Shown: positions 1 to 40,214 of the stretch, in pieces
Layout: each line of letters begins with the position of its first letter
How positions within the stretch are numbered: position 1 is the stretch's first letter
Origin: Pseudomonadota bacterium
GTDB lineage: Bacteria; Pseudomonadota; Gammaproteobacteria; Steroidobacterales; Woeseiaceae
DNA length: 40,214 nucleotides
Reading direction: 5' to 3'
Assembly: GCA_022567295.1 (NCBI GenBank)
Contig: JADFHE010000026.1
Coordinates: forward strand, 1 to 40,214
The notes under the pieces: generated by a model
Database searches by the model: none
What the model was told of the DNA's origin: nothing
Seen by the model: only the letters and a program-made list of their open reading frames with translations
Made by a program: the position numbers and the translations under genes

Positions 1-132
1 TTCACCTGAACTCAGCCGGATCGCCCCCGGGTTGAAGACAGTATTGACGAAATAGGGCCAATCGTAGGCCGACAAAAGTGGATTGTTGGCGTGTCGGCTG
101 AGCAATCGTCGCCGTGGGTCGCTTTCCAGCAT
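1..132 (-). CDS. GH130-like glycosidase/phosphorylase, N-terminal fragment (runs off left edge)
   Basis: Only the first 44 codons lie in the window; the reading frame is open to the edge. The ATG at 132-130 follows a GAGGAT ribosome binding site eight bases upstream. Residues 18-36 read NPLLSAYDWPYFVNTVFNP, which matches the conserved N-terminal blade of GH130 enzymes (beta-mannoside phosphorylases and related mannosidases), where an N-P-[IL]-L ... D-W-P-Y ... N-x-V-F-N-P-G-A pattern is typical. If complete, it would be a cytoplasmic five-bladed propeller enzyme acting on beta-mannosides. The catalytic residues lie outside the window, so activity and intactness cannot be judged. Its immediate upstream neighbour is a broken gene fragment, so this edge is probably accessory DNA. 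Confidence 0.6.
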   Translation of the reverse strand, partial: MLESDPRRRLLSRHANNPLLSAYDWPYFVNTVFNPGAIRLSSGE

Positions 133-230
133 GGAGTCTATCCTCAACAGCACTAAGGTTCTGTGGCTTGATGATACCTGTTCCTCCTGAAAATTCGTCC
201 ACCTGGAGGGCAATTCGACGCTCGTTAATG

Positions 231-359
231 TCAGGCCGTGATCAAAACTCGATCGTGATCGTTCTCGACGATGAAGCCGCGTCCCTCGCCTACCTTCACG
301 ACCGCCTTCTTGAGATCGTTTGGTATCACGGTCGTTCTTTCCTCGTCCCGCTTCGATAT
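231..359 (-). pseudogene. Trypsin-like serine protease fragment lacking a start codon
   Basis: A 42-codon open stretch on the minus strand ends in VGEGRGFIVE then DRVLITA and a TGA stop. This resembles the N-terminal strand of bacterial trypsin-like domains, where the next residues would be A-H-C with the catalytic histidine; here the frame stops just before it. Upstream sits a perfect GGAGGT Shine-Dalgarno (371-366) at six-base spacing from the first codon, but that codon is ATA rather than ATG. The rest of a protease (His, Asp, Ser triad) is not found before the GH130-like gene begins 98 bases downstream. I read it as the decayed 5' end of a gene. The family assignment rests on a short match and is tentative. 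Confidence 0.45.
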
Positions 360-843
360 GTTTGCACCTCCACCTAGTCTAAATTACTTCGTGCAGACGC
401 GTTTGGGATTTCTCGGCACCCTGAGCAAGCAATGCCCAAAGCGGGCCCCCGCTACCAACCTGCAGGGAACCCTGGATACCTGGCTTTCGCCCCACCGTTA
501 GCGCCAATTGCTACCCATACTGCTACCCAACAAAAAGGGTGACACCGCGAGGGACTCGGTGCAATTGTTCCTTGTTGCTGCGTAGTTGACGTTCCATGCT
601 GGTGGGTTCTGCGCCAAGGAATAGGTGTACAATATAGCCACCGCGATTAACACTCGTCGGTTTCAATAGTCACGATACGCCACCTCCCGGTGGCGTTCTT
701 GATGGAGTAGGCTGTTTCTGGTGTAGTTGATGGTGTAGTGAGGCGTTCAAAAGTACCCAATCGCTGCAAATCCGTGCCAGCATAGATCCTTATGAATCCA
801 ATACTTATGCAGCTCTTGGCGCGAATCTGAGCAATGGTTGGGG
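360..843. other. Non-coding accessory DNA with integrase-type arm repeats
   Basis: No convincing gene is seen here. The stretch holds two pairs of direct repeats: TGCTACCCA at 509-517 and 521-529, and TGGTGTAGT at 719-727 and 731-739. Both pairs have the same 12-base period. Such pairs are typical of the arm-type sites that flank tyrosine-integrase attachment sites in tRNA genes. A perfect 6-bp stem with a 4-base loop (GCCACC/GGTGGC) lies at 679-694. No integrase gene is present, so only the flank of the element, or a remnant of it, is in view. Confidence 0.45.
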
Positions 844-888
844 CTTTTAACCGACCGGTCGTAGGTTCGATCCCTACACGCCCCACCA
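844..888 (+). tRNA. 3' half of a tRNA-Lys(TTT): attachment-site remnant, not a full tRNA
   Basis: From the anticodon loop CTTTTAA (844-850) onward the sequence is a perfect tRNA 3' half: anticodon stem strand CCGAC, variable loop, T arm GTAGG-TTCGATC-CCTAC (861-877), acceptor strand ACGCCCC, discriminator A and encoded CCA (886-888). Upstream of 844 the match collapses: no D arm or 5' acceptor GGGGCGT is present, and the five bases before the loop do not pair. A tRNA truncated exactly in the anticodon loop is what integration of an element using the tRNA 3' end as att core leaves at the distal junction. The intact tRNA-Lys should lie outside this window. Confidence 0.7.
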
Positions 889-1039
889 CTTTCGCCGCGA
901 ACAGGCGGGGCTCGCGTGTTCTCAATCGGCACCAGTGCACTGCCTGAAAATGCTGCAAACTGGTTTCTCATAAAACAGGCGACGGCATCGGTCAGTGTCG
1001 TTATTATTCACCGTTTTGCGCACAGGATGATAGTGGCAA

Positions 1040-3526
1040 GTGGCGGATAATCGTTGGAAAATCCATAAGTTCGGCGGCAGCAGTCTGGCTGACGCCGAAT
1101 GTTTTCGGCGCGTAGCGGGCATATTGCTCGGCTATCGTGACAAGCGACTTGGCGTCGTGGTGTCCGCAATGGGCGGCATGACCGATGCGCTCATTAATCT
1201 CGCCATGCTCGCCGAGCAGAATGACAATATTTTCAATGCCGCTCTGCATGCTATCGGTGATCGATATTCCGAGACGGCACGGGCACTACTTGCCGGCGAA
1301 ATCCTTGTCGGCGTCCTCGACGCCTGGAGTAACGATGCCAGTGATGTCATTGATATACTGAAAGTCATTGCACGGGCCAAGTCAGCGCCGCAAAGAAATC
1401 GCGACGTTATTGCCGGGTACGGCGAGATCTGGTCTGCGCGCCTGTTGGCGGCGTATCTTAAACACGAGGACCCAGAACGTGGCGGCACCTGGCTGGATGC
1501 ACGCGACGTAATTACGGTTCGGGATACCGAGCTTGGCCCCACTGTTTTGTGGGAAAAATCGCAGGCAAAGATGGACAATGCTTTGCCGGCCGATTTCGGC
1601 GGGATTGTTGTTATCACCGGATTCATCGCCGCTGATCAGGACGGCCTGCAGACTACGATGGGGCGCAATGGCAGCGACCATTCAGCGGCCATTTTCGCCG
1701 CACTGACCAAAGCTTTGACGCTAACAATCTGGACTGATGTAGACGGTGTGATGAGCGCTGATCCAAATCGGGTTCCGGAAGCCCAGGTCATCGACCACCT
1801 GACCTACAACGAGGCAATGGAACTGGCGTATTTTGGTGCGAAAGTCATTCATCCGCAGACGCTCGGGCCCGCCGTGGACAACGGTATCCCGGTCATCATC
1901 CGGAACACTTTCAATCTGTCACATCCGGGCAGCCGGATTGAGACGGCTGCGGCGCCTGCCGGTAACATCAAAGGCATCACGGCGATCGGTGGTATGGCAC
2001 TGGTCAATCTGGAGGGCGCCGGCATGATCGGTGTTCCGGGCACGGCCGATCGCCTGTTCGCGGCACTAAGAAAAGCGAGCGTTTCGGTTACGCTGATCTC
2101 GCAGGCCAGTTCTGAGCATTCTATTTGTGTTGCGGTGCCACAGGATGTCGCGCAGCGTGCGTGCAATGTCGTAACCGAAGAATTCGCCGACGAACTCGAA
2201 AGCGGCCAGATTCAGAGCGTTGATGTCACCGAGGAGCAGAGCATTGTTGCAGTGGTCGGTGACGGCATGGCGGGCAGGCCGGGTAACGCGGCCCGCTTTT
2301 TCGGCACGCTGGGTCGAGCCGGGATCAATATTCGTGCGATTGCCCAGGGTGCGTCGGAAAGAAATATTTCGGCTGTCGTCGATTCCGAAGAAGCGACCAA
2401 AGCGCTGCGAGCGGTGCACTCCGGTTTCTACTTGTCAAAAAAGACCATTTCGATTGGGCTCATCGGTCCCGGGTCTGTTGGAGCCGCTCTGTTGCGGCAG
2501 ATCGAGAAACAGAGTGACAAACTGAAGCAAAGTCACAATCTTGACCTGCGTGTCAGGGCGATAGCGCGGTCGCGAAAGATGCTGCTGGGTGATCGGCGTC
2601 TCGACCTTTCGAACTGGCAGGATGATTTCGAAATCGCCGCTGTCGATATCGATCTCGAAGCGTTTGAGCAACACCTGAATCCCGATCATTTACCACATGC
2701 TGTGATCATTGACTGTACCGACAGCGACGTCATTTCTTCGCAGTATGCCAGGTGGCTGTCGCGTGGTATCCATGTCATTACACCCAACAAGAAAGCGTTT
2801 AGTAGCGCGTTCGAAAATTACCAGGCGCTACAAGAGGCGGCTGACCGCGGCAGCTCGCATTGCTTCTACGAAGCGACGGTTGGTGCCGCGTTGCCTGTGA
2901 TATCGACGTTGTGCGATCTCATTCATACGGGCGATGAGGTTCGCTCGATCCGTGGAATATTTTCGGGCACTCTGGCTTATCTGTTCAACGTCTACGATGG
3001 TTCGACACCGTTTTCAGAGATTGTTCGTGTAGCGAAAGAGAGCGGATATACGGAACCGGATCCTCGTGATGACCTGTCCGGAATGGACGTCGCTCGCAAA
3101 TTGACGATCCTCGCTCGCGAACTCGGGCAGAATATTGAGATCGGCGATTTTCCGGTTCAGAATCTTGTGCCGGAGGCATTGCGAGACTGCACAATTGAGG
3201 AATTCCTCGAGAAACTTCCCGAGTACGACGATGCGATGAAGACTCTGTACAAACAGGCCGCCACAGACAATAAGCAACTTCGCTACGTTGCAATGCTGGA
3301 TGCAGGCGGCACGGCTTCCGTGGGGTTGCAACCTGTCGATAAGACACACCCGTTCTGCAACATCAACCTGACCGACAACATCGTGCAATTCGAGACTGAG
3401 CGTTACTCCGACAATCCACTGGTCATTCAAGGTCCTGGCGCCGGTCCTGACGTTACGGCCGCGGGTGTCTTTGCGGACTTACTTCGACTCGCAAACTTCC
3501 TGAGCACCGGTGAGCGCTATGTCTGA
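1040..3526 (+). CDS. thrA: Bifunctional aspartokinase I / homoserine dehydrogenase I
   Basis: Catalyses the first and third steps of threonine synthesis: ATP-dependent phosphorylation of aspartate and NAD(P)H reduction of aspartate semialdehyde to homoserine. At 828 residues it is close to the enteric ThrA length. The kinase begins with KFGGSS (about 10-15), and a tandem ACT regulatory region spans about 315-460. The dehydrogenase starts near 465 with the Rossmann motif GLIGPGSVG, followed by TPNKK (about 581), FSGTLAYLFN (about 640) and the family signature TEPDPRDDLSGMDVARK (about 670). The start is GTG at 1040; no in-frame ATG lies nearby. The 3' end overlaps thrB by 8 bases. The ACT domains predict feedback inhibition by threonine. 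I saw no threonine-rich leader peptide upstream, so enteric-style attenuation is not supported. Confidence 0.97.
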   Translation: MADNRWKIHKFGGSSLADAECFRRVAGILLGYRDKRLGVVVSAMGGMTDALINLAMLAEQNDNIFNAALHAIGDRYSETARALLAGEILVGVLDAWSNDASDVIDILKVIARAKSAPQRNRDVIAGYGEIWSARLLAAYLKHEDPERGGTWLDARDVITVRDTELGPTVLWEKSQAKMDNALPADFGGIVVITGFIAADQDGLQTTMGRNGSDHSAAIFAALTKALTLTIWTDVDGVMSADPNRVPEAQVIDHLTYNEAMELAYFGAKVIHPQTLGPAVDNGIPVIIRNTFNLSHPGSRIETAAAPAGNIKGITAIGGMALVNLEGAGMIGVPGTADRLFAALRKASVSVTLISQASSEHSICVAVPQDVAQRACNVVTEEFADELESGQIQSVDVTEEQSIVAVVGDGMAGRPGNAARFFGTLGRAGINIRAIAQGASERNISAVVDSEEATKALRAVHSGFYLSKKTISIGLIGPGSVGAALLRQIEKQSDKLKQSHNLDLRVRAIARSRKMLLGDRRLDLSNWQDDFEIAAVDIDLEAFEQHLNPDHLPHAVIIDCTDSDVISSQYARWLSRGIHVITPNKKAFSSAFENYQALQEAADRGSSHCFYEATVGAALPVISTLCDLIHTGDEVRSIRGIFSGTLAYLFNVYDGSTPFSEIVRVAKESGYTEPDPRDDLSGMDVARKLTILARELGQNIEIGDFPVQNLVPEALRDCTIEEFLEKLPEYDDAMKTLYKQAATDNKQLRYVAMLDAGGTASVGLQPVDKTHPFCNINLTDNIVQFETERYSDNPLVIQGPGAGPDVTAAGVFADLLRLANFLSTGERYV

Positions 3527-4463
3527 TTTTGTTACAGCCTTTGCGCCCGCCTCAATCGGCAATGTGGGTGTCGGCTTCGATATGTTGGGCCTTGCACTGG
3601 CCGGCGTCGGCGATCGCGTAGTTGCGCGCAGGACGGACGGCGATCGAGTGACCATCGCAGAAGTCCGTGGTATCGACGGTGAGGTTCATCCGTTTCTGTC
3701 GACGAACGCCGACGAAAATACAGCATCTATCGCTGCGCAAGCACTGCTGGATGCACATGGCGGCGATGGATCCGTTGAACTCAAGGTCCACAAAGGCGTG
3801 CCTTTGCAATCGGGCATGGGTAGCTCGGCCGCGTCGGCCGTTGCGGCCGTGGTCGCGACCAATGCATTGCTCGATTCACCGCTTGAAGTCGAAGCACTAT
3901 TGCCGTTCGCAGTCGAAGGCGAGAAATTCGCGAGCGGCAGCCTGCACATGGACAACGTTGCGCCCAGTTTATTGGGTGGTTTGATACTTTGTCCGGAAGT
4001 GTTGCTGCCCGACGTCGTTCGTCTGCCGATCCCCGACGGCGTTAGCGCTGTTCTGTTACACCCGGAAGACCTGCACGTGGATACAGCGCAGGCGCGTCGC
4101 AGCCTGGCCAAAGGAATATCGATGCAACAGTGGCTTGAGCAGCAGGGATTGCTGGCTGCATTTGTCTCGGCCTGTGCGTCAGGCGATATCGAGCTGATGA
4201 GTAAGACATTGCGAGATGTGATCATTGAGCCGCAGCGATCGGCCAGTGTCGTCTGTTTCGACGCGGTTACTGCGGCGGCGACTAAAGCCGGTGCGCTGGG
4301 AAGCAGCCTGTCGGGCAGTGGACCGAGTATTTTCGCTCTTTGCAGAGACGAAGACGCGCGCAATGCGGCTAGCGCCATGGAGCAGGCTTGTCGCGTGCAG
4401 GGAATAGGTTGTCAGTCCTGGGTTAGTCCTATGAATGCACCCGGCGCCCACATCGAGACTTAG
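3519..4463 (+). CDS. thrB: Homoserine kinase
   Basis: Phosphorylates homoserine to O-phosphohomoserine, the substrate of ThrC. The 314-residue protein is a GHMP kinase: the N terminus FAPASIGNVGVGFDMLGLAL is the family's substrate-binding strand, and PLQSGMGSSAASAVAA (about residues 93-108) is the glycine/serine-rich ATP loop. I chose ATG 3519 over the upstream GTG at 3510 because it gives the canonical N terminus. ATGTCTGA overlaps the thrA stop, which implies translational coupling. thrC begins two bases after its stop, so thrABC is one transcription unit. Confidence 0.96.
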   Translation: MSDFVTAFAPASIGNVGVGFDMLGLALAGVGDRVVARRTDGDRVTIAEVRGIDGEVHPFLSTNADENTASIAAQALLDAHGGDGSVELKVHKGVPLQSGMGSSAASAVAAVVATNALLDSPLEVEALLPFAVEGEKFASGSLHMDNVAPSLLGGLILCPEVLLPDVVRLPIPDGVSAVLLHPEDLHVDTAQARRSLAKGISMQQWLEQQGLLAAFVSACASGDIELMSKTLRDVIIEPQRSASVVCFDAVTAAATKAGALGSSLSGSGPSIFALCRDEDARNAASAMEQACRVQGIGCQSWVSPMNAPGAHIET

Positions 4464-4465
4464 GC

Positions 4466-5767
4466 ATGAACTACGTCAGTACACGCGGCGCCGGACCGGC
4501 GAGTCTCGACGAGGCACTCCGCAAAGGAATCGCAAGTGATGGCGGCCTGTTTCTGCCGGATAAATTGCCGTCCTTCGATATTTCGGACTTCGATACTGGT
4601 GAGTCGATTCCGGAAGTCGCCGCCATTCTGCTGCGACCATTCTTTGCCGGCTCTGAACTCCTCGGCGACATCGATCAGATACTGGCGGAAACATTCAAAT
4701 TCCCGATTCTGACAAAGGCATTGCCCGTTGCTGGACACGACCTTTCCATGCTGCAGCTGTATCACGGCCCAACAGCGGCATTCAAGGACGTCGGCGCCGG
4801 CTTTTTAGCCGCATGCCTGTCACGGCTTGAGGGCGATACGGGCTCGCCGTTGACAATACTGGTGGCGACGTCGGGCGATACCGGCGCGGCCGTCGCTGCG
4901 GCATTCGATCAGAGACCCGGCATGCGAGTAGCCGTGCTGTTTCCAGATGGCCGCGTGTCCGAGCGACAGGAGCAGCAACTTTGCTGCTGGAGTGATAACG
5001 TACTGTCAATGAAGGTCCGGGGATCGTTCGACGACTGTCAGTCACTGGTTAAAGCGGCTATGGCCGATCAGGACCTGACGATGATCCATCGTTTCAGTTC
5101 GGCGAACAGCATAAACATCGGTCGCCTGCTTCCCCAAAGCACCTATTATGCTCATTCGAGTCTGCGCCACTATCGGCGCACAGGGAACAAGCCGGGCTTC
5201 ATCATTCCGACTGGTAATCTGGGCAACGCTCTTGCGTGCATCATGACGCGAGAGATGGGCTTGCCCGTTGGCCCGATTGTCCTCGCAACAAATGCCAATA
5301 AAACGATTGCTGAATATTTTGAAACGCTCAAATGGTTGCCGCGCGACAGTGTGCAAACGCTGGCATCGGCGATGGACGTTGGCGATCCAAGTAATATGGA
5401 GCGATTGCGGAAGCTCATCGGTGAGGCCGATATACTTCGTGGTCGACTGGTTGTTGCTTCTGTGAGTGACAAAGAAATTGAGACAGCAATACGTCAGGAT
5501 TTTGAAGCGTTCGGAGTTGCTACGTGTCCGCATACGGCGACCGCGACGCACACCTGGCGCCAGCTGGATGCCGATGTTGCCAGGGCGCACGACTGGATAA
5601 TAGTGGCGACCGCGCACCCGGCCAAGTTCGAGATGATCGTTGAACCGTTGATTGGCCAATCTGTGCCGGTGCCAGCCGAGCTCGCAGCCATATTGTCCCG
5701 TCCGGCGACAGCCGTGGCCATAGAACCGCACCTCGAGGCGCTTGCCGCTGCCCTCGGGAATAATTAG
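4466..5767 (+). CDS. thrC: Threonine synthase
   Basis: PLP-dependent conversion of O-phosphohomoserine to threonine, the last step of the pathway. The 433-residue protein has the long-form N terminus (MNYVSTRG) typical of the proteobacterial/fungal class. The PLP-binding motif HGPTAAFKDVGAG contains the Schiff-base lysine at position 107. ATSGDTGAAVAAAF and PTGNLGNALA form the phosphate-binding loops. It completes thrABC, starting two bases after thrB, and the same strand continues into the NERD gene 14 bases downstream. Confidence 0.96.
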   Translation: MNYVSTRGAGPASLDEALRKGIASDGGLFLPDKLPSFDISDFDTGESIPEVAAILLRPFFAGSELLGDIDQILAETFKFPILTKALPVAGHDLSMLQLYHGPTAAFKDVGAGFLAACLSRLEGDTGSPLTILVATSGDTGAAVAAAFDQRPGMRVAVLFPDGRVSERQEQQLCCWSDNVLSMKVRGSFDDCQSLVKAAMADQDLTMIHRFSSANSINIGRLLPQSTYYAHSSLRHYRRTGNKPGFIIPTGNLGNALACIMTREMGLPVGPIVLATNANKTIAEYFETLKWLPRDSVQTLASAMDVGDPSNMERLRKLIGEADILRGRLVVASVSDKEIETAIRQDFEAFGVATCPHTATATHTWRQLDADVARAHDWIIVATAHPAKFEMIVEPLIGQSVPVPAELAAILSRPATAVAIEPHLEALAAALGNN

Positions 5768-5781
5768 GATTAGCTTTGCGC

Positions 5782-6357
5782 ATGTCGAACTTTTTTGAAA
5801 TCGAGAGCATTCCCTGGCCGCTGCTGGCCGTCGCACTATTGTTGGTTATTTGGCTCGGCTACCGGATTCTTGGCCGCAGAGGCGAAAGTCTCGAGGGCGT
5901 CATAGCTGAGATCAGTTTCGATCGCATCGAGGGCCTGGTCATTCCCAGTGCCGATGAGGGAGAAATTCTCGTCGATTACCTGTTACTTACGCCACATGGG
6001 CTGCTGATCCTCGAGGTGAAGAACATTCAGGGAGTCGTATTTGGCGGCGACAAGATGCAGGACTGGACGGTCATCGACGATGAACGTCGCTACACATTCT
6101 CGAATCCTCAACCGGCACTTTACGATCGTATCGCGGCAGTCCGGCAGATCGTGCGGCAGGTTCCGGTGGCGGGCCGGATCGTGTTCCTGGGCGGAGCAGA
6201 GTTCACGAAGGGTGTTCCAGGCCTCGTCTGCAATCTCGCCGAACTGTCCAGCGAGTTTGCAGAACCGGACAAGGATGCGGCCAAAGTCAAGATTGAAGCG
6301 TTCAGACCGCATTGGGAATTGATTCGCAAGGAAGCCCTGGCTGCCGGTTCTACATAG
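5782..6357 (+). CDS. Membrane-anchored NERD-domain protein
   Basis: A 191-residue protein with one N-terminal membrane segment (about residues 12-29, WPLLAVALLLVIWLGYRIL) followed by a NERD (nuclease-related) domain. The core LLLTPHGLLILEVKN (about 69-83) holds the acidic E-x-K motif of the restriction-endonuclease-like fold. NERD proteins are presumed nucleases, but their substrates are mostly unknown. ATG 5782 is preferred over TTG 5776. It lies 14 bases after thrC on the same strand and may be cotranscribed; nothing links it functionally to threonine synthesis. It converges on tatD 26 bases downstream. Confidence 0.8.
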   Translation: MSNFFEIESIPWPLLAVALLLVIWLGYRILGRRGESLEGVIAEISFDRIEGLVIPSADEGEILVDYLLLTPHGLLILEVKNIQGVVFGGDKMQDWTVIDDERRYTFSNPQPALYDRIAAVRQIVRQVPVAGRIVFLGGAEFTKGVPGLVCNLAELSSEFAEPDKDAAKVKIEAFRPHWELIRKEALAAGST

Positions 6358-6383
6358 CCACTCATGCCAACGTTGCAACCCGG

Positions 6384-7184
6384 CTAGACCGCGTCCAGAG
6401 CAAAAAAACGCAATGCATTCGCGGTCGTTATTTTCGCAACGTGTGCTTCGGTTTGCCCGCGGGCCTCGGCTATTACTCGCACCACTTCCGGCAAATACAT
6501 CGGTTCGTTACGACGATTCCTGGGTCTGGGCCGGACAGTTCTCGGCAGGAGATAGGGCGCGTCAGTTTCGATCAACAGCCTGTCATCCGGGATGATGGAG
6601 ACGACATCGTACAGATGTTGGCCCCGCCGTTCGTCGCAAATCCAGCCGGTAATGCCGATGTATAGGCCCATCTCGAGGTATTCACGCAGTGATTCCCCTT
6701 GCCCGGTAAAGCAGTGCGCAACGGCTCTCGACAGTTCAGGCAGGACGGGTTCGAGTACATCAATGAAGTCGTCATGCGCGTCGCGTTGATGCAGGAAGAC
6801 AGGCATCCCGGACTCTTTGGCTATGTCGAGCTGTCGCCTGAGTGCGTCCAGTTGTGCTTCACGCGGCGAAAGATCCCGGAAATAGTCCAGACCGCATTCG
6901 CCGACTGCGACAACGACGCCTTTCCTGATCAGTGAGCGGATGAGGGCATCGCTATCATCGGTATAGTCAGATGCGTGGTGAGGGTGTACGCCGGCTGTTG
7001 AGAACAAGGTGCCCGGCGACTGTTCCGCGAGTTCTGCGGCCTTGACATTACTTGCATCGCTACTGCCGGTGATGATGATTTTGTTGACGCCTGCGTCCGC
7101 GGCACGCTGCATCGTCTCTGGACGATCCTCGTCAAAGCTGTCGTGCGCGAGATTCGCGCCGATATCAACCAGGGAATGACTCAT
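6384..7184 (-). CDS. tatD: TatD-family metal-dependent deoxyribonuclease
   Basis: A 266-residue amidohydrolase-fold exonuclease. The start MSHSLVDIGANL follows the E. coli TatD pattern (D-I-G-x-N-L) rather than the H-x-H of YcfH paralogues. Other landmarks are STAGVHPH (about 62-69), VAVGECGLDYFRD (about 92-104), VFLHQRDAH, AHCFTG, GITGWICDERRG and LIETDAPYLLPR, all conserved metal-site segments. The family degrades single-stranded or damaged DNA from the 3' end. It sits three bases behind the ABC permease gene and is probably cotranscribed with the exporter, although the two are not known to work together. Confidence 0.93.
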   Translation of the reverse strand: MSHSLVDIGANLAHDSFDEDRPETMQRAADAGVNKIIITGSSDASNVKAAELAEQSPGTLFSTAGVHPHHASDYTDDSDALIRSLIRKGVVVAVGECGLDYFRDLSPREAQLDALRRQLDIAKESGMPVFLHQRDAHDDFIDVLEPVLPELSRAVAHCFTGQGESLREYLEMGLYIGITGWICDERRGQHLYDVVSIIPDDRLLIETDAPYLLPRTVRPRPRNRRNEPMYLPEVVRVIAEARGQTEAHVAKITTANALRFFALDAV

Positions 7185-7187
7185 TAT

Positions 7188-8210
7188 TTAATATTGGCCC
7201 CAGCGAAAGACTTTCGCACCAATGGCGAGAAATACCGCGCTCATTGCGGTCAGTGCGAGCAAACTGGGCGCGACTTCGGAGAGCGTCGCGCCATCGAGCA
7301 TGACGGATCGAGCAGAGTCCAGCACGTGAGTTAGCGGAAAAATGCTGGCCGCGGTTGTGACGGCTGCCGGAGCTCCCTCCAGTGAAAACCAGACACCGGA
7401 TAACATCATCATCGGCCAGTTGATCATGTTTAACAGTCCGCCCGCGAGTTCTTCGCTAGTTACACGCGCCGACACCACCAGGCCCAACGAAACCAGGGAA
7501 ATCGCGCCGACCACAGCGACCAGAAACAGCGTGAAATAGCTGCCCTCCATGCGCGTATCGAGGAGCATGTGTGTACCCGTATAGATAAAGCTGGTTATCA
7601 ACAGGATCAGAACCATGCGGGAGGCAACTTGTGCTGCAATAAATTCGAACGACGTCAGGGGGGTTGCGCGCAGGCGCTTCAGGAATCCGTTTTTGCGATA
7701 GCGTACGACAACGTAACCGACACCGAATAAACAGCTGAACATCATGTTCATGCCGAGGATGCCGGGCAGCAACCAGTCGGCGTAGCTTACTGCGTCCCCG
7801 GTAATCTGTTGCTTGTCGATCGACAGGACCGTATCGGATCCGGAGTGCAGCAGGGCGATTTCCGCGAAGTAGCCTTTGGAAGATTCGGCATTGATCCAGT
7901 ACCGGGTTGTGTCGCCAAACTCAACCAGCAGATCGAGCTGGTGGCGGGAAACCTTGCGCATCGCCAGTTCGAAGTCGTCGTAAGGCACAAACCGAATGAA
8001 GTCAGTTCTGAGGAATGCATGATCGTTCGTGTTGATCTCGGCGGCTTCCTGTAACACACCGACAGTGTAGGCATCGCGTTCGTTGCTGAACGCGAACGAC
8101 AAGCCGAACATCAAGGCGACCGGCAAGATCAAATTCCAGGACAGCGATGCTCTGTCCCGAAGGAATTCTCGATTACGTGCCTGGAAAATGGCGTAGATTC
8201 GTTTCAACAT
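7188..8210 (-). CDS. ABC-2 type transporter permease
   Basis: A 340-residue membrane subunit with a TM segment near the N terminus (NLILPVALMFGLSFAF, about 25-40). A large extracytoplasmic loop runs to about 150, then five further hydrophobic segments including MMFSCLFGVGYVVV, MVLILLITSFIYTG and FLVAVVGAISLVSLGLVV. This 1+5 layout is standard for ABC-2 exporters of the NatB/YhhJ type. The gene starts five bases after the ATPase stop, so the two form an exporter. Substrate cannot be read from sequence; drugs, sodium or lipids are known substrates of relatives. Confidence 0.9.
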   Translation of the reverse strand: MLKRIYAIFQARNREFLRDRASLSWNLILPVALMFGLSFAFSNERDAYTVGVLQEAAEINTNDHAFLRTDFIRFVPYDDFELAMRKVSRHQLDLLVEFGDTTRYWINAESSKGYFAEIALLHSGSDTVLSIDKQQITGDAVSYADWLLPGILGMNMMFSCLFGVGYVVVRYRKNGFLKRLRATPLTSFEFIAAQVASRMVLILLITSFIYTGTHMLLDTRMEGSYFTLFLVAVVGAISLVSLGLVVSARVTSEELAGGLLNMINWPMMMLSGVWFSLEGAPAAVTTAASIFPLTHVLDSARSVMLDGATLSEVAPSLLALTAMSAVFLAIGAKVFRWGQY

Positions 8211-8215
8211 CGTCG

Positions 8216-9100
8216 CTATGCCCGCAGAGAATGGCCGGTCAGATCCAGGAACAGGTCCTCCAGGTTCGGCTGCCGTATTTTGATTTGGTTGAGGTTGCTC
8301 ACGTGTGGCGACAATTGCTGCAAGCTTGCACTGACGTCTGTCGTTACGACTTCAATTATCCCAAGGTTTTCGAGGATTGTGTGCTCAATTCCGGAAAGAT
8401 CGTCCGTCAGATCGGAAATCGGCAGTTCAATGATCAGGCCGTCATATTGTTCTTGCAGCAGTTGTTCTGGGGAGCCCTGTTTTATGATTTTTCCGGCATC
8501 CATGATTGCGATCTCGTCGCACAGCACCTGAGCCTCATCCATATAGTGCGTGGTGAGCAAAATGGTTGAGCCGCCCGCACGGATACTCTGCACGAGGTCC
8601 CAAAAATTTCGTCGGGCCTGCGGATCGAGGCCCGTTGTTGGTTCGTCCAGAAATATCAGGCGAGGGCGGTTTACTAAAGCGACCGCAAGTAGCAGGCGCT
8701 GGCGCTGACCACCGGAAAGCTTGCGATTGTCTCTGTCCAGCAAGTCACCCAGCGAGCATTGCTCAATAAGTTCGTCGAAATCGGCCTGGCGGTCATATAG
8801 CGTACGAAACATTTCGATGGTTTCGCGGACAGTGATGAAATCCTGCAACGCCGTATTCTGAAATTGTATGCCGGCTTCCTGACGGAACTTCCGCCCAGCG
8901 ACTTCCCCGTAGTAGAACACCTGCCCGGAGGTAGCAGGCGTAACACCCTCAATGATCTCAACCGTCGTGGTCTTGCCTGCACCGTTAGGTCCGAGCAGGC
9001 CGAAACAGATGCCTTCCGGCACTGAGAGACTGACTCCGTCGACGGCCAATACGCCGGGGTATTGCTTCTTAAGGTTGCGGGCTTCGAGCGCAATCGTCAT
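8216..9100 (-). CDS. ABC transporter ATP-binding protein
   Basis: A 294-residue ATPase partnering the adjacent ABC-2 permease. Walker A is GPNGAGKTTT (37-46), the signature LSGGQRQRL is near 135-143, Walker B LIFLDEPTTGLD is near 155-166 and the H loop LLTTHYMDEA is near 190. The C-terminal extension is typical of NatA/DrrA-like exporters. ATG 9100 (MTIALEARNLKKQYPG) is preferred to the upstream GTG at 9136, because the family begins just before the first beta strand. It is the first gene of the ATPase-permease-tatD unit. Confidence 0.93.
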   Translation of the reverse strand: MTIALEARNLKKQYPGVLAVDGVSLSVPEGICFGLLGPNGAGKTTTVEIIEGVTPATSGQVFYYGEVAGRKFRQEAGIQFQNTALQDFITVRETIEMFRTLYDRQADFDELIEQCSLGDLLDRDNRKLSGGQRQRLLLAVALVNRPRLIFLDEPTTGLDPQARRNFWDLVQSIRAGGSTILLTTHYMDEAQVLCDEIAIMDAGKIIKQGSPEQLLQEQYDGLIIELPISDLTDDLSGIEHTILENLGIIEVVTTDVSASLQQLSPHVSNLNQIKIRQPNLEDLFLDLTGHSLRA

Positions 9101-9149
9101 CTGGCAAGAGTAACCAAATGCATCTTCGGCAGCCACTAACGGGAAAAGC

Positions 9150-9179
9150 TTGCAACCATTCCCCTTGCAGCGGTATCTA
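9150..9179 (+). promoter_or_regulatory. Candidate sigma-70 promoter for the beta-solenoid gene
   Basis: TTGCAA (9150-9155) and TATCTA (9174-9179) are separated by 18 bases, 32 bases before the ATG at 9212. It lies in the intergenic space between divergent genes. The match is fair, not strong. Confidence 0.3.
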
Positions 9180-9211
9180 ATTGGGTAAGAAACGAACTTG
9201 GGAGTTTCAAG

Positions 9212-9937
9212 ATGGCAAGGATATTGACGAAATCTGTATTCACGGTCGGATTGCTTATAATGCTGCTGTCCGTGCCGGCCTTCGGTGCGACAATCAACAA
9301 GAGCATCAAGATTGCGGCGGGCACCGAATCAGGCGGCGCAACTTCGGTCAATGGCGGCATTACTGTTGGCGAAAATGCCGTTGTCACGGGCGGCGTAAAG
9401 ACGGTCAACGGCTCGATTCGCGTTGACGCTGGTGCGAGCATCGAAAACGCATCGACGGTCAATGGCGTCGTTAGCGTCGCAAACAACGTGCACGCGCAGA
9501 ACCTGACGACGATTAACGGCGCCATAAAAGTTGGTGAATCTGCGACGATTGATGGTGAGATAGAGGCCGTCAACGGCAAAATCAGCGTTGCCGCCGGCTC
9601 TACCGTCGCCAACAATGTCAGCAATGTAAACGGCCTGATCAATTTATCAGGCGCCGAGATTGGTGGGGATGTGTCCACAGTCAGCGGCGATATCAATGTG
9701 CTGGATGGCGCAGTAGTTAAGGGCAACCTGATGGTTGAGAAACCGAGCAACTGGGGCTGGGGCAAGAGCAAGAGCCGCAAGCCTCGAGTTGTCATTGGTC
9801 CAGGATCGAGCGTCGAAGGTGTGATCGATCTTGAACGCGAAGTGGAGCTGTTTATCAGTGACACGGCCAAGGTGGGTGGCGTCAAGGGCGTTATGTCCAT
9901 GGATGATGCGGTTCGCTTTAGCGGCGATCACCCTTAA
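9212..9937 (+). CDS. Exported beta-solenoid repeat protein (VNG repeats)
   Basis: A 241-residue protein with a clear Sec signal peptide (MARILTKSVFTVGLLIMLLS, cleavage probably after AFGA near residue 26). The mature part is built from about seven repeats of 18-21 residues, each centred on V/I-N/S-G followed by alternating hydrophobic residues (examples: VNGGITVGENAVVTGGV, VNGSIRVDAGASIENAS, INGAIKVGESATIDGEI). This pattern suggests a right-handed beta helix like that of bactofilins, but periplasmic or outer-membrane attached. The repeat array ends near 170; a basic linker (WGWGKSKSRKPR) leads to a final pair of strands. I know of no assigned function. Its start has a GGGAG ribosome site nine bases upstream. 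YgjP follows 20 bases downstream. Confidence 0.75.
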   Translation: MARILTKSVFTVGLLIMLLSVPAFGATINKSIKIAAGTESGGATSVNGGITVGENAVVTGGVKTVNGSIRVDAGASIENASTVNGVVSVANNVHAQNLTTINGAIKVGESATIDGEIEAVNGKISVAAGSTVANNVSNVNGLINLSGAEIGGDVSTVSGDINVLDGAVVKGNLMVEKPSNWGWGKSKSRKPRVVIGPGSSVEGVIDLEREVELFISDTAKVGGVKGVMSMDDAVRFSGDHP

Positions 9938-9957
9938 AGTTCCGTAGAATAGGAGCT

Positions 9958-10713
9958 GTGCAAAGCGCAGCGACTCAATTACCCCTGTTTTCAGAAGCAG
10001 ACGAGCGCGATTCAATGGCGGGCTTTTCTGTGCGCGAAAGCGGCCGGGCGAAACGCCTGTCCATCAAGGTATATCCCAGGGGTCGTGTTGAGGTCGTCGT
10101 TCCCAGGCGGACACGACCGGCCGAAGTACGCGAATTTGTAGAGGCGCACCGAGACTGGATTCGAGATGCGCGGGAACAGTTCGCAGCGGAGCACACACCT
10201 GAGCCCTTTGTGTTGCCGCGAACAGTGCGGCTGGACGGTATTGAGCGGCAGTTCGAAATTGAGTACGCGTCGCAGACCCGTGCGAAGACAGTGAGATATC
10301 GCTGTAACGGTCCGAAAGTCATTCTGTACGGGAGAACCGGTGACGAGCAGCTTTGCGTTACCGCTCTGAAACGATGGCTGCTCGCGCTCGCGAAGCGCGA
10401 GTACGGGCCACAATTGCGAACGCTCGCGGCGATGACAGGGAATTCCTATAAGAAAATGCACGTTCGTGGACAACGTACGTGCTGGGGAAGTCACTCGAGT
10501 TCGGGGACGATTAGCCTGAATTATTGCCTGATGTTTCTGGACCCGGCACATTTGCGTTACGTCATGCTTCATGAGCTCTGCCATGCAAGGCATATGAATC
10601 ATTCACGGCGCTTCTGGAATTTGGTTGGACGTTTTGAGGCTAATTATCGGCAGTTCGACAAGGACTTGAATGCCAGCTGGAAGAAGATACCGACGTGGGT
10701 AGGAATTTATTAA
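9958..10713 (+). CDS. YgjP-like (DUF45) metal-dependent hydrolase
   Basis: A 251-residue member of the YgjP/DUF45 zinc metallopeptidase-like family. The C-terminal half carries VRGQRTCWGSHSSSGTISLN (about 171-190) and the zinc site HELCHARHMNHSRRFW (about 205-220), with H-E-x-x-H plus a downstream histidine. Relatives have been described as hydrolases of nucleotides or as peptidase-like proteins; the true substrate here is unknown. The start is uncertain: GTG 9958 has GGAG only two bases before it, while ATG 10015 gives a shorter protein that keeps the whole conserved domain. It is probably cotranscribed with the solenoid gene. Confidence 0.85.
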   Translation: MQSAATQLPLFSEADERDSMAGFSVRESGRAKRLSIKVYPRGRVEVVVPRRTRPAEVREFVEAHRDWIRDAREQFAAEHTPEPFVLPRTVRLDGIERQFEIEYASQTRAKTVRYRCNGPKVILYGRTGDEQLCVTALKRWLLALAKREYGPQLRTLAAMTGNSYKKMHVRGQRTCWGSHSSSGTISLNYCLMFLDPAHLRYVMLHELCHARHMNHSRRFWNLVGRFEANYRQFDKDLNASWKKIPTWVGIY

Positions 10714-10752
10714 TTAAAACAGTATATTATAGAATTATATTAATGTTATTTA

Positions 10753-10956
10753 TTACCATCGGTCCAGCAAGTCCTGGAGATTAATCACGGCTGCATTGGC
10801 GCGTGCAAGGTCGTTCGCCATCACCGGCGAGTGGTTTGCAAACAGCCCATAGCCCCCGCCGTTCAATATCATCGGTGAGCGCAACGGGCCCAGACTTGCC
10901 TCGAGTTCACGAATGCTGGCCGCGGCGTTCTTGCGCCGATTCAACCCTAAAGTCAA
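10753..10956 (-). CDS. Small hypothetical protein coupled to the sirtuin gene
   Basis: A 67-codon ORF starting TTG at 10956, overlapping the sirtuin stop (TTGA arrangement), so it would be translated by re-initiation. It has ordinary coding composition: an amphipathic N-terminal helix (RRKNAAASIRELEASLG), a glycine-rich middle (ILNGGGYGLFANHSP) and a second helix to the end. I do not recognise a family. The same-strand overlap and the lack of any other occupant in this gap are the only support; a chance ORF cannot be excluded. Confidence 0.4.
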   Translation of the reverse strand: MTLGLNRRKNAAASIRELEASLGPLRSPMILNGGGYGLFANHSPVMANDLARANAAVINLQDLLDRW

Positions 10957-11693
10957 AGGGCCAGTGATGCTACCAGTTCGGGTAGCACAACCCCCGATTT
11001 TCCAGCGAGTGCGAAATCGAAATCGGCGGCGTTCATCGTGGAGTTCGGATTGATCTCAACCAGGGTCGCGCCATTATCCCTGGCGAGATCTGCCAGACCA
11101 GCGGCAGGATAAACCAGCGACGATGTACCTACAGACAGAAAGACGTCGCAGTCGGAGGCAGCGGCACACGATTCATTCAAAGCGGCCTCCGGAATTACCT
11201 CCCCGAACCACACAACCCCGGGTCGAAGTTTGCCGCCACAATCAGGGCACATTGGTACGTCGAGCGAATCGTCACCGGCGGCGAGCGTGCCGTCCGCGAA
11301 GCAACGATCCTCAAACAGGTTACCGTGAAATTCGATGACGTCAGTGCTTCCCGCGCGTTGATGCAAGTTGTCGACGTTTTGAGTTATGAGCGTTAGGCGG
11401 GGAATGAGTTCCGCGAGTCTTGCAATCGCGTAATGACCGGGATTGGGTTTGGCATCGGCAACGATTTGGCGCCGCCATCGGTACCAGCGCCAGATCAGGG
11501 CAGGATCGGCCAGAAACGCCTCTGGTGTCGCCAGGTCCTGGGGCTCGTATTGTGCCCACAATCCTTCCTGCGCATCGCGAAATGTGGGTACGCCGCTCTC
11601 GGCTGATACACCGGCGCCAGTCAGGATGCAGACATGACGTGCATCCCGGAGCGCGTTGACCAACACGTCCGGGATGTCACAGGTAGCGGTCAC
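10953..11693 (-). CDS. cobB: NAD-dependent protein deacylase, class III sirtuin
   Basis: A 246-residue Sir2 protein. GAGVSAESGVPTFR (26-39) binds NAD, TQNVDNLH (104-111) is the nicotinamide/ribose motif and H123 in EFHG is the catalytic base. The zinc module has CPDC but only one cysteine in the first half (C131, CFAD), as in E. coli CobB. Y71 and R74 (YRWR) match the Tyr/Arg pair that lets SIRT5/CobB-type enzymes remove succinyl and malonyl groups, so desuccinylase as well as deacetylase activity is predicted. GTG 11693 is one base after the acnA stop. A longer frame to 11804 exists but overlaps acnA and adds a non-conserved N terminus, so I rejected it. Confidence 0.9.
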   Translation of the reverse strand: MTATCDIPDVLVNALRDARHVCILTGAGVSAESGVPTFRDAQEGLWAQYEPQDLATPEAFLADPALIWRWYRWRRQIVADAKPNPGHYAIARLAELIPRLTLITQNVDNLHQRAGSTDVIEFHGNLFEDRCFADGTLAAGDDSLDVPMCPDCGGKLRPGVVWFGEVIPEAALNESCAAASDCDVFLSVGTSSLVYPAAGLADLARDNGATLVEINPNSTMNAADFDFALAGKSGVVLPELVASLAL

Positions 11694-11694
11694 T

Positions 11695-14358
11695 TTATGC
11701 GGCGAGTTGCCGCAGCACGTAATGCAGGATGCCGCCGTTCTCGTAATAGTCACGTTCTTTGGGCGTATCAATACGAACTTGAACCTTGAACGTGATTGCG
11801 TCACCGTCGGCTGGCGTTGCGATCACAGTCACCGTTTTCGCGTTCGGGTCGGTCTGGCCTGAAATCGCATAGGTCTCCTTGCCCGTCAGTCCGAGCGACG
11901 TAGCATCCTGACCTTCGAGAAATTGCAACGGCAGCACGCCCATGCCAATCAGGTTGGAACGATGAATACGTTCGAAACTTTTTGCGATGACGGCTTTGAC
12001 GCCGAGTAGCAGAGTGCCCTTGGCCGCCCAGTCGCGCGATGATCCGGTGCCATACTCGCTGCCCGCGATGACAACCAGCGGCGTGCCTTCCTCGCGATAC
12101 CTGACGGACGCGTCGAAAATCGACATCTGTTCTCCGCTGGGCTGATGGCAGGTCCAGCCACCTTCGGTGCCCGGTGCCAATAAATTGCGCAATCGAATAT
12201 TAGCGAACGTGCCGCGCATCATGACTTCGTGATTGCCACGGCGTGAGCCGTAGGAATTGAAGTCGACCGGCTTGACGCCTTGTGCCTTGAGATATTCGGC
12301 GGCAGGACTGTCGGCGGCAATGCCGCCGGCCGGTGAAATATGATCGGTAGTCACCGAGTCGCCGAGCAATGCCAGGGTGCGTGCACCTTCGATGTTGCTG
12401 ACTGCGGCGGGGTCTTTGCTCATACCTTCAAAGTACGGCGGGTTCTTGACGTAGGTCGAGTTAGCGTCCCAGGTGTAAATCTCGCCTTCGGGCGAATCGA
12501 TGTTTTTCCAGTTCGCATCGCCTTCGAAAACGCTGCTGTAGCTGGACTTGAACATGCTCGAATCGATGTTCTTACCGACGGCTTCCTGAACTTCCGCCTG
12601 ACTGGGCCAGATGTCCTTCATGTAAACCGGGTTGCCGTCCTGATCATCGCCGAGCGAATCGTTGTACAGGTCCACATCCATATTTCCCGCGAGGGCGTAG
12701 GCGACGACGAGCGGTGGCGATGCCAGGAAGCTGTCCTTTACGAGGGCGTGAATTCGGCCTTCGAAATTACGGTTGCCGGACAATACGCTGGTGCCGACGA
12801 TGTTGCCGCTCTGCACAGCCGCAGCGATTTCAGGCATCAAAGGCCCGGAGTTGCCGATGCAGGTTGTACAGCCGTAGCCAACAGTATAAAAACCCAACGC
12901 ACCGAGATCGTCCAGGAGGCCCGATTTCTCGAGATAGTCTGTAACCACTCGTGATCCGGGCGCGAGACTCGTTTTGACCCATGGCTTCACCTGCAAGCCT
13001 TTTTCATTAGCCTTCCTGGCGACCAGACCCGCCGCTATCATGACAGCCGGGTTGGAGGTGTTGGTACAACTTGTGATAGCAGCGATCAAAATCGCGCCAT
13101 CTCGAATTTCAGTATCCGTACCATGGATGTTGGCGATTGCACTGCCGCCTTGCTTCCGATCCGCAATCGTTGTTTCCAGGTGCCTGGCGTAGGTTTGCGC
13201 TGCTGCGGTCAATGCGATGCGGTCCTGAGGACGTTTGGGACCCGCAATACTGGGTACGACGTCGTTCATGTCGAGCTCCAGGGTGTCGCTGTAGAGGGCA
13301 TCAGGCTCGCCATCGTATCGCCACATGCCCTGTTCCTTGGTGTACGCTTCAATGAGTTCGCGTTGCTCAGCGTCACGGCCGGACAATTCCAGATAAACTA
13401 ACGTTTCGCCATCAATCGGGAAGATGGCGCAGGTTGATCCAAATTCCGGCGCCATATTGCTCAACGTTGCACGATCGGCCAACGGCATGCGTGAGAGGCC
13501 ATCGCCGAAGAATTCGACAAATTTACCGACGACACCTTTATTGCGCAGCATTTCGGTGACTGTCAGCACGAGATCCGTTGCCGTAGTACCCTCTTTGAGC
13601 TTGCCCGTAAGCTTGAAGCCGATGACGTTTGGAATGAGCATCGTAATGGGCTGGCCAAGCATCGCTGCTTCTGCCTCAATGCCGCCGACACCCCAACCAA
13701 GAATGCCCAGGCCATTGATCATTGTCGTGTGCGAATCAGTGCCGACAAGCGTGTCAGGATAGGCTGAACGAGTACCATTCTTATCGACATCAAAAACGAC
13801 CCGGCTCAAGTACTCGAGATTGACCTGGTGAACGATCCCGGTATTTGGCGGTACGACACGGAAATTTTTAAATGCGGTCTGGCCCCAGCGCAGAAAGGAG
13901 TAGCGCTCCTTGTTGCGAAGGAACTCTATCTTGTTGTTTAAATCCAGAGCATTGGCGGCGCCGTAATTATCAACCTGGACTGAGTGGTCTATCACGAGCT
14001 CCGCTGGCGACAAAGGATTAATACTTTCTGCAGAACCACCCAGTTTGACGACCGCATCGCGCATCGCGGCGAGATCCACGACGGCGGGCACACCCGTGAA
14101 GTCTTGCAGGATGACGCGCGAGGGTGTGAATGAAATTTCCGTGCTCGGAGCGGTTTTTGGATCCCAGTTCGCGAGAGCGAGAATATCGTCGCGCGTGACG
14201 TCTCGCCCATCTTCGTGGCGCAACAGGTTTTCCAGCAGGATTTTGAGGGAGTAGGGAAGGCGATCGACGTGGCCTTCTTTCACAGCGTCGAGGCGAAAAA
14301 TCTCAAATTCATTGCCGCCGACCTCAAGCGCCGAACGCGCGCCAAAGCTGTCCTTCAT
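11695..14358 (-). CDS. acnA: Aconitate hydratase A
   Basis: Isomerises citrate to isocitrate in the TCA cycle. The 887-residue monomeric [4Fe-4S] enzyme has the IRP/AcnA layout. Cluster cysteines are in [10 protein letters not shown] (about 430) and [13 protein letters not shown] (about 495 and 498). The C-terminal swivel domain contains [27 protein letters not shown] and [22 protein letters not shown] seven bases before the ATG is a good ribosome site. The sirtuin gene begins one base after its stop. An exact TATAAT lies about 54 bases upstream of the start. Confidence 0.97.
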
Positions 14359-14387
14359 TGTGTTCTCTCCGGGATTTCTGGTTATCA

Positions 14388-14417
14388 GCGGCCAGCCAGC
14401 CGCGGGGCCGCATTATA
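14388..14417 (-). promoter_or_regulatory. acnA promoter -10 element and leader hairpin
   Basis: Reading the minus strand, a consensus TATAAT (14417-14412) is followed at once by a GCGGCC...GGCCGC inverted repeat (14411-14388, 6-bp stem). No good -35 is visible at 17 bases. The hairpin would lie at the very 5' end of the acnA transcript or, alternatively, help end the mnmA transcript. Confidence 0.45.
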
Positions 14418-14438
14418 GCGAAAGGCCGGGGCCGCCGC

Positions 14439-15545
14439 TTACCCTATTTCATGTATGACCGAGCCACCGAGACAGCGATTTTGGTCGTAAAAGACGACAA
14501 ATTGACCGGGTGCGACGGCCTTTTGGCGCTCGTCAAAGCGCACTTTCACACGGCTGTCCTCAAGTGCCGTGACGACACAGTTCTGGTCGGCTTGCCGGTA
14601 GCGAATTTTGGCTGTACAGCGAAGTCCCGCCGCCAGGCCATCAGGGGCTACACCGATCCAGCTCGTGTCCGTGCCAATCAGCCAGTCGCTGAAAAGCATT
14701 TCGTGCTCACCCTGCGCAACGACCAGGACGTTGTCATCAAGATCCTTGCCAACGACATACCAGGGTTCTTCGCCGTGGTCATTACGTCCGCCAATACCGA
14801 GGCCCTGCCGCTGGCCCAGCGTGTAATACATCAGGCCCTGATGCCTCCCCATGTCCTCACCACGCGGTGTTCGCATGGGGCCGGGATTGGCGGGCAGGTA
14901 GGTGCTGAGGAATTTTCGAAACGGCCGTTCTCCAATAAAGCAAATGCCCGTGCTGTCTTTCTTGTCGTGAACTGTGAGGCCCGAGTCACGAGCAATCCGC
15001 CGGACTTCGCTTTTCTGTGTGTCACCCAACGGGAAAACGGTCTCGGACAATGCCTCGGCGTTCACAGCGTGCAAGAAGTAGCTTTGGTCTTTGCCTCGAT
15101 CTGCACCTTTGAACAGCGCTCCGTGGCCATCCACGGTTTCTGATCGCGCGTAGTGCCCCGTCGCCAGCAGATCGCCGCCAAGTCGTTTCGCGTAATCGCG
15201 AAACACACCGAACTTGATGTCCCGATTGCACAACACATCCGGGTTCGGCGTGCGTCCCGCCCGGTACTCGGCGAGGAAATACTCGAATACCTGGTCGCGG
15301 TACTGTTTGGAGAAATTGGCGTTGTGCAGAGGGATACCGAGCTGCTCACAAACGTTGCGGGCGTCCTGGAGATCATCGGCCGCCGTGCAGTAGCCGTCGT
15401 CGTCTTCCCAGTTGGTCATGTGCAGCGCTTGCACGTCCGCCCCGGCACGCTGCAGCAGTATCGCGGCCACGGCGGAGTCCACACCCCCGGACAATCCGAG
15501 AATGACGCGCTTGTTTGCTACGTGGCTGACTTCTGAGCGACTCAT
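14439..15545 (-). CDS. mnmA: tRNA-specific 2-thiouridylase MnmA
   Basis: Thiolates U34 of tRNA-Lys, -Glu and -Gln using sulfur relayed from cysteine desulfurase. The 368-residue protein carries the PP-loop SGGVDS (19-24), the catalytic cysteine C106 in NPDVLCNRDIKF and the second cysteine C202 in STGICFIGERPF. GHYAR and GQRQGLGIGG are also typical. The first ten residues (MSRSEVSHVA) are not conserved, but no better start is present. It is divergent from the TfoX-like gene with 26 bases between start codons. acnA follows 80 bases downstream on the same strand with its own -10 element. Confidence 0.96.
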   Translation of the reverse strand: MSRSEVSHVANKRVILGLSGGVDSAVAAILLQRAGADVQALHMTNWEDDDGYCTAADDLQDARNVCEQLGIPLHNANFSKQYRDQVFEYFLAEYRAGRTPNPDVLCNRDIKFGVFRDYAKRLGGDLLATGHYARSETVDGHGALFKGADRGKDQSYFLHAVNAEALSETVFPLGDTQKSEVRRIARDSGLTVHDKKDSTGICFIGERPFRKFLSTYLPANPGPMRTPRGEDMGRHQGLMYYTLGQRQGLGIGGRNDHGEEPWYVVGKDLDDNVLVVAQGEHEMLFSDWLIGTDTSWIGVAPDGLAAGLRCTAKIRYRQADQNCVVTALEDSRVKVRFDERQKAVAPGQFVVFYDQNRCLGGSVIHEIG

Positions 15546-15571
15546 AGGCGCGGCAGTGTATCATTCCTGAT

Positions 15572-15907
15572 ATGGCCTCTGATCTGGAATTCGTGCAGTA
15601 CATCGTCGATCAGATTGACGATGCGCAGAACATTCGTTTTCGAAAAATGTTCGGCGAATACGCTTTGTATTCGAATGACAAGGTCGTTGGTCTGATTTGC
15701 GATAATCAGCTTTTCATAAAGCCGACGGTAGCCGGTCGATCATTCATTGGCGATGTCGTCGAAGCGCCGCCGTATCCCGGCGCAAAGAATTCGTTCCTGA
15801 TCAGTGATGAAATCGACGACAGCGAATGGCTGACCGAATTGGTAAGGCTTACAGAAGCCGAATTGCCCAAGCCCAAGCCCCGGAAAAAGAAAAGAAAAAA
15901 GCGTTAG
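15572..15907 (+). CDS. TfoX N-terminal domain-like protein
   Basis: A 111-residue single-domain protein. Residues 1-95 fit the TfoX_N fold (IRFRKMFGEYALYSNDKVVGLICDN is the family core, about 21-45), followed by a highly basic tail (PKPKPRKKKRKKR) that suggests nucleic-acid contact. The domain is also found alone in proteins of unknown role, so competence control should not be assumed. Divergent from mnmA. Confidence 0.85.
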   Translation: MASDLEFVQYIVDQIDDAQNIRFRKMFGEYALYSNDKVVGLICDNQLFIKPTVAGRSFIGDVVEAPPYPGAKNSFLISDEIDDSEWLTELVRLTEAELPKPKPRKKKRKKR

Positions 15908-15997
15908 AAGCGCTATGGTCCGACGCGGGAATCGGAGACATAATTCATGTGCCAGCTGTTCGTCGAACTGAAACGCCGCATCGTTGCGAGGCAGTCA

Positions 15998-18040
15998 CTA
16001 CCATGTAGTGCGAAACATGATTGAGAAGTTGCGGCCCGGTGCGTCCATGCCGGAGCCGTGCACGCGATAGCGTTTGTCGAGCAGGTTGTCTGCCGAAAAT
16101 GTAATCTGCCAAACGTCCGTTGGGCTCCAATTCGCTGTAGCTCCGATTATTGCCCAGCCGGCGCTGCCGCCTGGGTTGATGCGAACGTCGCGAACGTCTC
16201 GCGCACTCAAACGGTTCTGGTCACCAGACACCGTTAGCCTGCTTTCGATCGCCCACCGTCGGTTGGGATCGAATCGCACGGCCAGCCGGCCATTCAACGG
16301 TGGTATCCGGTCCGCTGGCTCGCCGGGTCCCGTGCCGATTTGCTGCCGGCCCCAGGTGTAATTCAGCACGGCTTTTATGCTTAATTTTTCGATTACATCC
16401 AGATCAATACCAGCCTCGGCGCCATGAATTCTGGACTCGGCTGCATTGATACTCTGTACCACATCGCGTCCATCAGCAGTGACGTCCCCAGTCAGCACGG
16501 ACGTTATTCGGTCCTCGAAATCCAGCGTGTAGAGCATCAGCTCGAATTGAACACGGTGTGATCGTCGCCGCACTCCGACGTCGACATGTAATACTCGCTC
16601 TTCTTCGAGATCAATGTTCGGAACATTAAAGCGATTGCCTGGCCGGTTGCCGAGCGTTCCAAGATCAAAAATATTCGGCGCTCTAAAGCCGACACCCATG
16701 TTCGCCAGCAGCTGCCAACTCTCAGCGAAACTATAGATCCATCCCACGTCTCCGCTCAGCCTGCGAATGTCGATTGACGCAGCATTATTTACAGCGGTGC
16801 CGGGAACCTCTATTTGCACATCACTGATCCGCAAGCCGCCGCTGATCAGATGCCGCTCTGAAACCGTCCAGCCGGCGCTGCCAAATATAGCTGCCTGGTC
16901 AATCCGTGATCCATCGGGAAATCGTGACTGAGCAACCACTGTGTCCAGCGTTTCGATGTCTTGTTCGAGCCTTGCGCTGCTGACCTCGTCAGTCTGGATA
17001 TCGACACCGCCAATCCAGGATACCGCTGCAGATTCCCCGGAGGCAGAAATCGACAATGCAAACAGGTCGCTGCGGTTGGACTCGTATTGCCTCGTGGTTG
17101 CCTCATAGTCCCGGCTGATCCTGTCATCGACGATGCGCTGCCAAGCCGCATCGACACGCCAGTCGAGACCCAGCAGTGCGTCGCTGGTCGTGTGCCGGGC
17201 ATGAGTGAATAGTCGTTGGCTCGGTGCGAAGAAAAATTCGGACGATGAAGGTTGAGTCTGGCCGAAGCCCGGGACAAGTTCATCGATGCGTGGTGTCTTC
17301 GGCTGTTCGAGCAGCTGTACGTCGAACAACCAGGATTGATCGTCTGACGGTGTTGCGCTAATGACAAAGCGGGCGGCCTTCGACGTGTAATTGCTCGGCG
17401 ACACACGCGTACCGCCGCCAATTCGCCGGTCGCCGGTCGTCAGGTATTCAGCACTAAACGATGCGGCCAGTCGCTTGTCACCAACATCAACCACACCGCG
17501 TATTGATTTCAATAGCTCGGCAGTATCAAAGGACATCAACAAATCACGGCGGACCTGAGTTTCTATCTCCTCGAAACTCGGAATTCGGGATACGACCTGG
17601 ACTACACCACCCACTGCCTGGCTTCCGTACAGTGATGCCGGCGTGCCGCGAATCACTTCGACACGATCGACGGCCGTATTCGGGACCAGCGATAAATACG
17701 GTGTCGGCGCGCTACGGAAAATCGCATTGCTCAGTGGCATGCCGTCGACCAGGTGAAGTACAGCAGATCCTTTCAGGCCGCGAATTATTGCAGCGCCTTG
17801 CCCCGGCGTTGTCTGCTGCAGGTAAACACCGATCTGCGACATTAGGGCGTCGGTCGTCAATTTCTGCGACAAGACATCGTCACGATCAACGAGGCTCAGC
17901 GCCAGCGAAATCTCATTGGTTGCGGCAGGTCTGCGTGACGCAGTGACGATAACTTCGTCGAGATCGGAGTGCTCGGTTTCTGCCAGCGTCGGCCCGGCGA
18001 TGACTGACACAAGAACGCAAGCCGGCAAGATATGTCGCAA
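15998..18040 (-). CDS. TonB-dependent outer-membrane receptor
   Basis: A 680-residue beta-barrel transporter. The proposed TTG start at 18040 has AGGACGG five bases upstream and yields a clean signal peptide (LRHILPACVLVSVIAGPTLA); the longer frame to 18109 would place 23 polar residues before it. A TonB-box-like DEVIVTASR follows. The plug domain shows AAIIRGLKG, VLHLVDGMPL and DRVEVIRGTPASLYGSQAVGG. The barrel ends in an aromatic residue (FRTTW), as required for insertion by the BAM complex. The ligand (siderophore, cobalamin or a carbohydrate) cannot be decided. No Fur box or cobalamin riboswitch was found upstream. Confidence 0.9.
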   Translation of the reverse strand: MRHILPACVLVSVIAGPTLAETEHSDLDEVIVTASRRPAATNEISLALSLVDRDDVLSQKLTTDALMSQIGVYLQQTTPGQGAAIIRGLKGSAVLHLVDGMPLSNAIFRSAPTPYLSLVPNTAVDRVEVIRGTPASLYGSQAVGGVVQVVSRIPSFEEIETQVRRDLLMSFDTAELLKSIRGVVDVGDKRLAASFSAEYLTTGDRRIGGGTRVSPSNYTSKAARFVISATPSDDQSWLFDVQLLEQPKTPRIDELVPGFGQTQPSSSEFFFAPSQRLFTHARHTTSDALLGLDWRVDAAWQRIVDDRISRDYEATTRQYESNRSDLFALSISASGESAAVSWIGGVDIQTDEVSSARLEQDIETLDTVVAQSRFPDGSRIDQAAIFGSAGWTVSERHLISGGLRISDVQIEVPGTAVNNAASIDIRRLSGDVGWIYSFAESWQLLANMGVGFRAPNIFDLGTLGNRPGNRFNVPNIDLEEERVLHVDVGVRRRSHRVQFELMLYTLDFEDRITSVLTGDVTADGRDVVQSINAAESRIHGAEAGIDLDVIEKLSIKAVLNYTWGRQQIGTGPGEPADRIPPLNGRLAVRFDPNRRWAIESRLTVSGDQNRLSARDVRDVRINPGGSAGWAIIGATANWSPTDVWQITFSADNLLDKRYRVHGSGMDAPGRNFSIMFRTTW

Positions 18041-18196
18041 GTTTTCCGTCCTGAATGGGGCAGTGCGAATCGGGAATTCGAAGCGCGCTTGCGACTTTGG
18101 ACAAACCAAACGTATTAATCAAGCAAAACGGCAGTGGGATCGGACAGAATCAGGCCAGTCACGTCATCTTGGGACAGTTGCCTCCCGGCAAGTCAG

Positions 18197-18835
18197 TCAC
18201 ATGCGAAGCTGGCGAAATTCCACTTCTACTTCGCTGTCGAGCCAGATTTCATCGAACATTTTTCCATACAGTTGCGCTACGGCCGGTTCGTAGGTATCAA
18301 CAATGCCTTCCCAGCGATCTGCCCGCAGTCGATACACGAGTGCAATTTCGTCTGCAATGCAGAACGCTTCAGCGTGCGTTCGCAAGTCTTCGCGTACGTG
18401 CCGAAATTCAATGTAAGTGTTCAGGCGGCGCCCCAGATGCACAAAATTGTTACCGTTCTTAACCGCGTGAGTTGGATCGGCAATCAGCACGCGAATACGT
18501 GCGTATGCCTGAGACAAAACCATTCGTTTGATGATCTCGAGAAATTCGGGACTGTCGTATATCCCGGGCTCGAGGTCGTGCGTGAATATGGACACTTTGC
18601 GGGATGACTCGCCAACGACTTCCAGTGCCGCCTGCAGCATTTCTTCGCGGGATGAGATTACCCAGCGTTTCCCTTTTTCGCGCGCCTGTTCCATAGACTG
18701 GGCATAGTACCCGGCGGATGGGGTACCCAGTGCCAACTGCGTCACGTTTTGAAGGAGAGTTTCCTGATGAAAATCATTTGCATCCCGCGTCTTTATTACG
18801 TTTCGCGGAGGTTGCGAAATTAATCCCAACGTCAA
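18197..18835 (-). CDS. Uncharacterised protein, phospholipase D-like fold possible
   Basis: An ORF of 212 codons. The conserved-looking core starts near residue 48 (MEQAREKGKRWVISSREEML) and continues with KVSIFTHDLEPGIYD, ARIRVLIADP, YIEFRHV and EAFCIADEIALVYRL. The alternation of buried strands and helices resembles the PLD superfamily fold, but no H-K-D motif is seen, so catalysis is not predicted. Similar proteins occur in gammaproteobacteria without known function. The start is uncertain: TTG 18835, or ATG 18694 (no clear ribosome site), are both possible. It lies downstream of purB on the same strand. Confidence 0.65.
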   Translation of the reverse strand: MTLGLISQPPRNVIKTRDANDFHQETLLQNVTQLALGTPSAGYYAQSMEQAREKGKRWVISSREEMLQAALEVVGESSRKVSIFTHDLEPGIYDSPEFLEIIKRMVLSQAYARIRVLIADPTHAVKNGNNFVHLGRRLNTYIEFRHVREDLRTHAEAFCIADEIALVYRLRADRWEGIVDTYEPAVAQLYGKMFDEIWLDSEVEVEFRQLRM

Positions 18836-18851
18836 TTTAATTTACATATGG

Positions 18852-18959
18852 TCAGGAATTCTCAGGTATTTCGAATGCGCCGCGCTCGAGCATCCAGCAT
18901 AACAATCCGGCATGCTTTACCGTGTGCACCAGTGATCGGCTGCTGCATATTTCGGCCAT
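18852..18959 (-). CDS. Possible 35-residue protein or gene remnant after purB
   Basis: An ATG-started ORF between purB and the uncharacterised gene, on their strand. The peptide includes VKHAGLLCWMLERGAFEIP, which has a plausible folded-protein composition, and the frame stays open upstream to the purB stop. I cannot name a family. It could be the 3' end of a deleted gene or a real small protein; a random ORF is also possible. Confidence 0.25.
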   Translation of the reverse strand: MAEICSSRSLVHTVKHAGLLCWMLERGAFEIPENS

Positions 18960-18990
18960 TACGCCGGTCGAATGCGGTCCAGCGCGCAGC

Positions 18991-20358
18991 TTAAATATCC
19001 CGCGCCTGTTGGGCAGCAAGCCCGATATAGCTATCCGGTGTGAGGGCGGACAGGCGTTCGATTTCGTCCTTCGGTATGTCCAGCGTCTTAATGAATTCGA
19101 GCAGGATCTCTTTGCTGACCGGCTGGCCGCGTGTCAGTGCCTTGAGTTTTTCATAGGGTTCGGGAATTCCGTAACGGCGCATCACGGTCTGCACCGCTTC
19201 TCCAAGTACTTCCCAGGCGTCGGACACGTCGGCGTTTACAGCGTCGACGTTGACCTGCAATTTGCCCAGACCTGTCAGTAGCGACTGCAGCGCAATAATG
19301 ATGTGTGCTAGTGCCGACCCCAGACTGCGTTGCACGGTCGAGTCGGTCAGGTCGCGCTGCCATCTTGAAATCGGCAGCTTTTCGGCAAAGTGGCCCAGCA
19401 TTGCATTTGCCATGCCGAGATTGCCTTCGGCATTTTCGAAATCGATCGGATTCACTTTGTGTGGCATCGTTGACGAACCAACTTCATTCTTCGCGACCTT
19501 CTGACTGAAATAACCGAGCGACATGTAGCCCCAGATGTCGCGGCTAAAATCGATAAGTATTGTGTTGTAACGCATCAATGCGTGCGAGTACTCCGCAGTC
19601 CAGTCATGTGGTTCGATCTGTGTCGTATAGGGATTCGGCTCGATCCCAAGCGATTCAATAAAGCGATGCGCTATCGCTGGCCAATCGGCGTCGGGATAGG
19701 CGAAGGCATGCGCGTTGTAGTTACCGACGGCACCATTGAACTTGCCGAGGATTTCCACAGCGGAAAACTGTGCTTGTGTCCGATCGAGGCGCGCGATGAC
19801 GTTGGCGATCTCTTTGCCCAGCGTCGTCGGACTGGCCGTTTGCCCGTGTGTACGTGCCAGCATCGGAAGGTCCGCGTTTTCCCTCGCGAGCTTAATGAGC
19901 TTGTTGCGCAGGTCACGCATCCGGGGAATCAGGACGTCCGTCCGCGCCGTGCGCAGCATCAACGCGTAGGACAGATTGTTGATGTCCTCAGACGTACAGC
20001 CAAAATGCAGAAAATCTTTGAGCGCCTGCGTCTCAGGTCCGCTACCGAGCTTTTCCCGGATGAAGTATTCAACGGCTTTGACGTCGTGATTCGTCGTTGC
20101 CTCAATCTTCTTCACGCTTTCGGCATCATCGATCGAGAAGTCGTCAATGATGTAATTCAGAACGTCCTTCATAACCGACGTGAGCGGTGCCAGCTCCGAA
20201 ATGCCAGGTTCGTCGGACAGCCATTGCAACCAACGCACCTCAACCAGCACGCGGAAGCGAATCAGGCCGTATTCGCTGCAGATGTCGCGAAGATCATTGA
20301 CCTTTTCGGCGTAGCGGCCATCGACAGGCGAGAGGGCTCTCAAATTAGAGACCTTCAT
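18991..20358 (-). CDS. purB: Adenylosuccinate lyase
   Basis: Cleaves SAICAR and adenylosuccinate in purine synthesis, releasing fumarate each time. The 455-residue length matches the E. coli enzyme. LSPVDGRYAEKV at the N terminus, FGCTSEDINNLSYALML, ARTHGQTASPTTLGKE (with catalytic His) and the fumarase/aspartase superfamily signature GSSTMPHKVNPIDFENAEGN are all present. It is divergent from fumC, with 133 bases between start codons; the product fumarate is the substrate of that neighbour. Confidence 0.97.
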   Translation of the reverse strand: MKVSNLRALSPVDGRYAEKVNDLRDICSEYGLIRFRVLVEVRWLQWLSDEPGISELAPLTSVMKDVLNYIIDDFSIDDAESVKKIEATTNHDVKAVEYFIREKLGSGPETQALKDFLHFGCTSEDINNLSYALMLRTARTDVLIPRMRDLRNKLIKLARENADLPMLARTHGQTASPTTLGKEIANVIARLDRTQAQFSAVEILGKFNGAVGNYNAHAFAYPDADWPAIAHRFIESLGIEPNPYTTQIEPHDWTAEYSHALMRYNTILIDFSRDIWGYMSLGYFSQKVAKNEVGSSTMPHKVNPIDFENAEGNLGMANAMLGHFAEKLPISRWQRDLTDSTVQRSLGSALAHIIIALQSLLTGLGKLQVNVDAVNADVSDAWEVLGEAVQTVMRRYGIPEPYEKLKALTRGQPVSKEILLEFIKTLDIPKDEIERLSALTPDSYIGLAAQQARDI

Positions 20359-20491
20359 GCACCAGAGCCTTTCATGGGCGAGAGTCTTTTGTGAACCATA
20401 AACCAGTGTAGACTTGCGCGCGCAAAGCGCGAATCATACACGAACTAACCCTTACCAGACGGCGGATTTGCCGTACGGAGCATGCCAGGCA

Positions 20492-21883
20492 ATGAGTGAC
20501 AGGGGATATCGCATCGAGAAGGACAGCATGGGCGAACTTCAGGTCCCGGAAGAGGCACTTTGGGGTGCGCAGACGCAACGCGCCGTCGATAATTTCCCGA
20601 TCTCCGGGCTCCCCATGCCGCGCCAGTTCATCGCCGCACTGGGTCTCGTCAAATGGGCTGCGGCGGGTGCTAATTCTGAGTTGGGACTCCTGAAGAGCGA
20701 CATTGCCGCAGCTATTCAGCAGGCCGCATTGGCAGTGTCTGAGGGCGAGCACGACCAGCACTTTCCGATCGACGTATTTCAGACCGGATCGGGCACCAGT
20801 TCGAATATGAATGCCAATGAAGTCATTTCTCATCTGGCGACTGAGTCGATGGGCGCTGACGTGCATCCGAACGATCACGTCAATATGAGTCAGAGCAGTA
20901 ACGATGTGATACCGACCTGCGTTCATGTGAGCGCCGCGATAGCCATTCATTCGAAGCTGCTACCGGCGCTGGAGCATCTGTCCAAGGTATTGGAAACCAA
21001 AGCGAATGAAACCCGCGATGTTGTCAAGACAGGACGCACTCACTTGATGGATGCCATGCCCGTAACACTCGGGCAGGAACTCGGTGGTTGGCGTGCGCAG
21101 ATCGATCACGGAGCGGAGCGACTGGCGGACACCATGAAGCGCCTCGTAGCACTGGCGCAAGGCGGCACGGCGGTAGGCACTGGTATCAATGCGCACTCCC
21201 GTTTCGGTGAGAAAGTCGCTGTGTTACTCAGCGAGAAGACGGGTATTCCCTTCACCTCGGCGGCGTCAAAATTTGAGGGTCTCAGCAGTCAGGATGCTGC
21301 GGTCGAGACGTCTGGCCAGCTGCGAGTGCTCGCGGTCAGTTTGACAAAGATCAGCAACGATCTGCGCTGGATGAATTCCGGACCGCTGGCCGGCATTGGC
21401 GAGATCGAACTGCCGGCACTGCAGCCTGGCTCGAGCATAATGCCGGGCAAGGTAAATCCTGTCATACCCGAGGCTGTGGCGATGGTCTGTGCTCAAGTCA
21501 TTGGTAACGATGCGACGATCGCGATGGGTGGACAGGCCGGCAACTTCCAGCTTAATGTCATGTTGCCCGTTGTAGCGTACAACCTGCTGCAAAGCATAGA
21601 ACTACTGGCCAACGCCAGCATCTGCCTGGCGGACAAGGCGATCGCGGGCTTCACGGTCAATACCGACAACATCAATCGTGCGCTGGATCGCAACCCGATC
21701 CTCGTAACCGCACTCAATCCGGTCATTGGCTACGAGAAAGGTGCTGCAGTTGCAAAGGCGGCTTACGAGCAGGGGCGGCCCATCAAGGAGGTCGCTCGTG
21801 AGATGACCGACCTGACCGATGAGGAGCTTGACCGGCTACTGGATCCTGCCGAACTCACCGAGGGCGGAATCAAACATCAATAA
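20492..21883 (+). CDS. fumC: Class II fumarate hydratase
   Basis: Iron-independent hydration of fumarate to malate in the TCA cycle. The 463-residue protein from ATG 20492 (GGAG eleven bases upstream) has YRIEKDSMGELQVPEEALWG, TGSGTSSNMNANEV, KTGRTHLMDAMPVTLGQE and the signature GSSIMPGKVNPVIPEA. The longer frame to 20414 adds 26 residues not seen in the family. A NUDIX gene starts four bases after its stop. Confidence 0.97.
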   Translation: MSDRGYRIEKDSMGELQVPEEALWGAQTQRAVDNFPISGLPMPRQFIAALGLVKWAAAGANSELGLLKSDIAAAIQQAALAVSEGEHDQHFPIDVFQTGSGTSSNMNANEVISHLATESMGADVHPNDHVNMSQSSNDVIPTCVHVSAAIAIHSKLLPALEHLSKVLETKANETRDVVKTGRTHLMDAMPVTLGQELGGWRAQIDHGAERLADTMKRLVALAQGGTAVGTGINAHSRFGEKVAVLLSEKTGIPFTSAASKFEGLSSQDAAVETSGQLRVLAVSLTKISNDLRWMNSGPLAGIGEIELPALQPGSSIMPGKVNPVIPEAVAMVCAQVIGNDATIAMGGQAGNFQLNVMLPVVAYNLLQSIELLANASICLADKAIAGFTVNTDNINRALDRNPILVTALNPVIGYEKGAAVAKAAYEQGRPIKEVAREMTDLTDEELDRLLDPAELTEGGIKHQ

Positions 21884-21887
21884 CAGC

Positions 21888-22508
21888 GTGATTCTTACGT
21901 TGGATCACATCCGGCAGCGCCTTGCTGGCACCCGGTTGCCGTCAAATCCTGTCGATATTGTCATGCCGCCCGGCAGCTCACGTTGGCCCGAGCCCATGCG
22001 CGAGCAATTATCAGGCACATTGAAACCGGCCGGCGTGTTGGTGCCCATCATCGAGCATGGCGCAGAGCTATCGGTGCTGTTGACACAGCGATCGGCGGAA
22101 CTAAAGCATCATGCGGGTCAGGTGAGTTTTCCGGGCGGTCGTATGGAGGAGCACGATGCGAACGTTGAGGCTACGGCGTTACGTGAAACCGCGGAAGAGA
22201 TCGGTATAGAGGCACATGACGTTTCCGTTTTGGGCTACTTGCAAACGATGCCGACCATTACGGGCTACGCCGTAACACCCGTGGTCGGCTTGGTGTCCTC
22301 GACTGTGGAGCTGAAAATTGATCCAACCGAGGTCGAATATACTTTTGAGGTGCCATTGTCGTATCTCCTGGACAGGAAGAACGACGTACGCTCTGAGTGG
22401 GAGGCGCACGGTCGCAAGGTGCCCATGGTCGAATTTCATTGGGAAGACGAGCGTATCTGGGGCGCCACAGCGTTTATGATTTTATCGCTACGTAAAATAC
22501 TTGTATAA
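21888..22508 (+). CDS. NUDIX coenzyme A pyrophosphatase
   Basis: A 206-residue NUDIX hydrolase. The motif LLTQRSAELKHHAGQVSFPG (about 64-83) is the hallmark of the NudL/PCD1 CoA-diphosphatase group, followed by the NUDIX box GGRMEEHDANVEATALRETA plus EEIGI. It is predicted to split CoA into 4'-phosphopantetheine and adenosine 3',5'-bisphosphate. I chose GTG 21888, four bases after the fumC stop; the frame extends into fumC but that part has no conservation. mazG follows 9 bases later, giving two house-cleaning nucleotide hydrolases in a row. Confidence 0.9.
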   Translation: MILTLDHIRQRLAGTRLPSNPVDIVMPPGSSRWPEPMREQLSGTLKPAGVLVPIIEHGAELSVLLTQRSAELKHHAGQVSFPGGRMEEHDANVEATALRETAEEIGIEAHDVSVLGYLQTMPTITGYAVTPVVGLVSSTVELKIDPTEVEYTFEVPLSYLLDRKNDVRSEWEAHGRKVPMVEFHWEDERIWGATAFMILSLRKILV

Positions 22509-22517
22509 CAATTAGTT

Positions 22518-23297
22518 ATGAGTGAAATACAGAAATTACTTGAGGTTATGGTCAGCCTCCGTGACCGTGAGAACGGCTGTCCCTGGGATGCAAAGCAAGA
22601 TTTCAAAACGATTGCTCCGTTCACCGTTGAGGAGGCCTACGAGGTTGCCGATGCGATAGAACGGCAGGATATGGACGGCCTTCGTGACGAACTCGGCGAT
22701 CTGTTGTTCCAGGTTGTGTTCCATGCCCGGATGGCCGAGGAGGCCGGTTACTTTGACTTCGGCGATGTAGCAGCCGGCATATCGGACAAGATGATTCGTC
22801 GGCATCCGCACGTCTTTGGCGATGCAGCAGAACGGGCCGATGGCAAGCGAGACGGCAGCTGGGAGGCGATAAAAGAGCTTGAGCGTTCCGAGGCCGGTGA
22901 CAGTAGCGCATTGGCGGGTGTGGCAAGGGCGCTACCCGCGCTAAAGCGAGCACAGAAGCTGGGCAGTCGGGCGAATCGTGTCGGCTTCGACTGGCCGGAC
23001 CGGCACGGTGTTCGAGAAAAGATCCGCGAGGAACTCGATGAACTCGAGCAGGCCGTTGGCACACGCGAGCCGGACAGCATGGAAGAGGAGTTTGGCGACG
23101 TTCTGTTCGCCGTGGTCAATCTGGCCCGGCACCTTGATATCGATCCGGAAAAGGCTCTGACCGGCGCCAATTATAAGTTTGAGCGCCGATTTCGGGAGAT
23201 GGAGCGGAAGATTGCGGCCAGCAACAAGCGTTTCCAGGACTTCAACATGGAGTCCCTCGACAAACTATGGCGTAAGGCCAAGAAACGGGTCGGATAG
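22518..23297 (+). CDS. mazG: Nucleoside triphosphate pyrophosphohydrolase MazG
   Basis: Hydrolyses NTPs/dNTPs to monophosphates; in E. coli it also lowers ppGpp. The 259 residues contain two MazG repeats. The first has CPWDAKQDFKTIAPFTVEEA with the metal motif E-x-x-E...E-x-x-D (DELGDLLFQVVFHA); the second has FDWPD, EELDELEQA and EEEFGDVLFAVVNLAR. It is the third gene of fumC-NUDIX-mazG. A stem-loop follows its stop. Confidence 0.95.
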   Translation: MSEIQKLLEVMVSLRDRENGCPWDAKQDFKTIAPFTVEEAYEVADAIERQDMDGLRDELGDLLFQVVFHARMAEEAGYFDFGDVAAGISDKMIRRHPHVFGDAAERADGKRDGSWEAIKELERSEAGDSSALAGVARALPALKRAQKLGSRANRVGFDWPDRHGVREKIREELDELEQAVGTREPDSMEEEFGDVLFAVVNLARHLDIDPEKALTGANYKFERRFREMERKIAASNKRFQDFNMESLDKLWRKAKKRVG

Positions 23298-23307
23298 CCA
23301 TTCAGGC

Positions 23308-23327
23308 GCGGTTCATTGGCGAACCGC
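23308..23327 (+). terminator. Stem-loop after mazG
   Basis: GCGGTTC (23308-23314) and GAACCGC (23321-23327) form a perfect 7-bp stem with a six-base loop, 10 bases after the mazG stop. The downstream sequence is not a T tract, so it may be a weak terminator or an mRNA-stabilising hairpin. Confidence 0.4.
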
Positions 23328-23382
23328 TAATCTTATCCCCAGGCTGGTAAAAGGCCAGCGATAGAACACAAGGACAGGACCA

Positions 23383-23955
23383 ATGAATAGCAAACAGAAA
23401 CTCGCAGCCCTGGCGTCCGCAGCGATGCTGTTCGGAATTTCAGCTACTGCATACGCCGACCATGACGATCGATCCTACGGCAGCAATAATGGGGCGATTT
23501 ACGATTACGCCCAGGTCATCTCCAGCCAGCCGATCGTCAACTACGTGACTGTGAAGACACCGGTGCGTGAGTGCTGGGAAGAAATGCAGTACTACACCGT
23601 GGATCGCCATGCGGGCCACAGGGCGGGTGGGACTCTCTTCGGCGCCATCGTCGGTGGCGTTATCGGGCACCAGTTTGGCAGCGGTCACGGTAATGACGCG
23701 GCAACAATTGCCGGTTCACTCATTGGCGCCGCAATCGGCAACGACATAGCCTGGAAACGTCATAGTCAATACGCTGTCGAGCGCCACGCGCGCCCGGTAG
23801 AGCGATGCAAGACGACCTACCGCGAGCATCGCGAGGAGCGCATCGATGGTTATCGCGTGACTTACCGTTACAACGGTCAAAAATACGTCACTGAAATGCC
23901 GTATGACCCGGGCCAGCAGTTGCGGGTTCGTGTCGACATCCGGCCGGCCAGGTAG
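23383..23955 (+). CDS. Glycine-zipper 2TM-domain envelope protein
   Basis: A 190-residue protein with a Sec signal peptide (LAALASAAMLFGISATAYA, cleavage about residue 26) and no lipobox. The middle contains a 17-kDa-antigen type glycine zipper: GGTLFGAIVGGVIGHQFGSG then AATIAGSLIGAAIGNDIA (about 82-125), two short hydrophobic helices with Gly every fourth residue. Flanking paired cysteines and a C-terminal beta-rich segment (YRVTYRYNGQKYVTEMPYDP) are typical. Such proteins sit in the outer membrane or periplasm with a structural or stress role. AGGACAGGA precedes the ATG. It is followed by an envelope-related gene and a two-component pair. Confidence 0.8.
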   Translation: MNSKQKLAALASAAMLFGISATAYADHDDRSYGSNNGAIYDYAQVISSQPIVNYVTVKTPVRECWEEMQYYTVDRHAGHRAGGTLFGAIVGGVIGHQFGSGHGNDAATIAGSLIGAAIGNDIAWKRHSQYAVERHARPVERCKTTYREHREERIDGYRVTYRYNGQKYVTEMPYDPGQQLRVRVDIRPAR

Positions 23956-24018
23956 GCTGCAGGGCTTGATGTGATGCGCTTCGTTGCAATCAGCCTGTTG
24001 TCATACGACACTTGGCGT

Positions 24019-24327
24019 ATGCGATGGCTACTGACAGTGCTGATGTTTGCCGCCGCGGCCTTCCTGCCGGGGCAGGCGAACGCCTTTGACCTCGAAGAGT
24101 CGCTCAGGCAGCAGCACGTCCAGTATCGGGGAGCGACTGATTATCGGGTTGCTCAAGCCGACGGAATGTCCCTTTCCCAGGCGATCGAATCGGTACGCAG
24201 ACGAACCGGCGGCAAGGTTGTCAGCGCAGTGACGAGAGTGCAGGGCGGTCGCGAAGTGCACCACATCAAGGTTCTCACCAAGGACGGCAAGGTCAAGACG
24301 CACAAGGTCAATGGCCGGCGCCGCTAA
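24019..24327 (+). CDS. Exported PepSY-like small protein
   Basis: A 102-residue protein from ATG 24019 with a signal peptide (MRWLLTVLMFAAAAFLPGQA) and a mature domain, LSQAIESVRRRTGGKVVSAV followed by VHHIKVLTKDGKVKTHKV, that matches the PepSY pattern (helix with R-x-x-x-G-G-K-V followed by strands). A start at 23974 would add 15 residues before the signal. It sits 20 bases before the PhoP-like regulator. PepSY proteins are common just upstream of PhoPQ-type systems, where they probably act as periplasmic partners or targets. Confidence 0.7.
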   Translation: MRWLLTVLMFAAAAFLPGQANAFDLEESLRQQHVQYRGATDYRVAQADGMSLSQAIESVRRRTGGKVVSAVTRVQGGREVHHIKVLTKDGKVKTHKVNGRRR

Positions 24328-24347
24328 CCCTGATTGGGGACGGGAAC

Positions 24348-25034
24348 ATGCGACTACTGGTAATTGAAGATGATGTGACATTGCGCGAATCACTCGCGCA
24401 GAAGCTTGTCGACGCAGGCTTTGCCGTAGAGCAGGCAGCGGACGGCAGGGAAGGCCTGTACTTCGCTCAGGAATACCCCATAGATCTCGCAATCATTGAC
24501 CTCGGTCTGCCGGAGATATCGGGGCTCGACATCATTCGCCAGGTGCGGGCTGACGGTAAGACCTATCCCATTCTCATTCTCACGGCTCGTGACCGTTGGG
24601 AAGACAAGGTCGATGGGCTGGGTGCGGGAGCAGACGATTACGTAGTGAAACCGTTTCATTTCGAGGAGGTGAGCGCGCGGGTCCATGCGCTGTTGCGGCG
24701 CAGCGGCGGTTGGGCGACATCGATACTCGCAGCCGATCCAGTGTCGCTCGACATGTCGCGCCAGGAACTTACTGTCAGTGACGAGGTGATCGAACTGACC
24801 AGTTTTGAGTATAAGATCATCGAGTATCTGATGATTCGTGCCGGTCAGGTCATATCCAAAGCCGAACTAACGGATCGCCTCTACGATCAGGATTTCGAGC
24901 GCGACAGCAACGTGATCGAAGTATTTATCGGCCGGCTGCGAAAGAAAATGGATCCGGATAGCAATATCAATCCCATCGAAACGCTACGCGGCCGCGGCTA
25001 TCGCTTCGCGCTGGAGCGTAATCAGTCGGGTTGA
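24348..25034 (+). CDS. OmpR/PhoP-family response regulator
   Basis: A 228-residue two-domain regulator. The receiver (1-115) has the acidic pair D8/D9, phospho-acceptor D51 (IIDLGLP), T79 and K101 (VVKPF). The C-terminal winged helix includes LTSFEYKIIEYLM and VIEVFIGRLRKKM, ending in TLRGRGYRF. Overall it is most like PhoP of gammaproteobacteria. The kinase begins 17 bases downstream. Target genes are unknown; the preceding PepSY-like gene is a candidate. Confidence 0.9.
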   Translation: MRLLVIEDDVTLRESLAQKLVDAGFAVEQAADGREGLYFAQEYPIDLAIIDLGLPEISGLDIIRQVRADGKTYPILILTARDRWEDKVDGLGAGADDYVVKPFHFEEVSARVHALLRRSGGWATSILAADPVSLDMSRQELTVSDEVIELTSFEYKIIEYLMIRAGQVISKAELTDRLYDQDFERDSNVIEVFIGRLRKKMDPDSNINPIETLRGRGYRFALERNQSG

Positions 25035-25051
25035 CCTTGACGGAGTACTAG

Positions 25052-26434
25052 ATGTATTCACTGAGCAGCCGGCTTCTGATCTCTGTCAGTGTGCTGCTGC
25101 TGTTGTTCTTCGGTGTCACGATTGCGGTCCTCGATTCGGCATTTACTGAAGCGGGAGAGCAGGCCCGCCGCGACATTCTCGATGGTCACCTCGTTGCCCT
25201 GCTGGCAGCGGCGGAACCCGACGACAACGCGGAATTGGCGCTGCCGGCGCGTCTCGGAGAGCCGCGTTTCGGGCAAATCGGTTCCGGACTGTACGGTGAA
25301 TTGCGCAACGACAGTGGTGTGATTATCTGGCGTTCCAAATCGGTACTGGGCCTGAATATTCCGGGAGACGTTGTTCCCGAACTCGGCAACCAGTTGTTCA
25401 CGCGCGGGTCATTGATGGATGACACGCCATTGTTGACATTGAGTCTGGCCGTCGATTGGGAGTTCGATGATGGTAGTTCGAAATCCTATGTCTTCAAAGT
25501 TGCGGAGAGCCTGGATTCATTCAATGCTCAGGTTGCCGAATTTCGTGGTCAATTATTCGGCTGGTTTGGGGCCGTCGCGGCAACGATGTTGCTGGCTTTT
25601 TCCTTCTTGTTGCGCGGGCTCATGAAGCCATTGCGCAAGATAGAAGCGGAAATCGGTGAAATAGAAATGGGCCATCGCGTGTCACTCTCAAATCAATTTC
25701 CGACGGAGTTGACTGGTGTCGCTCGGAACATGAATCTCCTGATCGAAAGTGAACGCGCGCGATCTGATCGCTATCGGCATACGCTCGACAACCTCGCGCA
25801 CAGTTTGAAGACGCCACTTGCTGGAATGCGGGCACTGCTCGGTGGCAAGCGAAGTCAAGATTTTGGTGAACGCTTAAACGATCAGATTGATCGCATGGAC
25901 GAGATCGTGCGTTACCAGCTGCGAAAACCGGCGGCAGTGGCCGCGGAAAATCTCGTACTGCAATCCGTGCAGGTTGAAAATGAAGTAGAACGCTTGATCG
26001 ACGGGTTGAGAAAGGTTTATCACGAGAAAGCGCCGCAGTTCGATGTGAGCATTGACCGTGGCATGCAATTTCGCGGCGATACCGGTGACTTTCTCGAGTT
26101 GGCCGGCAATTTGCTCGATAACGCGTGTAAATGGTGCGAACAGAGGGTACGGATCAGCGTAGTGCCCTCCATCGGCGGGCAGGCAATAGCGAGTGGCATG
26201 GTGTTGTCAGTGTCGGACGACGGGCCCGGAATACCGCAGGATGCGGCCGATGCGTTGCTACAACGCGGCATGCGTCTCGATGAGTCCACTCCCGGGCATG
26301 GCATCGGCCTCGCTGTGGTGAAGGACATTGCCCATTCATACGGTGGGCAGTTGTCGATTCAAAAGTCGAAACTCGGCGGCGCAGAGATTACAGTTTCAAT
26401 TCCGCCGGTTGCAACGACACAGCAGACTGCCTGA
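25052..26434 (+). CDS. PhoQ-like sensor histidine kinase
   Basis: A 460-residue membrane kinase with TM1 at about 8-27, a periplasmic sensor region of about 140 residues, TM2 at about 170-190 and a HAMP linker. The H box LAHSLKTPLAGMRALL has H250 as phospho-acceptor. The ATPase part has the N box ELAGNLLDNACKW, G1 SDDGPGIPQDAA and G2 GHGIGLAVVKDIAHSYGG. The periplasmic region is acidic (EPDDNAELA), which in PhoQ is linked to divalent cation or cationic-peptide sensing, though the ligand is not proven here. Confidence 0.9.
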   Translation: MYSLSSRLLISVSVLLLLFFGVTIAVLDSAFTEAGEQARRDILDGHLVALLAAAEPDDNAELALPARLGEPRFGQIGSGLYGELRNDSGVIIWRSKSVLGLNIPGDVVPELGNQLFTRGSLMDDTPLLTLSLAVDWEFDDGSSKSYVFKVAESLDSFNAQVAEFRGQLFGWFGAVAATMLLAFSFLLRGLMKPLRKIEAEIGEIEMGHRVSLSNQFPTELTGVARNMNLLIESERARSDRYRHTLDNLAHSLKTPLAGMRALLGGKRSQDFGERLNDQIDRMDEIVRYQLRKPAAVAAENLVLQSVQVENEVERLIDGLRKVYHEKAPQFDVSIDRGMQFRGDTGDFLELAGNLLDNACKWCEQRVRISVVPSIGGQAIASGMVLSVSDDGPGIPQDAADALLQRGMRLDESTPGHGIGLAVVKDIAHSYGGQLSIQKSKLGGAEITVSIPPVATTQQTA

Positions 26435-26437
26435 GCA

Positions 26438-26920
26438 ATGCAGATACGCTTTATTACTACCGGCGGCACGATAGACAAGATTTACTTTGATGCGTTCAGT
26501 CAATTCGAGGTAGGTGAATCGGTCGTACAGCACATCCTGACCGACGGTCGCGTCGATTTCGAATACGATGTGATTTCTCTGTTCCAGAAGGACAGCCTGG
26601 AAATCGACGACGAAGATCGAACAGTCTTGCATGATTTCATTGCGAAGGACGATGCGACGCATTACATCATCACGCACGGTACAGACACGATGGCGGAAAC
26701 CGCCGCTGCATTGAGCGATCTGGATGGCCGGACGATCGTATTGACCGGGGCGCTGACACCAGCGAGATTTAAGACCACGGATGCCGTCTTCAATGTAGGT
26801 ATGGCCGTCGCGGCCGTGCGGGTCGCGGAGCCTGGCGTCTACATCGCAATGAGTGGGCAGGTGTTTGAAGCCGGCGCAGTCCGTAAAAACCGCGCCAAAA
26901 ATCGATTCGAACCCCTGTAG
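26438..26920 (+). CDS. Single-domain asparaginase-like protein
   Basis: A 160-residue protein equal to only the N-terminal domain of type I/II L-asparaginases (usual length about 330). It retains both threonine motifs, TTGGTID (7-13) and ITHGTDTMAETA (about 78-89), plus VLTGALTPARFK (about 101-112), which contributes the catalytic lysine region. The C-terminal domain that completes the dimer interface is absent, yet the frame ends cleanly, and short forms like this exist in other proteobacteria. Amidase activity is therefore possible but unproven. It starts three bases after the kinase stop, so it is part of the two-component operon. Its stop codon lies within the inverted end of the hairpin element that follows. 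Confidence 0.75.
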   Translation: MQIRFITTGGTIDKIYFDAFSQFEVGESVVQHILTDGRVDFEYDVISLFQKDSLEIDDEDRTVLHDFIAKDDATHYIITHGTDTMAETAAALSDLDGRTIVLTGALTPARFKTTDAVFNVGMAVAAVRVAEPGVYIAMSGQVFEAGAVRKNRAKNRFEPL

Positions 26921-27140
26921 GAGCACCTTTATGCCCTTTGGGTGCAAAGGGCATAAACCCGCCTTGCGGGAACGAGGTGCGTCGATGCTTTACGCACGAC
27001 GCTGGTCCGGGACTGACCACCCATATCGCAGGGCCGGTGGGCGAGATCTTTGTTGCCGAGACCTAAAGCTCGCTAAAGCGAGCAGTCCGGCAACAAAGGT
27101 GTCGGCCTGCGGCCAATCAAATATGTAGTAGCTTCTACAG
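26915..27140. repeat. Multi-hairpin REP/MITE-like element with inverted ends
   Basis: Between two convergent genes the DNA is a chain of stem-loops. These are 26931-26954 (10-bp perfect stem ATGCCCTTTG/CAAAGGGCAT), 26958-26970 (CCCGC/GCGGG), 26977-26997 (GTGCGT/ACGCAC), 27048-27098 (11-bp stem CTTTGTTGCCG/CGGCAACAAAG enclosing the hairpin GCTCGC-TAAA-GCGAGC at 27068-27083) and 27104-27114 (GGCC/GGCC). The ends are inverted copies: CTGTAGGAGC at the left and CTGTAGAAGC read inward from the right. The TAG in each end is the stop codon of the adjoining gene. It probably also ends transcription from both sides. Confidence 0.65.
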
Positions 27141-28658
27141 ATCGAATTTGATGCCCTGCGCGAGTGGCAAGTCTTTGCCCCAGTTAATCGTGTTGGTCTG
27201 ACGACGCATATATGCCTTCCATGCATCGCTGCCGGCTTCACGGCCACCACCGGTTTCTTTCTCACCACCGAACGCACCGCCAATTTCTGCACCGGAAGTG
27301 CCGATATTGACGTTGGCGATACCGCAGTCAGAACCGCCGTGTGACAGAAAGTACTCGGCATTCTGTACGCTGTCGGTGAAGATCGATGACGATAAACCCT
27401 GCACGACGCCATTCTGCAAGGCTATAGCTTCGTCGATCGTATCGAACGGAATCAGATACAGGATCGGGCCGAAGGTCTCATGTTGCACGATCTCCCAGTC
27501 GTTCTGAACCACCGCGATCGCAGGCGAAATAAAGTAGCCTGGTCCGTCGATGCGCTCACCACCGCACAGGATTTCGCCACCCGCGTCGCGGACTGCTTCG
27601 CATGCCGCTTCAACAGTCCTCACTGCTGAATCACTGATCAGCGGGCCCATCAACGTGTCGGGATCGAGTGGATCTCCGATACGCACCTGACTATAGGCTT
27701 TGACCAATGCATTCTTCACTTCGTCGAAGCGCGAGCGATGCGCGATTACGCGACGTGTCGATGTACATCGTTGCCCGGCTGTACCGACCGCACCGAAGAC
27801 GATCGACGGAATGGCAAGGTCGAGGTTGGCATATTCATCCACGATGATTGCATTGTTGCCGCCCAGTTCGAGCAGGCATTTGCCCAGGCGGTTCGCGAGT
27901 CGTTCGCCAACGCCGCGCCCGACCCATGTCGAGCCTGTGAACGAAATCAGGTTGACGCGTTTGTCGTCAACAAACCGCTCTGCGAGGTCATGCGAACTCT
28001 TACCACCGTTGATCAGGAAAAATACGGGCGGCAGGTCCATTCCTTCCAGTGCTTCGTTGATGATTTTCTGCACGGCTACGCCACATAGGGCCGTGTTCGA
28101 TGATGGTTTCCAGATGTTGACGTTGCCACAGATCGCGGCAAGGCAAGCGTTCCAGGCGTAGACAGCGACCGGAAAGTTAAATGCCGAAATCGTGCCGACC
28201 AGGCCGAGCGGATGCCATTGTTCGTACATGCGGTGCCGTGGGCGTTCCGAATGCATCGTACGGCCGTACATCATGCGCGACTGGCCAACCGCAAAGTCAG
28301 CGATGTCGATCATCTCCTGAACTTCGCCGTCGCCCTCTGCCTTGATCTTGCCATTCTCCAGTGCCACGAGGCTGCCAAGCGCGTCTTTGTGCTTGCGCAG
28401 CGCGTTCGCTATGTTTCGAACTGCTTCTCCTCGCACCGGCGCAGGAATATCGCGCCAGGAATGAAACGACTCCTGTGCCTTTTCGACGACTTGCTCGTAC
28501 TCGGCCATGGTCGTCGAGCGCACGCTCGCGATGACTTTATTGGTTGCCGGATTTACCGACTCGATGATCGATGCCGACTCATCGCGTGTTGACTCACCGC
28601 CAAACCAGGTGCCGTCGTTGACTGAACTGAGGCCAAGTCGGTCCAATATTTCTTTCAT
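27135..28658 (-). CDS. L-aminoadipate-semialdehyde dehydrogenase (antiquitin/ALDH7 family)
   Basis: Oxidises aminoadipate semialdehyde (in equilibrium with piperideine-6-carboxylate) to L-2-aminoadipate in lysine breakdown. The 507-residue enzyme contains [48 protein letters not shown] (general-base Glu) and [12 protein letters not shown] (nucleophilic Cys). The ALDH7 features FNFPVAV and [19 protein letters not shown] at the C terminus support this substrate over betaine or succinate semialdehyde. Its ATG overlaps the saccharopine dehydrogenase stop by four bases (ATGA), so the two enzymes are translationally coupled. Its stop codon lies in the flanking hairpin element. Confidence 0.9.
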
Positions 28659-29827
28659 GTCCTTGCTCCCGCGCTAGCGCGCTGGTGACCGGTTTCGCCG
28701 CGGGCGACGAGCTCGGATGAGGCCAGGTTGGTACCGCCGTGCGCGTAGTACTGCCCGAACCGGTTATCAAGGATATCAGTCAGGCGAAACTGCTCTTGTG
28801 CCACAAAACCGGTGTACTTCTTCGGCTCGGACAACACGATATCGAGCACGCTGCAGATTCCCGCCGCTGTCGTAATCTGAATGGCGGACCAAAGGCGGCC
28901 AGCAACCTGCGCGGGATACACTTTGTTGACGTAGTTTTCCTCGCGAAGTTCGCCATCCTGCAGACCCGTGACGGCCGCATAGATAATGACGACGTCCTGC
29001 AATGTCTGTGGCACCGAATTCTCCAGGATGCGCTTCAGCGTATCGCGGTCGTGATTCAGTTTCAGGCCGTTCATGAGCAGACGCATTTGATTGCAGTGAC
29101 CGGGATATCGAATCGTTTTGTAGTTCATGGTGGACACGCGATCGCCGTAGGTTTCGCCCAGCGATCCTAAGCCGCCAGAGGTATTGAACGCCTCGTAGAG
29201 TTTGCCGTCGATCTCAATTTCTTCGAGCCCCTCGAGTGGCAGCACGTCGACTTCTTTACCGTTGACAATGCTTCTGCACAGATTGCCGTACTCGTTGATG
29301 ACGCCGTCGGTGGACCACGTGAGTGAGTACTTGAGTACGTTGTTAGGATGCTGCGGCAAAGCGCCGACGCGAAGCTTGACCGACTTCAAAGTGTCGAAGT
29401 GTTGAATCAGTTCGTTTGCGGCAATGCTGATAAAACCGGGCGCAAGGCCGCATTGCGGTGCGAAGACTGTTGTTGCGCCTCTGGAGAGTTTGCGCACGGC
29501 TTCGGTAACCGCAACGTCTTCCGTCAGATCGAAATAATGCAGACCTTCGTCCCTTGCTACCTGGGCGACGTCAATGTTGCAGTAGTATGGAAGTCCGGAC
29601 ACGATCGCTGATGGCTTGTGTTTTCGAACATGCGCCGCCAACAGTTTCGTGTCGCCAGCGTCCAGATCGAACGCTTCAATATTGTCGAGACCGTGAGCAT
29701 TAGCAACGTCAGCGGCCGCCCCTGGCTTCGAATCAGCCAGTTGCACACGATAGTCGTCGCTTTCGGCGAGGAGACCAGAAATCAGCGCACCAATTTTGCC
29801 GGCGCCGAGTACCAATACGTCTTGCAT
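28655..29827 (-). CDS. Saccharopine dehydrogenase-family protein
   Basis: A 390-residue protein starting at ATG 29827 (GGGGGAT four bases upstream). The N terminus [20 protein letters not shown] is a Rossmann NAD(P) site. [17 protein letters not shown] and [22 protein letters not shown] are typical of the L-glutamate-forming (LYS9-like) saccharopine dehydrogenase group. With the coupled downstream dehydrogenase it would convert saccharopine to glutamate and then aminoadipate. No lysine-ketoglutarate reductase is visible here, so the first step must be encoded elsewhere or the protein may act on another imino acid. A frame extending to 30322 covers the promoter region and is not real. Confidence 0.85.
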
Positions 29828-30027
29828 GCATATCCCCCAAAAAAACCGCCTGTGTGCGGCGCGAATGTGGCGCGCATTGTGCCCATGTCGTGCCACGCTT
29901 TCCACAGTTGTGTCATCCCATGAAACGTGAAAAATGTCGCAATAACAATGACTTTGAGAACAGGGTTGGCGATGACCTGAAGTTCCCTGAAAAAGCCTGC
30001 ATAAACCGCTGATTACATGAGAAACTT

Positions 30028-30056
30028 TTGAGCCTTGAAAGCACCCGTGGCATAGT
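30028..30056 (+). promoter_or_regulatory. Candidate promoter for DAHP synthase
   Basis: TTGAGC (30028-30033) and CATAGT (30051-30056) are spaced by 17 bases, 57 bases before the GTG start. The 285-base divergent region around it (29828-30112) shows nothing else recognisable: no Trp box, leader peptide or strong hairpin. Confidence 0.35.
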
Positions 30057-30112
30057 CCGCATTTCCTGCCCTGCGAATTGCCGGGCATCGACAATCGGGA
30101 TGATCCAACACT

Positions 30113-31465
30113 GTGAGCAGAACCGTACCGAAAAATGATTGGCATCCCGCTAGCTGGCAGAGCAGGGAGGCCTTGCAACAGGCATCCTATCCGGATCAAG
30201 CAGCCCTGGACCGGGCCGTCAGCGACCTGAGCCGCCTGCCTCCCATCACGACGTCGTGGGAGGTCGATGAACTTAAGACCCTGATTGCGAAGGCGCAGCG
30301 AGGTGAGGCTTTCGTCCTGCAAGGCGGCGATTGCGCCGAGACGTTCGATGAGTGTACCTCCGAGAATATCGTAGCCAAGCTCAAGATCCTGTTGCAGATG
30401 AGCCTTGTAATGATTTACGGGCTGAAGAAACCTGTCGTGCGAATTGGTCGCATGGCGGGGCAGTACGCGAAGCCGCGCTCGGCCGATACTGAGACACGTG
30501 ATGGGACGACGTTGCCGAGCTTCCGCGGTGACTTGATTAACCGCAGCGGCTTTACGGCCGATGAGCGCATTCCGGACCCACAGATGATTCTGCGCGGTTA
30601 TGAAAGATCGGCATTGACGTTGAACTTCGTCCGTTCATTGATCGACGGCGGTTTCGCGGATCTTCACCACCCGGAATACTGGGACCTTGAGTGGGTTGGG
30701 CATTCGCCGGCGGCTTCCGACTATCACGACATCGTCTCATCCATCTCTGATTCACTGGATTTCCTGGAGACGGTCTCGGGACGTCAGTTCCATCACACGC
30801 AGAGGGCCGATATTTACGCGGCGCATGAAGGTCTGCATTTGCATTACGAACAGGCACAAACGCGATATCTTGACCGTCGCGAGCGCTGGTACAACCTGAC
30901 GACGCACTTCCCATGGATCGGTATGCGTACGGCGCAGCTGGACGGCGCACACATTGAGTATTTTCGCGGCATCGCAAACCCGGTTGGCGTCAAGATCGGT
31001 CCCGGGATGACGCAGGAGTGGTTGCAAGGGATCGTCGCGGTGCTAAATCCCAACAATGAACCGGGCCGCCTGACATTGATTCACCGTTTTGGCGCCAAAT
31101 CGATCAAAGATCACTTGCCGGACATGATCCGCACGGTTAAGAAAATGGGCACGACCGTGCTGTGGGTCTGTGATCCGATGCACGGCAACACCGAGACCAC
31201 GTCGGACGGTACGAAGACACGTCGTTTCGATAATATCGTTTCGGAACTCGAGTCCGCATTCAAAGTGCATCAGTCCATGGGCAGTTTCCTGGGTGGCGTA
31301 CACCTCGAACTGACCGGCGAAAACGTCACTGAATGCACCGGCGGTGCACGCGGATTGACGGACGCGGACTTGGCTCGTGCTTACAAGTCGACCGTCGATC
31401 CAAGGTTGAATTACGAGCAGGCCATGGAAATCGCGATGCGGATAGCCGGCTTAGACAAGCAGTAG
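30113..31465 (+). CDS. Class II 3-deoxy-7-phosphoheptulonate synthase
   Basis: First step of the shikimate pathway: condensation of phosphoenolpyruvate and erythrose 4-phosphate. The 450-residue protein belongs to the plant-like class II, unrelated in sequence to E. coli AroFGH. Key segments are FVLQGGDCAETFDECTSENI (metal-binding Cys about 73), KPVVRIGRMAGQYAKPRS, GTTLPSFRGDLIN, HEGLHLHYEQA, WIGMRTAQLDGAHIEYFRG and WVCDPMHGNT. The start is GTG 30113; the upstream GGGA is 13 bases away, so initiation may be weak. The gene stands alone, divergent from the lysine catabolic pair. Confidence 0.95.
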   Translation: MSRTVPKNDWHPASWQSREALQQASYPDQAALDRAVSDLSRLPPITTSWEVDELKTLIAKAQRGEAFVLQGGDCAETFDECTSENIVAKLKILLQMSLVMIYGLKKPVVRIGRMAGQYAKPRSADTETRDGTTLPSFRGDLINRSGFTADERIPDPQMILRGYERSALTLNFVRSLIDGGFADLHHPEYWDLEWVGHSPAASDYHDIVSSISDSLDFLETVSGRQFHHTQRADIYAAHEGLHLHYEQAQTRYLDRRERWYNLTTHFPWIGMRTAQLDGAHIEYFRGIANPVGVKIGPGMTQEWLQGIVAVLNPNNEPGRLTLIHRFGAKSIKDHLPDMIRTVKKMGTTVLWVCDPMHGNTETTSDGTKTRRFDNIVSELESAFKVHQSMGSFLGGVHLELTGENVTECTGGARGLTDADLARAYKSTVDPRLNYEQAMEIAMRIAGLDKQ

Positions 31466-31628
31466 GTGTGGTAGTCGGCACCTGATTGAGATCGAATGAC
31501 CGCTTCGCAGCAGATAGGAGCCCTTCGCCAGATATGATGCTGACAGTCGGCTAATGACCCAAAGGGGCCTCTCGCAAAAGGGTTAGAATAAGAATCCGAA
31601 ATTTCGACCCGCTCATGGAATTTACGTA

Positions 31629-32036
31629 ATGAGAGTTTTCTTCTATGGCCTCTTTATGGACGAGAGAGTGCTTGCGACGAAGGGAATTAAGCCTACTAAC
31701 ATAAGTGTCGGCTTCGTAAACGGCTACGGACTGCACATCGGTGAGCGGGCGACATTGGTACGCCGTCCAAATGGCCGCGCCTACGGAGCCATGATGGATA
31801 TCGCTCCCAATGAGGCAACAGAATTGTATGCAGAGGATAGCGTCGCGGACTACCTGCCCGAACCTGTAACTGTCGAACTCATGGACGGCACGCAAGTCGA
31901 GGCAACTTGCTACAACTTGCCCAGCGCCAAAGTCACCGGGACCAACAAAGACTATGCGGAATCGCTATTGATGGTCGCGAACAGATTGGGTCTCCCAGAT
32001 TCTTATATTGATCAGATTAGGCAGGCGAGAGCATAG
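31629..32036 (+). CDS. Gamma-glutamylcyclotransferase-like (GGCT/AIG2 fold) protein
   Basis: A 135-residue protein beginning MRVFFYGLFMDERVL, the conserved Y-G-x-[LN]-M-x phosphate-loop-like start of the GGCT fold. It continues GFVNGYGLHIGERATLVRRP and AYGAMMDIAPNEATELYAED, where an acidic catalytic residue is expected. The family cleaves gamma-glutamyl groups to 5-oxoproline, but many small members are uncharacterised. It is the first gene of the left palindrome-rich island and has no close operon partner. Confidence 0.75.
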   Translation: MRVFFYGLFMDERVLATKGIKPTNISVGFVNGYGLHIGERATLVRRPNGRAYGAMMDIAPNEATELYAEDSVADYLPEPVTVELMDGTQVEATCYNLPSAKVTGTNKDYAESLLMVANRLGLPDSYIDQIRQARA

Positions 32037-32113
32037 CCAACAATCTGGTCTGTCGAATGTCTCCTTCTGGCTGTTTCCGGCCTGTCGTTTCGTTGATATC
32101 TCGGTGATTTGAG

Positions 32114-32258
32114 CGTCCGCTATTGAGAAAAGCAGACGTTCAGGAGTAAAGCTGGAAATATCGCCAATCCGTTGGCTGAGCAACGTCTGCTTTACCCCCG
32201 GAACCGGCCGTTGGGGTAATATCGGGGTCAAGGGCCGCTAATGACCCAAAGCGGACGG
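32114..32258. repeat. Palindrome family, copies 1-2 plus inverted arm
   Basis: Copy 1 (32114-32141): CGTCCGCT-loop-AGCAGACGTT. An inverted arm AACGTCTGCTTTA follows at about 32184-32196 and can pair with the right half of copy 1. Copy 2 (32238-32258) is CTAATGACCCAAAGCGGAC and supplies the ATG of the next gene. A decayed copy, AATGACCCAAAG, lies upstream at 31553-31564. Confidence 0.6.
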
Positions 32259-32546
32259 ACGCGGAGAAGCACAATACAAATACGAAAAACGAAGCCCGGC
32301 GATCTAGAACCATTACTTGCTAGTTACTCTGGCGTTAGTGGCGATAGTTGGTACGTGCTAGTGTGCAAGTACTGTACGGACAACCACACAATCACGGTCA
32401 AAGGCGCATCCAAGCAATCCAAGGATGCTCGGAGCGACGTCGCGCTGAAATTTCAGGCAGTTGGTTGGAGAATGGACGGTAGCATTCCGGTTTGCCCTAG
32501 ATGCTACAAACGCAAGGTCAAGTCAGGTCTATATCTTGACGATTAG
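32241..32546 (+). CDS. Small zinc-ribbon protein
   Basis: A 101-residue orphan protein with two C-x2-C knuckles, VLVCKYCTDNH (about 40-50) and IPVCPRCYKRK (about 82-92), likely to bind one zinc. The region between them (KGASKQSKDARSDVALKFQA) looks helical. Its ATG lies inside a palindrome copy, with AAGGG six bases upstream as ribosome site, so the first ten residues are repeat-derived. No function is known. The last 29 codons and the following repeat are duplicated in inverse orientation at the right edge of the window. Confidence 0.55.
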   Translation: MTQSGRTRRSTIQIRKTKPGDLEPLLASYSGVSGDSWYVLVCKYCTDNHTITVKGASKQSKDARSDVALKFQAVGWRMDGSIPVCPRCYKRKVKSGLYLDD

Positions 32547-32583
32547 CGAGATTGCCAATGACCGCTCCTGGCCGAAAGCGGAC
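32457..32583 (+). repeat. 127-bp perfect inverted repeat, left copy
   Basis: Identical base for base to the reverse complement of 40088-40214. It holds the 3' end of the zinc-ribbon gene, its stop, 15 spacer bases and one palindrome up to GCGGAC, where identity ends. The full length is unknown because the other copy is cut by the window edge. Confidence 0.95.
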
Positions 32584-32684
32584 TGTCATATTGGCGATAT
32601 TCGAGCCGACTGAACGGCCGCTATCGGGAAAAGCGGACATTCAGCTGATAGGATTAATGACTCAGGGCGTGAAGCGGACAGTCA
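32555..32684. repeat. Palindrome family, copies 3-5
   Basis: Three consecutive copies lie at 32555-32586 (AATGACCGCT...AGCGGAC), 32611-32644 (TGAACGGCCGCT...AGCGGACATTCAG) and 32655-32684 (TAATGACTCAGG...AAGCGGACAGTCA). They have the same orientation with similar unit sizes, separated by unrelated 10-25 base spacers. Confidence 0.7.
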
Positions 32685-32698
32685 GCCTCATTGAGAAA

Positions 32699-32998
32699 AT
32701 GAATAATTCAGATAGATGCATTCACTGTCATCATAAGTTTTCATATATAAAAAAGTTATGGAATCTTGAAAAGAACGTTATTGAATGCCCACAATGCAAA
32801 GAGAAATCAGCGCTCGTGTACCCTAGCCAAAAATTTAAATTCATTTATAAATTAGTGATTCTTATCACCTGTGTTCTAACATTGGCTTCCATACCATGGT
32901 TTCCGTATTTTTTCCCTGTTGGCTTAATATCTATACATTTTTTGAGCATGTACCCATACAAGAATATGAGCTTTGAGAAAATAACAAACAATCCATAA
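32699..32998 (+). CDS. Small membrane protein with CxxC-19-CxxC zinc ribbon
   Basis: A 99-residue protein: CIHC at 7-10 and ECPQCKEK near 29-36 form a zinc ribbon. A membrane segment follows (KLVILITCVLTLASIPWFPY, about 50-69) and then FFPVGLISIHFLSMYP. The layout resembles the short cxxc_20_cxxc proteins found sporadically in bacteria. I placed the start at ATG 32699; the 49 codons upstream in the same frame are translation of palindromes. The gene is strikingly AT-rich compared with all neighbours, a sign of recent transfer. Its TAA stop lies inside an attC-like site. Confidence 0.55.
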   Translation: MNNSDRCIHCHHKFSYIKKLWNLEKNVIECPQCKEKSALVYPSQKFKFIYKLVILITCVLTLASIPWFPYFFPVGLISIHFLSMYPYKNMSFEKITNNP

Positions 32999-33058
32999 CC
33001 ATGGGTTCCACGAGATGTCGTCGCTTCGCTCAGACACACGGGAACCCGGTCGTTAGGA
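32992..33058 (+). repeat. attC-like recombination site
   Basis: From outside in: TCCATAAC (32992-32999) pairs with GTTAGGA (33052-33058) apart from one bulged A; short unpaired spacers CAT and GGTC follow; then GGGTTCC (33003-33009) pairs perfectly with GGAACCC (33041-33047); a 31-base central region contains TCGCTTCGCTC. This R''-L''-L'-R' order, with a CGTTAG right end and the cassette stop codon in the left box, is the architecture of integron attC sites. GTTAGGA departs from GTTRRRY at its last base. No second attC or integrase is in view. Confidence 0.4.
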
Positions 33059-33070
33059 ATTCAATCGAGT

Positions 33071-33156
33071 GACGGGTGTTGGCCGAAAGCTGCCCTTCAA
33101 AATAGCAGTATTTAACCTGGTCGAACGACCGCTAACGGAAGAAGAAGACGTTCGAA
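33071..33156. repeat. Palindrome family, degenerate copies 6-7
   Basis: 33071-33099 (GACGGGTGTTGGCCGAAAGC and onward) and 33121-33156 (TCGAACGACCGCT...GACGTTCGA, outer 7-bp arms intact). Both are more decayed than the copies near 32.6 and 38.6 kb. They occupy most of the gap between the AT-rich gene and rluE. Confidence 0.5.
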
Positions 33157-33195
33157 TCCGATCAAATCTGGCGCTGTCTGCCTGTTCGGTGGGGA

Positions 33196-33801
33196 CTAAG
33201 CGTTAACAAGTAGGAGTGCGTTCCAGGCGTCCTTCGTCGACATTTCTCGTGATTTGCCGGGTAACAGGCCATCGAGCGCCCACGGGCCAACGGAGTATCG
33301 AATCAGCCGCAATGTTGGCAGACCAACGGCTGCCGTCATGTGTCGCACCTGCCGATTACGACCTTCGGACAACGTAATCTCTATCCAGTTATCCGCCACA
33401 TTCTTGCGGTGGCGTATCGGTGGATCACGTTCCCAAAGCTCCGCCGGTGCGTCGATATTCTTCGCCGTTACAGCCTTCGCCATGCCATCCTTGAGTTCAA
33501 CACCGTTGAGCAGCGCGCCAATCTGGTCGTCAGTCAGGGTTCCCTCGACTTGCGCCCAGTAGCGCTTCATGATCCCTGATTCGGGTTGGCTGATCTTCGC
33601 CTGCAGGCGACCGTCGTCGGTGAGGAGCAACAAACCCTCACTATCGAAATCGAGTCGGCCGGCCGGGTACACGCCCGGCACCTTGACGTAGTCAGCCAAT
33701 GTGGCACGACCGTCTGGATCAGTGAACTGGCAGAGCACCCGGTAGGGCTTGTTCACAACAATCAACACTTCTTGTGGTCCCCGGCGATCTGTACAATGCA
33801 T
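33196..33801 (-). CDS. rluE: 23S rRNA pseudouridine synthase, RluE-like
   Basis: A 201-residue RsuA-family enzyme without an S4 domain, like RluE, which modifies U2457 of 23S rRNA. Catalytic D51 lies in YPAGRLDFDSEGLLLLTDDG (45-64). KRYWAQVEG and EGRNRQVRHMTAAVGLPTLRL are also conserved. ATG 33801 gives a short unconserved leader before VLIVVNKPY. In enterics rluE is divergent from icd; here the divergent position holds an icd remnant. Confidence 0.93.
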   Translation of the reverse strand: MHCTDRRGPQEVLIVVNKPYRVLCQFTDPDGRATLADYVKVPGVYPAGRLDFDSEGLLLLTDDGRLQAKISQPESGIMKRYWAQVEGTLTDDQIGALLNGVELKDGMAKAVTAKNIDAPAELWERDPPIRHRKNVADNWIEITLSEGRNRQVRHMTAAVGLPTLRLIRYSVGPWALDGLLPGKSREMSTKDAWNALLLVNA

Positions 33802-33827
33802 GCTTTTCCCGGCCCCCTGGACCCGGC

Positions 33828-33923
33828 ATGCGCTACCATCATATCAACGTCACCGCCGATGGCGCTTCGATAACAGCAAACCCGGACCGCAGCCTGAATG
33901 TTCCGGATTTTCCTAATGGATGA
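33828..33923 (+). pseudogene. icd: 5' remnant of isocitrate dehydrogenase gene
   Basis: A 31-codon frame from ATG 33828 reads MRYHHINVTADGASITANPD then RSLNVPDFP before a TGA at 33921. This follows the N terminus of gammaproteobacterial NADP-isocitrate dehydrogenase (M-x-Y-x-x-I-x-V ... G-x-x-I-T-x-N ... SLNVPD-x-P), after which I-I-P-F-I-E-G-D-G-I-G should come but does not. Position and orientation, divergent from rluE, also match the normal icd locus. The frame ends ten bases before the glycosylase start, so the old icd promoter and leader may now serve that gene. An intact icd or an unrelated replacement must exist elsewhere. Confidence 0.7.
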
Positions 33924-33932
33924 TCAAGGCGC

Positions 33933-34571
33933 TTGATCGACGCGGCGATATTCGACAAAGAGTGTCGTGACTGCCCGAGGCTCGCGCGGTTTCTCGATGA
34001 CGTAAAGGATCGTTTCCCGGACTATTACTGCCGTCCCGTGCCACCGTTCGGCGCCGCCGACGCGCGATTCCTGATTGTTGGGCTCGCGCCAGGCATGCAT
34101 GGCGCCAATCGAACGGGGCGGCCTTTTACCGGGGATCACGCGGGCATTCTCCTGTATCAGATGCTGCACAAATATGGCTTTGCGAGCCGCGATCATTCCG
34201 AGGCCGCCGACGATGGCCTGACCCTCATCGATTGCCGCATAACGAATGCGGTCAAGTGCTTGCCACCCGGCAACAAGCCGGTGGGTGCCGAGATGAACAC
34301 ATGTAACAGGTTCCTTGCCAATGAACTGCGAACAATGCCGGAGAACTCTGTGGTCGTGGCGCTTGGCGGAATTGCACACCGGGCCATCATCAAGGCGGTT
34401 GGCGAACGGCAGCTAGAGTTCAAGTTCGGACATGCAGCACTGCATGACCTCGATAGCTTTCGATTGCTCGATTCGTATCACTGCAGTCGATACAACACCA
34501 ATACGCGCCGGTTAACAGAGGCAATGTTCGATGCGATATTTGCACAAGTGCGGGAGATGCTGGATAACTAG
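33933..34571 (+). CDS. Uracil-DNA glycosylase, family 5-like (Fe-S UDGb)
   Basis: A 212-residue glycosylase removing uracil and other deaminated bases from DNA. The four [4Fe-4S] cysteines are C11 and C14 (ECRDCPRL), C109 and C124. Motif A GLAPGMHGANRTGRPFTGD (50-68) has Asn where families 1 and 4 have Asp or Glu, and the C-terminal CSRYNTNTRRLT is the UDGb form of the HPS motif. TTG 33933 is the only start in frame after a stop at 33921. Its stop overlaps the longest uvrC frame, forming a repair operon. Confidence 0.92.
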   Translation: MIDAAIFDKECRDCPRLARFLDDVKDRFPDYYCRPVPPFGAADARFLIVGLAPGMHGANRTGRPFTGDHAGILLYQMLHKYGFASRDHSEAADDGLTLIDCRITNAVKCLPPGNKPVGAEMNTCNRFLANELRTMPENSVVVALGGIAHRAIIKAVGERQLEFKFGHAALHDLDSFRLLDSYHCSRYNTNTRRLTEAMFDAIFAQVREMLDN

Positions 34572-34603
34572 TGCCCGTCTTTGTTACGTTGACGGAGTGC
34601 CAA

Positions 34604-36433
34604 GTGAGTGACGACACGCCATTCGAGTTCAAATCTTTTCTGCGGAGCCTGACACACCGGCCCGGCGTGTACCGCATGCTCGATGCGAAGCACAAGGTCA
34701 TTTATGTCGGCAAAGCGCGCGACCTCAAAAAACGCGTTTCCAGCTACTTCAATCGTACCCACGACGCGCCCAAAACGGCGGCGATGATGGAGCAGGTTGC
34801 ACGAGTTGAAGTTACCGTGGCGAACACCGAGGCGGAGGCGTTGATTCTTGAATACAGCCATATCAAACAACTCAAGCCGCGTTTCAATATTTTGCTCCGG
34901 GATGACAAGAGTTATCCGTACATTTACGCCTCCACCGAGCATGACTTCCCGCGACTCAAGTTTCATCGCGGGCCGCGGCGGGGAAAGGGGCGCTATTTCG
35001 GACCCTATCCGAGTACCTCAGCGGTACGGAAAACACTGAACGAACTCGAAAAGCTGTTTCTGATTCGTAACTGCGCCGACAGTTTTTTTCGCAATCGCAC
35101 GCGACCGTGCCTGCAGTATCAGATCAAACGCTGCACGGCGCCATGTGTCGATCTGATTGCCAAAGAGCAATACGCTAAAGATATCGACGCCGCCATATTG
35201 TTTCTTGACGGCAAAAATAAAAGCGTCGTGAATTCCTTTGTCGAGCGCATGGAGCAGGCCGCCGAAAAACAGGATTACGAGCAGGCGGCACGTCTGCGGG
35301 ATCAAATTTCGAAGTTGAAGGAAATTGAGGCGCGTCAACTTGTAAAGCGCACCAGCAACATGGATCTCGATATCCTGGGATTCGCGTCCAATAGTGCGAT
35401 TCATTGCGTCACGGTCATGTTTATCCGCAACGGCGCGGTCATCGGCAGTCGCGATCATTTTCCTCGCCTGCACGGCGAAACCGACAAACAGAAGATCCTC
35501 AACGCCTTTGTCGCACAGTATTATCTGGCCCGCGACGCGCCAGCCGAAATTATCATCGAGGCCGAAATCGAAGACGGCGAATTACTGCAGCAGGAATTGA
35601 CGGAGCGTGTAGGCCATAAGGTCCGGATTCGATCAAGAGTCAGGGGAGACCGCGTGCGCTGGTTACAGATGGCGAGGACCAATGCCGAGCAGGGTCTGAA
35701 CCTCAAGGTGGCAAGCAATGCGACGATCAGGCGTCAGTTCCTGGCGCTCGGCGAAGCTCTTGAGCTGGACGACACGCCGCAGCGATTGGAATGTTTCGAT
35801 GTGAGCCACACGTCAGGGGAAGCGACCGTGGGCTCCTGCGTGGTCTTCAATACGGCCGGCGCGCTGAAGAGTGATTACCGAAGATTCAACCTCAGTCCCG
35901 CGGCAGCTGGCGACGACTACGGTGCGATGTCTGAAGCGTTGCAACGTCGCTACGCTCGGGTGAAGAAAGGCGAAGTACCAATGCCCGATATTCTCTTCGT
36001 CGATGGCGGCAAAGGACAGTTGGCAGAGGCAATGAAAGTGCTCGGTGAACTGGAGCTCGACTGGCTGACTGTCGTTGGCGTCTCGAAAGGGCGGTCGCGG
36101 CGACCCGGAGCGGAACAGCTGTTCCGTCCGGGTAAGAAATTGCCAATGACGCTGCCTCCTGATTCACCGGCATTGCTGTTGATCCAACAGATTCGCGATG
36201 AGGCGCATCGATTTGCAATCACAGGCCATCGACAACGCCGCGCAAAGGCACGTCGAACGTCCAGGCTCGAAGAGATTCCAGGGCTGGGTCCGAAGAGACG
36301 CCGGGAATTACTGCGCCAGTTCGGCGGCCTGCAAGGCGTGACCGGGGCAGGGGTTGACGATCTTGCGGAAGTACATGGTATTAGTCGAAAATTGGCTGAA
36401 ACCATATACAATGCGCTGCATCTGGATGGCTGA
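34604..36433 (+). CDS. uvrC: Excinuclease ABC subunit C
   Basis: Makes both incisions in nucleotide excision repair. The 609-residue protein contains the GIY-YIG nuclease (RPGVYRMLDAKHKVIYVGKA, about 19-38), a cysteine cluster (CLQYQIKRCTAPC), the UVR UvrB-binding helix (EKQDYEQAARLRDQISKL), the RNase H-like EndoV half (ECFDVSHTSGEATVGSCVVF; VDGGKGQL) and tandem helix-hairpin-helix (IPGLGPKRRRELLRQFGG). I chose GTG 34604 (GGAG six bases upstream) over GTG 34571. pgsA follows 18 bases later. Confidence 0.97.
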   Translation: MSDDTPFEFKSFLRSLTHRPGVYRMLDAKHKVIYVGKARDLKKRVSSYFNRTHDAPKTAAMMEQVARVEVTVANTEAEALILEYSHIKQLKPRFNILLRDDKSYPYIYASTEHDFPRLKFHRGPRRGKGRYFGPYPSTSAVRKTLNELEKLFLIRNCADSFFRNRTRPCLQYQIKRCTAPCVDLIAKEQYAKDIDAAILFLDGKNKSVVNSFVERMEQAAEKQDYEQAARLRDQISKLKEIEARQLVKRTSNMDLDILGFASNSAIHCVTVMFIRNGAVIGSRDHFPRLHGETDKQKILNAFVAQYYLARDAPAEIIIEAEIEDGELLQQELTERVGHKVRIRSRVRGDRVRWLQMARTNAEQGLNLKVASNATIRRQFLALGEALELDDTPQRLECFDVSHTSGEATVGSCVVFNTAGALKSDYRRFNLSPAAAGDDYGAMSEALQRRYARVKKGEVPMPDILFVDGGKGQLAEAMKVLGELELDWLTVVGVSKGRSRRPGAEQLFRPGKKLPMTLPPDSPALLLIQQIRDEAHRFAITGHRQRRAKARRTSRLEEIPGLGPKRRRELLRQFGGLQGVTGAGVDDLAEVHGISRKLAETIYNALHLDG

Positions 36434-36451
36434 ACAAAGACTGAGCGAACG

Positions 36452-37024
36452 TTGAAGCTTCATCTTGCGAACATACTCACGCTGTTTCGAATTGCGGCTA
36501 TTCCTGTCGTGGTGATCTGTTTCTACAGCGAAATGCCCCACGCACGTCCAATTGCCGCCATCTTGTTTGGAATTGCGGCGGTCACCGACATTATCGATGG
36601 TTGGGTGGCGAGGCGCTATGGACAGACGTCGCGATTCGGTGAATTTCTGGATCCAGTGGCCGACAAGCTCATGGTATCCATTGCGCTGGTGATGCTGGTG
36701 CAGGCCGAATCCGGCTGGTTTGAAGATGTCATCGCGATGATAATCATTGGCCGCGAAATCACGGTTTCGGCCTTGCGCGAATGGATGGCGACGATCGGCG
36801 AACGTACTAATGTCAGAGTCTCGATCGCCGGAAAGATAAAGACCGTGCTGCAGATGTTCGGGATCGCTTTCATGGTTTACAAGAATTCGTTGTTCGGAAT
36901 CCCGGTATATACGGTTGGTTTCGTATTGCTTGTTTTAGCGGCTATTATGACCATCTGGTCGATGGTTATTTATCTGAAGGCCGCCTGGCCGTTTATTGTG
37001 AACGATCAGGACGTAACGAATTAG
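36452..37024 (+). CDS. pgsA: CDP-diacylglycerol-glycerol-3-phosphate 3-phosphatidyltransferase
   Basis: Commits CDP-diacylglycerol to phosphatidylglycerol synthesis in the inner membrane. The 190-residue protein has about five to six hydrophobic segments and the CDP-alcohol phosphotransferase motif D49-G50-x2-A53-R54-x8-G63-x3-D67-x3-D71 (DGWVARRYGQTSRFGEFLDP and onward). The start is TTG 36452. The order uvrC-pgsA-tRNA-Gly matches E. coli uvrC-pgsA-glyW. Confidence 0.95.
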   Translation: MKLHLANILTLFRIAAIPVVVICFYSEMPHARPIAAILFGIAAVTDIIDGWVARRYGQTSRFGEFLDPVADKLMVSIALVMLVQAESGWFEDVIAMIIIGREITVSALREWMATIGERTNVRVSIAGKIKTVLQMFGIAFMVYKNSLFGIPVYTVGFVLLVLAAIMTIWSMVIYLKAAWPFIVNDQDVTN

Positions 37025-37043
37025 GAAATGCCGGAATTACGCC

Positions 37044-37071
37044 TTGACTTGAGCCCGACACAGGCTAAAAT
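37044..37071 (+). promoter_or_regulatory. Promoter of tRNA-Gly
   Basis: TTGACT (37044-37049), 16-base spacer, TAAAAT (37066-37071), with a GC-rich stretch (CTCGGCCC) at the expected start point, a discriminator typical of stringently controlled stable RNA genes. The tRNA begins 12 bases after the -10. Confidence 0.6.
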
Positions 37072-37082
37072 CTCGGCCCTTC

Positions 37083-37158
37083 GCGGGAATAGCTCAGTTG
37101 GTAGAGCGCAACCTTGCCAAGGTTGAGGTCGCCAGTTCGAACCTGGTTTCCCGCTCCA
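37083..37158 (+). tRNA. tRNA-Gly(GCC)
   Basis: A 76-base tRNA with all arms paired: acceptor GCGGGAA/TTCCCGC, D arm GCTC...GAGC, anticodon stem CAACC/GGTTG around TTGCCAA (anticodon GCC at 37116-37118), T arm GCCAG-TTCGAAC-CTGGT, discriminator T and encoded CCA. It is single here, where enterics continue with tRNA-Cys and tRNA-Leu. Accessory DNA follows directly. Confidence 0.97.
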
Positions 37159-37190
37159 AAAATCAAAGACTTACGGTTTCCTTGCTGATT

Positions 37191-37212
37191 TCATGCGTAA
37201 ATCATGCGTAAA
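37191..37212 (+). repeat. Tandem 11-bp direct repeat beside tRNA-Gly
   Basis: TCATGCGTAAA occurs twice back to back, 33 bases after the tRNA 3' end. Short direct repeats at this position are typical of arm-type sites of integrases that use tRNA genes. No integrase gene is found. Confidence 0.5.
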
Positions 37213-37236
37213 AACCGAAGTTAACGCGAATGACTC

Positions 37237-37265
37237 AAGGTCTCCACTCGGAGGCCTTGTTTTTT
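37237..37265 (+). terminator. Intrinsic terminator of tRNA-Gly
   Basis: Perfect 9-bp stem (AAGGTCTCC / GGAGGCCTT, one T-G pair) with loop ACTC at 37237-37258, then G and six T residues (37260-37265). Confidence 0.85.
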
Positions 37266-37571
37266 GGCGATTTGCGCGCAAATTTGATCGGAGAGGCAAG
37301 ATCACCTGTGCATCAAGTTGCAAAAAATCGCCTTGGTAGCGGCATCTCGTCGTGCCGAAGTCAGGGACACAGGCGGTAGAGATCAGGTCAACGTAGTCGA
37401 TTTTCCGTGGTGCTCGAATGTCTGCTTTCACTAAAAGCGGTCATTCAATTCGATTTATATTCGACTTATTGACGGTCCGCTTTCGGCCAATAGCGGTCGT
37501 AATCAAGCATTGCTATCTGACCACTTCTGACCGTGCATAGCTTCGCAGCGAGCGAAACGGTAGTCGCTTGA
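37266..37571. other. Gene-free start of the right island, palindrome copies 8-9
   Basis: No gene is supported here. Two good copies of the island palindrome lie at 37416-37446 (GAATGTCTGCTTT...AAAGCGGTCATTC, arms nearly perfect) and 37471-37500 (GACGGTCCGCTTTCGGCCAA and onward to CGGTCGT). Confidence 0.6.
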
Positions 37572-38444
37572 TTAGTTGGCGTGCAGGCGTTCCGCTAGGT
37601 CCGACACACCCCATTCTTCAACGATTTTGCCTTCCTCATATCGAGTGACGATCATACTCCGCCACGTAATCAAGCTGCCCGAGGCAGGGACACCGAGATA
37701 CTCGCCTTGATGTGTCCCGCGATGGGTGCGTTGCCAAGCCACCTTGTCGCCCTCCGTAGTAAGAATCTCAACTTCTACTCTGAGATCAGGGAACGCGGTG
37801 CGGATCGAAGTCAGGAAGGCTTTGATCGCGTCGGGACCGCCCTCGGAGTCGCCCTCAGCGCCGTGAAAAACGTAAGTTGGTGCAAACAACTCCTCAACCA
37901 ATTCCAGGTTGCCTTTGTTCAATAACTCTTCGTTCGCCCTCTGGATCTGAGGCGCCCAATCAATGTTCCCTTCTTTGGAATTCCAGATTCCGCGTGCAAT
38001 CTTCCAACTACCGTCTGCTTGCCGTTCAACGGTATTCAGGAACCTCCCGCTACTGCGCTGCGGTGCGCCACTCGCTGGGGTGAACACGCCGGAAAACGTT
38101 CCCGTAACCATCCCCCAATCACCGAACACCTGAACTTCGTCTATTGTTCCAGAGCATTGGTACTTCGTTCCTTGCCACATTTTCTCGTGCCACGCGCGAA
38201 TCGCCTGCTGACCAATGACATCTGACTTACCCGGCGGCATAAGCACAGCGTCAGTCGTGAATAGCTTCATTTTCGCCTCAATGTCGCGATCCGCCTCGGC
38301 CCTGCACCAGTCATCAACGGGTAGGCTTCGAATGGCTGCGTCGGCTGACGTGGTTTTTTCTTGCTCCGATTCAGCATCGATGGGTACGGAACAACCACCT
38401 ATAGCAAAGGCTAGGATGATTAATGGGAATCGTTGTAACTGCAT
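37572..38444 (-). CDS. Lipoprotein with tandem SnoaL/NTF2-like domains
   Basis: A 290-residue protein with a lipoprotein signal (FPLIILAFAIGGC, lipidated C18). Residues about 38-160 form a DUF4440/SnoaL-like domain (DWCRAEADRDIEAKMKLFTT, VTGTFSGVFTP, SGRFLNTVERQADGSWKIAR). Residues about 170-288 form a second, ester-cyclase-like SnoaL domain (ANEELLNKGNLELVEELFAP, AFLTSIRTAFPDLRVEVE, YEEGKIVEEWGVSD). Such cone-shaped pockets bind small hydrophobic molecules; the substrate is unknown. It is likely anchored to an envelope membrane. Two fused NTF2 domains behind one lipobox is an uncommon arrangement. It stands alone, flanked by palindromes. Confidence 0.75.
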   Translation of the reverse strand: MQLQRFPLIILAFAIGGCSVPIDAESEQEKTTSADAAIRSLPVDDWCRAEADRDIEAKMKLFTTDAVLMPPGKSDVIGQQAIRAWHEKMWQGTKYQCSGTIDEVQVFGDWGMVTGTFSGVFTPASGAPQRSSGRFLNTVERQADGSWKIARGIWNSKEGNIDWAPQIQRANEELLNKGNLELVEELFAPTYVFHGAEGDSEGGPDAIKAFLTSIRTAFPDLRVEVEILTTEGDKVAWQRTHRGTHQGEYLGVPASGSLITWRSMIVTRYEEGKIVEEWGVSDLAERLHAN

Positions 38445-38902
38445 GGCTTTGCTCCAGTGACGGATACTCTGTATGGGCTAAGTATAGTAGTTCGCTAGCA
38501 AGTCGCTTGCCGAGCCACACAATGTCTGCTTCGGGTCATTAGCAGACCTAAAACGCGAAATTAGCTTAATGTCTGCTTTCGGCGGTGAAGCGGTCGTTCA
38601 ACCGCTGATTTTCGGAGGCCGGATTCTCAATGTCTGCTTTACTCAATAGCGGACGTTCAGACTGGTGAAAATGGCATGAAATTAGGGTCCGCTTTCGGCC
38701 ACAAGCGGACGTTCAAGCAACAACCGAAAGGCCCATCTATTCAGCCGATTTATCAATCATGCTTGACGACGGTGGAACCTCCATCAATATCCGATCTACT
38801 TCGCGGTGAAAATCCGGCCGCCCTTCCTGTAACCCCAGATCGCGCCAAATTGGCGCGAAATACCTTATCATCGGCACCGTCACTCCAGCAAAGGGGCGGA
38901 AC
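38445..38902. other. Gene-free stretch with four palindromes and an operator-like site
   Basis: No coding sequence is supported. Palindrome copies 10-13 lie at 38520-38548 (AATGTCTGCTTCGGGTCATT and onward), 38568-38600, 38628-38660 and 38684-38716, the densest run in the window. Just before the hydrolase gene is a perfect 17-base palindrome, CGCGCCAAATTGGCGCG (38841-38857), nine bases upstream of a TATCAT hexamer; it could be an operator. Confidence 0.6.
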
Positions 38903-39832
38903 ATGAGACGGTGCGTTCGGGCGACCGTTTGGGCTTTGGCGGCACTGTGCTTGGCTGCTCCAGCCCACGGTCAAACCGGTTTTTCAATCATCCCGGATGT
39001 AGTCTATGGACATAAGGACGGGCTTGCTCTCACGTTCGATGTCTTCACGCCGGATGAGGCGAATGGTGCGGCGGTGCTGTGGATAGTGAGCAGTGGATGG
39101 GAGTCGTGGTGGAGGAGGCCCGACGAGGACGGGGCTCTACCCGAATATGAGTCGCTTCTTCGTAGCGGGTTCACGGTGCTTCGAGTTCGGCACGGAAGTG
39201 CTCCTCGTTACAAGGTGCCAGAAGCCTACGCGGACCTCCGTCGGGCTGTCCGGTTCATACGACTGAATAGCACGGCCTACGGCGTCGATCCCAACCGGCT
39301 CGGTGTAGCCGGGTGGAGTGCTGGCGGCCACCTCGCCCTCATGATTGGTCTAGCTGCCGACGAGGGCGATCCCACCGCAGACGATGAGACATTGAGAGGC
39401 AGCAGCAAAGTGGCGGCGGTCGTCGCCATCTTCCCGCCCATTGACCTTCGTGCGCACCGCACGCACAGCGAGTCCTCTCCTCCCGATTTCCCGAACGACG
39501 CTATGTATTTCGCATCCGGCGTTTTGCGGTCATTGCTGACCGGCCAAACATTCTATAAGGCGTTGGTTTTCGATGACGTAGTTGCCGCCTCCGTTTCACC
39601 AATCCTTCACGTCTCCGCAGACGATCCGCCGACATTGCTGATCCACGGGGACGCGGACCGTGTGGTCGACCCCAACAACAGCCGGGTCATCCACGAGGCG
39701 TTGGCGAATCGGGGCGTCGAGACGGACCTCGTAGTTGTTGTAGATGGGCCACATGGGTTCGAAGAGCCGGAGCACAACAAGCAATTGAGAGAAGCCATGG
39801 TTGCTTGGTTTGAGCGACACCTAGGGTTGTAG
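38903..39832 (+). CDS. Secreted alpha/beta hydrolase (esterase/lipase-like)
   Basis: A 309-residue protein with a signal peptide (VWALAALCLAAPAHG, cleavage about residue 23). It has the catalytic triad of the esterase/peptidase S9-like alpha/beta hydrolases: S139 in GWSAGG, D252 in HGDADRVVD and H284 in DGPHGF. The oxyanion region is near VSSGWESWW (about 62-70), and ADLRRAVRFIRLNSTAYGVD precedes the nucleophile elbow as in BD-FAE-like esterases. It is probably periplasmic or secreted and acts on short esters; the substrate is unknown. AGGGGCGG precedes the ATG. Confidence 0.82.
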   Translation: MRRCVRATVWALAALCLAAPAHGQTGFSIIPDVVYGHKDGLALTFDVFTPDEANGAAVLWIVSSGWESWWRRPDEDGALPEYESLLRSGFTVLRVRHGSAPRYKVPEAYADLRRAVRFIRLNSTAYGVDPNRLGVAGWSAGGHLALMIGLAADEGDPTADDETLRGSSKVAAVVAIFPPIDLRAHRTHSESSPPDFPNDAMYFASGVLRSLLTGQTFYKALVFDDVVAASVSPILHVSADDPPTLLIHGDADRVVDPNNSRVIHEALANRGVETDLVVVVDGPHGFEEPEHNKQLREAMVAWFERHLGL

Positions 39833-39856
39833 TGCGCAAAAACTCCATCGGTGCTG

Positions 39857-40087
39857 TCAAGCTGCCCATTCGTACACATGATGCAGCCCGCCGAGGACCG
39901 GTTTCGATATGAGATGCACTGTGGATTCAGCACAGCCAAGCTCGTCAGCGATAATTTGCTGGGGAAGCTTCATGGTGTGATACAGAACGGCTAAATGTTC
40001 GCGACTGAGATTGATCAGTGAAAGACAGTATTGCTCTATGTATTCGCGCGCGAGCAATCGTCGTTCATCATGCTTTTTCGGAGTCAT
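39857..40087 (-). CDS. Small helix-turn-helix protein
   Basis: A 76-residue protein from ATG 40087 (MTPKKHDERRLLAREYIEQY start). Residues about 41-60, LPQQIIADELGCAESTVHLI, fit a helix-turn-helix of the sigma-70 region 4 or response-regulator type. The ATG belongs to a palindrome copy and marks the exact end of the 127-bp duplicated block, so the frame was probably completed by the rearrangement. A longer frame to 40210 would read through the zinc-ribbon gene in the wrong frame and is rejected. The ribosome site is weak. Confidence 0.45.
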   Translation of the reverse strand: MTPKKHDERRLLAREYIEQYCLSLINLSREHLAVLYHTMKLPQQIIADELGCAESTVHLISKPVLGGLHHVYEWAA

Positions 40088-40114
40088 GTCCGCTTTCGGC
40101 CAGGAGCGGTCATT
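40085..40114. repeat. Palindrome family, copy 14
   Basis: CATGTCCGCTTTCGGCCAGG and onward to GCGGTCATTGGCA. It is the same repeat copy as at 32555-32586, in inverse orientation, as part of the duplicated block. Confidence 0.7.
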
Positions 40115-40214
40115 GGCAATCTCGCTAATCGTCAAGATATAGACCTGACTTGACCTTGCGTTTGTAGCATCTAGGGCAAACCGGAATGCTACCGTCCATT
40201 CTCCAACCAACTGC
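40088..40214 (-). repeat. 127-bp perfect inverted repeat, right copy
   Basis: Exact reverse complement of 32457-32583; it continues to the last base of the window, so the duplication is at least this long. Confidence 0.95.
40125..40214 (-). CDS. Second copy of the zinc-ribbon protein, C-terminal 29 codons (runs off right edge)
   Basis: The frame enters from outside the window and ends at TAG 40127-40125. Its visible 29 residues, including IPVCPRCYKRK, are identical at DNA level to residues 73-101 of the gene at 32241. Whether the N-terminal half is also conserved cannot be seen. Confidence 0.6.
   Translation of the reverse strand, partial: AVGWRMDGSIPVCPRCYKRKVKSGLYLDD

Follow-up and report, generated by a model that had tools for sequence, protein, structure and literature searches.

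What does a frame of 31 codons represent when it lies between a pseudouridine synthase gene and a uracil-DNA glycosylase gene in a member of the Woeseiaceae, a family abundant in marine sediment? The window, that is, the whole stretch of 40,214 nucleotides analysed here, carries such a frame at 33828-33923. A sequence-only reading had taken it for a stub of icd, the gene of NADP-isocitrate dehydrogenase, precisely replaced by a repair gene that might use the remaining stub as a leader peptide. The locus is made up of the following features:

33196-33801, minus strand: rluE-like pseudouridine synthase gene, divergent from the frame; a shorter start, GTG at 33768, is possible.
33792-33797, plus strand: TACAAT box, probable -10 element of icd, conserved in the spacers and located 36 nt upstream of the icd ATG; it probably acts now as promoter of udg-uvrC.
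33828-33923, plus strand: the 31-codon frame, consisting of the icd remnant, two out-of-frame codons and a chance TGA; the junction is read through as AAT GGA TGA.
33828-33915, plus strand: 5′ remnant of icd, comprising codons 1-29 and one further base, with 83% identity to residues 1-29 of the Icd of the relative G015.
33916-33936, plus strand: 3′ remnant of icd, its last codons MDDQGA and stop, in another frame than the stub; the stop TGA overlaps the TTG of udg.
33933-34571, plus strand: gene of a uracil-DNA glycosylase, family-5 (UDGb) like (udg; PF03167), with TTG as start; ancestral downstream neighbour of icd.
34571-36433, plus strand: uvrC, downstream of udg (TIGR00194, 622.3 bits against a cutoff of 285.45).

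The translation of the frame on the plus strand, MRYHHINVTADGASITANPDRSLNVPDFPNG followed by a stop, matched sequences in 55 of the 73 genus genomes when used as a query (E≤0.001), namely the window's own genome, two genomes with an icd relic (G004 and G011) and 52 that carry the 5′ end of icd. The best matches outside the own genome, in G107, G048, G015 and G037, had E values of 2.2e-11 to 3.6e-11; in these four, residues 1-29 of the stub share 83% identity with residues 1-29 of Icd, aligned from residue 1, and the intact Icd of close relatives is 446 aa long. A search of the PDB gave three matches in total at E≤10, all of them Icd N termini and each weak (E 0.07-0.46), and neither Pfam nor NCBIfam returned a match for this very short query. 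By homology, then, the frame is the N terminus of Icd, a real likeness and not a product of chance, as had been claimed from the start.

How was the rest of the gene lost? Regions upstream of udg were compared at 60 loci (56 in the genus, from 55 genomes with G051 represented twice, and 4 outside it), and 13 further genus genomes brought the genus set to 69 loci, which were searched with RluE, Icd and the glycosylase. A complete icd is present at 47 of these 69 loci, each with udg directly behind it, and rluE precedes icd at 39 of them; the stretch fetched for the other eight showed no rluE (G018, G019, G024, G032, G034, G045, G052 and G059). Homology to udg starts between -10 and +41 nt from the icd stop at 53 of the 54 genus loci that retain the end of icd, the exception being G100, where the distance is 194 nt. 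Outside the genus, the spacing is close in G063, a gap of about 0.8 kb separates the two genes in G075 and G088, and no icd was seen at the G067 locus. The uvrC gene follows udg at 45 of 48 loci searched, and the remaining three loci end before uvrC. Because the order icd-udg-uvrC is widespread in the relatives, udg is to be regarded as an old downstream neighbour rather than an incoming replacement, and icd and udg probably belong to one operon.

In the window, the neighbours lie as the sequence-only reading had placed them, with rluE divergent at 33196-33801 on the minus strand and the TTG of the glycosylase at 33933, 9 nt beyond the stop of the stub. The rluE product scores above the cutoff of TIGR00093, and its best named model is RluE NF008487 (E 5.5e-62, below the curated cutoff). 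The best solved match of the udg product is the uracil-DNA glycosylase 2d3y (E 1.6e-47, residues 10-207), which we take to be a family-5 enzyme; the homology extends over the whole domain, and the scores of family-4 models are far below their cutoffs. The gene is a predicted uracil-DNA glycosylase of family-5 (UDGb) like type.

After codon 29 of icd, the window sequence goes straight into ATGGATGATCAAGGCGCTTGA (33916-33936), which reads MDDQGA and stop. In the intact relative G037, icd ends with RHMDDQGT and stop in the corresponding place, and the overlap between icd stop and udg start (TTGA) is read likewise in both. These last codons had been missed by the sequence-only reading; they lie in a different frame from the stub, and in consequence the stub frame gains two foreign codons and a TGA. 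Since udg directly follows icd at all 47 complete-icd loci, the event is best described as an internal deletion of icd. Its left end would be the second base of codon 30 and its right end would lie immediately ahead of the last few codons, with a shift of frame, and about 1241 bases (around 1.24 kb) would be missing given an ancestor of 446 codons, the length in G015. The junction, whose parents are inferred from relatives, has no clear microhomology. Three observations, the homology to the Icd N terminus, a position that intact icd occupies in relatives and at which the opposite end of the gene survives as well, and the destroyed coding capacity (29 of about 446 codons left, with a frameshift at the junction), lead us to conclude with high confidence that the stub is what remains of the 5′ end of icd after a single internal deletion of about 1.24 kb, out of frame, inactivated the gene.

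Is this loss an isolated one? The state of icd at the locus was classed by hand in the 73 genus genomes. The gene is complete in 49, among them G101, whose copy begins at residue 36 next to a contig edge, cut by contig ends in 5 (G022, G030, G035, G058 and G100), broken in G038 by apparent frameshifts that also hit udg, and missing from the locus in 13 (G000, G001, G003, G004, G011, G013, G031, G040, G047, G050, G051, G053 and G060). The remaining five (G008, G028, G049, G102 and G109) yielded neither icd nor a udg close by; the first three of them were covered by a separate udg search. Read by eye, the scars take several forms: an in-frame deletion of icd left a 62-codon frame in G004, and the same deletion has lost its stop in G011; udg is fused to the first icd codons in G060; a "MHYDHI" scar followed by other sequence is seen in G053; nothing of icd is left in G013 and G047; and G050 keeps the icd tail only, behind a DAHP synthase gene. 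On a tree of udg plus uvrC with 44 rows, the label lost or kept requires 5 changes, of which well-supported branches force 4, and reading the same tree by eye with losses only gives seven, several inner branches being weak. On this tree the window belongs to a supported group (98/94) that has 14 rows, and icd is present in 10 of them. Thus, icd has been lost several times within the genus, leaving different scars, and the stub represents a clear case of ordinary gene loss. A literature search over titles and abstract openings returned nothing on icd loss in Woeseiaceae.

In five further icd-less relatives (G001, G003, G031, G040 and G051), udg lies directly behind the DAHP synthase gene and rluE was not found. 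The corresponding interval of the window, from the class-II DAHP synthase gene to rluE (31465-33195), holds small ORFs among dispersed repeats, one of the ORFs being gamma-glutamylcyclotransferase-like. The repeat is palindrome-like, reads CCGCTAATGACCCAAAGCGGACATT with a second form around TGGCCGAAAGCGGAC, and occurs at 31555, 32242, 32569, 37475, 38524, 38687 and 40088; the genome contains 52 sites with at most 3 mismatches, against 2 for the reversed pattern, with clusters on contigs C11, C33 and C76.

What remains in front of udg also includes a probable promoter. TACAAT occurs in 44 of 47 rluE-icd or rluE-udg spacers and TATAAT in one more, a conservation that the coding sequence of rluE could partly explain, should that gene start at 33801; in G013 and G047 the start of rluE was read as falling short of the box. 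The two spacers without even TAYAAT (G043 and G055) both have icd, and the most shared 8-mers, GTACAATG and TACAATGC, are each present in 43 of the 47. A consensus sigma-70 scan of 33600-34000 gave no site, so that it is conservation that marks the box. Since the box is retained in all seven rluE-linked loci without icd (TACAAT in six, TATAAT in one), udg-uvrC probably inherits the icd promoter, which would thus persist and now serve these two genes. The deletion may have survived because this promoter and the close stop/start junction that expresses udg-uvrC were spared.

Two other accounts of the junction have to be weighed against an internal deletion. An incoming glycosylase gene might have precisely replaced icd, as the sequence-only reading had it, and udg indeed begins directly behind the stub, in the place expected for the icd body. 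The comparison with sister genomes, which found complete icd directly before udg throughout the 47 loci, and the icd tail that persists between stub and udg together refute this replacement, to which we assign practically no chance. It could also be argued that the assembly joined both ends of an intact icd: the exact deletion was found in one MAG only, and a misassembly is therefore formally possible. A misjoined intact gene is not expected to carry residues absent from the 52 other N termini examined, as the stub does, and a comparable deletion is common to two separate MAGs (G004 and G011), which indicates that such deletions are real in the genus. We consider an artefact very improbable.

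A different matter is whether the stub, once formed, has been maintained as a leader peptide through which translation of the glycosylase is controlled or boosted. Its frame begins at the former icd start codon, runs through 31 codons and closes 9 nt before udg, behind a retained probable promoter box, and the in-frame fusion of the first icd codons to udg in G060 indicates that udg can adopt the icd start. Compared with 11 near relatives, the 29 codons show 5-9 nonsynonymous and 7-14 synonymous differences, an excess of synonymous changes that any recent relic would display. The intact gene, over the 55 pairs of these 11 relatives, shows a mean of 2.7 nonsynonymous and 8.0 synonymous differences, with a nonsynonymous maximum of 8; by codon counts alone the decay of the stub is not clear, and it is less striking than the loss of residues. 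Indeed, the stub has Thr9 where all 52 other Icd N termini (3 from outside the genus) have Pro, and its His4 and Arg21 are found in none of them (changes D4H, P9T and H21R). The presence of the short frame in a single genome also speaks against a leader: among the 73 genomes searched, in five of which the locus was not seen, it occurs in the window's own genome alone. A short frame conserved upstream of udg in relatives, such as a regulatory leader would show, was accordingly not found, and a conserved stand-alone small gene is rejected on the same count. Between G004 and G011, the shared relic shows 11 nonsynonymous and 2 synonymous differences in 63 codons; the corresponding numbers are 9 and 25 in 212 codons of udg (Fisher p 0.0006, relic against udg) and 11 and 17 in 196 codons of rluE. 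This relic changes without purifying selection; its stop is lost in G011, and G013 and G047 do without any stub. A maintained leader is thus unlikely. The stub peptide looks like decaying debris: its amino-acid sequence would no longer be selected, and it would be translated, if at all, only because it stands behind the old icd start and 9 nt before the udg TTG, which would couple udg to the upstream frame. Of the earlier proposal that the icd promoter drives a leader and the glycosylase, the probable box and the icd start region, both now before udg, stand, and a maintained leader is unlikely; the idea of capture would survive only as a promoter and start region inherited by genes that were already downstream.

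How can a genome afford to lose icd? Aconitase (11695-14358) and fumarase C (20414-21883) genes are both encoded within the window, and from their presence it had been expected that icd would be elsewhere. A PF00180 search of the own genome gave one match, which passes the LeuB model TIGR00169, and the G015 Icd used as query against the own assembly gave three, corresponding to two parts of LeuB and the stub, with no other icd; the assembly is 85.6% complete, and an icd moved elsewhere could therefore be missed. The PF03971 search identified one intact monomeric isocitrate dehydrogenase (IDH) at C58:38908-41109 (TIGR00178, 1239.8 against a cutoff of 950). The genome thus encodes an intact monomeric NADP-IDH, and no icd besides the stub was found in this assembly. 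Loss of icd may have been tolerated because the other enzyme would cover the reaction; the species retains another isocitrate dehydrogenase, and its icd survives as a deletion relic. Among the 13 icd-less genomes, 10 have a monomeric IDH, two (G003 and G053) a second type-I Icd and one (G047, 78% complete) neither; by hand counts, the 49 genomes with complete icd divide into 40 with monomeric IDH, 6 with a second Icd and 3 with neither, so that most of them hold a spare.

The lost protein may not have been a housekeeping enzyme. E. coli Lys344-Tyr345 and Tyr391 and their P. aeruginosa counterparts determine NADP use (PMC10574006). With positions matched to E. coli by motif and alignments, all 49 genus sequences of the local Icd have Gly-Phe in place of Lys344-Tyr345 and Phe in place of Tyr391; beyond the genus, Gly-Phe is combined with Tyr in G063, and Gly-Tyr with Phe in G075 and G088. 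The intact G015 Icd (C18:253915-255252) passes TIGR00183 and PRK07006, and NCBIfam models would still name the local Icd NADP-dependent. The second type-I Icd was found in 8 genomes, and all six sequences that were read retain Lys-Tyr and Tyr. Monomeric IDH occurs in 61 of the 73 genomes, with a partial match or pieces in four (G002, G032, G041 and G105). Two matches look broken or interrupted: the one in G109 (C62:1661-3790) has an internal TAG, and in G110 an additional copy (C35:4450-6576) is split into two pieces. A second Icd was found in none of the 61, and all 8 genomes with a second Icd are among the 12 without monomeric IDH (Fisher p 3.7e-8, from hand-entered counts and with genomes treated as unrelated). 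Because the local Icd lacks the canonical NADP-contact residues, the lost gene may have encoded an additional isozyme, shifted in its coenzyme site and possibly NAD-using. Joining these observations, we tentatively propose, at a little under an even chance, that the lost gene encoded, instead of the housekeeping NADP-Icd, a separate isozyme with shifted and possibly NAD-directed coenzyme use, at the head of an icd-udg-uvrC operon; that most genus genomes also keep one canonical NADP enzyme, either monomeric IDH or the Lys-Tyr-Tyr second type-I Icd and never both in 73; and that the isozyme was lost repeatedly, in seven rluE-linked cases with its promoter spared because two repair genes depend on it.

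The locus offers a readable case in which a probable repair operon lost the redundant TCA-cycle gene at its head. The series of scars in sister lineages, comprising a 29-codon stub, an in-frame relic, a fusion and a bare promoter box, could serve to explore which deletions operons tolerate, and the unusual coenzyme site of the lost enzyme, if true, would make the split between NADH and NADPH in the TCA cycle variable within one genus.

How does the locus compare with known systems? The protein whose N terminus the stub represents is the type I NADP-isocitrate dehydrogenase (icd; PF00180, TIGR00183), of which about 29 of 446 codons are left in the window. The family-5 UDGb 2d3y resembles the product of the gene adjoining the stub, aligned over residues 10-207, but concerns a genomic neighbour and no part of the lost gene. 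The type I Icd of E. coli carries Lys344-Tyr345 and Tyr391 where the local Icd of the genus carries Gly-Phe and Phe, and it has 416 residues against 446, the C terminus being longer in the genus. A parallel is Pseudomonas aeruginosa, where Icd and a monomeric-type IDH are found in one genome (PMC10574006). The same pair, type I together with type III isocitrate dehydrogenase, is present in 40 of the 49 complete-icd genomes of the genus, whereas the window's genome has lost the icd copy, in one of several losses within the genus.
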